NCBI GenBank assembly: GCA_947466965.1
Contig: CANIFU010000012.1
Span: 1-52,780 of the forward strand
Direction of reading: 5' to 3'
DNA length: 52,780 nucleotides
From: Bacteroidota bacterium
Lineage (GTDB): Bacteria > Bacteroidota > Bacteroidia > 2-12-FULL-35-15
Shown here: positions 1 through 52,780 of the stretch, in pieces
Numbering within the stretch: position 1 is the stretch's first letter
Layout of the letters: every line of letters begins with the position of its first letter
Made by a program: the position numbers and the translations under genes
The notes under the pieces: generated by a model
Database searches by the model: none
Told to the model about the DNA's origin: nothing
What the model saw: only the letters and a program-made list of their open reading frames with translations

Positions 1-1
1 C

Positions 2-119
2 GCTCGAACTGACTTAGGACAAACACTTTTCTTACTTATATTAATTTCGTTCTCGACTCTGCTCGAACTGACTTAGGACAAACACTTTTCTTACTTATAT
101 TAATTTCGTTCTCGACTCC
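2..119. repeat. Two tandem 59-bp repeat units
   Basis: Two head-to-tail copies (2-60 and 61-119) differ only in their last base. Each unit ends in TTCTCGACTC(T/C) and begins GCTCGAACTGACTT, so the junctions recreate an arm of the palindromic element at 108-182. The array runs off the left edge of the window, so its full copy number is unknown. No coding potential is apparent. Confidence 0.9.
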
Positions 120-182
120 GCTCGAACGGACTCCGTTTGTCACTTCGAGCGGAGTCGAGAAGCACAGGAGCTCTATGCGTTA
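108..182 (-). repeat. REP-like palindromic element, copy 1
   Basis: An 18-bp perfect inverted repeat (TTCTCGACTCCGCTCGAA at 109-126 and its complement at 144-161) encloses a 17-nt spacer, followed by a short tail that runs into the dprA stop codon. A second copy lies in opposite orientation at 4380-4454 with about four mismatches. Size, palindromic form and intergenic placement resemble REP/BIME elements. No REP-associated transposase is present in the window. It could also form the 3' hairpin of the dprA transcript. Confidence 0.8.
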
Positions 183-1277
183 ATTCAGCTTGTATATTTT
201 TCCCGGAAGTGATTTTATAATTCCTGAAAATTCTAGTGTAAGCAATAGGGAAGACACTTTACTCATCGGCATTTTTGCAAAAAGACAAATATCATCTACA
301 TTCAGGTTGTCTTTACCCTTCAATAAATTTACTAAAACTTCCTCTTCTGGTTTTAATTCAACAAACAATTGTTTTTGTATCGGTGCATTTTTCGTTTTCT
401 GTTCCCAGCCCATGATATAACTAATATCCGCAGCCGATTGAATTAATGCTGCTTTGTTTTGTTTTATTAAATTATTACACCCTTTGGAGCATTCGTCATT
501 CACGCGTCCCGGAAAAGCAAACACATCGCGATTATAACTATTGGCGATGTCTGCAGTAATTAATGATCCTCCCCCAATTTTTGATTCAACTACTATAGTC
601 GCATCCGACATCCCGGCAACGATCCTGTTTCTTCGAGGAAAGTTTTCACGGTCCGGAATTACTTTACTCGTAAAATCACTTAGCCATCCGCCATTATCCA
701 ACATCTTTTCTGCAGCCTGCCTGTGTATTGCCGGATATATTTTATCGAGACCGTGTGCCAAGCCACAAACGGTTGTGAGATTATTATCCATTGCAGCTTT
801 GTGCGCACAGATATCAATTCCATAGGCCAATCCGCTCACAATAATGGGATTGTAAACAGCGAGTTCAGCAATTAATTTTTCACATTGCTGCCTGCCATAA
901 TCGGTTGCTTCCCGCGTACCTACGATACTGATTATCTTTTCTGAATTCAGATTTGCTTTGCCTTTAAAATACAACAGAACGGGGCTGTCTTCACAATGCG
1001 TCAGGCGTTTTGGATATTCTTTATCAAGATAAAAAAGTGCCGTGATGTTATTCTTCTCAATGAATTTTATTTCCTCTTCCGCACGGTTGAATACATTGTG
1101 TGTCACTACCGCTTTTGCATTAAAATTTCCGATGCCGGGAATTTTTTCTAGGGCATGCTGCTTTTCTTTAAATACCGCTTCAGCGCTTCCACAATAAGAA
1201 ATCAATCGTTTTGCAAGTACATCCCCAATGTTTGGAATAAGGCTGATTGCAATTTTATATTTCAAACTTTCATCCAT
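180..1277 (-). CDS. dprA: DNA-processing protein DprA (Smf)
   Basis: This 365-residue protein has the DprA layout. A helical helix-hairpin-helix-like N-terminus (about 1-65, with the segment KIPGIGNF) is followed by a Rossmann-like domain (about 70-290) and a C-terminal winged helix (about 305-365). Family motifs are visible: IVGTREATDYG, VSGLAYGIDICAHKAA, FPRRNRIVAG and GGGSLITADIA. DprA binds single-stranded DNA in the cytoplasm and loads RecA during natural transformation. Length is normal. The stop codon overlaps the REP-like element at 108-182. A diverged duplicate of its last 15 shared codons lies at 4502-4558 on the other strand. It is transcribed divergently from the TonB receptor gene. 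Confidence 0.95.
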   Translation of the reverse strand: MDESLKYKIAISLIPNIGDVLAKRLISYCGSAEAVFKEKQHALEKIPGIGNFNAKAVVTHNVFNRAEEEIKFIEKNNITALFYLDKEYPKRLTHCEDSPVLLYFKGKANLNSEKIISIVGTREATDYGRQQCEKLIAELAVYNPIIVSGLAYGIDICAHKAAMDNNLTTVCGLAHGLDKIYPAIHRQAAEKMLDNGGWLSDFTSKVIPDRENFPRRNRIVAGMSDATIVVESKIGGGSLITADIANSYNRDVFAFPGRVNDECSKGCNNLIKQNKAALIQSAADISYIMGWEQKTKNAPIQKQLFVELKPEEEVLVNLLKGKDNLNVDDICLFAKMPMSKVSSLLLTLEFSGIIKSLPGKIYKLN

Positions 1278-1312
1278 AATTTTAAATTTGTATATTGCAC
1301 TTGTACTTTTTG

Positions 1313-1320
1313 CAAATCTA
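1313..1320 (-). promoter_or_regulatory. Candidate -7 promoter box for dprA
   Basis: The minus strand reads TAGATTTG, matching the Bacteroidota -7 consensus TAnnTTTG, 36 nt before the dprA start. I see no TTTG at the usual -33 distance, so the call rests on the -7 box only. Confidence 0.35.
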
Positions 1321-1406
1321 TTAATTTATAAATGCTGAACTGTATTTTATAAATGAATAGATTGTAATTACTAAAAAACATAGCAATTTAAATCCCAATT
1401 TATAAA

Positions 1407-3719
1407 ATGAAAAAAATCCTTACTCCCCTTTTTTTTATTCTAATTTCTGTTTCATTACTTGCCCAGGATGCCTATCTGAAAGGAAAGGTTTCTGACATCA
1501 AGAGTAAAGAAACCATTGTAGGTGCTTCTGTGATTGTAGACAATAACACGGGTACCGTAACAGATGTAAATGGAAATTACTTTTTCAAAACAACAGCAGG
1601 AAAGCATAAGGTAGAATTCAAATCACTGGAATTCAAAAGTCAGATTAAAATGATTGAACTTAAAGCAAATGATACACTTTCGGACGATATTGTTTTGGAA
1701 AGTGATGCGAAGCAATTGGGGATTGTGGTTATTTCTGCCGGTAAGTTCGAACAAAATTTGAGTGAAGTAACCGTTTCAATGGAAGTTTTAAAGCCCTCTC
1801 TCATTGAAAATAAAAGTATTCAAACAATCGAGACTGCAATTGATCAGGTACCGGGAGTGAACGTGATTGATGGACAGGCAAATATTCGTGGGGGAAGTGG
1901 ATTTAGTTACGGAGCCGGTAGTCGTGTTTTGGTGATGGTGGATGAAATGCCGATGCTTACCGCCGATGCTGGCGATGTAAAGTGGTCGTTTCTTCCAATT
2001 GAAAATTGCGAACAAATTGAAGTGATCAAAGGTGCCTCTTCCGCATTGTTTGGTTCCTCCGCCATGAATGGTGTAATTAACTTTAGAACGGCTTATGCCA
2101 AAGAAGACCCGGAAACAAAAATTAATTTCTATGGTGGCGCTTATGATAAACCAAGAAGGAAAGAAATGGTTTGGTGGCAGGATGGAAACCCAACATACAG
2201 TGGCTTGAATTTTTATCATGCGCAAAAAATCAAACAGTTTGATATTGTTCTTGGCGGAAATATTTATAATGATGAAGGCTATCGTTATTTAGAAACAGAA
2301 CAACGCTATCGTGCAAATACAAATTTACGGTATCGTTTTTCTAAAAAATTACAAGGATTGCAAATTGGTGTGAATGCGAATACCATGCGTACAAAAGGTG
2401 GTTTGTTTTTAATTTGGGAGAATGATACAACAGGTTCTTTGCGGCCTGCGGGTGGTGATTTAAGCCATTATACAACTTATCGAACCAATATCGATCCTTA
2501 TATAACATACAACACAAAAAACGATTCAAGGCATACTTTACGCGGTCGCTTTTTTAGAACAAAAAATCTGAACAACACCAATCAGGAATCTACTGCTGAT
2601 GTTTATTATTCCGAATATCAATTTCAAAAACGTTTCGAAAAAGGACTTACATGGACCATAGGAGCTGTTTATAATTACAATGAAGTGCGATCGGGTCCGC
2701 TCTATGGAACCCATTTCAGTACAAACGCTTCCTTGTTTACCCAAATAGATAAGAAATGGAAAAAGTTAACGATCTCACTAGGTGGCCGAGGTGAATATTT
2801 TAAAACCGATTCGGTGGAAACGAAAGAAGATCTTTATTTGCTGCTGGATAAATCAAAACCCATCGCCAAACAATCAAAAGTGAAGCCCGTTTTTCGTGCC
2901 GGAATTAATTATCATTTATTTAAAGCTACCTATATTAGAGCATCTTTCGGACAAGGTTTCCGTTTTCCTTCCGTTGCCGAAAAATACATCAAAACCAGCG
3001 CAAGTGGATTGGACATTTATCCGAATGATAGTCTGCGCCCCGAAAGCGGATGGAGTAGTGAGATCGGAATTAAACAAGGTGTAAAAATTGGTGACTGGAA
3101 AGGATATATTGATGTGGCTGCCTTTTGGACAGAATACAATAATATGATGGAGTTTACTTTTGGACAATATAATCCATCAATGACAACTTCCCCATATGGC
3201 TTAGGATTTCAATCCCAAAACATTGGAAATACCAGAATCAGAGGAATAGATGTTTCAATTATTGGAGCCGGAAAGATGGGCCCTATCGATATTTCCATGT
3301 TGCTGGGATATACGTATATTGATCCGATACAAACTGATTTTGATATCGAACGTATTACTGATACGGCTTCAAATACAACAAAAAATAATTTATTAAAATA
3401 CCGTTACAAACACACCGGAAAAGCAGACATTCAATTGGGATATAAAAATTTCAGTACCGGTATTAGTATGCGTGCTAATAGCTTTATGGAAAATGTGGAT
3501 GCATTTTTTGTTAGTTCAGAATTTCCTGGAATGAAAAAATACCGAGCGGCACACGATCAAGGGGATTATATTTTTGATTATAGAATCTCTTATCAATTGC
3601 ACAAAACGGCCAAACTTTCTTTCATCATAAACAATATGTTTAATCGAGAAGTGATGGGAAGACCTATGGATATTCAGGCTCCTAGAGTGTATGCCGTTCA
3701 GTTGACTGTTAAATTTTAA
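1407..3719 (+). CDS. TonB-dependent outer membrane receptor
   Basis: This 770-residue protein has a signal peptide (1-19, ending LLAQ), then a CarboxypepD_reg-like beta-sandwich (about 22-105, with GKVSDIKSKETIVGASV). A plug domain follows (about 115-230, with VPGVNVIDGQANIRGGSG and IEVIKGASSALFGSSAMNGV), then a 22-strand-type barrel ending in a C-terminal phenylalanine (VQLTVKF). Such receptors import large or scarce ligands using TonB energy. The length fits the siderophore/vitamin class rather than SusC, and no SusD partner is present. The substrate cannot be read from sequence. The dioxygenase gene begins only 12 nt after its stop, so the two are probably co-transcribed. Confidence 0.92.
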   Translation: MKKILTPLFFILISVSLLAQDAYLKGKVSDIKSKETIVGASVIVDNNTGTVTDVNGNYFFKTTAGKHKVEFKSLEFKSQIKMIELKANDTLSDDIVLESDAKQLGIVVISAGKFEQNLSEVTVSMEVLKPSLIENKSIQTIETAIDQVPGVNVIDGQANIRGGSGFSYGAGSRVLVMVDEMPMLTADAGDVKWSFLPIENCEQIEVIKGASSALFGSSAMNGVINFRTAYAKEDPETKINFYGGAYDKPRRKEMVWWQDGNPTYSGLNFYHAQKIKQFDIVLGGNIYNDEGYRYLETEQRYRANTNLRYRFSKKLQGLQIGVNANTMRTKGGLFLIWENDTTGSLRPAGGDLSHYTTYRTNIDPYITYNTKNDSRHTLRGRFFRTKNLNNTNQESTADVYYSEYQFQKRFEKGLTWTIGAVYNYNEVRSGPLYGTHFSTNASLFTQIDKKWKKLTISLGGRGEYFKTDSVETKEDLYLLLDKSKPIAKQSKVKPVFRAGINYHLFKATYIRASFGQGFRFPSVAEKYIKTSASGLDIYPNDSLRPESGWSSEIGIKQGVKIGDWKGYIDVAAFWTEYNNMMEFTFGQYNPSMTTSPYGLGFQSQNIGNTRIRGIDVSIIGAGKMGPIDISMLLGYTYIDPIQTDFDIERITDTASNTTKNNLLKYRYKHTGKADIQLGYKNFSTGISMRANSFMENVDAFFVSSEFPGMKKYRAAHDQGDYIFDYRISYQLHKTAKLSFIINNMFNREVMGRPMDIQAPRVYAVQLTVKF

Positions 3720-3731
3720 AAATATAGAATT

Positions 3732-4268
3732 ATGATCACACGTCCTTTTGGTTTCAAAAAATGGATTGACGACAACCGTCATCTTTTAAAGCCACCCGTA
3801 AACAACAAAGTTGTTTATGAAGATACCGAGTTTATTATTATGGTCGTTGGTGGTCCGAATGCCCGTAAAGATTATCACTACAATGAAAGTGAAGAATTTT
3901 TTTATCAGTTAGAAGGGAATATAGCGGTTCAAGTTCAGGAAGATGGGAAAGCAGTAACTGTTCCCATTAATGAAGGGGAAATTTTTCTTCTACCTCCCCG
4001 CGTGCCGCATAATCCCATGCGAGGGCCCAATACGATTGGATTGGTTATTGAGCGGAAACGTAGAGAAGGGGAAGAAGATGGGTTGATGTGGTTTTGTGAA
4101 ACATGCAACGAGCCTTTGTTTGTGAAAAAATTTAAACTGACCAATATTATGACGCAGTTTCAGGAAACATTCGCACACTTTTATGGAAGCATTGACTTAC
4201 GTACATGTAAAAAATGCGGTGCTAAAATGGAGCCTCCTTTAGCAGTAAAAGCAGAGAATTCACATTAG
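3732..4268 (+). CDS. nbaC: 3-hydroxyanthranilate 3,4-dioxygenase
   Basis: This 178-residue cupin opens the ring of 3-hydroxyanthranilate in the kynurenine pathway, leading to quinolinate or further breakdown. The family's iron ligands appear as His49, Glu55 and His93, with substrate-binding Arg45, Arg97 and Glu107. The bacterial rubredoxin-like second metal site is complete: Cys122, Cys125, Cys159 and Cys162. All expected catalytic residues are therefore present. It follows the TonB receptor by 12 nt. No other kynurenine-pathway gene (tryptophan dioxygenase, kynureninase, nadC) lies in the window, so its partners must be elsewhere. The cytoplasmic location fits the absence of a signal peptide. 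Confidence 0.93.
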   Translation: MITRPFGFKKWIDDNRHLLKPPVNNKVVYEDTEFIIMVVGGPNARKDYHYNESEEFFYQLEGNIAVQVQEDGKAVTVPINEGEIFLLPPRVPHNPMRGPNTIGLVIERKRREGEEDGLMWFCETCNEPLFVKKFKLTNIMTQFQETFAHFYGSIDLRTCKKCGAKMEPPLAVKAENSH

Positions 4269-4379
4269 AAACAGCTGTAATTATTTTTCGAATGCATAAA
4301 CCTCCAAATGCAGTTTAGAAAAAGGTACTTAGCAAATGAATATTGTTGGAGCTAAGGGTTAATTTGTTGTTAGCTGAAA

Positions 4380-4454
4380 TAACGCATCGAGCTCCTGTGC
4401 TTCTCGACTCCGCTCGAAGTGACAAACGGAGTCAGTTCGAGCTGAGTCGAGAAC
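4380..4454 (+). repeat. REP-like palindromic element, copy 2
   Basis: This is an inverted copy of the element at 108-182. Arms are at 4401-4418 and 4436-4453, with one mismatch between them, and the flanking TAACGCAT..GAGCTCCTGTG tail is conserved. Together the two copies bracket dprA, the receptor and the dioxygenase. It may also act as the 3' hairpin of the receptor-dioxygenase transcript. Confidence 0.8.
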
Positions 4455-4501
4455 CGATGAATCAAACCACCAAGCCCTCCTTTTACATGGAGGAATAACT
4501 G

Positions 4502-4558
4502 GAATTTTTAGGAATTGTAAAATCGCTTCCGGGAAAAATATACAAGCATTCTTTTTAA
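4502..4558 (+). pseudogene. Duplicated 3' end of dprA
   Basis: The frame reads EFLGIVKSLPGKIYKHSF then stop. Positions 4502-4546 match the dprA 3' end (complement of 189-233) at 42 of 45 bases, encoding EFSGIIKSLPGKIYK there. An in-frame stop codon just upstream (TAA before CTG GAA) closes the frame, and no start codon is available, so it is a remnant rather than a gene. It lies 47 nt beyond REP copy 2. The three substitutions and a different C-terminal tail suggest an old duplication or a fragment from a related dprA allele. Confidence 0.8.
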
Positions 4559-4590
4559 ATATTGTTCACGCTACCGCCAAAGAGAAGTAG

Positions 4591-4800
4591 TTAAATGTTT
4601 GCGGATAGAATCAGTAACAACATTAAAATCGTAATGAATAAATATGTCTGAGTATTTGCGAAATTCACAGTAATACCGAAGGATGGATTTCTTTTTAAAA
4701 GAAAAATTCGCGTATCATTTTTATTAAAATAAAACACCCCCCACACCCAATTGTTTGGGTCATTATGCCATTGTTTATTTTTTTTGTCGTCTGAACACAT
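4591..4800 (-). CDS. DUF5808 domain small membrane protein
   Basis: This 69-residue protein carries the DUF5808 pattern: WHNDPNNWVWGVFYFNKND, then an R-hydrophobic-LLKRN stretch, then GITVNFAN. Most of its length is this domain, followed by one C-terminal hydrophobic segment (about 51-69, LFITILMLLLILSANI). The function of DUF5808 is not known to me. The conserved motif, rather than length, is the reason for calling it real. It stands alone, with convergent repeats downstream and a 248-nt featureless gap upstream. Confidence 0.72.
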   Translation of the reverse strand: MCSDDKKNKQWHNDPNNWVWGVFYFNKNDTRIFLLKRNPSFGITVNFANTQTYLFITILMLLLILSANI

Positions 4801-5048
4801 TTTTGTCAGTGTTGTTTTTGTCCGGATAGTTTGCTGCTAGTAAAAATATAAATTAAAATCTCAACTGATTTCTAAAAAGGTATGATTAAACTGAAAAGCG
4901 GGGGAGGGCTGCTTCGTCCGATCTTGAAGGGACTCTTTATGTGAAATTTCCAGTTAAATAAGCAGACGGAAAAAAGAGAGGGTTGCATTATCAATGTATT
5001 TATCAATGTTCATTTAGTAAATAAAACGCACGATTCAATTTCAAATTA

Positions 5049-5846
5049 TTACCCAGCCATAAAAACATCATATCCATATCGGATAATCATGATACTAACG
5101 ATAACCAAAAAAAGTATTCGAACAAAGCCGTTTCCCTTTTTTAAAGCAATTCTCGTTCCTGTAATACTCCCCGCAATGTTGAAAAAGGCCATTAGCAAGG
5201 CAATTTCAAGGATGTAATTTCCTTGTCGTATAAATACAATCAATGCCGTAATATTCGTCATGCAGTTAATTACTTTTGAATATGCCGAAGCCTCTATGAA
5301 TTCGAATCCAAGAATAACAACAAAACCTAATACAAAAAAACTACCTGTCCCGGGACCAAAAAAACCGTCATAAAAACCAACTAGCATTCCTAATATCGAT
5401 CCATACAGCAATTGTTTTTTTAGCGTTAATTGTTTTGTTTGTACAGCTCCAAGATTTTTTTTGAAAAGAGTATAAATAGCGATAAGGATAAGGATGATCA
5501 GGATCAAAGGCTTCAATGTATTCAGATCGATTCTTGTAACAGTTTTGGCTCCAAAAAAAGAAGCAAGTCCTGAACAACCTGCTATTGTAAGCAATAGCGG
5601 ATAATTGAATTTGATCCTTTTTGAATATTGAAAAGCAGAAATACTTGTACCTGCTAAGGCAGCAATTTTGTTTGTTCCAAAAAGAGTTGGTAAAGGAACT
5701 TGAGGCAAATTGATGAGAAGAGTTGGAATTGAAATTAATCCACCACCACCCACAACAGCATCTATAAAACCCGCAATAAAAGAAAGCATGATCAGAGAAA
5801 CGACAGTTAACGTTCCATATTGTGATAGTAATGCTAGTGTTTCCAT
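5049..5846 (-). CDS. TauE/SafE (TSUP) family anion exporter
   Basis: This 265-residue polytopic inner membrane protein has about eight hydrophobic segments. It shows the family's repeated N-terminal motif (FIAGFIDAVVGGGGLISIP) and the second-half counterpart (LVGFYDGFFGPGTGSFF). TSUP proteins move sulfite, sulfoacetate or related organosulfur and carboxylate anions. The substrate here is unknown, and no sulfur-metabolism gene is adjacent. Its start lies 4 nt beyond the U-tract of the ABC-F terminator (5851-5876), so it depends on readthrough or on a promoter inside the upstream gene; I could not identify one. A TauE annotation is reliable only at family level. Confidence 0.88.
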   Translation of the reverse strand: METLALLSQYGTLTVVSLIMLSFIAGFIDAVVGGGGLISIPTLLINLPQVPLPTLFGTNKIAALAGTSISAFQYSKRIKFNYPLLLTIAGCSGLASFFGAKTVTRIDLNTLKPLILIILILIAIYTLFKKNLGAVQTKQLTLKKQLLYGSILGMLVGFYDGFFGPGTGSFFVLGFVVILGFEFIEASAYSKVINCMTNITALIVFIRQGNYILEIALLMAFFNIAGSITGTRIALKKGNGFVRILFLVIVSIMIIRYGYDVFMAG

Positions 5847-5850
5847 GTAT

Positions 5851-5876
5851 AAAAAAAGCCGCTCAGATGAGCAGCC
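5851..5876 (-). terminator. Intrinsic terminator after the ABC-F gene
   Basis: On the minus strand GCTGCTCA-TC-TGAGCGGC forms an 8-bp stem with one G-U pair, followed by seven T residues. It starts 7 nt after the ABC-F stop codon and ends just before the TauE/SafE start codon. Confidence 0.8.
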
Positions 5877-5882
5877 TGTTTG

Positions 5883-7523
<1,641 letters not shown>

Positions 7524-7697
7524 TTATTTTTGGGATATAAAAGTAGTGAATAATCTGCTTCCAAAAACACCACTATTTTAATCAATTACGATATAATATG
7601 AGTTATAACTTGCGAGAGCATTAATATTTGTGATCTTTCAAAGCCCTTTATCGGCCATATTTTGGAAGGAGTTTTAAACAACTACATTTACTTTTTT

Positions 7698-8396
7698 TTA
7701 TTGCTTGGAAGTGTTGTTGTTATATTTTTTAGACACGGGGCCCTTCGGTAAAATAGATTTGTATATTTCGCTATAGTAAATTAAAATTCCAAAAGTAACA
7801 ATCGCTGAGTTTAATTCTCGATTTAATTTTACATTATCTGTTAAAAAAAAGCGATAGCCGAAATCAGCACCTATTCCTACCCATTTTACAATTTTATAAT
7901 CTACAGAAATTGTTGGTTCATAAATAAAACAGCTGCGCTTTTCATCTTTTGTCTGCACATTATTAAATTCATTTTGATAAAAGCTTCTACCAAATCCAAT
8001 TTGTAAAGGTATACTGATCTCCCATTTTTTTGTTTGGTAGAATGCGTATTCTATCGCTGCCGAAATATAATAGAATCTTAATCCACTCGATATAAAGTAG
8101 GGTTTTCCCAATGCGCTTATGTATTCAATGTCTTGATTCAATGATTTCGGTGGATTGTAAAGTTGATTGTATCCGATACCAAAACTCAGCCGTTTACCAT
8201 AATTTATACCGGCAATAGCTCCAAAGATGTTTACAATATTGTTATCAATGAATGAGTTTCTGCAATCTAATTTACCAAAAGGTTTAGGGCGTTGTTTTAA
8301 GCAACTTTTTATTGTATCAAGTGTTGGTTGTGCTCTAACACTTGATATACATAAAAAGAGTATCAAAAGTAGTATGTAGTTTGTTTTACGCACCAT
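7698..8396 (-). CDS. Secreted outer-membrane beta-barrel-like protein
   Basis: I do not recognise a named family. The 232-residue protein has a clear signal peptide (1-22, ending VRAQ) and then alternating hydrophobic/aromatic stretches that look like short beta-barrel strands (YGKRLSFGIGYNQLY, ISAAIEYAFYQ, VGIGADFGYRFFL). The C-terminal tail is polar (GPVSKKYNNNTSKQ), unlike the terminal aromatic residue of classical barrels. A small porin-like or PorT-like envelope protein is a reasonable guess. A -7 promoter box (TATCTTTG) sits one base before its ATG. It is separated by 180 nt from the ABC-F gene and so is probably an independent unit. Confidence 0.65.
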   Translation of the reverse strand: MVRKTNYILLLILFLCISSVRAQPTLDTIKSCLKQRPKPFGKLDCRNSFIDNNIVNIFGAIAGINYGKRLSFGIGYNQLYNPPKSLNQDIEYISALGKPYFISSGLRFYYISAAIEYAFYQTKKWEISIPLQIGFGRSFYQNEFNNVQTKDEKRSCFIYEPTISVDYKIVKWVGIGADFGYRFFLTDNVKLNRELNSAIVTFGILIYYSEIYKSILPKGPVSKKYNNNTSKQ

Positions 8397-8397
8397 A

Positions 8398-8430
8398 CAA
8401 AGATAATTTAAACTATGTTTCAGACACGAA
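8398..8430 (-). promoter_or_regulatory. Candidate promoter abutting the porin-like gene
   Basis: On the minus strand TATCTTTG (8398-8405) matches TAnnTTTG and ends one base before the ATG. TTCG (8427-8430) lies 21 nt further upstream and matches the -33 TTTG at three of four bases. If used, the mRNA would have no leader, or the annotated start is slightly too far upstream. Confidence 0.35.
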
Positions 8431-8705
8431 TATAAATTTATAGAAAAAGTGCAGAAGAAACAGCTGCGTCTGGGAACAAAAAACGTGCGAGTATTTAAAA
8501 ATCATAGAAAAATTAAAATAAAAAATTCAGCACAAATAACACAAAGTATCACAGAAAAATTTGAGTAAATCTGAGTAGTCTGTGGTAAAAAGAAATTATG
8601 CACACAACAACAATAGCCCAATTATCCTTACAATCGATTTCTGAAATCATTTCAACGATACATTCGTCCGTTGTCGGATTTACTCGAAGTGACAATCAAT
8701 TGTAT
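8431..8705. other. Intergenic stretch without a gene
   Basis: No supported ORF or RNA gene is seen between the porin-like gene and the oxidase terminator. The segment around 8520-8595 (AACACAAAGTATCACAG and AATCTGAGTAGTCTGTGG) looks like a degenerate interspersed repeat of imperfectly repeated CACAG/CTGTG words. CTCGAAGTGACAA at 8683-8695 resembles part of the REP-like element arm. Both are impressions without a second full copy in the window. Confidence 0.3.
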
Positions 8706-8739
8706 AAAAAAACCCTTCGTATCAACGAAGGGTTTTTTT
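8706..8739 (-). terminator. Terminator of the act-cox operon
   Basis: CCCTTCGT-ATCA-ACGAAGGG forms a strong stem flanked by A-rich and T-rich runs, so it reads as a terminator on both strands. It begins about 20 nt after the coxA stop codon. Confidence 0.9.
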
Positions 8740-8759
8740 AAATTAAATTTAAAAATTAG

Positions 8760-10577
8760 TTAGTGTCCTCCACCATCAATTTCGCCTTCAGCCAAAGGAA
8801 CTGTTTGAGGAACGAAATCTTGATCTTTACCTGGCTTGCTATAGTCATATGGCCAACGGTGAACTGTTGGTAAAGCTCCAGGCCAGTTTCCATGAGTATG
8901 TGCCATTGGTGTTGTCCACTCCAATGTATTTGCTCCCCAAGGATTTTGTTCTGATTTTGGTCCACGGAACATAGAGTAGAAGAAGTTAAATAAGAATACT
9001 ATTTGAACCAATGCAGCTAATATTGCAAACGAGGTAATAAATACGTTGATATCAACAAGGTTATCGAACATTGGGAATGCACTGTTTGAATAATATCTAC
9101 GCGGTACACCTGCTAAACCTAAAAAGTGCATTGGGAAGAATACGCCATACGCGGAAATGAATGTTCCCCAGAAGTGAATGTATCCAAGTTTTTTATTCAT
9201 GTGACGTAAAAACATTTTTGGAAACCAATGGTAAACTCCGGCACACATTCCTAAAATTGCAGATACACCCATTACAATATGGAAGTGAGCGACAACGAAA
9301 TAGGTATCATGAACGTTGATATCCAATGCTGAATCCGCAAGGATGATACCTGTTAAACCACCAGAGATAAATGTAGAAACCAAACCAATTGCAAACAACA
9401 TTGCTGGTGTGTAACGGATGTTACCTTTCCACAAAGTAGTTATATAGTTAAATGCTTTTACTGCAGATGGAATTGCAATCAATAAGGTAGTAAATACGAA
9501 AACAGAGCCTAAGAATGGATTCATTCCCGTCATGTACATATGATGCCCCCAAACAATAAAGGAAAGGAATCCGATTGCCATGATAGATCCGATCATCGCA
9601 CGGTAACCGAAGATTGGTTTACGTGAATTTACCGAAATGATTTCAGAAGTTAAACCCAATGCGGGTAAAATAATGATATACACCTCTGGGTGACCAAGGA
9701 ACCAGAATAAGTGTTCGTATAAAATTGGACTTCCACCTGTTTGTTCCAATGCTTGACCACCGATATAAATATCAGATAAGTAAAATGATGTACCAAAACT
9801 ACGATCGAAAATTAAAAGTAAAGCAGCAGATAATAATACCGGAAAAGACAATACACCTAAAACAGCAGTAATAAAAAATGCCCATATTGTAAGTGGTAAT
9901 CTTGTCATAGACATCCCTTTAGTACGTAAGTTCAATACCGTAACGATATAGTTCAAACCACCCAATAAAGAAGAAACAATGAATAAAGACATGGATACTA
10001 ACCAGAAAGTCATACCTAATTTTGATCCATCCATTGCTTGTGGTAATGCACTTAATGGAGGATAAACTGTCCATCCGCCAGAAGCTGGTCCTGTTTCAAT
10101 AAAGAATGCAGCAATCATTATCAAACTTGATAAAAAGAAGAACCAGTAGGATAACATGTTCATGAATCCGGAAGCCATATCACGTGCACCAATTTGGTAT
10201 GGAATTAACAAGTTACTGAATGTTCCGCTTAATCCACCTGTTAAAACCATAAATACCATAACAGTTCCATGGATTGTCACCAGCGCCATATACATGCCAG
10301 GTTCTAAGATTCCGTCTTTTCCCCATTTGTCACCTAATAAAAAGTTGATGATTGCAAATTTTTCTCCCGGCCAAGCTAATTGTAAACGGAATAGAAATGA
10401 CATCATCATCGCAAGGAAAGCCATAATAACCGCAGTAATTAGGAACTGGCGTGAAATAGTTTTGTGGTCCATACTAAAAATGTATTTCGACACAAATGAT
10501 TCTTCATGGTGATGCTCATCGTGCTGACCGTGACTATCGTGAGCGTGGCTATCGTGCTGACCGTGATTATCTGACAT
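8760..10577 (-). CDS. ctaD: Cytochrome c oxidase subunit I (heme-copper)
   Basis: This 605-residue catalytic subunit reduces oxygen to water in the inner membrane and pumps protons. Family signatures are visible: GHPEVY (CuB histidine, channel glutamate and cross-linked tyrosine), the CuB pair in WGHHMYMTGM, and HDTYFVVAHFHIVMG with the heme ligands. IPSAVK carries the K-channel lysine. These place it in the A-type family. The N-terminus is unusually histidine-rich (residues 4-25, alternating HGQHD/HAHD/HHHE) and precedes the first helix. It is the last gene of the operon, 39 nt after coxB and just before a strong terminator. No subunit III or IV gene follows, so those must be elsewhere. Confidence 0.97.
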   Translation of the reverse strand: MSDNHGQHDSHAHDSHGQHDEHHHEESFVSKYIFSMDHKTISRQFLITAVIMAFLAMMMSFLFRLQLAWPGEKFAIINFLLGDKWGKDGILEPGMYMALVTIHGTVMVFMVLTGGLSGTFSNLLIPYQIGARDMASGFMNMLSYWFFFLSSLIMIAAFFIETGPASGGWTVYPPLSALPQAMDGSKLGMTFWLVSMSLFIVSSLLGGLNYIVTVLNLRTKGMSMTRLPLTIWAFFITAVLGVLSFPVLLSAALLLIFDRSFGTSFYLSDIYIGGQALEQTGGSPILYEHLFWFLGHPEVYIIILPALGLTSEIISVNSRKPIFGYRAMIGSIMAIGFLSFIVWGHHMYMTGMNPFLGSVFVFTTLLIAIPSAVKAFNYITTLWKGNIRYTPAMLFAIGLVSTFISGGLTGIILADSALDINVHDTYFVVAHFHIVMGVSAILGMCAGVYHWFPKMFLRHMNKKLGYIHFWGTFISAYGVFFPMHFLGLAGVPRRYYSNSAFPMFDNLVDINVFITSFAILAALVQIVFLFNFFYSMFRGPKSEQNPWGANTLEWTTPMAHTHGNWPGALPTVHRWPYDYSKPGKDQDFVPQTVPLAEGEIDGGGH

Positions 10578-10616
10578 ATACTATATTATTTTATTATTGA
10601 ATATTTTATTGAATTT

Positions 10617-11693
10617 CTATTTGTTTTCTGCTATTACTGTTTTACTTGCTGCAGCTTTTGCATAAAATGCTGGTTTGCCCGCTAACCATTTTTTATAATC
10701 CGCTTCAGTATCTACAATTACTGTCATTTGCATGTTATAGTGACTGTTACCACATATTTTATTACATAATAGTATATAATCAAATTCTACAGGTTTTTCA
10801 ACTCGTCCTTCTTTCTTAGCTTTTTCTTGACGTAGCTTATTGATCTCAGCCATTTGTTTTACTACAAAAGGATCTTTACGCATATCTGCGGTTGTAATCG
10901 TTGGTGTAAAGTGGAACATGGTTGTCATTCCTGGTACACAGTTCATTTGTGCTCTGAAGTGAGGGAAAAATGCACTATGAATTACGTCGCGAGAACGGAA
11001 TTTAAATTCAATTTCTTTTCCTACTGGGATATGAATTTCGTTTTTAACAACGATATCATCCATTCCTTCTGCGCTAGTAGAGTCCATTCCAAGATCATTT
11101 GTTGCAGTTATCAAACGATAGTTTGCTTTTCCTAATTTGTTATCAGCACCTGCATATCTTGCTGTCCAATCAAATTGTTTTGCATACAGCTCAACAATTG
11201 TTGAATTTGGATTCGCATCAGAAGTGATTTTATTCCATGATCTTAAACCGAAAATGATGATAACAGCCAAAACGATAGCAGGAATAACGGTCCAAATCAT
11301 TTCTAATTTGTTATCATGAGCAATGAAGGTAGCCACTCTTCCTTTGCGACCATAATATTTGAAAGCAAAGAAAAACAAAAAAATCTGAGTAATTGCAAAC
11401 ACAATATAGATAATGATCATGTTGAAATTGAATAACCAGTCAATTTCAACACCATGTTCTGATGCGGACACAGGCAACAATTTTGGAGCATATTCAATTA
11501 GATTCCAAAAAGTGAAACCCAATAATACAATCAAAAACAGGAGCATTAATTTCGCCTGTAATTTGTTGTCCTTTTCAGTAATCTCTTCAGGTTTGGTCCC
11601 TTTTAAACTTGATGCAAGTTCAAAAACCCTAACTAAATAGCCAATTGCAAGAGCCGTTAAAATGATGGCAATGTAAACTAAAAACTTTATCAT
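10617..11693 (-). CDS. ctaC: Cytochrome c oxidase subunit II with CuA site
   Basis: This 358-residue protein has three hydrophobic segments: at the N-terminus (1-24), about 50-65, and the family's paired helices (about 88-112 and 135-155, WTVIPAIVLAVIIIFGL). A periplasmic cupredoxin domain follows. The CuA ligands are present: His in DVIHSAFFPHF, and the Cys-Cys-His-Met set in CNKICGNSHYNM. It accepts electrons from cytochrome c or directly from alternative complex III and passes them to subunit I. There is no fused cytochrome c domain; the protein ends soon after the CuA motif. It sits between actF (56 nt) and coxA (39 nt). Confidence 0.95.
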   Translation of the reverse strand: MIKFLVYIAIILTALAIGYLVRVFELASSLKGTKPEEITEKDNKLQAKLMLLFLIVLLGFTFWNLIEYAPKLLPVSASEHGVEIDWLFNFNMIIIYIVFAITQIFLFFFAFKYYGRKGRVATFIAHDNKLEMIWTVIPAIVLAVIIIFGLRSWNKITSDANPNSTIVELYAKQFDWTARYAGADNKLGKANYRLITATNDLGMDSTSAEGMDDIVVKNEIHIPVGKEIEFKFRSRDVIHSAFFPHFRAQMNCVPGMTTMFHFTPTITTADMRKDPFVVKQMAEINKLRQEKAKKEGRVEKPVEFDYILLCNKICGNSHYNMQMTVIVDTEADYKKWLAGKPAFYAKAAASKTVIAENK

Positions 11694-11749
11694 AGTGTTA
11701 GAATTGTTAATTCGTTATTGTGTTTCGCTTTTTTGTTATTATTCAATAA

Positions 11750-13012
11750 TTAGTAATGGTGGTGCATACTTTCGTTCAGATATGGGTGTTTTTCAACCAT
11801 TAATGATCTTTTCGATAATGCTCTGTGAACAACGAAAAGCATTAATCCTAAGAAACCCAAAGCTGTTCCTATTTCCATCCATCCTAAATGATGATTGCCT
11901 TGAACAGTTGCTGGCATAACCATCATATAAACATCTAACCAGTGACCAATAAAAATTATACAGCCTACAATAACTAAAAAAACATAGTTGCGTTTTGCAT
12001 CGCGACTCATTAATAAAATCATTGGAAATACAAAGTTCATTGCAAATACAGTCCACATTAATCCCATATAACCATAATTGTGCAAACGATCTTGAAAATA
12101 AATAATCTCTTCAGGGATGTTTGTATACCAGATTAACATGAATTGGCAAAACCAAAGGTAACTCCATAAGAAACTTACTGCAAATACCCATTTCCCCAAA
12201 TCGTGTATATGACTATCATTTACTTGAGGTAAATATCCTTTACGTTTTAAATAAAGTACAAAAAGAATAATTGTAATCATGGCAGAAATCCACATTCCTG
12301 AAAATGCATACCAACCATACATGGTGCTAAACCAATGCGGATCTAATGACATCATCCAGTCCCAAGCAGCAGTTGAAGAAGTTACTGCGAAAAATACTAA
12401 GAACGAAGCTGCCTTACCCATTGTTTTGTAGTGTATTTTTGTTCCCCCTTGCAAATCCTGTTCGATTGAGTTTTTGATAAACCCTTTTTGAAACCAGCAC
12501 CAAACAACAACATAAATACTTGTTCTTAGCCAAAAGAACCAAGGTGCAAAATAGCCTTCTTTCCCTTTTAGTACTTCATCAAATTTTGGGTTGGGTGTTA
12601 CACCATCGTCTAAAAATTCTTTATAAAGATCTGCATCCATCCAATGGTATAAGTGGTGCAGGTGCAACTGTCCGGCAACTAATATTAAAACCATTACAAC
12701 AGCACCAACAGGTAAATAAGAAGATACCGCTTCATAAACTCTTTTTACTGCAACTGACCATGCAACTTCTGCTACATATTGCAATGCCATAAAGAAAGTG
12801 GCAAGTAAGCCTATTCCCATAAAGAACCATCCATTTACAAGTAAATTCGCCCAGATACGAGTTTGGTGATATTCTTCGTGGCTTACACCTTCTGGAGCAT
12901 GATCGGTTAAAAAACCGGCAATGATGGTAACTAAGCCTATAGCCATTAAACCAAAAGTGATGTTTCTGGTTTTATTCGTAAACGTATAGTTATTATTCAT
13001 ATCTGTTTGCAT
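11750..13012 (-). CDS. actF: Alternative complex III subunit ActF
   Basis: This 420-residue polytopic inner membrane protein has about ten hydrophobic helices and a short histidine-containing tail (SMHHHY). It is the second quinone-site-type membrane subunit of alternative complex III and is related to ActC/NrfD-like proteins. The assignment rests on size, helices such as WVFAVSFLWSYLWFCQFMLI, and its position after actE. A second in-frame ATG lies four codons in (13000), which would remove MQTD; either start is possible. It is 31 nt from actE and 56 nt from coxB, so it belongs to the operon. Confidence 0.93.
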   Translation of the reverse strand: MQTDMNNNYTFTNKTRNITFGLMAIGLVTIIAGFLTDHAPEGVSHEEYHQTRIWANLLVNGWFFMGIGLLATFFMALQYVAEVAWSVAVKRVYEAVSSYLPVGAVVMVLILVAGQLHLHHLYHWMDADLYKEFLDDGVTPNPKFDEVLKGKEGYFAPWFFWLRTSIYVVVWCWFQKGFIKNSIEQDLQGGTKIHYKTMGKAASFLVFFAVTSSTAAWDWMMSLDPHWFSTMYGWYAFSGMWISAMITIILFVLYLKRKGYLPQVNDSHIHDLGKWVFAVSFLWSYLWFCQFMLIWYTNIPEEIIYFQDRLHNYGYMGLMWTVFAMNFVFPMILLMSRDAKRNYVFLVIVGCIIFIGHWLDVYMMVMPATVQGNHHLGWMEIGTALGFLGLMLFVVHRALSKRSLMVEKHPYLNESMHHHY

Positions 13013-13043
13013 TTATCTTTTATTCTCAAAAATCTGTTAAATA

Positions 13044-13706
13044 TTATTTTATTACGTCTACTTTCGCTGCTGTTAAGGATGCTGAATCAGCAACTGTTAC
13101 TGCTACTTCTTTTCCGTTCGGATATTGTAATTTCTGAATGTGTAAAATTATTTTCCAGATTTCAGCTTTGCTTACCAATGAAGCATGAGAACCCATAAGT
13201 CCTTTCCCGAAATAGATAGAATGAAACATCTTGCCTTCAGGTAAGGCCATTAATACTGGCCCTTTATAAGATGGAGGAGGACCAGCTAATTTTGCAGCCA
13301 CTAAACCATCTGCTTCACCTCCTGCGCCATGACAGTGTACACAGTACTTACTATATAAAACTTCCCCTTCGGCTAAATTGGCATCATTCTTTTTAAATGG
13401 ATTATGTAAATATCTACCGGCATTTGCATAACCAGCTGTATCGTTTGCATAAGGATAGGGCATGAATCCCCTTGGAATGCTTCCTTTTACAGGCAATCTA
13501 TTTGCTTGTAATGTATCTCCTGTTTGTTTACCATTGATAATAGAAACATAGGCCATATTTGGCTCCAATGATGGTGAGCGGTACATATCCGGCATAAATT
13601 CAACTCCAGGACTGTTCGGGTTTTTTTTCCCACATGAAGTTGTAGCTATTGCGATACAGCCAAACACCGCCATTAAAGAAATAATTTGTGTTACCTTTTT
13701 GTTCAT
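13044..13706 (-). CDS. actE: Alternative complex III monoheme cytochrome c ActE
   Basis: This 220-residue lipoprotein has a signal peptide ending in the lipobox ATTSC (lipidated Cys25), which anchors it on the outer face of the inner membrane. One heme c motif, CVHCH (about 122-126, followed by GAGGEADG), is present. A methionine in the GLMGSHASL region is a likely distal ligand. The family subunit passes electrons from the complex core toward the oxidase. Lipid anchoring of ActE is known in related complexes. It is 30 nt after actD. Confidence 0.94.
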   Translation of the reverse strand: MNKKVTQIISLMAVFGCIAIATTSCGKKNPNSPGVEFMPDMYRSPSLEPNMAYVSIINGKQTGDTLQANRLPVKGSIPRGFMPYPYANDTAGYANAGRYLHNPFKKNDANLAEGEVLYSKYCVHCHGAGGEADGLVAAKLAGPPPSYKGPVLMALPEGKMFHSIYFGKGLMGSHASLVSKAEIWKIILHIQKLQYPNGKEVAVTVADSASLTAAKVDVIK

Positions 13707-13736
13707 CGTTGTATAGTATTCTGTTGTTTTGATAAC

Positions 13737-14255
13737 TTATTTGAATGATATTTCAGTTGCTCCACCATTTTTTAACAGTGTCTCAATCTTCGATTTATTT
13801 TCTTCTTTTGTTTCAACAATCATTAAAAATTTATCATCCGTAGTTCTTGGATCAGGATTTTTTGCTTTTACACCCGGTAACATCCAGCAACGCAAATAAT
13901 ATGTAATTACCATTCCATGTCCAGCACATAATACTGTTGATTCGAATGTAATAGGAATAAATGCAGGAACGTTCATGAAATAAGCCATGCTTGGTTTTCC
14001 TCCAATATCTGTAGGCCAATCGCTGATCATCATGTACCACATCATTAAAGTAGCCAAGGATGCACCTGTTAACCCGTAAATAAATGCGGTAATTGCAATC
14101 CATGTTCGTGGAACATCAATTGCCGCATCTAATCCATGAATGGGGAACGGAGAAAAAACATCCTTCACTCGAATGCCTTGTGAACGTAGTTCGTGTGCCG
14201 CAGCCAATAATGGCTCTTCATCATCGTAAATTGCATGTATCGCTACTGTACTCAT
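13737..14255 (-). CDS. actD: Alternative complex III subunit ActD (DUF3341)
   Basis: This 172-residue protein matches the DUF3341 family of ActD. A soluble N-terminal part (DDEEPLLAAAHELRSQGIRVKD region) is followed by two transmembrane helices (about 50-78 and 95-120) and a small C-terminal ferredoxin-like tail (LMIVETKEENKSKIETLL). The N-terminal segment IHGLDAAI resembles family members. It is a structural membrane subunit without cofactor motifs. It lies between actC and actE. Confidence 0.93.
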   Translation of the reverse strand: MSTVAIHAIYDDEEPLLAAAHELRSQGIRVKDVFSPFPIHGLDAAIDVPRTWIAITAFIYGLTGASLATLMMWYMMISDWPTDIGGKPSMAYFMNVPAFIPITFESTVLCAGHGMVITYYLRCWMLPGVKAKNPDPRTTDDKFLMIVETKEENKSKIETLLKNGGATEISFK

Positions 14256-14353
14256 CTTTTTTATTTTTTAAATTCTATTATCTAAAAACGTATTTCTTAA
14301 ACGCTGTTTAATATCTTTTCTCCTAGTAATTAAAGAGATTGGTGTTTAAAATT

Positions 14354-15739
14354 TTAATGGTGCTGTGCTGCTGCTTTCGTCTTATATTCCTGACCAGATG
14401 ATTTTAAGATCGATTTTAATTCTGCTTGTGCAATTACAGGGAAATACCTTGAGAACAATAAGAAAAATGTAAAGAACATTCCTATTGTTCCTGTAAAGAT
14501 GCCAATATCTATAAATGTTGGGTGATACATATTCCATGTTGATGGAATGAATGTGCGACATAATGTAGGAACGATAATTACAAAACGTTCGAACCACATA
14601 CCAATGTTTACAATGATTGACATTACAAATGTGAACATTAAGTTGGTGCGTAATTTTTTGAACCAGAATAGTTGAGGTGAAATAACATTACAAGTCATCA
14701 TTGCTGCGTATGCCCACCAATATGGACCAGTAGCACGATTCAGGAATGCATACTGTTCGTATTCAACTCCTGAATACCAAGAGATAAACAATTCAGTTAA
14801 ATAGGCAACACCTACAATTGAACCTGTAACAATGATTACAATATTCATGTATTCAATGTGCTTAATCGTGATATAGTTTTCTAAGCTATAGATTTTACGA
14901 ACGATCAACAGTAAGGTTAATACCATTGCGAATCCGGAAAAAACGGCTCCTGCAACGAAATAAGGAGGGAAGATAGTCGTATGCCAACCCGGTACTACCG
15001 ATGTTGCAAAGTCCATAGATACAATTGAGTGAACAGAGAATACAAGTGGTGTAGATAAACCAGCAAGTACTAATGAAACCTCTTCAAAACGGCTCCAGTG
15101 ACGAGCGCTTCCGCCCCAACCAAAACTTAATATCCCATAAAATTTCTTTGCCCAAGGTTTTATTGCTCTATCGCGAATCATAGCGAAATCGGGAACTAAA
15201 CCTGTGTACCAAAACACCAAAGAAATAGAGAAGTAAGTTGATACGGCAAATACGTCCCACAATAAAGGAGAGTTAAAATTCACCCACAAAGAACCAAATG
15301 TATTCGGCAAGGGAAACAACCAATAGTCTAACCAAGGACGACCTGTATGTAACAATACGAAAATAGCAGCACACATTACGGCAAAAATTGTCATTGCTTC
15401 AGCAGAACGGTTAATTGCCATGCGCCATTTCTGACGGAACAATAATAATACGGCAGAGATTAATGTACCAGCGTGACCAATACCGATCCACCATACGAAA
15501 TTGGTGATATCCCAAGCCCAGTCAACACCATTGTTTGAACCCCAAACGCCGATTCCCGTTCCAATGGTGTATGCTAAACACCCGATACCCCACATAAAGC
15601 AAATAATGGATACAGTAAGTAGAATGTACCAATATTTATTAGCCTTGCCTTCAATTGGTTTAACAATATCTTCGGTGATTTGATGATATGATTTGTTCCC
15701 AAGAATTAAGGGTTCTCTAATTTCTGATTCGTGCTGCAT
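14354..15739 (-). CDS. actC: Alternative complex III quinol-site subunit ActC (NrfD-like)
   Basis: This 461-residue membrane protein of the NrfD/PsrC family has about ten helices. In alternative complex III this subunit contributes the menaquinol oxidation site and probably a proton path. Characteristic segments are YHQITEDIVKPIEGK at the N-terminus, WWIGIGHAGTLISA, and GAVFSGFAMVLTLL. The C-terminal tail is polar and ends in paired histidines (AAAQHH). It is 55 nt after actB. Confidence 0.95.
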   Translation of the reverse strand: MQHESEIREPLILGNKSYHQITEDIVKPIEGKANKYWYILLTVSIICFMWGIGCLAYTIGTGIGVWGSNNGVDWAWDITNFVWWIGIGHAGTLISAVLLLFRQKWRMAINRSAEAMTIFAVMCAAIFVLLHTGRPWLDYWLFPLPNTFGSLWVNFNSPLLWDVFAVSTYFSISLVFWYTGLVPDFAMIRDRAIKPWAKKFYGILSFGWGGSARHWSRFEEVSLVLAGLSTPLVFSVHSIVSMDFATSVVPGWHTTIFPPYFVAGAVFSGFAMVLTLLLIVRKIYSLENYITIKHIEYMNIVIIVTGSIVGVAYLTELFISWYSGVEYEQYAFLNRATGPYWWAYAAMMTCNVISPQLFWFKKLRTNLMFTFVMSIIVNIGMWFERFVIIVPTLCRTFIPSTWNMYHPTFIDIGIFTGTIGMFFTFFLLFSRYFPVIAQAELKSILKSSGQEYKTKAAAQHH

Positions 15740-15794
15740 ATGATTTTTAAAAATTATAAATTATTTATTCTAAGTTATAGATTCTTACTTGTTG

Positions 15795-18700
15795 TTACGC
15801 ATGTTCTGTGTGTCTTCCTTCTTCAATTGATTCTTCAGCATTTCTTACTTTTGTTAAGTAGGAAACAGTTGGTTTGATACCAATTTCTTCAAGTATGAAA
15901 TAGTTACGTTCGTCTTCTTTTCGTAAAACTGAAATGGCACTAGTTTCGTCATTTAAATCACCGAACCAAATGGCGTTAGTAGGACAAGATTGTTGACAAG
16001 CAGTCTTAATATCGCTGTCAACTAATTTACGTTCTGCTTTTTTCGCTTCTAATTTTCCTCCTTGAATACGTTGAACACACATAGAGCACTTTTCCATTAC
16101 TCCACGAGAACGAACAACCACATCCGGATTCAATACCATACGACCAAGATCATCCTGTGATGGGTTGAATGTAAAATCACTGTTCTCATTATAATTAAAC
16201 CAATTGAAACGTCTTACTTTAAACGGACAGTTGTTTGCACAGTAACGTGTTCCAACACATCGGTTATAAGCCATCGCATTTAATCCGTCAGAACTATGGT
16301 TTGTAGCCAATACCGGACAAACGGTTTCACATGGTGCGTGATTACAATGCTGACACATGATTGGTTGGAAAACAACTTTAGGATTTACAGTTGTAGGATT
16401 TTCCATATCTAAGTACATATCAATTGCGCCAACCGCTTCACTTGCTGCCACTTCCTTATTCATGTCGCTGCTATAGTAACGATCGATACGCAACCAGTGC
16501 ATTTCACGGGTTTTCATTACCTGATCTTTACCAACTACTGCAACGTTGTTTTCAGCAGTACAACTTACAACACAAGAACCACAACCGATGCAAGAGTTTA
16601 AGTCGATGGTCATTCCCCATTTGTGTCCTAAGCGCTCATGCTCATTCCAAAGATCCACCTCAGCCGCTTTAACAGGACCTGAATGTGTAATCAACATTTC
16701 ATCTTTATTGCCAGCCTTTGGATTTTTTTGATATTCAGATAGAACGGTTTCTTTAACGATCTCACGACCCATCATTGTATGATGAATTTGCGTTCCCGCT
16801 AATTCAGTTATCTCGTTTGTGTTTTCAATAGTTACACTTAATGCAGCGTATGCCATTGTCCCATTCATTAGTTGTACAAAAGGATATGCGTTTTGACCAA
16901 CTACTGTTCCTGTTCGTTCAGCTAATTTACCAGCTTTTTCACGACCATATCCAACTGCAATACCAACCGTTCCGCGAGCTTGACCAGGTTGAGGAACAAC
17001 TGGTAATTTTATTGTTAAACCATTTACGGTAACATTAACAACTGTAGACTCTCTGTCCTGGCGCTCCATTAATTTGTAGCTCTTCTCTTTCATGTCCTCA
17101 GGCGACATAGTAACGTAGTTGTCCCAGGTGATTTTAGAGATAGGATCAGGTAACTCTTGCAACCAAGGATTGTTTCCTTGATTACCGTTTCCAATTGCCA
17201 CTTTTTCATAAAGTGCCAATTCCAATTCTCCGCCTTTAACAGCATTTATTTTAGCAGCAGCTTCACTTAAATCGACTTTAGCAAGGGCTTTTACTGCTTC
17301 AATTTTTACTTCTTCTTTTTTTCCAAGAACTGCAGCAACTGGTGCAATCACTTTAGTACTATCAGATACAACTGCCATTTCAGCAACCTCTCCGCCTTTT
17401 CCAACTTCGATGGCGCCATCATGTAAGGAGTTGTTCCAAAATTCAGTAAAACTCATATATTTTCCCTGCATTGGGAATACACGGTCTGACCAAATTTTTT
17501 GAATATATGAATGGTATTCAGAATTGTTTCCAGACCATGCCATTAGTGTTTCCTGCGCCTGACGGGTTCCTGAATTTTGTTCCGCGAACAATGGTGTGAT
17601 TGTAGGTTGTGATAAACTATAGTGTGCTTTCTTTGGATTAAAATCGTTCCAAGATTCTAAATAATTATGATCTGGACAAATATAGCTTGCCATAGAAGCT
17701 GTTTCATCTGCTCTGTCAGCAAAGGAAATACGAACTGCAACTTTGTTGTATGCCTCTGCAAATTTTAATGCTGCAGGAGCCGTATAAACTGGGTTTGTAT
17801 TGTAAGTAATAATTGCTCCAACAGTACCTGCTGCCATTTCTGAAACCATTGCTGCAAATGCAGCATCATCACCTTGATGCGTTAAAGAAGGGTTTTCGAT
17901 ATCAATTGTTTTTCCATAGTTTCCAAGCAATTGGTTAATTCCATTAACTACCATCTGAACATACATGTCGTTTGAGCCGGAAACAACCAAAGATTTGCCT
18001 TTGTTGTCTGCTAATTCTTTCGCTGTTTTAGCTATTGCTGTATCACACGATAATGCTGATGAAGGAATTGAAGATCCGCCAACAATATTTGCAACTGCAT
18101 TGTATAAATTAACAGCTACCTTTCCTTGTTCAGAAACTTTTACTGGAATACGCTCATCAGCATTCGCACCTGTCAAAGAAAGGTTTGATTCGAACTGAAT
18201 GTGTTTCGACATTTTATTTTTGTTCTTTCCAACTTTACGTGTCTTCGAGTACTGATTTGCATATTCAATAGGAGATAGCCAGTTAGCAAGAAAATCTGCA
18301 CCAATACCAACAATTACTTCAGCATGGTTAAAGTGATAAGAAGGAATAACTTCCTGTCCGAATGTTTGAGCATTCGCTTTTGCCATACCGGAATAAGATA
18401 CCGCATCATAAGTTACGTGTTTTGTGTTTGGATATTTTGCGGCAAAGTCAGCGATTACAGCCTTTGTGGATGGGCTAATAATCGTTGAAGATAAAATATA
18501 AATACTTCCTTTTGCAGCAGCTAATTTTCCGCCAATTTCTTTGTCGATGTTTGACCAGGTTGCCGGGTTCCATGATTCACCAGATTTAGAAACAGGACCT
18601 GTTAAGCGGGATGAGTCATATAAAGAAAGGATAGACGCTTGAACACGGGCACTTGTTCCACCCATTGTTACTTTAGACAATTCATTTCCTTCAATTTTAA

Positions 18701-19049
18701 TAGGGCGACCTTCGCGTGTTTTTACAATGATAGAAGCATAATCGTATCCATCATAAAATGTTGACGCATACCAGTTAGCAACTCCTAGGGTTATTTCCTC
18801 GGGTTTAACAATATATGGAATTGCTTTGTTTACAGGCGTTTCACAAGCAGCAAGCGAAGCAGCAGTAACACTAAATCCTAAAAACTTCAAGAAATCTCTT
18901 CTGTTTGTTCCATTGTTTTCAGTAAGATTACTATCACCTAAGAACTTTTCTACAGGGATCTGTTCCGCAAATTCAGTCTGAGCACTTTGAACAAATTCAG
19001 GACTGTTGTTTAATTCTTCCAGACCTTTCCAGTATTTTTTTGTTGCCAT
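15795..19049 (-). CDS. actB: Alternative complex III iron-sulfur subunit ActB
   Basis: This 1084-residue protein fuses a molybdopterin-oxidoreductase-like domain (about 70-740) to a ferredoxin-like domain (about 780-1060). The latter has cysteine clusters CIGCGSCVVSC, CQHCNHAPCETVC, CVGTRYCANNCP, CSMC and CQQSCP, enough for four Fe-S clusters. In known ActB proteins the first domain holds no molybdenum cofactor. A twin-arginine motif (NRRDFLKFLG, Arg50-Arg51) lies about 50 residues in, followed by a lipobox ending at Cys69 (ASLAAC). This fits Tat export and lipid anchoring. It lies 66 nt after actA and 55 nt before actC. Confidence 0.97.
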   Translation of the reverse strand: MATKKYWKGLEELNNSPEFVQSAQTEFAEQIPVEKFLGDSNLTENNGTNRRDFLKFLGFSVTAASLAACETPVNKAIPYIVKPEEITLGVANWYASTFYDGYDYASIIVKTREGRPIKIEGNELSKVTMGGTSARVQASILSLYDSSRLTGPVSKSGESWNPATWSNIDKEIGGKLAAAKGSIYILSSTIISPSTKAVIADFAAKYPNTKHVTYDAVSYSGMAKANAQTFGQEVIPSYHFNHAEVIVGIGADFLANWLSPIEYANQYSKTRKVGKNKNKMSKHIQFESNLSLTGANADERIPVKVSEQGKVAVNLYNAVANIVGGSSIPSSALSCDTAIAKTAKELADNKGKSLVVSGSNDMYVQMVVNGINQLLGNYGKTIDIENPSLTHQGDDAAFAAMVSEMAAGTVGAIITYNTNPVYTAPAALKFAEAYNKVAVRISFADRADETASMASYICPDHNYLESWNDFNPKKAHYSLSQPTITPLFAEQNSGTRQAQETLMAWSGNNSEYHSYIQKIWSDRVFPMQGKYMSFTEFWNNSLHDGAIEVGKGGEVAEMAVVSDSTKVIAPVAAVLGKKEEVKIEAVKALAKVDLSEAAAKINAVKGGELELALYEKVAIGNGNQGNNPWLQELPDPISKITWDNYVTMSPEDMKEKSYKLMERQDRESTVVNVTVNGLTIKLPVVPQPGQARGTVGIAVGYGREKAGKLAERTGTVVGQNAYPFVQLMNGTMAYAALSVTIENTNEITELAGTQIHHTMMGREIVKETVLSEYQKNPKAGNKDEMLITHSGPVKAAEVDLWNEHERLGHKWGMTIDLNSCIGCGSCVVSCTAENNVAVVGKDQVMKTREMHWLRIDRYYSSDMNKEVAASEAVGAIDMYLDMENPTTVNPKVVFQPIMCQHCNHAPCETVCPVLATNHSSDGLNAMAYNRCVGTRYCANNCPFKVRRFNWFNYNENSDFTFNPSQDDLGRMVLNPDVVVRSRGVMEKCSMCVQRIQGGKLEAKKAERKLVDSDIKTACQQSCPTNAIWFGDLNDETSAISVLRKEDERNYFILEEIGIKPTVSYLTKVRNAEESIEEGRHTEHA

Positions 19050-19114
19050 ATCTTATATAAATTCTAAATCTTTATTTCTTATTATTAAAATGCTACTATC
19101 TTTATAGCAAGTGC

Positions 19115-20404
19115 TTAGTAGTGACATTTACCACACTCAATACCACCCATTTTATCAACTGTATATTTACGTTGATCTTTCGGTAGATTTTTGAACTTTT
19201 CAGCTAGTTTTTTATGAAGACTTTCATAATAAGGATTGTCCTTCATTCCCGGTACTTCCGTTTTTCTGTGGCAGTCAATACACCATGCCATAGACAATGC
19301 TTGTACTTGTTTTGCCGTTGTCATTTCTTTCAAATCTCCATGGCACGTTGCGCATTCTTGTTTACCCACTTTCACGTGTTGTTGGTGACTAAAGAAAACG
19401 AAGTCTTGAAGATTATGAACTTTTACCCACTGAATAGGTTTCGACGGTTTGTTGTATTCTCCTTTTTCAGGATCCCATCCTGCTGCATCGTAAATTTTAG
19501 CGATTTCTTCAGTTCCTCCCGGTAATTTACCTTTCGATATACCTTTGTGGCAGTTCATACAAACATTTACTGAAGGAATACCAGCTGTTTTACTTCTTTC
19601 AACTCCAGAATGACAATATTGACAGTTGATCGCGTTGTCGCCAGCGTGAATTTTGTGAGAGAATGCAATAGGTTGTTCTGGTTGGTATTCTTTGTGTTGC
19701 TCCGGATCAGCATAAATACCAATATCCTTCAACGAATACCATCCTGCCGAAAGTAAACCACCAATAATAAATAATATAACAACAGCAGTGGTACGCTTGT
19801 GGGTATACATCCAATTTTTAAATTCAGTCCATGGGCCAACACTTTCTTCTTCTGGGATACCTAATTTTTCGTTTTGTAAATTTTTTAATGAATGACGAAC
19901 ACCACGCAAAACCCCAACAATGATGATTAAGAATGCAATAACGCCGATTAGTATGGTTAAAGGATTAACTCCTTTTTCTTCCGCTACAGCATCTCCGCCA
20001 GCTACTGGCCCAGAAGATGTAGCTGCAACAGGCTCTTTGTAGTCTTTTATGTAAGTTATTACAGATTTGATTTCATCATCACTTAAATTTGTGAAGATGG
20101 TCATAGCTGATGCATCATATGCACTGATTTTTACAGCATACGCATCACCGCTTTTTATTAACGCATCGTTGTTTTTAATCCACTTCAACAACCATTCTTC
20201 GCTTGGAACTCGCGCCAATAATCCTTTTAAACCCGGACCGGTTACTTTATTCGAACCAAGACTGTGACAAACAGCACAGTTTTGCTTAAATATTTTTTCG
20301 CCATCTTGAGCGGAAACGAGATTAATACTTAGAAAGAATGATAAAAATAGGAGGGAAAAAATTGCCAAAAAATGTTTTTTTGGCTGCTTGCAAATTGTAT
20401 CCAT
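19115..20404 (-). CDS. actA: Alternative complex III multiheme cytochrome c ActA
   Basis: This 429-residue protein has six CxxCH heme sites. CAVCH (43-47) sits in an N-terminal monoheme cytochrome domain after a signal peptide ending VSAQ. CQYCH, CMNCH, CATCH, CIDCH and CGKCH form a C-terminal pentaheme domain ending at the last residues. Two hydrophobic segments separate the domains (about 146-166, TILIGVIAFLIIIVGVL, and 200-218). In Rhodothermus-type complexes ActA is described as pentaheme, so the N-terminal cytochrome is an added module. It is the first gene of the operon, with a candidate promoter about 70 nt upstream. Confidence 0.95.
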   Translation of the reverse strand: MDTICKQPKKHFLAIFSLLFLSFFLSINLVSAQDGEKIFKQNCAVCHSLGSNKVTGPGLKGLLARVPSEEWLLKWIKNNDALIKSGDAYAVKISAYDASAMTIFTNLSDDEIKSVITYIKDYKEPVAATSSGPVAGGDAVAEEKGVNPLTILIGVIAFLIIIVGVLRGVRHSLKNLQNEKLGIPEEESVGPWTEFKNWMYTHKRTTAVVILFIIGGLLSAGWYSLKDIGIYADPEQHKEYQPEQPIAFSHKIHAGDNAINCQYCHSGVERSKTAGIPSVNVCMNCHKGISKGKLPGGTEEIAKIYDAAGWDPEKGEYNKPSKPIQWVKVHNLQDFVFFSHQQHVKVGKQECATCHGDLKEMTTAKQVQALSMAWCIDCHRKTEVPGMKDNPYYESLHKKLAEKFKNLPKDQRKYTVDKMGGIECGKCHY

Positions 20405-20471
20405 ATTGATTTTTACTATTTAACTCCGTTGAAAACCGCCACTATTAGGGAGCGTACTATTACTTGGACGA

Positions 20472-20505
20472 CAAAATTATAAGAAACATTAATTGGCGAT
20501 TCAAA
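20472..20505 (-). promoter_or_regulatory. Candidate promoter of the act-cox operon
   Basis: On the minus strand TAATTTTG (20472-20479) fits TAnnTTTG, and TTTG (20502-20505) lies 22 nt upstream, one or two nt longer than the usual spacing. The expected start near 20468 leaves a leader of about 65 nt before actA. Confidence 0.5.
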
Positions 20506-20676
20506 AAACGTTAAAATTTTATAAAAAACACACAATTTATATTGATTCTAAATAAGGTGATTGAAATCGTCCTTTCACGAAAATAATTTTATCTTTTAAA
20601 AGGTTGAATTAATCACTCATTTTAAAAATTTTGTCGAAACTCCTTTTTTTATTTTAAAATATAAATTTGGGTATGA

Positions 20677-20709
20677 TTTTAGATTAAAAAGAATTAAAAA
20701 TTACCTTTG
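20677..20709 (+). promoter_or_regulatory. Candidate promoter of the SPOR gene
   Basis: TACCTTTG (20702-20709) matches TAnnTTTG and ends 4 nt before the ATG. TTTT (20677-20680) lies 21 nt upstream and matches the -33 element at three of four bases. Transcription would start at or next to the ATG, giving a leaderless mRNA. Confidence 0.45.
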
Positions 20710-20713
20710 TGTT

Positions 20714-21136
20714 ATGAATAATTTAAAAATCATTAATCTACTTCTTTTTCTGTTTGTTTTTAATATATTTTGTGCTGCTCAAACAACATTCGTTGATTCG
20801 GGAAGTTTAGAAATTGTTCAAGAAAAAAAGGTTCAGGATTTAGTGAATAAACATATTGAAATTAATTCTAAAGCAGCAATAAAAGGCTATCGAATAAAAA
20901 TTCATTTCGGTTCGGATAAAAACAAAGCAAAAGAAATAAAATCAAAATTTATTTCTAAATTTCCGGATATAGCTGCATATGAAAAATATGATCAGCCCAA
21001 CTTTAATATTCGTGTTGGAGATTTTCGATCCAAACTAGATGCTTACAAGGCATTAAAAGAAATTCAATTGGAATTCCCTTCTTCTTTTTTAGTTCAGGAT
21101 GAAATTGAAATGCCCAATCTGCTGAATGTTAAATAA
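20714..21136 (+). CDS. Secreted SPOR-domain protein
   Basis: This 140-residue protein has a signal peptide (1-22, ending FCAAQ) and a C-terminal SPOR-type domain (about 57-132). The domain shows the expected two-fold pattern: GYRIKIHFGSDKNKAKEIK and then NIRVGDFRSKLDAYKALKEI. SPOR domains bind septal peptidoglycan lacking stem peptides. A periplasmic wall-binding role is therefore inferred; its partner is unknown. It is divergent from the act operon with a 309-nt shared upstream region. The next plus-strand gene begins 135 nt downstream. Confidence 0.8.
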   Translation: MNNLKIINLLLFLFVFNIFCAAQTTFVDSGSLEIVQEKKVQDLVNKHIEINSKAAIKGYRIKIHFGSDKNKAKEIKSKFISKFPDIAAYEKYDQPNFNIRVGDFRSKLDAYKALKEIQLEFPSSFLVQDEIEMPNLLNVK

Positions 21137-21271
21137 ATTAAGTTCCTTTTTATTGTTTTATTCACCCTCTCCTAAGATTCATTACCTATTTTATTTGGAA
21201 ATTAATTTTTGCTGTTTTACCTTAGCGAAATATTAATTTCTCTAAACTAAAAGTAAATAAAATTAAACCCC

Positions 21272-23131
21272 ATGAAAAAAGCTACATTAATTATATCAGG
21301 TTTGTTTGCCTGTTCTTTTGCATACAGCCAAGTGACAACTCCGCAAAGTGAGGTGTTGTATCCGACTGAATTTCATATCTCAAAGCCATTATCAGAATTG
21401 CCTGATTATGAAGAAACAGATAAACTTTATGAAAAAAAAGAAGTAGAAGATCGTTTGCACCGAGCTCCAACAACATTTGATTTTTCTGTTGAAAAAGATG
21501 GTGCAGCATATGATAATGATCAATCGAGTATCCAAAAAACAATGGGTACAAAAAGCCCAATGCCTCCAATTTCTTCCTTTGCAGGGCAAAGCGGCTCTGG
21601 TTATCCACCAGACCCATCCGGTGCTGTTGGTCCTAACCACTATGTGCAAGCAGTAAACGCTACACCATTTAAAGTTTACAACAAATTAACGGGTGCACAA
21701 ATTATGGCTGCAAAAAACATTGGTACACTTTGGCCATCTGCTACACCAAATGATGGCGACCCCATTGTATTGTATGATAAGTATGCTGACCGTTGGTTCT
21801 TGGCACAATTTGGAACGTCAGGAAACAAAATTTATATCGCTGTTTCTACAACCAATAATCCTGCAGGAACATACGCATGTTACACCTATACTTCTGCGTC
21901 ATTTCCTGATTATTTGAAATTCTCAATCTGGCAAGATGGGTATTATATGACATCAAACCAAGGTGGTAGATTATATGTATTTGAAAGATCAGCAATGCTT
22001 GCAGGTACAGCTGGTGCTCGTTCAGTAACTGCTACATTTACTGTTGGTGGCACGTCCGGATTCTGGTGCCCGCTTCCAGCAGATGCTGATGGTACATTAC
22101 CTCCTGCCGCAACTCCTTGTCCTTTCTTTTGGTATACAGATAATACGTGGGGAGGAGTTGATGGAGTTAAGTATTGCAAAGCCACAGTAAATTGGACGCC
22201 AGCAACGCCAACGTGTTCAATTTCGGGTGCAACACAAATTACAACTGCTGCGTTTAACGGAACTTATGATGCTGGCTGGAATGATATTCCTCAACCAGGT
22301 ACAGCAACACTTTTAGATGGTATTGGTGGGGTGGCCACTTACCGTGCACAATACAGAAGATGGGCCGGTTACAATACGGTATTATTAAATTGGGGTGTTT
22401 TGATTACAAATTCCCCTCGTGTTAGAGCTATTAAATGGGTCGAATTGCGTGAAACCACTCCTGGTACATGGACTTTATATCAAGAAGGTATTTATCAGCC
22501 AGATTCTAAAAGCCGTTGGCTTGGATCAATTGCCATGGATGATAACGGAAGTATAGGTTTGTGCTATGCACGTTCTGCATCTACCACATCTACATCTTCT
22601 ATCGGATACCCAAGTTTATGTTATACTGGCCGCTGTGCAACTGATCCACTTGGAACAATGACGTTCGCTGAAACGGTAGCTAAAGCAGGAAACTCATCAC
22701 AGTCTGGTATTAATCGTTTCGGTGATTATTCTCAAACATCGCTTGATCCATCAGACGGATTAACATATTACCACACCGCTGAATATATTAGTGGAGGTGG
22801 ACCAGCAACTTGGATTTATTCATTCAAATTAGCTTCTTGTCTTCCAACAGGAATAGATGATGCCTCAGATTTATCAAATCAATTATCCGCTTTTTCTTCT
22901 AATGGCGAAATCAATGTGAAGGCCAATAACCTTGATGTTGATGGGGAACTTGTTGTTGATTTATTCGATGTCAACGGAAAACAATTAGATGGGAAACAAG
23001 TTGTTTTAAATGGCACTTCACTTGAAACAACTTTTTCAACTGCTAATCTGTCAACTGGAACTTACTTAGTTAGAGTTGCAAAAATGAATACGAGCTTCCA
23101 ACGAGTGGTAAAAATTGCGATTGTTAAATAA
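21272..23131 (+). CDS. T9SS type A sorting domain-containing secreted protein
   Basis: This 619-residue protein has a signal peptide (1-19, ending FAYSQ). A large central region (about 85-530) looks like a beta-propeller or lectin-type fold with many W, G and aromatic residues (SGSGYPPDPSGAVGPNHYVQ near the start). The C-terminal domain (about 540-619) has the T9SS type A pattern: VDLFDVNGKQL, STGTYLVRV, and a final VVKIAIVK. Such domains direct export through the type IX secretion system and surface attachment. The passenger function is not recognisable. I see no protease or glycosidase catalytic motif. A strong terminator follows 17 nt after the stop. Confidence 0.88.
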   Translation: MKKATLIISGLFACSFAYSQVTTPQSEVLYPTEFHISKPLSELPDYEETDKLYEKKEVEDRLHRAPTTFDFSVEKDGAAYDNDQSSIQKTMGTKSPMPPISSFAGQSGSGYPPDPSGAVGPNHYVQAVNATPFKVYNKLTGAQIMAAKNIGTLWPSATPNDGDPIVLYDKYADRWFLAQFGTSGNKIYIAVSTTNNPAGTYACYTYTSASFPDYLKFSIWQDGYYMTSNQGGRLYVFERSAMLAGTAGARSVTATFTVGGTSGFWCPLPADADGTLPPAATPCPFFWYTDNTWGGVDGVKYCKATVNWTPATPTCSISGATQITTAAFNGTYDAGWNDIPQPGTATLLDGIGGVATYRAQYRRWAGYNTVLLNWGVLITNSPRVRAIKWVELRETTPGTWTLYQEGIYQPDSKSRWLGSIAMDDNGSIGLCYARSASTTSTSSIGYPSLCYTGRCATDPLGTMTFAETVAKAGNSSQSGINRFGDYSQTSLDPSDGLTYYHTAEYISGGGPATWIYSFKLASCLPTGIDDASDLSNQLSAFSSNGEINVKANNLDVDGELVVDLFDVNGKQLDGKQVVLNGTSLETTFSTANLSTGTYLVRVAKMNTSFQRVVKIAIVK

Positions 23132-23147
23132 ATAATTCGAATCTACT

Positions 23148-23206
23148 AAAACACTTGTGCATTTATATTCCATTTATGGAATAGATTTTGCACAAGTGTT
23201 TTTTTA
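23148..23206 (+). terminator. Intrinsic terminator after the T9SS cargo gene
   Basis: A 14-bp outer stem (AAAACACTTGTGCA at 23148-23161 with its complement at 23189-23202) encloses a loop with its own small stem (ATTCCATTTATGGAAT), followed by T residues. It overlaps the 5' extension of the next reading frame, which argues for the later start of that gene. Confidence 0.85.
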
Positions 23207-23225
23207 TAACCCATACTTAAAAATT

Positions 23226-23627
23226 ATGAAATCAATAATAACCTTAGTTGCAGTTATTTCAATGTCGTTCGTTTCTTGTAAAACCCCAAAGGTTGCATCT
23301 ACAAATTCAATAACAACAAACACAACTTTAACAACTTCAACTAATCTATCAACTGAGACATCTTCTGCAACAGGCGATAACCAAGGCGTTTACGTAGGAA
23401 AGCTATCTCATCAATACAAAAGTACTGGTTGTGAAACAGTAATTATTATTGCGTCACATGATGATGTAGCGGAGATGACGCTTATTCCAAAAGATAAATT
23501 AAGCAAGGATGTAGATGTAGATGGACAACTAATTAGATTTGATTACAGACCATTAAAAATGCCTCAACCAGCAGGTTGTAATGTTGGGATGCCGGCTGAA
23601 ATTACAAATATTACTAAGTTGAAATAG
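23226..23627 (+). CDS. Small lipoprotein of unknown function
   Basis: This 133-residue protein starts at ATG 23226. An upstream in-frame start at 23157 lies inside a terminator and would bury the signal peptide. The signal peptide ends in a lipobox (ISMSFVSC, Cys18). It is followed by a threonine/serine-rich linker (about 24-50) and a small domain (51-133) with a cysteine pair, Cys69 and Cys117, that could form a disulfide (STGCETVIIIA and PAGCNVGMP). I recognise no family. It is flanked by terminators on both sides and so is monocistronic. Confidence 0.75.
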   Translation: MKSIITLVAVISMSFVSCKTPKVASTNSITTNTTLTTSTNLSTETSSATGDNQGVYVGKLSHQYKSTGCETVIIIASHDDVAEMTLIPKDKLSKDVDVDGQLIRFDYRPLKMPQPAGCNVGMPAEITNITKLK

Positions 23628-23646
23628 ATCTTCGTTTTGACCGAAT

Positions 23647-23682
23647 AAAAAAAGCTCCGATAATTTTATCGGAGCTTTTTTT
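23647..23682. terminator. Bidirectional terminator between lipoprotein gene and infB
   Basis: AAGCTCCGATA-ATTT-TATCGGAGCTT forms an 11-bp stem with A-run and T-run flanks. It serves the convergent lipoprotein gene (plus) and infB (minus), whose stop codons lie 20 nt on either side. Confidence 0.92.
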
Positions 23683-23701
23683 ATTAAACGCAAACTGATT
23701 T

Positions 23702-26548
23702 TTACAATTTCGCTTTTATTTCAACCAATTCGTAGCCTTCAATAATATCTCCGGCTTTAATGTCATTAAAGTTTTTGATATTCAATCCGCATTCGAATCC
23801 TTTATTCACTTCTTTCACATCATCTTTGAAGCGTTTTAGTGAACCTAATTCGCCATCATGAACAACAATGCCATCGCGTATGATTCGTACTTTTGTATTC
23901 CGGTTAACTTTACCATCCAATACAAAACATCCTGCAATGGTTCCTACTTTTGTGATGTTAAATACTTCGCGAATCTCGATGTTACAAACAACTTTTTCCT
24001 GAAACTCCGGAGCCAACATCCCTTCCATCGCTGCTTGAATCTCTTCAATTGCTTTGTAGATGATGGAATATAGGCGGATATCGATTTGTTCTACATCAGC
24101 GATTTTGCGAGCACCCGCAGATGGACGCACCTGGAATCCGATAATAATCGCATTGGATGCAGAAGCTAATAATACATCAGATTCAGAAATTGCTCCAACT
24201 GATTTATGTATGATTTTTACCTGAACTTTTTCAGTAGATAATTTTTGCAATGAATCGGCAAGCGCTTCAACAGAACCATCCACGTCACCTTTAACAATCA
24301 CGTTTAATTCCTTGAAATCACCGATTGCCAAACGTCTACCGATCTCATCCAATGTAATATGTTTGTTTGTCCGGATACCTTGTTCGCGTTGTAATTGTAA
24401 ACGTTTAGCAGCGATTTCGCGCGCTTCACGCTCATCATTCATAATGTGAAACTTATCACCAGCCTGAGGTGCACCGCTTAATCCAAGAAGTGATACAGGC
24501 ATTGCCGGACCCGCTTCTTTAACGATTTGTCCGCGCTCGTTGTGTAAAGCTTTTACTTTACCGCTGAAACATCCCGCCAGCACAATATCTCCCACATGTA
24601 AAGTGCCTGCTTCAACTAAGATCGTACTTACATATCCACGTCCTTTATCTAATTCGGATTCAATAACAGTTCCGCTTGCATTTTTATTCGGGTTTGCTTT
24701 CAGGCTTAACATTTCAGCCTCAAGCAATACTTTTTCAAGAAGCTCTTCAATGTTCAATCCTTTTTTAGCAGAAATTTCCTGGCATTGAACTTTCCCACCC
24801 CACTCTTCCACAAGAATATTCATTTGTGATAATGCCTGACGGATGTTATCGGGATTTGCACCCGGTTTATCAATTTTATTTATAGCAATAATGATTGGAA
24901 CACCTGCTGCTTGAGCGTGATTTATCGCCTCTGTTGTTTGAGGCATTACACTGTCGTCGGCAGCAACTACAATAATTGCAATATCCGTAACCTGAGCACC
25001 ACGTGCACGCATCGCTGTAAAGGCTTCGTGACCGGGAGTATCTAGGAAGGTAATTGTTTTTCCGTTTTCTAATTTTACGTTATAAGCACCGATATGCTGT
25101 GTGATACCACCCGCTTCACCGGCAATAACATTTGCTTTACGGATATAATCAAGCAAGGATGTTTTACCGTGGTCAACGTGACCCATTACCGTAACGATCG
25201 GTGAACGATCTAATAATTGGTCTTCTGTATCGGCCTCTTCTTTGATAGCTTCTTGTACTTCCACACTCACAAATTCGAGTTGGTATCCAAATTCTTCAGC
25301 AACAATAGCAATGGTTTCTGCGTCCAATCGTTGGTTGATGGAAACGAACATTCCCAGACTCATACACGTTGAAATGATTTCATTCACAGAAATATCCATC
25401 ATTTGTGCTAACTGATTCGCAGAAACGAATTCAGTAACTTTGATGATTTTCTTTTCTGCTTCGTGTTGGTCAGCAGCTTCCTGAATACGCTCACTTGCAA
25501 TATCACGTTTTGATTTACGATGTTTCGAAGCTTTTGACTTTCCGGCACCGCTTAATCTGGCAAGCGTTTCTTTTACCTGAGCAGCAATTTGGTCGGGTGT
25601 TAATTCTACCTTCGCAACCCGAGGAGCAAATTTTCCTTTTGCACCAGCTTGCGTATTTACATGGTTGTTTGGGTATTGCTTTCTAGGTGCATTTGCGCCA
25701 GTTGAAGCAGGAGTTCCTTCTGTACCTGGTTTTTTATTCGGATCCCATGCATCTCCAAGCGTTGCACCGCCAAAACTTTTTTTAATGCGTTTACGTTTTT
25801 TCTTATTGTCGGCATTAGCTGCAGATGAAGATGCAACCGGATTTTTTTTGCGCTCCTCTTTTACAGGAAGTTCAATTTTACCCATTATTTTAGGCCCCTC
25901 AAGTTTTTCTACTTTTGTTTCGTAGAAATCTACTTTTGCGGGGTCTTCTGCCTGAATTACTAATGGATCAACTTTTTCAACAACTACGGGCTTTTCTACA
26001 ACTATCAGCGATTTTTTTTCTTTTACAATAGCGTTTTTTTCATCGTCTTTTTTTCCTTGTTCTTTTTCCGTTTTTGCTTTTTTAGTAGGTTTGGTTTTGC
26101 TGTTAATAGAATCAAGATCAATTTTAGAAACGACAGTAATCTTAACGTCAGATTTGATCACTTCTTTTTCTACTACTATTTCTTTTTCTAATTCACCAGC
26201 AGGTTTTTTTTCTACTTTTTCTTTAACGATAGTCGCATCAGGGATATTTTTAATAATAATATCTTCTTCTTCTTCTTTCTTTTTTGACTCCGTTTTAGGT
26301 GCGTCTTCAAGAGAAATGCTTTCTTTTTTTGCACGTGTGCTTGATGTAACTTGTTTCGCCTCTTCCTTTGCAGCTTTTTCGGATTGATATTCTTTCGCTA
26401 ATAAAGAATAGTTTTCCTCGGAAATTTTGGCCATCGGGTTATTCTCTACCGTTTGGCCTTTGCTCTTAAGAAATTCAGTTATCGTCCCAATACTTACATT
26501 GAGTTCTTTTGCAACTTTACTTAAACGTTGTCCTTTGTTTTCTGACAT
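23702..26548 (-). CDS. infB: Translation initiation factor IF-2
   Basis: This 948-residue GTPase brings initiator tRNA to the small ribosomal subunit. The N-terminus has an IF2_N-type helical domain ([19 protein letters not shown]). A long lysine/glutamate-rich disordered region follows (about 60-330), then a second IF2_N segment (about 370-420). The GTPase domain starts near 452 with P-loop [17 protein letters not shown] and NKIDKPG. Two beta-barrel domains follow, ending LVEIKAKL. The disordered region makes it longer than the E. coli protein, common in this phylum. It is the last gene of rimP-nusA-infB, 97 nt after nusA. Confidence 0.98.
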
Positions 26549-26645
26549 ATTCTTTTTTAAAATCGTTATTTAGTTGATTGAGTTAATTGTGCTAAATAGG
26601 AAAAGCCTGAATTAACATACATCCCGATTTAACTCAAACAACTTT

Positions 26646-27896
26646 TTATTCAAATTCTGATTGAAGGATCTGTTTCACTTCGTTAACCGTTACTTCTTCC
26701 AAATCAGTCCGTTTTACTAATTCTTCAGTTGTTAATTCCAATACACTTTTAGCAGTATCGCAACCAATGTTTTTCAATTCATCAATGATCCAACTTTCAA
26801 TTTCATCGGAAAATTCTTCCAAATCCACATCTTCTAAGTCGATATCAGTATCGCGGTAAACATCAATTTCATAACCTGTTAATTTACCCGCTAATTTAAT
26901 GTTATGGCCACCTTTACCAATTGCTAATGATACTTGGTCGGGTTTCAAAAACACTTCTGCACGTTTTGTTTCTTCATCAATTTTAACTGAAGTGATCTTA
27001 GCCGGACTCAGCGCACGAGTAATGAATAAGGAAGGGTTGCTGGTATAATTTATAACGTCAATATTTTCGTTGCGTAATTCGCGAACGATTCCGTGAATAC
27101 GAGATCCTTTCATTCCAACACATGCTCCAACTGGGTCAATTCTGTCGTCATAAGATTCAACGGCTACTTTAGCTCTTTCTCCTGGCTCGCGAACAATTTT
27201 TTTAATTGTAATTAGTCCATCAAAAACTTCGGGTACTTCTAATTCAAATAAACGCTCAAGGAAAGCAGGCGAGATACGAGATAAAACAATTACAGGTGAA
27301 TTGTTTTTCATATCAACACGTTGAACTACGGCTTTTAACGAGTCCCCTTTTTTGAAGAAATCAGAAGGAATCTGTTCTGTTTTAGGCAATAAAAGTTCGT
27401 TTCCATCTTCATCTAAAATCAACAGTTCTTTTTTCCATATTTGGTAAACTTCACCAGTCATGATTTCACCAACTTTTTCTTTGTATTTTTTGTATAAGCT
27501 ATCTTTCTCCAGTTCTAAAATCTTAGAAACCAAATTTTGACGAACAGCCAATACAGCACGTCTTCCAAAGTCAAGAAGTTTTACAGGGGTAACTGTTTCT
27601 TCTCCAATTTCTAAACTATCATCAATTTTTTTCGCGTCTGTTAAACTGATGTGTTTTGCCTCATCATAGTCAAAACTATCTTCGGCAAATTCATCGTCAA
27701 CTACTTCACGATTGTGCCAGATTTCGATATCACCACGATCGGGATTAACGATGATATCAAAATTTTCATCGGAGCCATATTTTTTCAAAAGCATACTACG
27801 AAACACATCTTCGATGATGCTCATTAAGGTTGCTCTGTCGATGTTTTTTACTTCTTTGAATTCTGAGAACGATTCAATTAAATTAATACTTTCCAT
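26646..27896 (-). CDS. nusA: Transcription elongation/termination factor NusA
   Basis: This 416-residue protein has the NusA N-terminal RNA polymerase-binding domain (about 1-130), an S1 domain (about 135-205) and two KH domains (about 205-350), with GMKGSRIHGIVREL and LAIGKGGHNIKLAGKLTG. A short acidic C-terminal region (365-416) replaces the longer repeats of the E. coli protein. It controls pausing, termination and antitermination. It starts 12 nt after rimP. NusA can act on hairpins like the one in the rimP leader, so feedback control of the operon is plausible. Confidence 0.97.
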   Translation of the reverse strand: MESINLIESFSEFKEVKNIDRATLMSIIEDVFRSMLLKKYGSDENFDIIVNPDRGDIEIWHNREVVDDEFAEDSFDYDEAKHISLTDAKKIDDSLEIGEETVTPVKLLDFGRRAVLAVRQNLVSKILELEKDSLYKKYKEKVGEIMTGEVYQIWKKELLILDEDGNELLLPKTEQIPSDFFKKGDSLKAVVQRVDMKNNSPVIVLSRISPAFLERLFELEVPEVFDGLITIKKIVREPGERAKVAVESYDDRIDPVGACVGMKGSRIHGIVRELRNENIDVINYTSNPSLFITRALSPAKITSVKIDEETKRAEVFLKPDQVSLAIGKGGHNIKLAGKLTGYEIDVYRDTDIDLEDVDLEEFSDEIESWIIDELKNIGCDTAKSVLELTTEELVKRTDLEEVTVNEVKQILQSEFE

Positions 27897-27908
27897 TGTT
27901 TTTAATGA

Positions 27909-28373
27909 TTAAAATGATATTACAATTTTAGTTTCTTTGATTTGATTAAATGTTAATTTGATGTTATTTATAATTAATTGTTTTCCTTTTTTGCCTGCAA
28001 TTGTTTCTTTTATCTTTGTTTCCAGTTCTATTCCGGATTCTTCTGCTTTTAGTAGCTTTCCGCTTAATTTTTTACCTTCTTTTGTAACAATATCAACGTA
28101 TTTGCCAATGTTTTTTTTGTATTGACGAAGAATTTTAAATGGTTCTGATAATCCGGGTGACATTACATTTAATTCAAAATCATCCGATTCTCTATCTAAA
28201 TGCGATTCAATATGTCTGCTCATTGCAACGCAATCTCCAATTGAAACGCCCTTGTCATTATCCAGCAGCACAATTATTTTATTTCCTGTTTTAACCGCAA
28301 TATCTACAATAAAATTAGTCCCTTCAGCGAGTTTTTCATCTGCAAGTTTTTGAATTTTATCTATTGTGATCAT
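27909..28373 (-). CDS. rimP: Ribosome maturation factor RimP
   Basis: This 154-residue protein has the RimP two-domain form: an N-terminal alpha/beta domain (about 1-75, with DNDKGVSIGDCVAMSRHIE and NVMSPGLSEPF) and a C-terminal SH3-like barrel. It assists 30S subunit maturation. It is the first gene of the rimP-nusA-infB operon. The start codon lies 15 nt after a terminator-like hairpin in the leader, and a consensus promoter lies at 28442-28472. Confidence 0.94.
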   Translation of the reverse strand: MITIDKIQKLADEKLAEGTNFIVDIAVKTGNKIIVLLDNDKGVSIGDCVAMSRHIESHLDRESDDFELNVMSPGLSEPFKILRQYKKNIGKYVDIVTKEGKKLSGKLLKAEESGIELETKIKETIAGKKGKQLIINNIKLTFNQIKETKIVISF

Positions 28374-28388
28374 ATCAGTTATTTGAAT

Positions 28389-28417
28389 AAAAAGAGGGGA
28401 CTTTTGTCCCCTCTTTT
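28389..28417 (-). terminator. Terminator-like hairpin in the rimP leader
   Basis: AAGAGGGGAC-TTTT-GTCCCCTCTT forms a GC-rich stem of 10 to 12 bp. On the minus strand it is followed by five T residues. It lies between the inferred transcription start (about 28438) and the rimP ATG at 28373. No other gene upstream on the minus strand would need it, so it probably acts as an attenuator on this operon. Confidence 0.75.
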
Positions 28418-28441
28418 GTCTGTTCTTTTAATTAAGCACTG

Positions 28442-28472
28442 CAAATATAAGTCAATCTTTCCGATATACAAA
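28442..28472 (-). promoter_or_regulatory. Consensus promoter of rimP-nusA-infB
   Basis: On the minus strand TTTG (28469-28472), 19 nt, then TATATTTG (28442-28449) is an exact match to the Bacteroidota sigma-ABfr consensus. The predicted start near 28438 gives a leader of about 65 nt that contains the hairpin. Confidence 0.75.
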
Positions 28473-28754
28473 ATTTTTTTTATAGGCAACCTATCACGAT
28501 AAATTTGCGTCTAGTTCTTTTAGAATATGGGTAATTTCTTTTGCTCAACAGCAAAGCTCCATCTTTAAAGTAATATTTTTTGTTTCAATTTGGGATTTTG
28601 ATTCCGTTTTTGGGACCCCTTTTCTTTCTGTAGGGTATAATTGCATGATAATCAAGGTGTATGATTAGGCTCGATTTTAGTTAAACAGAATAAAAGAAAA
28701 AGAATGTAAAATTAGAATACTAATTTTAAAAAATGTTTTTTTACATAAATTAAC
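28473..28754. other. Intergenic stretch with small inverted repeats
   Basis: No gene is seen. ATAGG-CAA-CCTAT lies at 28482-28494. A plus-strand TAAATTTG lies at 28500-28507, with TTTT 19 nt upstream, but the next plus gene is 248 nt away. An 8-bp inverted repeat, AAAATTAG-AATA-CTAATTTT (28708-28727), lies 27 nt before the small membrane protein gene and could be an operator or leader hairpin. Confidence 0.35.
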
Positions 28755-29147
28755 ATGGGAACAAAACGAATAATAAGCTGCATTTTCAATAGAAAAAGTA
28801 GTTTAACGAGTATGATTTTTTTCTTTTTTTTCTTATTGCTGCCTTCATCAAAAGCGGAAGAAATAGATAGTATTAATAATTCTAAAGCAATTATTGCAGC
28901 TGATTCTTCGGGTCCTTCTTTATCAAATTTATCTAAAAATTTGAATTTGGGTGCTGAAGAGCTTGAAAAAATCCGTCACGAAGAGATCATGAGTTATGTT
29001 TATATGGTTCTTGGTTTTTCGATAGTAATTTTCATAGCATGGTTTACAACAGTGCTTGCAAAAAAACAAAAAAATAAAGAACTTGAAATAAGAGCTTCAA
29101 GGTTAAAAAACACGAATCCCAAACAACAACATTCTAGAAGAAGGTAA
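28755..29147 (+). CDS. Small membrane protein of unknown function
   Basis: This 130-residue protein has a hydrophobic signal-type segment after a basic start (about 18-34, MIFFFFFLLLPSSKAEE). It is followed by a serine/asparagine-rich periplasmic stretch, one transmembrane helix (about 79-98, VYMVLGFSIVIFIAWFTTVL) and a strongly basic cytoplasmic tail ending HSRRR. I recognise no family. Its stop codon directly abuts, with no gap, the stop codon of the convergent MORN-repeat gene. Coding status rests on the coherent topology, not on homology. Confidence 0.55.
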   Translation: MGTKRIISCIFNRKSSLTSMIFFFFFLLLPSSKAEEIDSINNSKAIIAADSSGPSLSNLSKNLNLGAEELEKIRHEEIMSYVYMVLGFSIVIFIAWFTTVLAKKQKNKELEIRASRLKNTNPKQQHSRRR

Positions 29148-30941
29148 TTAATCAATTTTTTCACCTTTTTTATAGGTTGTTTCCATCATAATGTTTCCGT
29201 TTTTGTCATAAAACCTCCATTTCCCATCAGGTTTACTTTCGGTTCTTAAGCCCTTTTTATCTTTAACTAAAGTGTAGGAGGTTGTGCTCTTTATTTTAGC
29301 GTCTTCATACCAGGAACTACAATCACCACTTAATTTAGCGTCTTTAAAGGTTTGCTCCATTGATTTTACCCCTGTTTCATAGTAATATGTCCAAAGTCCA
29401 TTTTGTTTTTCATCTATATAATCCCCCTCCATATCTTTAATACCAGAGGTTGTCCAAAAAATCCAATGACCTTCTTTTTGTCCTGATTTGTAAGCCCCTT
29501 CTTCTTTTATTTTCCCATTATCATAATAATATTTCCAGTTTCCTGCTTTACACGTTGCTGAGTCTTTTTGTGATTTGTCTTTAAAGGTATATTTCAATGT
29601 GATTTGTCGTTCTTCAGTTGAGTAGAATCCCTCATAATTCTTATTTTTATTAGGATACCATGCTTTCCAGCTACCATCCATTTTCCCCTGCTTAAAATGT
29701 CCTTCATTTTTCATTACACCATTGTCAAACCAAGAGTACCAGGCACCTTCTTCTTTCCCGTTTATGTATTTTCCTTCTTCTAGTTTTTGTCCCGATTCGT
29801 ACCAGGTAGTCCACAAATCAGTTTTCAGATTTTCTTCGTACAAACCTTGTTTCCATTTGTTTCCATCATTATAAAAATAAACCCAAAGGCTGTCCATCAG
29901 ATCATTTTTATAGAAACCAACAGATTCTTTTGCGCCGTTATTATACCAATACATCCATTTACCGGTACGCATATTATTGGTTAGCGTGCCTTCAATCTGC
30001 ATTTTAGCATTTTCATTGTAAAACTTCCAATACCCATTTTTTTTATCGTTTACAAAAGGCCCTTCACTTTTAACAATTCCATTTATAAACCAGTTGGTAC
30101 ATTTTCCGTTCTTTTTGCCTTTTTGGTAATTTACTACAAAGTCTTTTTCACCCGTTGGAGTATAAAATAGCCATTCTCCATCCATTCGCCCCTCTTTATA
30201 GCTTCCTTCGCCCTTTTTCTTTCCATTGTCATAGGCAAGTGTAAATTTTCCATTCCCGTTCTTAATTGGTTGTTCAGAATTTTCGAACCAGAGATTCATC
30301 AAAAGTACTTCTGTGTTTTCAAATTGTAACTCTTGTTTTGGTTTGCCGCTTCTGTAAAATTCTTTCCAAAGCCCCGTTTCTTTATCATTTATATATTGGC
30401 CATCCTTTTGTTTATTTCCATTAGAATACCAGCCGTAATATTTCCCATTGGCTAAATTTTTCGCGAAATTTCCTTCACTTTCTTTTTGTCCGTTGGGGTA
30501 ATAATAGATCCAAATGCCTTCTTTTTGTCCGGCTTTATAATTTTCAGTGCTTTTTAAATTCCCCGTTTCGTACCATCCTGTCCAGGTGCTATCAGGTTGA
30601 TCATCTTTAAAAAATGTTTCTTGCGCTTTTTTCCCATTTATATACCAATATTTCCAGCAACCCTCTTTCTTTCCAGCTAAATAATGTTCTTCCGCTTTAG
30701 GCTTTTTCCCGGCATAATAGCTTGTGAATTTTCCATTTTCTTTTCCTTTTATAAAAAAGCCTTCTTTTGCGATATCACCACTTTCGAACCATGCAATAAA
30801 TTTCCCATCCTGCATTCCGTCTTTCATTTGTTGCTCACTTTTTTTTTTTGTTTGAGCGACATCCCAGAATTCGGTTGCGACTTGAGAAAACGACACGTTC
30901 GAAATAAGAAAGACAAGAGCAGTAAAAAGAATTTTTTTCAT
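29148..30941 (-). CDS. Secreted MORN-type (YwqK-like) repeat protein
   Basis: The chosen ATG (30941) places a signal peptide at the N-terminus (1-20, ending VSFSQ). An upstream extension to 31034 would put 31 residues before it. The 597-residue protein is then almost entirely about 21 tandem repeats of 23-24 residues, with the pattern G-x-W-x-x-(W/Y)-(Y/F)-x-x-G-x-x-x-x-(E)-G-x-(Y/F). Examples are GKWMYWYNNGAKESVGFY and GAWYSWFDNGVMKNEGHF. This is the MORN_2 or YwqK antitoxin-type repeat. The repeats form extended beta-hairpin ladders; a surface or periplasmic scaffold role is inferred. No toxin gene is adjacent. Confidence 0.85.
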   Translation of the reverse strand: MKKILFTALVFLISNVSFSQVATEFWDVAQTKKKSEQQMKDGMQDGKFIAWFESGDIAKEGFFIKGKENGKFTSYYAGKKPKAEEHYLAGKKEGCWKYWYINGKKAQETFFKDDQPDSTWTGWYETGNLKSTENYKAGQKEGIWIYYYPNGQKESEGNFAKNLANGKYYGWYSNGNKQKDGQYINDKETGLWKEFYRSGKPKQELQFENTEVLLMNLWFENSEQPIKNGNGKFTLAYDNGKKKGEGSYKEGRMDGEWLFYTPTGEKDFVVNYQKGKKNGKCTNWFINGIVKSEGPFVNDKKNGYWKFYNENAKMQIEGTLTNNMRTGKWMYWYNNGAKESVGFYKNDLMDSLWVYFYNDGNKWKQGLYEENLKTDLWTTWYESGQKLEEGKYINGKEEGAWYSWFDNGVMKNEGHFKQGKMDGSWKAWYPNKNKNYEGFYSTEERQITLKYTFKDKSQKDSATCKAGNWKYYYDNGKIKEEGAYKSGQKEGHWIFWTTSGIKDMEGDYIDEKQNGLWTYYYETGVKSMEQTFKDAKLSGDCSSWYEDAKIKSTTSYTLVKDKKGLRTESKPDGKWRFYDKNGNIMMETTYKKGEKID

Positions 30942-31035
30942 TTCTAAATAGAATATATGTGTATAACGTATAAATTGAAAAATGGTATAGGTTTTAAAAT
31001 TAATTTTTGAAAAAATAAAGCGCATATTTTCCATT

Positions 31036-31082
31036 CAAATAAAAAAAGAAAATTGAATTACTCAATTTTCTTTTTTTATTTG
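31036..31082. terminator. Terminator downstream of the OmpA-type gene
   Basis: Perfect 21-bp arms (31036-31056 and 31062-31082) with a 5-nt loop (ATTAC) contain long A and T runs. It lies 14 nt beyond the OmpA-type stop codon on the minus strand, between that gene and the MORN-repeat gene. Confidence 0.85.
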
Positions 31083-31096
31083 AAATTTCAGTTGTT

Positions 31097-32104
31097 TTAA
31101 TTTGCTTCCAAAACTTTCAGTAATTCATCCAGTTTTGGAGTTAAAATGATTTCTGTTCTACGATTTTTCTTGCGATCATCACTTGTTTTTCCTAAATCGA
31201 TAGGGAAGTATTCTCCTCTTCCGGAAGCCGTTAAGCGTTTGGGATCTACGGTGCTATTTTTGGTTATTATTTTAACGATGGAAGTAGCGCGGATAACACT
31301 TAAATCCCAGTTGTCTTTTATTTCACCTTTTCCGACCATTGGTACATCATCGGTATGTCCCTCAATCATTACATTGATATCTGTATTTTGTTCCAATACT
31401 TTAGCTACTTTTTTCAATGCATCCACTCCTTTTGTTTCAACAGTGGTACTTCCCGATGCGAACAAAAGACTTTCATCCATTGAAACATATACTTTTCCGT
31501 TCTTTTGTGTTATAGTCAATCCTTTTCCTTCAAAACCAAGCAAGGCATCAGATAATTTTTTTCTTAATTCGTTTGACGCATCCTCTTTTCTTTTCAGGAT
31601 ATCTTCCAATTCTACAACGCGGGCTTCGCGTTTTTTTAATTCAGCATTTAACTCATCCAAACTTTTCTTTTGAGTATTCAATTGCGCTTCTAAAATTTTT
31701 AGTTCATCCTGTTTTTTTAAGAGTTGTTCCTGTGTTAGTTGCAGTTCCCCTGAAATTTTTTTGGTGTCTGCCAGATTCCCTTCTAATAATCGGTTGTATT
31801 TATCAAGTAACTGTTCGTTGATTTGATTTAGTTTATCAAACTTAGAAACTAATGTTCGGTAACTCGTTCCTAAAACGGAAGTATCTTTCTGAAGGCCTAT
31901 TATTGTTTTTTGATTGTCAGCGATTAGTTGCGTCGCTTCCGTAAGTTTTGTGCTGCATTCCATTGAACTCGTTTTTAAAGATGCAAGTTCTTTTTCTGCA
32001 CTTTCTCTTTTAGCTTTTTCTTCTTCTAGCTTACGTTGTGGGACACAAGAAAATATTCCACAGGTAATTATAATTATAAAGCCGTATTTTAATATGTTTT
32101 TCAT
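31097..32104 (-). CDS. OmpA-family peptidoglycan-binding lipoprotein
   Basis: This 335-residue protein has a lipobox (CGIFSC, Cys20). A long coiled coil (about 26-190, rich in K/E/L heptads) follows, then an OmpA C-terminal domain (about 205-325). The domain has the peptidoglycan-binding pattern IEGHTDDVPM, NWDLSVIRATSIVKI, RLTASGRGEY and DRKKNRRTEIIL. It is probably anchored in the outer membrane and reaches the wall. The coiled-coil spacer distinguishes it from barrel-type OmpA. A -7 box lies 25 nt upstream and a strong terminator follows. Confidence 0.9.
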   Translation of the reverse strand: MKNILKYGFIIIITCGIFSCVPQRKLEEEKAKRESAEKELASLKTSSMECSTKLTEATQLIADNQKTIIGLQKDTSVLGTSYRTLVSKFDKLNQINEQLLDKYNRLLEGNLADTKKISGELQLTQEQLLKKQDELKILEAQLNTQKKSLDELNAELKKREARVVELEDILKRKEDASNELRKKLSDALLGFEGKGLTITQKNGKVYVSMDESLLFASGSTTVETKGVDALKKVAKVLEQNTDINVMIEGHTDDVPMVGKGEIKDNWDLSVIRATSIVKIITKNSTVDPKRLTASGRGEYFPIDLGKTSDDRKKNRRTEIILTPKLDELLKVLEAN

Positions 32105-32128
32105 TTTATCGGTATTTATTTATTTTCA

Positions 32129-32136
32129 CAAAATTA
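32129..32136 (-). promoter_or_regulatory. Candidate -7 box for the OmpA-type gene
   Basis: The minus strand reads TAATTTTG, matching TAnnTTTG, 25 nt before the start codon. No clear -33 TTTG is seen. Confidence 0.3.
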
Positions 32137-32227
32137 TCTAATATCGATAGAGATATAACGTTGCTTTAGATTCTTTATTCACATAAAGAAACGATCAGTT
32201 TGTTAATAATTATGGAGTACAGGCAAT

Positions 32228-32263
32228 AAAAAAACGCCAATCTGGTTTTTCAGAATGGCGTTT
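32228..32263 (-). terminator. Terminator of the substrate-binding protein gene
   Basis: A 13-bp stem with one mismatch (arms 32232-32244 and 32251-32263, with core ACGCCA/TGGCGT) is followed on the minus strand by seven T residues. It begins 17 nt after the stop codon. Confidence 0.85.
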
Positions 32264-32279
32264 AAAAACACAAATAAAA

Positions 32280-34040
32280 TTATTTTTTTTCTTCAGCGTT
32301 CTCTTTTTTTGGCTGAATGTACACACGGGTCATATCGCGATATTCCATTGCATTTGCTGGGAAGTTCCTTACGTAAAGTTGAACTAAACGGTAGTTTTCA
32401 TCATAGAATATTGGCATAATTGCTCCATCATCAATTACTTGCTGATCAGCTTGACGATAAAGATCGAAACGTTTTTTATCATCAACCTCTTGCATAGCTG
32501 CAGAAAACAATGAATCAAATCTTACACTTTTGTATCGAACAGTATTTAAGAATGATTTATCAGAAAGTTTCTCAGGAATATGTTTGCTATATAACAATGT
32601 AAGGAATGTTTCAGGATCTGGGTAATCTGCAGTCCATCCAGATCTCCAGAATAGTGCCTTACCTGTTTCGGTACTTTCTAGGTGTTCCGCGAAAGGCATC
32701 ACATTGATTTCAACGGTGATGTTCAAATTCTCTTTCAACATTTTTTGGATTACTTCAGCTGTTTGAATATTTCTGTCGCCACCACCACTGTTAATCTGTA
32801 ATGTTAATTTCGGGAACCCTTTTCCATCAGGATAACCTGCTGTCGCTAAATAGTTGCGTGCTTTATCAATATCAAAAGTGTATCCTTTTAGTGCTTTTGA
32901 ATTATAATCTTTAAAAGATGGGGGCACAATTCCATAGTTTCCCGGCACACCTTCACCTTGCAATGTATAGTTTACGATTTTCTCTCGATCGATCGCATAG
33001 TTAAATGCTAAGCGAACTTCTTTTTTATCAAAGATATTGCTTTGGTGTTGGAAACCATAAAAGAAAGTAGTCATAGCCGGAACAACCTGCATATCGAAAG
33101 GAGCGTTTCCTTCTTTAGCGTTTCCTAGTTCCCCTAATATATCCGGAATCATTTCAATTGGTAATCGGAAAATCATATCTAAATTACCTCTTTTAAATTC
33201 CAATAATTCCGATTTTTTTTCTTTAATGAACGTAAATTTTACGGCATCAAGGTATGGTAATTGGTTGCCGAATTCGTCAACATTCCAATAGTTTTCGTTA
33301 CGTTCAAGTATAACAGCTTCCCCCTCTTTAATACTTTTTACCTGGAAAGGGCCTGTTCCAACGCAGTTAACGCGCATATCAACAGCATACTTTTCAAATG
33401 CTTCTTTGGGATAAATCCAGCAACCTTGAGTGCTTAAAATATTTAGAAATCCTGCAAAAGGGTGCGCTAAGGTGATTTGAAGGGTGTAATCATCGATTGC
33501 TTTTATGCCTGAAATGCCCTCTGCTAAAGGTTTTTTATCAACTGTAGATTGAAAGTATTCATTAGCACCCAAAACACGGTCGTTGAAAGTGTTTCCAAAT
33601 TGTTGGTTTTCAGCACTTGAAGTACAAAGTTTTTCGAAACAGTAAATAAAATCTTTTGCAGTTACTTCGCGCCCTTTCCCCTCAGGGAAACAGGGGTTGT
33701 CATGAAATTTCACTCCTTTTCGCAGCTGGAAAGTCCACTGACTTGCATCCGCATTTTTTTCCCACTTTTCAGCTAAACAAGGAACAACGGTTAAATCGGT
33801 TTGCGAAAGTTTTACTAATCCTTCATATACTTGATTTGCGATACGGTGAGAGGTAACTTCAGTAATATTTAAGGGATAAAGATTTCTGAAATCTTCCACT
33901 TCATTCATTTTAAAAACACCACCGTAAAAAACGCCCCCTTTGGCTTCGCGCGATAGACCAGCGCTGGAATTTTCATTTCCGCAAGATGCTATTAATCCAC
34001 CAACACCAACAATTAACAACAAGTAAATTACTTTTTTCAT
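32280..34040 (-). CDS. Oligopeptide-type ABC transporter substrate-binding lipoprotein
   Basis: This 586-residue protein has a lipobox (GGLIASC, Cys20) and the SBP_bac_5 fold of DppA/OppA. Recognisable segments are WTFQLRKGVKFHDNPCFPEGKGREVTA (around 114-140), the central VRLAFNYAIDREKIV and the late YPDPETFLTLL. It delivers peptides or other solutes to a membrane ABC transporter. No permease or ATPase gene is adjacent, so the partner is elsewhere, which is common for such proteins in this phylum. It has its own terminator and a -7 box upstream. Confidence 0.92.
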   Translation of the reverse strand: MKKVIYLLLIVGVGGLIASCGNENSSAGLSREAKGGVFYGGVFKMNEVEDFRNLYPLNITEVTSHRIANQVYEGLVKLSQTDLTVVPCLAEKWEKNADASQWTFQLRKGVKFHDNPCFPEGKGREVTAKDFIYCFEKLCTSSAENQQFGNTFNDRVLGANEYFQSTVDKKPLAEGISGIKAIDDYTLQITLAHPFAGFLNILSTQGCWIYPKEAFEKYAVDMRVNCVGTGPFQVKSIKEGEAVILERNENYWNVDEFGNQLPYLDAVKFTFIKEKKSELLEFKRGNLDMIFRLPIEMIPDILGELGNAKEGNAPFDMQVVPAMTTFFYGFQHQSNIFDKKEVRLAFNYAIDREKIVNYTLQGEGVPGNYGIVPPSFKDYNSKALKGYTFDIDKARNYLATAGYPDGKGFPKLTLQINSGGGDRNIQTAEVIQKMLKENLNITVEINVMPFAEHLESTETGKALFWRSGWTADYPDPETFLTLLYSKHIPEKLSDKSFLNTVRYKSVRFDSLFSAAMQEVDDKKRFDLYRQADQQVIDDGAIMPIFYDENYRLVQLYVRNFPANAMEYRDMTRVYIQPKKENAEEKK

Positions 34041-34078
34041 ATTAGTATAATAGTAAGTAAATGTTTTTTTATGAAGTA

Positions 34079-34086
34079 CAAATATA
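34079..34086 (-). promoter_or_regulatory. Candidate -7 box for the binding-protein gene
   Basis: The minus strand reads TATATTTG, an exact TAnnTTTG match, 39 nt before the start codon. It borders a run of alternating AT at 34083-34096, so a chance match is possible. Confidence 0.35.
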
Positions 34087-34166
34087 TATATATATAAATA
34101 AATTTCATAACGAATTCATAAATAATTAAGGCGAAAAGCAATTTATGACTGATGAACTGCTTTTTT

Positions 34167-34934
34167 TTATAAATCAATTTCTAAAACCACAGGGCTGTGG
34201 TCTGAGTGCTTTGCTTCCACCAAAATAGCGACTCTTTTCATGTTTGACTCTAAATTTGCGCTTACCAGGTTATAATCGATTCTCCACCCTAAATTTTTCG
34301 CTCTTGAATTTGCTCTAAAACTCCACCAACTGTATTGGTGAGGTTCTTTGTTAAAGTGTCTGAAGCTATCAATGAATCCATTTTTCATAAATGTATCTAT
34401 CCATTCTCTTTCCTCTAGCAAAAAACCGCTGCTGTTGCTATTGTTTTTTGGGTTGTGAATATCAATAGGTTGATGGCAAATGTTATAATCTCCACAAATG
34501 ATTAGTTTTGGTCGCACTTGTTTCAACGTGTCAATGTATGTTTGAAAATCAGCTAGCCACTTCATTTTAAATGCTTGTCTATCATCACCGCTACTGCCGC
34601 TTGGGTGGTATACGCTCATAACTGAAACATCTCCAAAGTCGGCACGGATCACCCGTCCTTCAAAATCATATTCGGCAATTCCGCATCCATACTCAACATG
34701 ATCTGGTTTTTGTTTGGTGAAAATAGCAACACCGCTGTATCCTTTTTTTTTGGCGGGATGCCAATAGTGATGGTATCCGGCATTTTCAAAGATGGAAACA
34801 TCCAATTGTCCAGGTTCAGCTTTTAGTTCCTGCACACATAAAACGTCTGGGTTAGCTGCTTTTAGCCAATCTATTAAACCTTTGCTCATAGCGGAACGAA
34901 TGCCATTTAGGTTATAGGATATAATTTTTGTCAT
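34167..34934 (-). CDS. xth: Exodeoxyribonuclease III
   Basis: This 255-residue protein repairs abasic sites in DNA. It starts at ATG 34934 (MTKIISYNLNGIRSA), where the family begins. An in-frame upstream start at 35009 would add 25 residues and overlap the promoter region. Catalytic motifs of the exonuclease III/APE family are present: NLNGIR, the metal-binding Glu in VLCVQELKA, GDYNICHQPIDIHNP, the IDYNLVS aspartate and the final SDHSPVVLE. Length is normal. It is divergent from the large outer membrane protein gene, with a shared promoter region of about 100 nt. Confidence 0.95.
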   Translation of the reverse strand: MTKIISYNLNGIRSAMSKGLIDWLKAANPDVLCVQELKAEPGQLDVSIFENAGYHHYWHPAKKKGYSGVAIFTKQKPDHVEYGCGIAEYDFEGRVIRADFGDVSVMSVYHPSGSSGDDRQAFKMKWLADFQTYIDTLKQVRPKLIICGDYNICHQPIDIHNPKNNSNSSGFLLEEREWIDTFMKNGFIDSFRHFNKEPHQYSWWSFRANSRAKNLGWRIDYNLVSANLESNMKRVAILVEAKHSDHSPVVLEIDL

Positions 34935-34981
34935 TTTATAACGTCTTTTAAATAGTTTGTCAACCTGGTTAATAATCCGAA

Positions 34982-34989
34982 CAAATGTA
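34982..34989 (-). promoter_or_regulatory. Candidate -7 box for xth
   Basis: The minus strand reads TACATTTG, a TAnnTTTG match, 48 nt before the chosen start. It forms one arm of a short inverted repeat, ACAAATG (34981-34987) with CATTTGT (34997-35003). The other arm overlaps the -33 element of the divergent promoter, so a single regulator could affect both genes. Confidence 0.4.
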
Positions 34990-34998
34990 TAAAATGCA

Positions 34999-35031
34999 TT
35001 TGTTCGCACATAATTTGTACTTTTAAATTTG
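34999..35031 (+). promoter_or_regulatory. Consensus promoter of the large outer-membrane protein gene
   Basis: TTTG (34999-35002), 21 nt, then TAAATTTG (35024-35031) matches both promoter elements exactly. Transcription is expected near 35035, immediately before the GTG at 35037. Confidence 0.65.
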
Positions 35032-35036
35032 TGATT

Positions 35037-38000
35037 GTGCGAAGAATAATACTAACTTTTTTCTATCTTTTTATCTGTATTCGTGTTTATTCGCAATATA
35101 CAGGTAATAATCGTTTTAAACAATTTTCTGGAACTTCAGATACCTTACAAATCGACTCCTTGAGTTTGGTTCCTGGATCTTTTAAATTAACCACTACCTC
35201 CGGAAAATTGCTGGATACCTCATATTTTAAAGTAAATTATACTGACGGGATTGTGATTCTGAACCGAAAAAAAATGATAGAGAATACTGTTTTTTCGGAT
35301 AGTCTGCGTTTGAGTTACAAAACATTTCCATATTTATTTTCTTCCGAGACAAAACACAAAGATATTGGCCGAATAAAGCCTGATAATAATGGAAATATGA
35401 ATCCTTTCAGTTATTCAATTGAATCGAAAAATGACGATATTTTTAAAATGGAAGGCTTAGATAAAAGCGGAAGTATTTCGAGGGGAATCTCTTTTGGTAA
35501 TAATCAGGATGTGGTAGTTAATTCAAGTTTAAACCTCCAGCTTTCGGGACATCTGAATAACAATGTGGATATTCTTTTAGCAGCAACTGATAATAACATA
35601 CCGATTCAGCCGGATGGAAATACGCAGCAATTACAGGAATTTGATAAGGTGTTTATTCAATTATCAAATCAAAAATCAAAATTAATTGCCGGAGATTTTC
35701 AAATGACGCGACCTTATGGTTATTTCATGAATTTCAACAAAAAAGCGCAAGGTGTTAGTTTTTCGACTTCACAGAAAATAAATGCAGAAAATAAAGATCT
35801 TCTTAAACAAGCAGTTTATAAAACAGGATTAAGCGCTGCTGTGTCACGTGGAAAGTTTGCTCGAAATCAAATACAGGGAATAGAAAATAATCAGGGTCCT
35901 TATCGTTTGCGCGGTTCAGAAAATGAACCTTTTATTATTATTTTGTCTGGAACTGAAAAGGTTTATATCGATGGACGGCTTATGGACAGAGGTCAGGAAA
36001 ATGATTATGTTGTTAATTATAATACTTCAGAAATTACGTTCACTGCTAAACAACTTATCACTAAAGATAAACGCATCGTCGTTGAATTTCAATATTCAGA
36101 TAAAAATTATGCACGTTCACTCATTCATTTCGCAAACGAATTCGAACAAAATAAATTGAAAATACATTTACATGTATATTCAGAACAAGACAGTAAAAAT
36201 CAACCTTTACAACAGGAACTTTCACCAACACAAAAAAAACTGCTTTCAGAAATTGGTGATACATTATCGTTAGCTGTAATTCCGAGTTCAGATAGTATGG
36301 CTTTTAATAGCGATGAAGTGTTATACTATAAAACGGACACCACTATCGGAACGCAGTTTTTCCCTAAAGTATTTATTTACAGTCCAACCAAATTATATGT
36401 AAGTAATGGTATTCTTGACAGTGCACACTTCAGAGTGACATATAGTAATATGGGTGCAAACAAAGGAAACTATGTGCAAATAGTATCGAGTGCAAATGGG
36501 AAAGTATTTCAGTGGATAATGCCAGATACGATTACCAATATACCGAATGGAAATTTTGAGCCGGTGATTCAACTGGTTACTCCAAAACAAAAACAAATGG
36601 TGGTAGCCGGATTTGATTATGAGTTAAATAAATTTAGTAAAATTTCTATAGAAGGCACGCTTAGTAAAAATGATATCAATACATTTTCTGCGCTTAATAG
36701 CGATGACGATGTTGGTTTTGGATTAAAATTAAATTTTGATAATGCAAAACCATTTTCTAAAAAGATTGCAGATACGATTGCACCTTTATTGTTACTTACA
36801 AATGTGAATTACGAATTTGTTCAACGTTATTTTTCTCCAATAGAGAGATATAGAAGTATAGAATTTGAGCGCGACTGGAATAGAGGAAGTGTTTTGCAAG
36901 ATGATGACCAACATATTGTTGGTGCATCTGTTGGCATTGCTAAAAAAGGTTTCGGTACAATCGGATATAAATTTAATGCTTTTTTTGAAGGTAATAATTA
37001 CAATGCAAACAAACACAATGCGAACATTGCACTCTCCAAAAAGGATTTTACAGTTGTTTATGATGGTAGTTTATTAAATTCGGCAAGTGTTATTAATACA
37101 AATTTTTACAGGCACAAGAGTGGCATTTCACAAAAAATAAAATGGTTGACAATTGGTTTAAAAGATGAGTTTGAACAAAATAAATTTGCGTTGGCTAAAA
37201 AGGATTCTCTTTTGTCAAACAGTTATCAGTTTTGGGAATGGCAAGCCTATATTCAAAATGCAGATACGTCAAAAAACAGATATGGGATCAATTATAAGCA
37301 GCGAGCTGATTACGCAGTAAGAAATAATTTTGGGAATCCCAATTTGGTCAGATCCGCTGAGGCAAAAAGTATAGGAGGATATTTGGATCTTATAAAGAAT
37401 CCAAACAGTCAATTGAAATTAAATGCAGCCTATCGCGAACTCAAAATCAAAGACATTTTGCTAACAACTCAAAAGCCTGATAATTCTTTGGTTGCTCGAG
37501 CAGAATATAACTTCAGGTTGTGGAAAGGATTTGTTTATTCAAGTACCTTTTATGAAATTGGTTCTGGTTTAGAAATTAAAAAAGAATTTTCATATATACT
37601 TGTTGCGATCGGTCAAGGTGTATATGTTTGGAACGATTATAATGAAAATGGAATTAAAGAGTTGGATGAATTTGAAGTTGCTTTGTTTACTAATTCTGCA
37701 GATTATATTAAAGTTTATACTCCAACGAGTGATTATATTAAAGTTTATAGTAATCAATTTAGTCAGACACTCTCGTTGAAGCCTTCTGCCGTTTGGTCAA
37801 ACAAAAAGGGGGTTAAAAAACTTCTTTCCCGTTTTTCAAATCAGGCGTCCTATCGAATAGATAGGAGATCAATTGAGAATGATTTATCGAAAGCGTATAA
37901 TCCCTTTTTGGCCGAAACAAATGATAGCACATTGGTAACGCTCAATTCTTCTTTCAGAAACACTTTTTTTATAAATCAACTAAGTCCGATATTCGGTTTA

Positions 38001-38588
38001 GATCTTACTTTTCAGGATGCTAGAAATAAAGTATTACTGGTAAATGGATTTGATTCACGTGTTAACATTTTCAAAGAAGCCCGTTTTCGTTGGAACATCA
38101 GTAAAGAGTTTAGCTGGAATTTATCATATAAGGATGGGAATAAAAAAAGCAGTTCTCAATATTTTTCAACGCGTGATTATTCTATTTTGTATTATGAAGC
38201 TGAGCCAAAGATTAGCTACCAGCCGAATACTGCTTTTCGAACAACGGTATCTTTTCGCTATACTGAAAGGAAAAACAAAGATGAGTTGGGGGGGCAAAAA
38301 GCAGAATTGCAAGATTATGGTTTAGAGTTAAAATACAATGTGCTTCAAAAAGGGAGCTTGAATCTGAAAGCGAATTTTATAAGAATCAAATTTGACGGCA
38401 TCCAAAATTCATCGTTGGCATTTGAAATGCTGGATGCATTAAAAACTGGTCAAAATATTACTTGGGGTGTTACTTACCAAAGAACATTGTCAAATAATTT
38501 GCAGTTGAGTTTAACCTATGATGGTCGAAAATCGGAAGGTACAAAAGTTATTCATACCGGTGGCGCGCAAGTAAGGGCATATTTTTAA
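35037..38588 (+). CDS. Large probable outer-membrane protein, unknown function
   Basis: This protein of about 1183 residues starts at GTG. I chose 35037 because the alternative GTG at 35031 overlaps the -7 promoter box. A signal peptide (about 1-20, ending RVYSQ) is followed by an SprA-reminiscent segment (around 300-350, with GTEKVYIDGRLMDRGQENDY and ITFTAKQLITKDKRIVVEFQ). The second half has alternating beta-strand patterns. A DxNxNG loop (WNDYNENGIKELDEFE, about 866-881) resembles calcium-binding loops, though position 8 is Lys. It ends with a barrel-like aromatic residue (VRAYF). I know no named family. It is not SprA, which is about twice as long. Confidence 0.75.
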   Translation: MRRIILTFFYLFICIRVYSQYTGNNRFKQFSGTSDTLQIDSLSLVPGSFKLTTTSGKLLDTSYFKVNYTDGIVILNRKKMIENTVFSDSLRLSYKTFPYLFSSETKHKDIGRIKPDNNGNMNPFSYSIESKNDDIFKMEGLDKSGSISRGISFGNNQDVVVNSSLNLQLSGHLNNNVDILLAATDNNIPIQPDGNTQQLQEFDKVFIQLSNQKSKLIAGDFQMTRPYGYFMNFNKKAQGVSFSTSQKINAENKDLLKQAVYKTGLSAAVSRGKFARNQIQGIENNQGPYRLRGSENEPFIIILSGTEKVYIDGRLMDRGQENDYVVNYNTSEITFTAKQLITKDKRIVVEFQYSDKNYARSLIHFANEFEQNKLKIHLHVYSEQDSKNQPLQQELSPTQKKLLSEIGDTLSLAVIPSSDSMAFNSDEVLYYKTDTTIGTQFFPKVFIYSPTKLYVSNGILDSAHFRVTYSNMGANKGNYVQIVSSANGKVFQWIMPDTITNIPNGNFEPVIQLVTPKQKQMVVAGFDYELNKFSKISIEGTLSKNDINTFSALNSDDDVGFGLKLNFDNAKPFSKKIADTIAPLLLLTNVNYEFVQRYFSPIERYRSIEFERDWNRGSVLQDDDQHIVGASVGIAKKGFGTIGYKFNAFFEGNNYNANKHNANIALSKKDFTVVYDGSLLNSASVINTNFYRHKSGISQKIKWLTIGLKDEFEQNKFALAKKDSLLSNSYQFWEWQAYIQNADTSKNRYGINYKQRADYAVRNNFGNPNLVRSAEAKSIGGYLDLIKNPNSQLKLNAAYRELKIKDILLTTQKPDNSLVARAEYNFRLWKGFVYSSTFYEIGSGLEIKKEFSYILVAIGQGVYVWNDYNENGIKELDEFEVALFTNSADYIKVYTPTSDYIKVYSNQFSQTLSLKPSAVWSNKKGVKKLLSRFSNQASYRIDRRSIENDLSKAYNPFLAETNDSTLVTLNSSFRNTFFINQLSPIFGLDLTFQDARNKVLLVNGFDSRVNIFKEARFRWNISKEFSWNLSYKDGNKKSSSQYFSTRDYSILYYEAEPKISYQPNTAFRTTVSFRYTERKNKDELGGQKAELQDYGLELKYNVLQKGSLNLKANFIRIKFDGIQNSSLAFEMLDALKTGQNITWGVTYQRTLSNNLQLSLTYDGRKSEGTKVIHTGGAQVRAYF

Positions 38589-38626
38589 ATTTTATTTGCT
38601 GCATAGTGTTTTGTAATTGATACTGA

Positions 38627-39598
38627 TTAGAGTGAATGATTCCACTTCTTTTCTTGCCATTCTTTTTGTTCCTTATTTTTCAGGAATGTCCATGCAACGA
38701 ACCTACTAATCTTATTCCCTTGCTTCATTTCAAAGGTTTTTATTTCTATTGGATTTACTTTTTCTAAAGCAAAATAAATCTGCGCCAAATTTCCACTTTT
38801 TGAAACAAGGGAAGTAAACCAAAAGCAGGCTGTGGGAATGAGAGCACTTTCACGAATCATTTTACAAATAAATTCTTGTTCCCCTCCTTTGCAACAAAGT
38901 TCTGTACTTTGCCCACCGAAATTTAGAATCGGGTTCATTTTTTTTCCTGCATTTAAATTTTTTAGTTTTCTTGTTGTGCCTTCATTTGCTTCTTCAGTTG
39001 ATGAATGAAAAGGGGGGTTGCAAATGGTTACATCAAATCTTTCATCCGTATTTATAATTCCCCTGAAAATATTTTCTGGAGTGCTTTGTTTACGGATAGA
39101 AATATAGTTGTCAAGTTTATTGGTTTCAATTATTTTTTTTGCAGAAGTAAAGGCATTTCTATCCACCTCTGATCCAATGAAATTCCATCCATACTCGGAG
39201 TTGCCAATAAGTGGATAAACGCAGTTTGCTCCAACACCAATATCAAGACATTTTACAGCACTACCTTTAGGAATGATTCCATCGTTGCATGATGCCAAAA
39301 GATCAGCAATATAATGGATATAATCTGCTCTTCCGGGTATTGGCGGACAAAGATAATTTTTGGGAATATCCCAGTTAGATATGCCATAGAATTGCTTTAA
39401 AAGTGCTTTATTTAGTAGCTTTACGCTTTCAGGTGCTGCAAAATTTATTGTTTCATTATTGTATTCGTTTATAAAAACATGTGAGGAGAGTTCCGGACAG
39501 CTTTTAATTAGCAGCTGGAAATTATAACGTTCGCGATGTTTGTTGCGTGGATGGAGATTTTCCTTTTCATTCAAATTATTTTTTTGTTCTTTCTCCAT
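38627..39598 (-). CDS. rlmF: 23S rRNA (adenine-N6) methyltransferase RlmF
   Basis: This 323-residue protein methylates A1618 of 23S rRNA using S-adenosylmethionine. It shows the family N-terminus (LHPRNKHRERYNFQLLIKSC), the SAM-binding motif LDIGVGANCVYPLIG, and the catalytic NPPF motif (TICNPPFHSS) with the following EEANEGTTRKLKNL. Length fits RlmF. It is monocistronic, convergent with the large outer membrane protein gene, and separated from nrdA by 143 nt. Confidence 0.94.
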   Translation of the reverse strand: MEKEQKNNLNEKENLHPRNKHRERYNFQLLIKSCPELSSHVFINEYNNETINFAAPESVKLLNKALLKQFYGISNWDIPKNYLCPPIPGRADYIHYIADLLASCNDGIIPKGSAVKCLDIGVGANCVYPLIGNSEYGWNFIGSEVDRNAFTSAKKIIETNKLDNYISIRKQSTPENIFRGIINTDERFDVTICNPPFHSSTEEANEGTTRKLKNLNAGKKMNPILNFGGQSTELCCKGGEQEFICKMIRESALIPTACFWFTSLVSKSGNLAQIYFALEKVNPIEIKTFEMKQGNKISRFVAWTFLKNKEQKEWQEKKWNHSL

Positions 39599-39685
39599 TT
39601 TTTAAGAATATCCTTGTAATAAATTTATTAGTGTGTCTTTCTTTATCTGCTCGTGTGAATTTCCAATAAAATGTTGAATCCCTTT

Positions 39686-39722
39686 AACACCGAACCCCCG
39701 CAAGTTGCGAGGGTTCGGTGTT
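39686..39722. repeat. Strong hairpin between nrdA and rlmF
   Basis: AACACCGAACCC (39686-39697) pairs perfectly with GGGTTCGGTGTT (39711-39722), and the loop region forms a further short stem (CGCA/TGCG). It lies 19 nt beyond the nrdA stop codon. Neither strand has a T-run after it, so it is not a typical intrinsic terminator. It may stabilise the nrdA mRNA 3' end or act as a weak terminator. Confidence 0.75.
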
Positions 39723-39741
39723 AATAATTACATATTAAATA

Positions 39742-42216
39742 CTAACTGCCACAAGCCTCACAGTCATCCTTGTTATCAATTGAACAAGTGATCTGAGCAG
39801 CCATGAGTGCAGCTTTTTCAGCTTCAGCTTCTAAAAGTGCTTGACGTTCAGCGCTGATTTGTTGTTGACGTTCCATTACTAAAACATCTTCATTGCCTAA
39901 CACTTCAGTTGCTGCAGTAGCAACAGCTATTCCTTCAGGAGTTTCTTTCGCAGCAGCAGCATCTGCAGTAAATTTAATTGCATCAGCCGCAGCTTTTGTA
40001 CGTAGGTAATACATTCCCGTTTTTAATCCTGCTTTCCATCCGTAGAAATGCATGGAAGAAAGTTTCGCGAAATTTGCATCCTGAACAAATAAGTTTAATG
40101 ATTGCGACTGACAGATATATGCGCCACGATCTGCAGCCATATTGATAATTACTTTTTGAGAAATTTCCCAAACAGTTTTGTACAATGCCTTTACATTTTC
40201 AGGAATTTCAGCGATATTTTGTACCGATCCATTTGCAATGATGATCTTGTTCTTCAATGAATCGTTCCAGATTCCTAGTTTTACAAGGTCTTTCAATAAG
40301 TGTTTGTTTACAATAACAAACTCTCCCGACAATACTCTTCTTGAATAGATGTTTGATGTATATGGTTCAAAACATTCGTTGTTACCTAAGATCTGAGAAG
40401 TAGAAGCAGTAGGCATTGGCGCCAATAATAAAGAGTTGCGAACACCGTGGGTTTTCACTTCTTCTTTCAATATATCCCATTCCCAACGGGAAGAAGGCGT
40501 TACATTCCACATATCAAATTGGAAAACACCTTTTGATACGGGGGAGCCTGCAAATGTTTCGTATGGTCCCTCTAATTTTGCAAGGTCTTTCGAAGCAGTC
40601 ATTGCTGCATAATAAATTGTTTCGTGAATTTCCTTGTTCAATTGAACAGCTTCAGGAGAATCGAATGGAAAACGCATTAAAATGAATGCATCTGCTAATC
40701 CTTGAACACCAATACCGATAGGACGGTGACGCATGTTCGAGTTGCGTGCTTCAGCAACGGGGTAATAATTGCGATCGATGATCTTATTTAAATTTTTTGT
40801 GATTACATATGTGATGTCGAATAATCGTTGGTGATCAAATTTTCCATCTTCCACAAAGCGTGGCAATGCGATGGAGGCAAGGTTACAAACTGCAATCTCA
40901 TCAGGAGAGGTATATTCCATGATTTCGGTACACAAGTTTGAAGACTTAATCGTACCCAAATTTTGTTGATTGCTTTTCCCGTTACAAGCATCTTTGTATA
41001 GCATGTAAGGATTACCTGTTTCGATTTGTGAATCGATGATTGCTGCCCAAAGTTCCCGTGCCTGAATTGTTTTGCGTGCTTTGCCTTCTTTTTCGTAACC
41101 CGTATATAACGCTTCAAATTCTGCACCCCAACAATCCGCTAATCCAGGAGCTTCATTCGGGCAGAATAAAGACCATGTACTGTTTTCTTCAACACGTTTC
41201 ATGAATAGATCGGGTGTCCACATTGCTGTAAACAAATCACGCGCACGTGCTTCTTCTTTTCCTGTGTTTTTACGAAGATCTAAGAATTCATAGATATCAG
41301 CATGCCAAGGCTCTAAATAAATAGCGAAAGAACCTTTGCGTTTTCCGCCCCCTTGATCCACATAACGAGCTGTATCATTGAATACACGTAACATAGGAAC
41401 GATACCATTTGAGGTGCCGTTTGTGCCGCGAATATAAGAACCTGTAGCGCGAATGTTATGAATACTTAATCCAATTCCACCGGCACTTTGCGAAATTTTA
41501 GCACACGATTTTAATGTATCATAGATTCCATCAATGCTATCATCTTTTACTGTTAATAAAAAGCAAGAAGACATTTGAGGTTTCGGCGTACCTGCATTAA
41601 ATAATGTAGGAGTGGCATGTGTGAACCAACGTTCAGACATTAAGTTGTATGTTTCGATAACAGAAGCAATATCATCTTTGTGGATACCAACGGCAACACG
41701 CATTACCATGTGTTGAGGACGCTCAGCAACTTGTCCGTTTAATTTTAAAAGGTATGAGCGCTCCAATGTTTTGAAACCAAAATAATCGTACCCAAAATCG
41801 CGGTCGTAGATGATTGTAGAATCAAGTTCCTGCGCATTCTTCTGAATAATCTCATGAACATCATCCGCAATTAAGGGAGCTTTCTTACCGGTCTTTGGGT
41901 CAATATAATTATACAACGCTTCCATTGTTTTTGAAAACGATTTGTTTGTGTTCTTGTGTAAGTTGGAAACAGCTATGCGTGACGCCAATAATGCATAGTC
42001 GGGGTGTTTTGTGGTAAGTGAAGCAGCCGTTTCAGCGGCTAAGTTATCCAGTTCGCTGGTAGTCACACCTTCGTAAATTCCTTCAATTACCTTCATGGCA
42101 ACATTGATAGGAGTAACGTGTATGGGGTCAAGACCGTAGCAAAGTTTTTGGATACGAGCTGTTACTTTATCAAATTTCACTGACTCGCGGTTACCGTCTC
42201 TTTTGATTACGTACAT
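39742..42216 (-). CDS. nrdA: Class Ia ribonucleotide reductase large subunit
   Basis: This 824-residue subunit converts ribonucleoside diphosphates to deoxyribonucleotides. It has an ATP-cone allosteric domain (1-90, [21 protein letters not shown]). The catalytic barrel carries [11 protein letters not shown] with the catalytic Cys, [15 protein letters not shown], and the paired tyrosines in [11 protein letters not shown]. The C-terminus ends in the redox pair of [14 protein letters not shown]. The sequence follows the eukaryotic RRM1 pattern closely. An alanine/glutamate-rich linker (about 745-805) precedes the tail. nrdB lies 166 nt upstream in the same orientation, so co-transcription is likely. 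Confidence 0.97.
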
Positions 42217-42382
42217 AAATAATAGTGTTGAGTAGGTTAGTTAATATTTTTTTTACGCGTTTTTTTGTTTTTAATTAATCATTTGCTTTGTTTACGCACA
42301 TGGCAAATAATCGAATCTTGTAATCGTCATTGTTTAGCTTCTTGCCCTTTCAGTTGGCTCCAAATTTTCCCAAAGCAAAGGG

Positions 42383-43351
42383 TTAAAAATCTTCATCCAA
42401 TTTAAACACATTGTCTTCTTTTTTGCCCATTACGCCGGATTTTTGATATTCGGCAACACGTTTTTCGAAGAAATTTGTTTTTCCTTGTAAGGAGATAAGT
42501 TCCATAAAGTCGAAAGGGTTTGTTGCATTGTATGCTTTGTCGCATCCAAGAGCCACTAATAATCTATCGGCAACAAATTCAATGTATTGACACATCATAT
42601 CTGCGTTCATCCCGATCAATCGAACGGGCAAGGCATCAGAAACAAATTCCTTTTCAATTTCTACGGCATTGGTGATAATAGCTGTTACTTGTTCTTTCGG
42701 TAAATGATTTGTAAGTTCAGCATACAAAAGGCAAGCGAAATCGCAATGCAATCCTTCATCACGAGAGATCAATTCGTTCGAGAAGGTTAATCCCGGCATC
42801 AATCCTCGTTTTTTTAACCAGAAGATGGAGCAGAAACTTCCCGAAAAGAAGATGCCTTCTACAGCAGCGAAAGCAATTAATCTTTCAGCGAAAGTCCCAT
42901 TTCCTATCCATTTAATAGCCCATTCAGCTTTCTTTCCAACACATGGCAGTGTATCTATAGAATGAAAAAGACGGTCTTTTTCTTTTGGATCTTTAATATA
43001 AGAATCAATTAATAACGAATACGTTTCGGAATGAATGTTTTCCATCATGATCTGGAATCCATAAAAGCATCTTGCTTCAGGGTATTGCACCTCGTTCATG
43101 AAGTTTACTGCAAGATTTTCATTTACGATACCATCGCTAGCAGCAAAAAAAGCAAGAACATGTTTGATGAAATGTTTCTCATCATCATTTAACTTATTAT
43201 CCCAATCCTGAAGATCCGGGTTTAAGTCAATCTCTTCAGCAGTCCAAAAGCTTGCTTCTGCCTTTTTGTACATTTCCCATATATTATTATGTTTAATCGG
43301 AAAAAGTACAAACCTGTCTTTGTTCTCTTTTAGAATTGGTTCTTCATTCAT
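42383..43351 (-). CDS. nrdB: Class Ia ribonucleotide reductase small subunit
   Basis: This 322-residue subunit makes and stores the tyrosyl radical for NrdA. Metal ligands and radical site are visible: Asp in [12 protein letters not shown]; Glu and His in [15 protein letters not shown], with the radical Tyr in the same segment; Glu in [13 protein letters not shown]; and Glu and His in [10 protein letters not shown]. The C-terminal tail [10 protein letters not shown] fits the subunit-docking peptide and the eukaryotic R2 style. It lies upstream of nrdA. The 470-nt region before it holds no recognisable NrdR box or consensus promoter. Confidence 0.97.
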
Positions 43352-43821
43352 AGTTTAATTTCTTGTTGCTCTTTTAATATTCTGTAATTCAACACTTTGG
43401 CCGATTCTACTTTTAAAATTAGAGGGAAAAACGTCCCTGAAAGGCTAAATCTTTCTTTTTGAGCTAATTAGTAAAGTATTGCTTATTGGGTTAAAGGTGT
43501 ACAAATTTTGGCAAAAAAAAGTGTTGTGTCAAGTGTATTGAATTAACATTTTATCGAAGTTATAAACACGCGAAATAAACACTCCAATGTTAAGAATTTA
43601 CCAATGTATTAAAAGACAGCATTTTAAGATTGATGTGAAAAAAACTGAAAATTAAAGCACAAAAAATTTGCAGTATCGGGAAAATGTACAATTACAAATA
43701 CTGGTGTTTCGGGTATGCGACAGCTGAAAGTCCATTCAATAATGAGTATAGGGGATATGGCAAAGTATAAAAAGTCGGCTTTGAAATTTTAATCTGAATT
43801 ATTGGGAGCGACGATCGAAAA
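43352..43821. other. Intergenic stretch upstream of nrdB
   Basis: I see no gene, RNA or clear promoter in these 470 nt. There is no convincing TAnnTTTG box on the minus strand and no NrdR-type palindrome. Its length suggests regulatory content for nrdBA that I cannot name. Confidence 0.4.
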
Positions 43822-44385
43822 TTATTTCCTCAGCTTATCGGCTAACTCCAATTGTTTGTACCAATCCTTTCCGTATTTACGGATAAGTGGCTCTTTCAAG
43901 AATTTGTAGACAGGCACGTCTAATTTGACACCACACTCACAAGCAGGTTTGCAGATCTCCCATTTGTGGTAGTTTACTGCTTCGTAATCCTTGTATTTGT
44001 TGATTCGTACAGGATATAAATGACAAGAGATTGGTTTTTTCCAAGAGATTTTTTTATCGTAATATGCTTGTTCAATGCCACATTTAGCGATTCCATCATC
44101 AAAAATTGTGAAAGCACAATGTTTTCCTTTTACTAAAGGTGTTGTATAATCTCCATCGTCATCAATCACAAATACACCTTGTTTTTCAATTGCTTTCACC
44201 CCATCTTTTGGTAAATAGGGTTTCACCTCATCCCAGATATCTTCCAATATTGCGATTTCTTCTTCATCCAAAGGAGCTCCGGAATCACCAGCAACGCAAC
44301 ATTCACCTTTACATGCATTGAGGTCGCACACAAATTTTTTTTCTAATAAGTGTTCAGAAACGATGGTGTTGTTTATTGCTATCAT
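43822..44385 (-). CDS. DUF3109 family protein
   Basis: This 187-residue soluble protein has the DUF3109 pattern. An N-terminal cysteine cluster (FVCDLNACKGECCVAGDSGAPL) is followed by further conserved cysteines in GKHCAFT, AKCGIE, ISCHLYPVRI and ICKPACECG. The many cysteines suggest metal or iron-sulfur binding, as in related YkgJ-type proteins, but no reaction is known to me. It has a -7 box 47 nt upstream and is divergent from the glycyl-tRNA synthetase gene. Confidence 0.88.
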   Translation of the reverse strand: MIAINNTIVSEHLLEKKFVCDLNACKGECCVAGDSGAPLDEEEIAILEDIWDEVKPYLPKDGVKAIEKQGVFVIDDDGDYTTPLVKGKHCAFTIFDDGIAKCGIEQAYYDKKISWKKPISCHLYPVRINKYKDYEAVNYHKWEICKPACECGVKLDVPVYKFLKEPLIRKYGKDWYKQLELADKLRK

Positions 44386-44431
44386 TTTAATTTGGAAATT
44401 TGGAAATGGTCAATGGGTCAATTTTTGTCAA

Positions 44432-44439
44432 CAAATGTA
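44432..44439 (-). promoter_or_regulatory. Candidate -7 box for the DUF3109 gene
   Basis: The minus strand reads TACATTTG, a TAnnTTTG match, 47 nt before the start codon. No -33 TTTG is seen at the usual distance. Confidence 0.35.
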
Positions 44440-44555
44440 CTTATTTAATTCGCTAATTTGTCCAATTGTTAATTAGAATAGCCTCTAATACAACCTTTCT
44501 AATTGTCACATTTTCACATTTTCAAATTGATTAATTTCCTATTTTTACAACCATT

Positions 44556-46097
44556 ATGGCAAACCAAGAAGATATTTTTAAAAACATTATTTCCCACTCT
44601 AAAGAGTATGGGTTTATTTTTCAGAGCTCCGAAATTTACGATGGCTTAAGTGCTGTTTATGATTACGGACAAATGGGAGCGGAGCTTAAAAAGAATTTGC
44701 GCGACTATTGGTGGAAAGCAATGGTGCAAATGCACGAAAACATTGTAGGTATTGACGCGGCAATTTTTATGCATCCTACTACTTGGAAAGCATCCGGACA
44801 CATAGATGCTTTTAACGATCCATTAATTGATAATAAAGACAGTAAAAAACGTTACCGTGCCGATGTATTGATTGAAGATCACGTAGCGAAGATCGAAGGC
44901 AAGATCCAGAAAGAAGTGGACAAAGCGAAAGAGCGTTTTGGTGATGCTTTTGATGAAGTTCAATTTAAAGCAACCAATGCGCGTGTATTGGAAAATCAGG
45001 TGAAGGCAGATGCTATCCTTGCAAAATTCAAAGATGCCTTAGAGAAAAATGATCTGGAAGCAGTTCGTCAGATCATCATCGATTGTGAAATTGTTTGTCC
45101 GATCTCTGGTTCAAAAAACTGGACTGAAGTGCGCCAGTTTAACTTAATGTTCAGCACATCCATGGGTGCTGTGAGTGAAGATTCGAATACCATTTATTTA
45201 CGTCCGGAAACGGCACAAGGGATCTTTGTAAACTTTTTGAATGTGCAGAAATCAGGCAGGATGAAAATTCCTTTTGGGATTGCTCAAACGGGTAAAGCAT
45301 TCCGTAACGAGATTGTTGCGCGTCAATTTATTTTCCGTATGCGCGAGTTCGAACAAATGGAAATGCAATTTTTTGTTCGTCCGGGTACAGAAATGGAATG
45401 GTACAACTACTGGAAATCAACTCGCATGAAATGGCATAATTCATTGGGTTTCGGAGATACGAACTACCGTTTCCACGATCATATTAAATTAGCACATTAT
45501 GCAAATGCAGCGTGTGATATTGAATTTAATTTCCCTTTCGGATTTAAGGAATTAGAAGGAATTCATTCTCGCACCGATTTCGATTTAAAAGCACACGAAC
45601 AACATTCTGGAAAAAAATTACAATACTTCGATCCTGAATTGAATCAAAATTATGTACCTTATGTAGTGGAAACATCTGTTGGCTTGGATCGTTTATTTTT
45701 AGCAGTGATGAGCAAAGCGTTTGTTGAAGAGAAGTTGGAAGATGGAACCATCCGCACTGCATTAAACCTCCCTGCATTTTTAGCTCCAATTAAAGTGGCG
45801 ATTTTACCTTTATTAAAAAAAGATGGATTGCCTGAAAAAGCAAGAGAAATTTTAGATCTTTTAAAATTCGATCATGCTTCAACGTATGATGAAAAAGACA
45901 CCATTGGAAAGCGTTATCGCAGGCAAGATGCCATAGGGACTCCTTTTTGTATAACAGTTGATCATCAAACACTCGAAGACAACACGGTTACCATTCGCCA
46001 TCGTGATACAATGACACAAGATCGCGTGAGTATTGATGCGCTTTTGCAGATTGTGGATGATAAGGTGAGCTTTAAGAAAGCATTGCAGAGTTTGTAG
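44556..46097 (+). CDS. glyQS: Glycyl-tRNA synthetase, alpha2 type
   Basis: This 513-residue class II synthetase charges tRNA-Gly. It is of the single-chain homodimeric type. The N-terminus has YGFIFQSSEIYDGLSAVYDYG and the class II region LRDYWWKAMV. Motif 2 appears in FRNEIVARQFIFRMREFEQM, and motif 3 as SVGLDRLFLAVM. The C-terminal anticodon-binding domain (about 410-513) includes KVAILPLLKKDG and RYRRQDAIGTPFCITVD. It is transcribed alone, with a terminator 22 nt after its stop. Confidence 0.97.
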   Translation: MANQEDIFKNIISHSKEYGFIFQSSEIYDGLSAVYDYGQMGAELKKNLRDYWWKAMVQMHENIVGIDAAIFMHPTTWKASGHIDAFNDPLIDNKDSKKRYRADVLIEDHVAKIEGKIQKEVDKAKERFGDAFDEVQFKATNARVLENQVKADAILAKFKDALEKNDLEAVRQIIIDCEIVCPISGSKNWTEVRQFNLMFSTSMGAVSEDSNTIYLRPETAQGIFVNFLNVQKSGRMKIPFGIAQTGKAFRNEIVARQFIFRMREFEQMEMQFFVRPGTEMEWYNYWKSTRMKWHNSLGFGDTNYRFHDHIKLAHYANAACDIEFNFPFGFKELEGIHSRTDFDLKAHEQHSGKKLQYFDPELNQNYVPYVVETSVGLDRLFLAVMSKAFVEEKLEDGTIRTALNLPAFLAPIKVAILPLLKKDGLPEKAREILDLLKFDHASTYDEKDTIGKRYRRQDAIGTPFCITVDHQTLEDNTVTIRHRDTMTQDRVSIDALLQIVDDKVSFKKALQSL

Positions 46098-46119
46098 CTT
46101 ATTTATTAATGTTTAAATC

Positions 46120-46157
46120 AAAAGGCTCAAAAATCGTTTACGTTTTTTGAGCCTTTT
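46120..46157 (+). terminator. Terminator of the glycyl-tRNA synthetase gene
   Basis: AAAAGGCTCAAAAA (46120-46133) pairs with TTTTTGAGCCTTTT (46144-46157), a 14-bp stem with an A-run before and a T-rich 3' arm. Confidence 0.9.
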
Positions 46158-46215
46158 ATTTTGTTTCAGTCCAAGGGCCACTCATTTTAATTCTTGTTTA
46201 TAATTCCTACATAAA

Positions 46216-46247
46216 CAGAAAAGCCTCGCAAATGCGAAGCTTTTCTG
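46216..46247. repeat. Second hairpin downstream of glyQS
   Basis: CAGAAAAGC (46216-46224) pairs with GCTTTTCTG (46239-46247); an inner CGC/GCG stem lies in the loop. No T-run follows on either strand. It stands about 60 nt beyond the synthetase terminator in an otherwise gene-free stretch, and its purpose is unclear. Confidence 0.6.
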
Positions 46248-46333
46248 CTCTCTAAACTAAATGAAATGATTTTAAATCATCTCATCTAAAACCCGATGTA
46301 TGGTCGGGGCGACTTTCAGATGAAGTGGGATCT

Positions 46334-46456
46334 CTATTTCCTTTTATTCATCTTACGGTCTTTATAAATCCTGCTCTCTAACTTCAGGATTTCTAAATTT
46401 TCAATTACATTTTTCAATTCATCTTCAACTATATCTTTTTTCTAGTATACGTTCTC
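46334..46456 (-). pseudogene. Short open frame, possible gene remnant
   Basis: On the minus strand 40 codons without a stop encode a highly charged helical sequence (DIVEDELKNVIENLEILK, then ESRIYKDRKMNKRK at the end). There is no ATG or GTG in a suitable place; the only conventional alternative start is TTG. The composition looks coding-like, resembling the C-terminal end of a coiled-coil protein. A degraded gene tail downstream of porP is the best guess, but chance is possible. Confidence 0.25.
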
Positions 46457-46492
46457 TATTTTCGTTTATATAATTTGTTAGGGAAAAGTTTA

Positions 46493-47449
46493 CTAGAAAC
46501 TCGGACAAACACCTGGTCGGTATTTTGGTCGTGGTTTCTTACAATAAAAATTCATTCCCACGGATAATTCATGTGAGCCAGCAGAAGCATTTGTTAACTT
46601 TGATATAGTTATATCATAACTATATCCGGCCTTAAAAACGCCATGTTGAATACCAATTAACATGATAAACGAATCGCTATTTCTGTACCATAATCCTCCG
46701 ACCAATGCACCCTTTGTAATATAAACTCCTAAGTTCAATTGGCGGAAATCTTGTTGTTGTTGGTACAAAATGTTTGGTGATATTGATATTTCATTGCTTT
46801 TATCACCAACAGGAATGATCGCTCCGGCATGACCGGTATACTTAATTGGTAATTTGCTATTGCCCATTAATCCTTCATCAGGTTGTGTTAAATGATGTGC
46901 CGCAAAACCAATAAAAATGTATTTGCTAAAAGCAACTGCCCCAGCAGAAAAATCAACATAAGATTTTTTTCCGTTACCCGGAATCTCTTCTGAGTATTTT
47001 ACAAATCCTCTGCGTTCATCAATCATATCTCCAAATGTTAATTTACTCCAGTCGATTGATTTTTGGCCATATGTTGCTTGAAATCCAGCATTGATTGAAA
47101 AATTTCTATTGATCGGAATTTGTTTTGAATAGATGCCACTTACATTCGTTGTTTTTAACGTGCCGTTACCTGCATTATCATTTGTAATTAATAAACCAAT
47201 CCCGCTTTTTATTCTAAATATATATCTGTCAAAAGATGCACTGGTAGTAACATAGGTGCCCGAAATACCTGGCCATTGGTTCCGGTAGTTAATGTTTATA
47301 CGCGGACAAATATTAGAACCTGCTAGGGCAGGATTCAAATAAAGTGGGTTTGCATAAAATTGTGTGAATTCAGGATCTTGCGCCCATGCAGACTTATAAG
47401 TTGTTAAGCTAAGAGAAAATAAAAAAATAATGAAATAGCTTTTTTTCAT
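46493..47449 (-). CDS. PorP/SprF family type IX secretion membrane protein
   Basis: This 318-residue protein starts at ATG 47449; a GTG two codons upstream is an alternative. A signal peptide (ending SAWAQ) is followed by the PorP/SprF opening DPEFTQFYANPLYLNPALAG and then NYRNQWPGI. The rest is beta-barrel-like (YSYDITISKLTNASAGSHELSVGMNF near the end). Family members sit in the outer membrane and assist surface presentation of T9SS cargo, such as gliding adhesins. Often a large adhesin gene is adjacent; here the neighbours are an ECF sigma factor and its partner. Confidence 0.92.
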   Translation of the reverse strand: MKKSYFIIFLFSLSLTTYKSAWAQDPEFTQFYANPLYLNPALAGSNICPRININYRNQWPGISGTYVTTSASFDRYIFRIKSGIGLLITNDNAGNGTLKTTNVSGIYSKQIPINRNFSINAGFQATYGQKSIDWSKLTFGDMIDERRGFVKYSEEIPGNGKKSYVDFSAGAVAFSKYIFIGFAAHHLTQPDEGLMGNSKLPIKYTGHAGAIIPVGDKSNEISISPNILYQQQQDFRQLNLGVYITKGALVGGLWYRNSDSFIMLIGIQHGVFKAGYSYDITISKLTNASAGSHELSVGMNFYCKKPRPKYRPGVCPSF

Positions 47450-47455
47450 GGGCAC

Positions 47456-47755
47456 GATTTTGTGTATTCTTTATTTTTTAGACGAGGGGGCGAAAGAATG
47501 GTTGCCTCTGAGAATTTATTTTTTTATTGTCTGATTGATCAAAAAGAATTCATAATCTCTGCTGTCGTTTCACAATTCTAGATCATATCTTTTTATTTTT
47601 TATAACTGGCTCACTAGTAATTGCAAAGTCACACCCTTCTAATCCTTTTCATAGACTCTTTACACGCCCAGCTCCCACACTATATTTTTGGTGTGATGCC
47701 AAATGAACGGACCAATAATGGATAGTTTTAAATCATTATTTATGGGAATAGTAAT
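47456..47755. other. Intergenic stretch upstream of porP
   Basis: These 300 nt hold no supported gene. No TAnnTTTG box is visible on the minus strand before porP, so a promoter of another type, possibly one read by the neighbouring ECF sigma factor, is conceivable. CACAC/GTGTG around a T-rich loop near 47675-47695 is a weak inverted repeat only. Confidence 0.35.
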
Positions 47756-47789
47756 AAAAAAATGCAGTTCAATTGAACTGCATTTTTTT
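47756..47789. terminator. Terminator after the sigma/anti-sigma pair
   Basis: ATGCAGTTCAATTGAACTGCAT is a perfect palindrome with seven A residues before and seven T residues after in total arm context. It lies 24 nt beyond the stop codon of the membrane partner gene and separates this pair from porP. Confidence 0.88.
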
Positions 47790-47812
47790 AAGAAATATTG
47801 TGTTATATTTTT

Positions 47813-48496
47813 TTATTTCTGCAAGGTGTCGTTCTTCAAAAGTTCTTTTTGTTTAAGGATACTATCCGCATTTAGATTCAATAGTCCACTTAATCCGATA
47901 TTGTTACTTCCTTTTTTTACTGCCGCTTTCTTTGTGCTTTCTTTCTCTTTTGTTTCCCGCACAATACCTTTTGAGGAATCGATCATGTCACCAAAAATGG
48001 GTTCATTTCCCATAACTGTAACCTTTTGATTTTTTGGAAAATCAGTATCTTGTGCGGATATATTTTGTTTCTTTTCTTTTTTTCTTTTTTCAGGAAGCGA
48101 TTTTGTATTAACATCACCTGAAATTACATTTGTTTTCGATTCGGTTACTATAGTTATTACTTCTGGTGTTGTAACGACTATCGACGCAGCCGCGGAAATT
48201 GTTGTTGCAATTGAATCAGTGGTCTTTTCTATAGACATTTCGATTGGTGCAACAGTTGTTTCAACTGTTTTTTTCGAAGAATTTATTCCCTTGTAAATCA
48301 AAAATCCACCAACTAGAACAACTGCTCCAATAATTAAAGCAATCTTGTAGGATCCTTTTGGAGCAATCGATGTAGGTGAAGCATCTAACATCCGCTCCAT
48401 CCGCGCCCAGTCACCGGAATCATGCTTAGCATCATAATTGCTTAAGGTGTCTTTTATGGTAGTATCGAGTTTACTGGGAGAGTTGTTGTTTTCCAT
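47813..48496 (-). CDS. Probable membrane anti-sigma or sigma-linked protein
   Basis: This 227-residue protein has a cytoplasmic N-terminus (1-49, with SGDWARMERMLDASP), one transmembrane helix (about 51-69, YKIALIIGAVVLVGGFLIY) and a long threonine/lysine-rich periplasmic part with low-complexity stretches. It overlaps the ECF sigma gene by 26 nt, so the two are translationally linked. This topology and position fit an anti-sigma factor or its equivalent. I do not see the zinc-binding HxxxCxxC motif of ZAS anti-sigma factors. The family is not recognised. Confidence 0.7.
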   Translation of the reverse strand: MENNNSPSKLDTTIKDTLSNYDAKHDSGDWARMERMLDASPTSIAPKGSYKIALIIGAVVLVGGFLIYKGINSSKKTVETTVAPIEMSIEKTTDSIATTISAAASIVVTTPEVITIVTESKTNVISGDVNTKSLPEKRKKEKKQNISAQDTDFPKNQKVTVMGNEPIFGDMIDSSKGIVRETKEKESTKKAAVKKGSNNIGLSGLLNLNADSILKQKELLKNDTLQK

Positions 48497-49052
48497 TTAC
48501 TGTTGGTTTAATATGATGCATTAAATTTTTTCTCAAATTAAATTTTGCTTTCGACAAATTTGATTTAGATGTTCCTTCACTAATATCAAGCAGTGCGGCA
48601 ATTTCTTTGTGTGTGTGTTCTTCAATCACATATAAGTTAAAAACAGTTCGGTAAGCAGGGGTTAATTCCTGAACAGCTCTTAAAATTACTTCTTTATCAA
48701 TTCGTAACTCCAGTTCATTGTCTTCCATCTCCTCGGCAACACTTGTTGCTTTTTCGTTGGCGTAAACTGTGCTAACAATCAAATAATTCTGTTTGTTTTT
48801 TCTCAGATGATCAATGGCTGTATTCACCATTATTCGTCTAATCCAGCCTTCAAAAGATCCATTTGCTTTGAAATTCTTTAAGTTTTCAAACACTTTCATA
48901 AATCCTTCATGGAGAATATCTTTAGCCTCATCGTTACTTTTGGAGTAGCGCAAACAAATGCCTAACATCTTACTGTAAAAATTTTCGTACAATACCTTTT
49001 GGCTTGCACGATCATTTCTTAAACAACCTTTAATGATGTCGGTTTCATTCAT
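48471..49052 (-). CDS. ECF-type RNA polymerase sigma factor
   Basis: This 193-residue sigma-70 family protein has region 2 (about 24-92, with FYSKMLGICLRYSKSNDEAKDILHEGFMKVF and GWIRRIMVNTAIDHLRK). Region 4 (about 122-180) shows LTPAYRTVFNLYVIEEHTHKEIA and the helix-turn-helix AALLDISEGTSKSNLSKAK. Regions 1 and 3 are absent, as in ECF factors. It directs RNA polymerase to a specific promoter set. The overlapping membrane partner and nearby porP suggest envelope or T9SS control, like SigP in Porphyromonas; this is inference. An inverted repeat lies 33 nt upstream. Confidence 0.93.
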   Translation of the reverse strand: MNETDIIKGCLRNDRASQKVLYENFYSKMLGICLRYSKSNDEAKDILHEGFMKVFENLKNFKANGSFEGWIRRIMVNTAIDHLRKNKQNYLIVSTVYANEKATSVAEEMEDNELELRIDKEVILRAVQELTPAYRTVFNLYVIEEHTHKEIAALLDISEGTSKSNLSKAKFNLRKNLMHHIKPTVNGKQQLSQ

Positions 49053-49084
49053 ATATTGAGAAATTCATAAGCTAAAGACATTTC

Positions 49085-49110
49085 CCTTTTACGCAATATG
49101 ACGTAAAAGG
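49085..49110. promoter_or_regulatory. Inverted repeat upstream of the ECF sigma gene
   Basis: CCTTTTACG (49085-49093) and CGTAAAAGG (49102-49110) are perfect 9-bp arms with an 8-nt spacer (CAATATGA). The site begins 33 nt before the sigma start codon. It could be an operator or a leader hairpin; no T-run follows it. Confidence 0.5.
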
Positions 49111-49241
49111 TTTTAAAGGGTTGCCTCACACTAATTTTTTTAAAACATCATTCGGTTGAACAGAATAACACCTAAAAAAAACTAGATTTTGCTTTTTTAT
49201 TAATTAGTCGTATACAAAAAAGGGTTTGAATGGCCGACTGT

Positions 49242-51746
49242 CTATTTCCTTTTTTTGGGTCCACGCATGGCTTCTGCTGTTAAGGGATTTTCGGGCCAGT
49301 GATGTTTTGGATATCTTGAAAGCAGATCTTTTCTAACTTCAAAATATGTTTTATTCCAAAAACTTTTTAAATCCTGTGTAATCTGAACAGGTTTATAACC
49401 AGGTGAAAGCAGGTGCAGTACTATTTTATTCATACCTTCATTCACCGTTGGTGTTTCAAACAAGCCGAACACTTCCTGTAAACGCACCGCCATTTCTATT
49501 TTACTGCCATCGTTAAAATAGTTTAGCTTGATCATAGATCCTGTTGGCACTTCCATTTTTGAAGGAGCAAGTTTATCAATTCTCTGTGAAAGTTCCCAGG
49601 GTAAAATAGAATGCAGGATCTGTGTAAAATCCAATTTCTGTAATTCGGTGAGTTTGTTTGTCTTTAAAAGATAAGGTGAAAGCCATTCTTCGAGGGTTTC
49701 TAATAAATGCTCATTGGAAATATCCGGCCAGTTGTCGTTTGTCCGCCATGCGCGTAAACTTAAAACACGTGCTTGAAGATCTTCCTGAGTATCACTCCAA
49801 TTCAAGATCTTTAATCCGTTTTCCCGAATCACATTACAAATGACCTGGATACGTTGGGCATCATCGATCTTTTCTAATGCTTTGGTTTCCAATATCAGAT
49901 TACCCACCCGTTTTTCAATGATACCAACCACCATTCCTCTTTGTTTGTCCCAGCTAACTGATTGCCGCTCTTCCGCGAGTTCAAAAAGATCGTTTGAATC
50001 GAAAGCGGCAGCTAAAAAGATCTTTCCTTCGTTTGCTCCCGCGTCCAGATGAGCAACAGCCAGCCATTCTTCTTTAGCAAGTGCATCCGTTTCATTTAGT
50101 TTTACGATCCGTCCATTTGCAAGACGATAACGTAATCCCGTTTTGTCGATGCGCTTTGCAATACGCTCAGGGTAAGCGGTAGCAAGGAGTTTCCCGATTT
50201 TAAAAACATCCGGTGCGCTGTTATCGGGTTCTATTTTTAGGAGTTTTCTCCAGTATTGTGCAAGACGTTCTATTCTGTCAAGTACTTTTTTGTCCGCATT
50301 TACTCTTTCGCCTGTTCTGAATTTCCGCAGCAATTCTATCCGTAAAGAAAGATCGGCACCTGTTTCTTTTGAGAGTGGATCACGTTCTTCTAATATTGAT
50401 GCGATATCAGTTGCGAGTGCTTTGAAATTTTCTTTCGGGTTATTTTTTTCAAAGTGTGTCGCTTCAATGAGCATGTGTGCCAAACGAGGATGAGTGGGCA
50501 TTTGTAACATCTCTTTTCCACGAGCTGTAATTTTATTATTTTGTAAAGCACCTAATTGAGTCAATAATTCTTTTGCTTGTGATACAGCAGCAACAGGTGG
50601 AGGTGTTAACCAAAGTAATTCGTTAATGTTCTGAATGCCCCATTGACCCAGTTCTAACATTAAAGGTGCGAGATCAGCTTCTAAAATTTCCGGTTTACGA
50701 TTGGAGATAAGATGGATGTGTGAACCTTCGCTCCAGAGTCTGTAACAAGTTCCCGGACCTAATCTTCCTGCTCTTCCAGTTCTTTGGTCGGCTGCATCTT
50801 TTGTAACTTTTATTGTTTCTAATCGGGTTAATCCTGTTTGAATATCAAAACGGGGTGATCGAGCAAAACCGCTATCGATTACTACTGTAATGCCTTCTAT
50901 TGTCAGCGATGTTTCCGCTATAGAAGTTGCCAATACTGCTTTCCGTTTTCCTTGTGGATGAGGCAGAATGGCTTCTTGTTGTTTCTGTTGTGATAGATCA
51001 CCATACAAAGGTTGCACACATATTTCAGCGTTGTCTTCTTCCAGCATTTGTTGTGTCCTCAGAATTTCTCCGGCACCAGGCAAGAAAGCAAGAATATCTC
51101 CACTATTTTCCCGAAGCGCTTTTTTGATGGCGTTTGCCATTCGCAAATGCAAGTATATTTTATCGTCCGTATTTAAATACTGAATACTCACCGGATATTG
51201 TCTGCCTTCAGAAGTTAAAATCGGAGCGTTGTTTAACAATGAAGAAAGTTTGGCACCATCTAATGTTGCAGACATAATTAAAATACGCAGATCGTTTCGT
51301 AAAACTTGTTGCACTTGATAACACAAGGCAAGAGCCAGATCGGCATTTAAACTTCGTTCATGAAATTCATCAAAAATAATCAGTCCGACATTGTCTAGTG
51401 CATTGTCATTTTGCAACATGCGTGTTAAAATTCCTTCGGTAACGACTTCTATTTTTGTGTTTTTAGAAATTTTATTTTCAAAGCGGATACGGTAACCAAT
51501 TGTTTCTCCGATAGATTCATGTAATAAAGAAGCCATTCGGTTTGCTACGGAGCGGGTGGCTAATCGTCGGGGTTCGAGCATAATTATTTTTTTGTCTCCC
51601 AACCACTTTTCATTCAAAAGTTGAATGGGAAGCACTGTCGATTTCCCCGCACCTGGAGGTGCTTGTAAAATAATTACAGGCTCTTTTTCAAGAGTTGTTT
51701 TTAAAAGGGGAATTATTTCGTTTATAGGAAAATCGTAGCGCGACAT
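49242..51746 (-). CDS. hrpB: ATP-dependent helicase HrpB
   Basis: This 834-residue protein starts at ATG 51746 (MSRYDFPINEIIPLL). A TTG three codons upstream lies in the -7 promoter box and is rejected. Helicase motifs are in order: I (QAPPGAGKST, about 31-40), II (DEFHERS, the DEAH-box variant), III (MSATLDG), V (TSIAETSLTIEG) and VI (QRTGRAGRLGPG). The C-terminal HrpB region ends with RYPKHHWPENPLTAEAMRGPKKR, typical of the family. It is a DEAH-type RNA helicase whose physiological target is not well defined. It is transcribed alone. Confidence 0.95.
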   Translation of the reverse strand: MSRYDFPINEIIPLLKTTLEKEPVIILQAPPGAGKSTVLPIQLLNEKWLGDKKIIMLEPRRLATRSVANRMASLLHESIGETIGYRIRFENKISKNTKIEVVTEGILTRMLQNDNALDNVGLIIFDEFHERSLNADLALALCYQVQQVLRNDLRILIMSATLDGAKLSSLLNNAPILTSEGRQYPVSIQYLNTDDKIYLHLRMANAIKKALRENSGDILAFLPGAGEILRTQQMLEEDNAEICVQPLYGDLSQQKQQEAILPHPQGKRKAVLATSIAETSLTIEGITVVIDSGFARSPRFDIQTGLTRLETIKVTKDAADQRTGRAGRLGPGTCYRLWSEGSHIHLISNRKPEILEADLAPLMLELGQWGIQNINELLWLTPPPVAAVSQAKELLTQLGALQNNKITARGKEMLQMPTHPRLAHMLIEATHFEKNNPKENFKALATDIASILEERDPLSKETGADLSLRIELLRKFRTGERVNADKKVLDRIERLAQYWRKLLKIEPDNSAPDVFKIGKLLATAYPERIAKRIDKTGLRYRLANGRIVKLNETDALAKEEWLAVAHLDAGANEGKIFLAAAFDSNDLFELAEERQSVSWDKQRGMVVGIIEKRVGNLILETKALEKIDDAQRIQVICNVIRENGLKILNWSDTQEDLQARVLSLRAWRTNDNWPDISNEHLLETLEEWLSPYLLKTNKLTELQKLDFTQILHSILPWELSQRIDKLAPSKMEVPTGSMIKLNYFNDGSKIEMAVRLQEVFGLFETPTVNEGMNKIVLHLLSPGYKPVQITQDLKSFWNKTYFEVRKDLLSRYPKHHWPENPLTAEAMRGPKKRK

Positions 51747-51752
51747 TAGATG

Positions 51753-51760
51753 CAAAAGTA
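51753..51760 (-). promoter_or_regulatory. Candidate -7 box for hrpB
   Basis: The minus strand reads TACTTTTG, a TAnnTTTG match, ending 6 nt before the ATG at 51746. The predicted start is about 3 nt before the ATG. No -33 TTTG is visible. Confidence 0.4.
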
Positions 51761-52060
51761 CTATAAATAAGTATTAGAAGGTTGAAGTGCATATTCTATA
51801 AATTTAGATTTTTTACTGTGGGAACATTCATCTATTTTCGCGCAACGTTTGCGAAATCAAAGCTGTTGTTATCTGATGAAATAATGCTTGATTCAAGTAA
51901 TTATTTTAGTTGCGAATAGCAATTCGAAAAAAAGAATAGGATTTCTTTTCTAGCAAAATGGTTTCAAAATAAACATAAATGCCTTTTAGATGTTCAACCT
52001 TAAATTCAATGATTGTTTTTAATCAAATGGCATTGTTAATTGTTATTCTATTTTAGCCTT
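51761..52060. other. Intergenic stretch between hrpB and the glycosyltransferase gene
   Basis: These 300 nt separate divergent genes. I see no gene or RNA. On the plus strand TATTTTAG (52049-52056) is one base from the -7 consensus and ends 4 nt before the ATG at 52061, without a clear -33 element. Confidence 0.3.
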
Positions 52061-52744
52061 ATGAGTAAAAAAGTTGAAACAAATTCAATTGAAACAAAAT
52101 TGATTGTTGAAAATTCACCATTTTTTTCTGTGATCATACCCACCTATAATCGAAAGGCAACTATAACAAGGGCGCTAAACTCACTTGTTTTGCAAACCGA
52201 AACCGATTGGGAAGCAATTGTTGTAGATGACGGAAGTACGGATAATACATATGCCGAATTGCGTCCGTTTTTGGATCAGTTTAAAAAAATAAAATATCTG
52301 AAACAGAAAAATAAAGGGGCTGCTGGATCAAAAAATACTGGGATTCAGCATGCGAAAGGAACGTTCTTTACTTTTTTGGATTCAGATGATGAGTATGAAC
52401 CCACACATTTAGCATCCAGAAAAAAAATTATTATTGAAAACCCTGGGGTTCAATTTATATCAGGTGGATTAAAAATTATTGGAAGTCCTTTTGTTCCAGA
52501 TCGCTTTGATGCGACAAAGCAGATCCACATCGACAAATGTGAAATTGGTGGTACTTTTTTTATTGACAAGCAGTTGTTGTATTCCTTAAAAGGATTTAAT
52601 GATATTCTGTTGGGAGAGGATTCAGATTTATTCGACAGAGTGCTAATTGCGGGTGTTCTGATGATCAAAACAAATTTGCCTACATATATTTATCATCGCG
52701 ATACTGAAGGATCAGTAACCAACCTTCTTTTGACTGTAAGTTAA
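52061..52744 (+). CDS. Family 2 glycosyltransferase
   Basis: This 227-residue protein starts at ATG 52061; an upstream TTG start at 52040 is less likely. It has the GT-A fold of family 2: FFSVIIPTYNRKATITRALNSL, the nucleotide-binding DDGSTDNTYAE, NKGAAGSKNTGIQHAKG, and the metal-binding motif FLDSDDE (Asp-x-Asp type). The late GEDSDLFDR segment fits the catalytic-base region. It is short for the family but ends at a genuine stop codon. It transfers a sugar to an unknown acceptor, probably for envelope polysaccharide. Any partner genes lie beyond the right edge. Confidence 0.9.
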   Translation: MSKKVETNSIETKLIVENSPFFSVIIPTYNRKATITRALNSLVLQTETDWEAIVVDDGSTDNTYAELRPFLDQFKKIKYLKQKNKGAAGSKNTGIQHAKGTFFTFLDSDDEYEPTHLASRKKIIIENPGVQFISGGLKIIGSPFVPDRFDATKQIHIDKCEIGGTFFIDKQLLYSLKGFNDILLGEDSDLFDRVLIAGVLMIKTNLPTYIYHRDTEGSVTNLLLTVS

Positions 52745-52780
52745 TCGGTTCAATGTTTTTTTGTCTTCAATTTCTTTGGA

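Follow-up and report, generated by a model that had tools for sequence, protein, structure and literature searches.

A conserved terminator-like hairpin in the 5′ leader of the rimP-nusA-infB operon of Bacteroidota, a probable attenuator with NusA as candidate effector

The closest described counterpart of the element studied here is the rimP-leader, an attenuator that, according to the main text of Naville and Gautheret (2010; PMC2965389), is common to most of the species examined there and consists of a G-rich 5′ arm, a C-rich 3′ arm and a following T stretch, 4–130 nt before the first gene of the rimP-nusA-infB operon, with a conserved GGGc..gCCC stem and no antiterminator. The same text makes for the GGGc..gCCC stem the argument from sequence constraint that we make below for another stem, and names NusA as the best candidate for its reader. 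Bacteroidota are not mentioned in that main text; our literature search found no paper joining Bacteroides, rimP, nusA and termination, and the 302-genome supplement of PMC2965389 may list some. In B. subtilis, NusA controls its own synthesis by promoting intrinsic termination in the nusA operon leader (PMC12288461), which is about 180 nt long according to the main text of PMC2965389. For gbs0413-gbs0418 of the Firmicute S. agalactiae, short and long RNAs have been mapped by RNA-seq to one start, the short form stopping 31 nt on, at an intrinsic terminator before rimP-nusA-IF2 (PMC4448216).

Here, we analysed this operon in a stretch of 52,780 nt from a Bacteroidota bacterium (contig CANIFU010000012.1 of assembly GCA_947466965.1; hereafter, the window), in which Pfam domains identify rimP, nusA and infB in this order and the 5′ leader of the operon holds a hairpin. 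The features of the locus are:

28442..28472, minus strand: Bacteroidota-type promoter, with −33 TTTG at 28472-28469, a 19-nt spacer and −7 TATATTTG at 28449-28442
28374..28438, minus strand: inferred untranslated leader of about 61–65 nt, its start estimated from the promoter position
28390..28417, minus strand: terminator-like hairpin of 12 bp with an AAAA loop (fold, conservation, covariation)
28389..28393, minus strand: T run after the core stem (TTTTTATT), T5, partly paired in the 12-bp form
27909..28373, minus strand: rimP (Pfam RimP_N and RimP C-terminal SH3 domains)
26646..27896, minus strand: nusA (NusA_N, S1 and KH domains)
23702..26548, minus strand: infB, encoding IF-2 (IF2_N, GTP_EFTU and IF-2 domains)
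23654..23675, minus strand: 3′ terminator of the operon, used as comparison site (stem not conserved in the genus)

The core of the hairpin, GAGGGGAC-AAAA-GTCCCCTC (28413-28394), is followed by TTTTTATTC and lengthened by the A and T runs at its flanks to a stem of 12 bp (28417-28390). Between TATATTTG and the first G of the core stem lie 28 bases, and 15 nt separate the T run from the rimP ATG at 28373. Reading of the sequence thus bears out an earlier note on this DNA, which had described an exact consensus promoter (TTTG, 19 nt, TATATTTG) on the minus strand and a hairpin of 10–12 bp with five T residues ending 15 nt before the rimP ATG. Its further statement that no upstream minus-strand gene explains the hairpin also holds, as no minus-strand ORF of at least 110 aa lies immediately upstream; because the gene on the other side (28755-29147) is divergent from rimP, no upstream gene needs the hairpin as its terminator.

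In its operon position, G-rich and C-rich arms, T stretch (here partly paired), conserved stem and lack of an antiterminator the element resembles the rimP-leader, but the Bacteroidota stem is GAGGGGAC/GTCCCCTC and not GGGc/gCCC. Its leader of about 65 nt is far from the length seen in B. subtilis, where NusA autoregulation is experimental rather than inferred as here, and is very short, as in S. agalactiae, whose RNAs were mapped whereas ours are predicted. The E. coli leader differs: it includes metY and RNase III sites, is served by several promoters and has two terminators ahead of rimP, in contrast to the one promoter and one hairpin of the window; the earlier note was therefore right about a different leader arrangement in E. 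coli as far as metY and the extra promoters and terminators go, but a GGGCTTTAGGCCC hairpin (GGGC..GCCC) with T7 stands about 20 nt before rimP there too. Rfam gave no match in the window at gathering score. The E. coli-like RF01770 model (rimP; 102 positions) had no match in the window's own genome and scored over its cut-off in 0 of 21 genomes, its weak matches in relatives falling elsewhere than rimP; among 14 control genomes it detected E. coli alone. RF01770 covers one lineage of the wider rimP-leader class, and the Bacteroidota element, which is not assigned to RF01770, is a form of an already known class that this model leaves uncovered. Matches of the leader to sraA and STnc400 at relaxed scores lay below the cut-offs and were taken as chance, both being A/T-rich models that end in a GC terminator.

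We consider it probable that the hairpin is a 5′ leader attenuator of rimP-nusA-infB, the Bacteroidota form of the rimP-leader, at which NusA raises termination as negative feedback. RNA polymerase would start about 65 nt before rimP and make the hairpin almost at once; some polymerases would stop at the T run, releasing a leader RNA of about 45–50 nt, and the rest would read through into the operon. NusA, which is encoded in the operon and promotes hairpin formation in the exit channel of the polymerase, would raise the share that stops, such that high NusA may lead to less synthesis of NusA, RimP and IF-2. Folding of the 70-nt leader gives a single 12-bp hairpin with an energy of −20.5 kcal/mol (shuffles, −8.9 ± 2.5; z −4.7; 0 of 200 as good), and no competing (antiterminator) pairing with the stem was seen in this fold; any signal must therefore reach the elongation complex by way of a protein.

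Across relatives, the hairpin far exceeds chance expectation. A terminator score, run on the 130 nt before rimP with a pass threshold of 29, was passed by 30 of 30 leaders of the same genus, where dinucleotide shuffles reached 1.0% and control stretches 270–400 nt upstream 3.6%. It was also passed by 85% of one sample and 95% of another from other families of the class, and by 78% of 40 leaders from other classes; over all groups, shuffles passed at 0.3–1.8% and the upstream stretches at 0–7.5%. The antisense strand passed less often (60% in the genus, 15% in the class, 8% in other classes), its passes in the genus being due to the A run that precedes the stem. The scorer sometimes took the terminator of the upstream gene instead of the leader hairpin (L046, L048, L055, L059, L078, L099), and such cases were checked by eye.

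Promoter and hairpin occur together in all 30 rimP leaders of the genus, with TAnnTTTG at a near-constant place, in nearly all leaders of about 30 other families of the class and in most from other classes; the same layout recurs in 20 further families of the class, and TAnnTTTG lies within 60 nt upstream of the hairpin in each of the 68 leaders with a canonical stem. The DNA pattern GAGGGGACN{3,7}GTCCCCTCTTT, scanned in a collection of 84,980 genomes, matched at least 119 stretches. Among the 119 matches listed, which include Flavobacterium, Hymenobacter, Pedobacter, Algoriphagus, Capnocytophaga, Saprospiraceae and Bacteroidales, 112 are on the sense strand with rimP immediately downstream, 3 others comprise the leader and the first part of a rimP-like frame where the locus ends, and the remaining 4, from bins outside the Bacteroidota, have loci that lack rimP. 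The leader of Flavobacterium johnsoniae (L244) is of this kind. The motif is found once in the window's genome, and a near-consensus motif in the class is nearly always a rimP leader.

The sequence of the stem follows lineage. The conserved form GGGGAC/GTCCCC is found in most Bacteroidia and other stems elsewhere, the motif of the rimP-leader class being GGGc(...)gCCC; in 80 more leaders the stems likewise vary by lineage, with GAGGGGAC/GTCCCCTC in most Bacteroidia. Individual families carry GAAGGGAACG/CGTTCCCTTC (f26), GAGGGAAC (f28), GTGAGCG.. (f43), GTCCCGC (f50), GTGGG (f37) or CGCCC (f36 and f54). In f26, GAAGGGAACG/CGTTCCCTTC is a second fixed stem, conserved across genera (L081, L085, L089, L090, L092). 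The f43 leaders (L112, L113, L121, L122, L124, L126, L127, L144) share a conserved stem GTGAGCGYC..GGYNCTCAC with internal mismatches whose position is constant from genus to genus, as though the unpaired bases had a role.

Alignment of the rimP leaders of relatives with a test for covariation, the check that the earlier note had proposed, found the hairpin kept phylum-wide and covarying. In the 68 leaders whose stems differ from the canonical one by at most two changes, the altered pairs comprise 9 sense-strand G-U, 8 compensatory Watson-Crick, no A-C and 1 mismatch. The excess of sense-strand G-U over A-C (9 to 0, P 0.002) is independent of the choice of near-canonical leaders, because selection counted letter changes and not pairs. 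The covariation score of 35 aligned stems, whose near-canonical choice favours pairing, is 0.141, against 0.097 ± 0.008 for shuffles (0 of 500 as high), and falls when the pairing partners are slid. Loops vary in length (3–9 nt) and also in sequence. Since the stem changes are compensatory or sense-strand G-U, the element works as RNA.

The stem is also held constant in its letters. Within the genus, identity averages 96% over the 16 stem bases, against 45% over the 4-base loops and 44% over the 20 nt before the stem, whereas the outer 8 pairs of the infB 3′ terminators of the same genus, aligned by the outer end alone, are 31% identical, about the level of unrelated stems. The infB terminator stems are freely replaced and the leader stem is kept; the letters of the latter are therefore constrained beyond what forming a terminator demands, and their constancy exceeds the needs of a plain NusA-helped terminator. 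The comparison site in the window (23654-23675) is symmetric, with T runs on both sides, between the convergent infB and a plus-strand gene, and its stem is wholly different among genomes of the genus. The question this raises is why the sequence of one terminator stem has stayed fixed throughout a class when those elsewhere drift freely. One possible answer, which we put forward tentatively, is that the stem, more than a terminator, is a binding site whose letters, GAGGGGAC/GTCCCCTC, are recognised by NusA or by some other polymerase-bound protein, with site and reader having changed together between lineages; if true, a general transcription factor would have an autoregulatory signal whose code differs by lineage.

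This constancy also bears on a rival explanation, in which the hairpin is a fixed partial terminator without feedback, there only to hold a strong promoter to a steady low output or to stop stray read-through from entering the operon. A hairpin and a T run would suffice for partial termination and the fold contains no sensing structure, but such a device needs no single stem sequence, contrary to the 96% identity in the leader against 31% in the same operon's 3′ terminators, and relatives with measured data regulate this operon; we regard it as rather unlikely.

The tail after the stem offers a further comparison. A run of 5 T is present in 6 of 30 genus leaders, where an interrupted T tract is the rule, against 18 of 20 infB 3′ terminators (P 1.3e-6, a comparison picked after seeing the tails); a count of T over the 8 bases that follow the stem does not distinguish the two groups (6.7 in leaders versus 6.5 in 3′ terminators, P 0.88). 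Likewise, the distal U tract of B. subtilis terminators that depend on NusA or NusG tends to be interrupted, and those that depend on NusG also tend to weak A-U pairs at the base of the stem (PMC8060035). With all A-U pairs formed, the stem of the window ties up the larger part of the T run, and the remaining tail, UAUUC, is poorly suited to release. The earlier note had suggested attenuation with feedback by NusA: the attenuator is strongly supported by phylum-wide conservation, covariation, the promoter upstream and specificity for rimP/nusA, and NusA feedback, argued by analogy, is the best available hypothesis. The effector at the leader could also be IF-2, NusG or another factor.

Genomes without rimP help to narrow the choice among the operon's products. 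Five genomes have nusA and no detectable rimP: G050 and G058 belong to the class, and G164, G215 and G251 to a single family of another class. A rimP profile search of these genomes with E up to 1 returned a sole, chance-level match (0.097) at an unrelated place in G164, and in all five a TAnnTTTG promoter stands directly before nusA together with a hairpin and its T run. RimP is therefore not needed for the element, and NusA (or IF-2, infB presumably also being downstream in those genomes) is a likelier effector than RimP. The nusA-operon attenuator now extends to nearly the whole of the Bacteroidota and goes with nusA rather than with rimP. The five genomes are near-complete (97–100%), with nusA first in the operon (L147 in G050, L148 in G058, L149 in G215, L150 in G251, L151 in G164); rimP has been lost or has diverged extremely in several Bacteroidota lineages.

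The retention of the element before nusA where rimP is absent speaks against a role after transcription in which the hairpin shields the 5′ end or governs how ribosomes reach the nearby rimP start, with RimP, IF-2 or the ribosome as possible binding partners. Such a role would fit the distance of about 20 nt between hairpin and start codon throughout the genus; however, this distance ranges from 13 to about 120 nt in other families, and the T run is kept on the 3′ side, which makes the idea quite doubtful. A DNA operator for a dimeric regulator just downstream of the promoter, as the near-perfect 8+8 palindrome with its fixed sequence in most Bacteroidia might suggest, is highly improbable and was rejected on the 3–9 nt variation of the spacer between the arms and the strand asymmetry of the deviations, the T run being kept on the sense side and unrelated stems replacing the sequence in other classes.

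Within the window, the rimP leader hairpin is the only strong terminator-like hairpin inside a 5′ leader, the remaining clear hairpins of terminator type on the scored list lying just 3′ of genes (5858, 8713, 23654, 32235, 46124, 47764). A generic terminator scanner listed its plus-strand copy and not the minus-strand site, which was missed because most of the T run is paired within the 12-bp stem; we note this as a weakness of the leader site as a strong terminator. Elsewhere in the window, a 15-bp GC-rich inverted repeat with a 3-nt loop and weak T tails (39688-39720) lies just 3′ of the minus-strand gene at 39742-42216.
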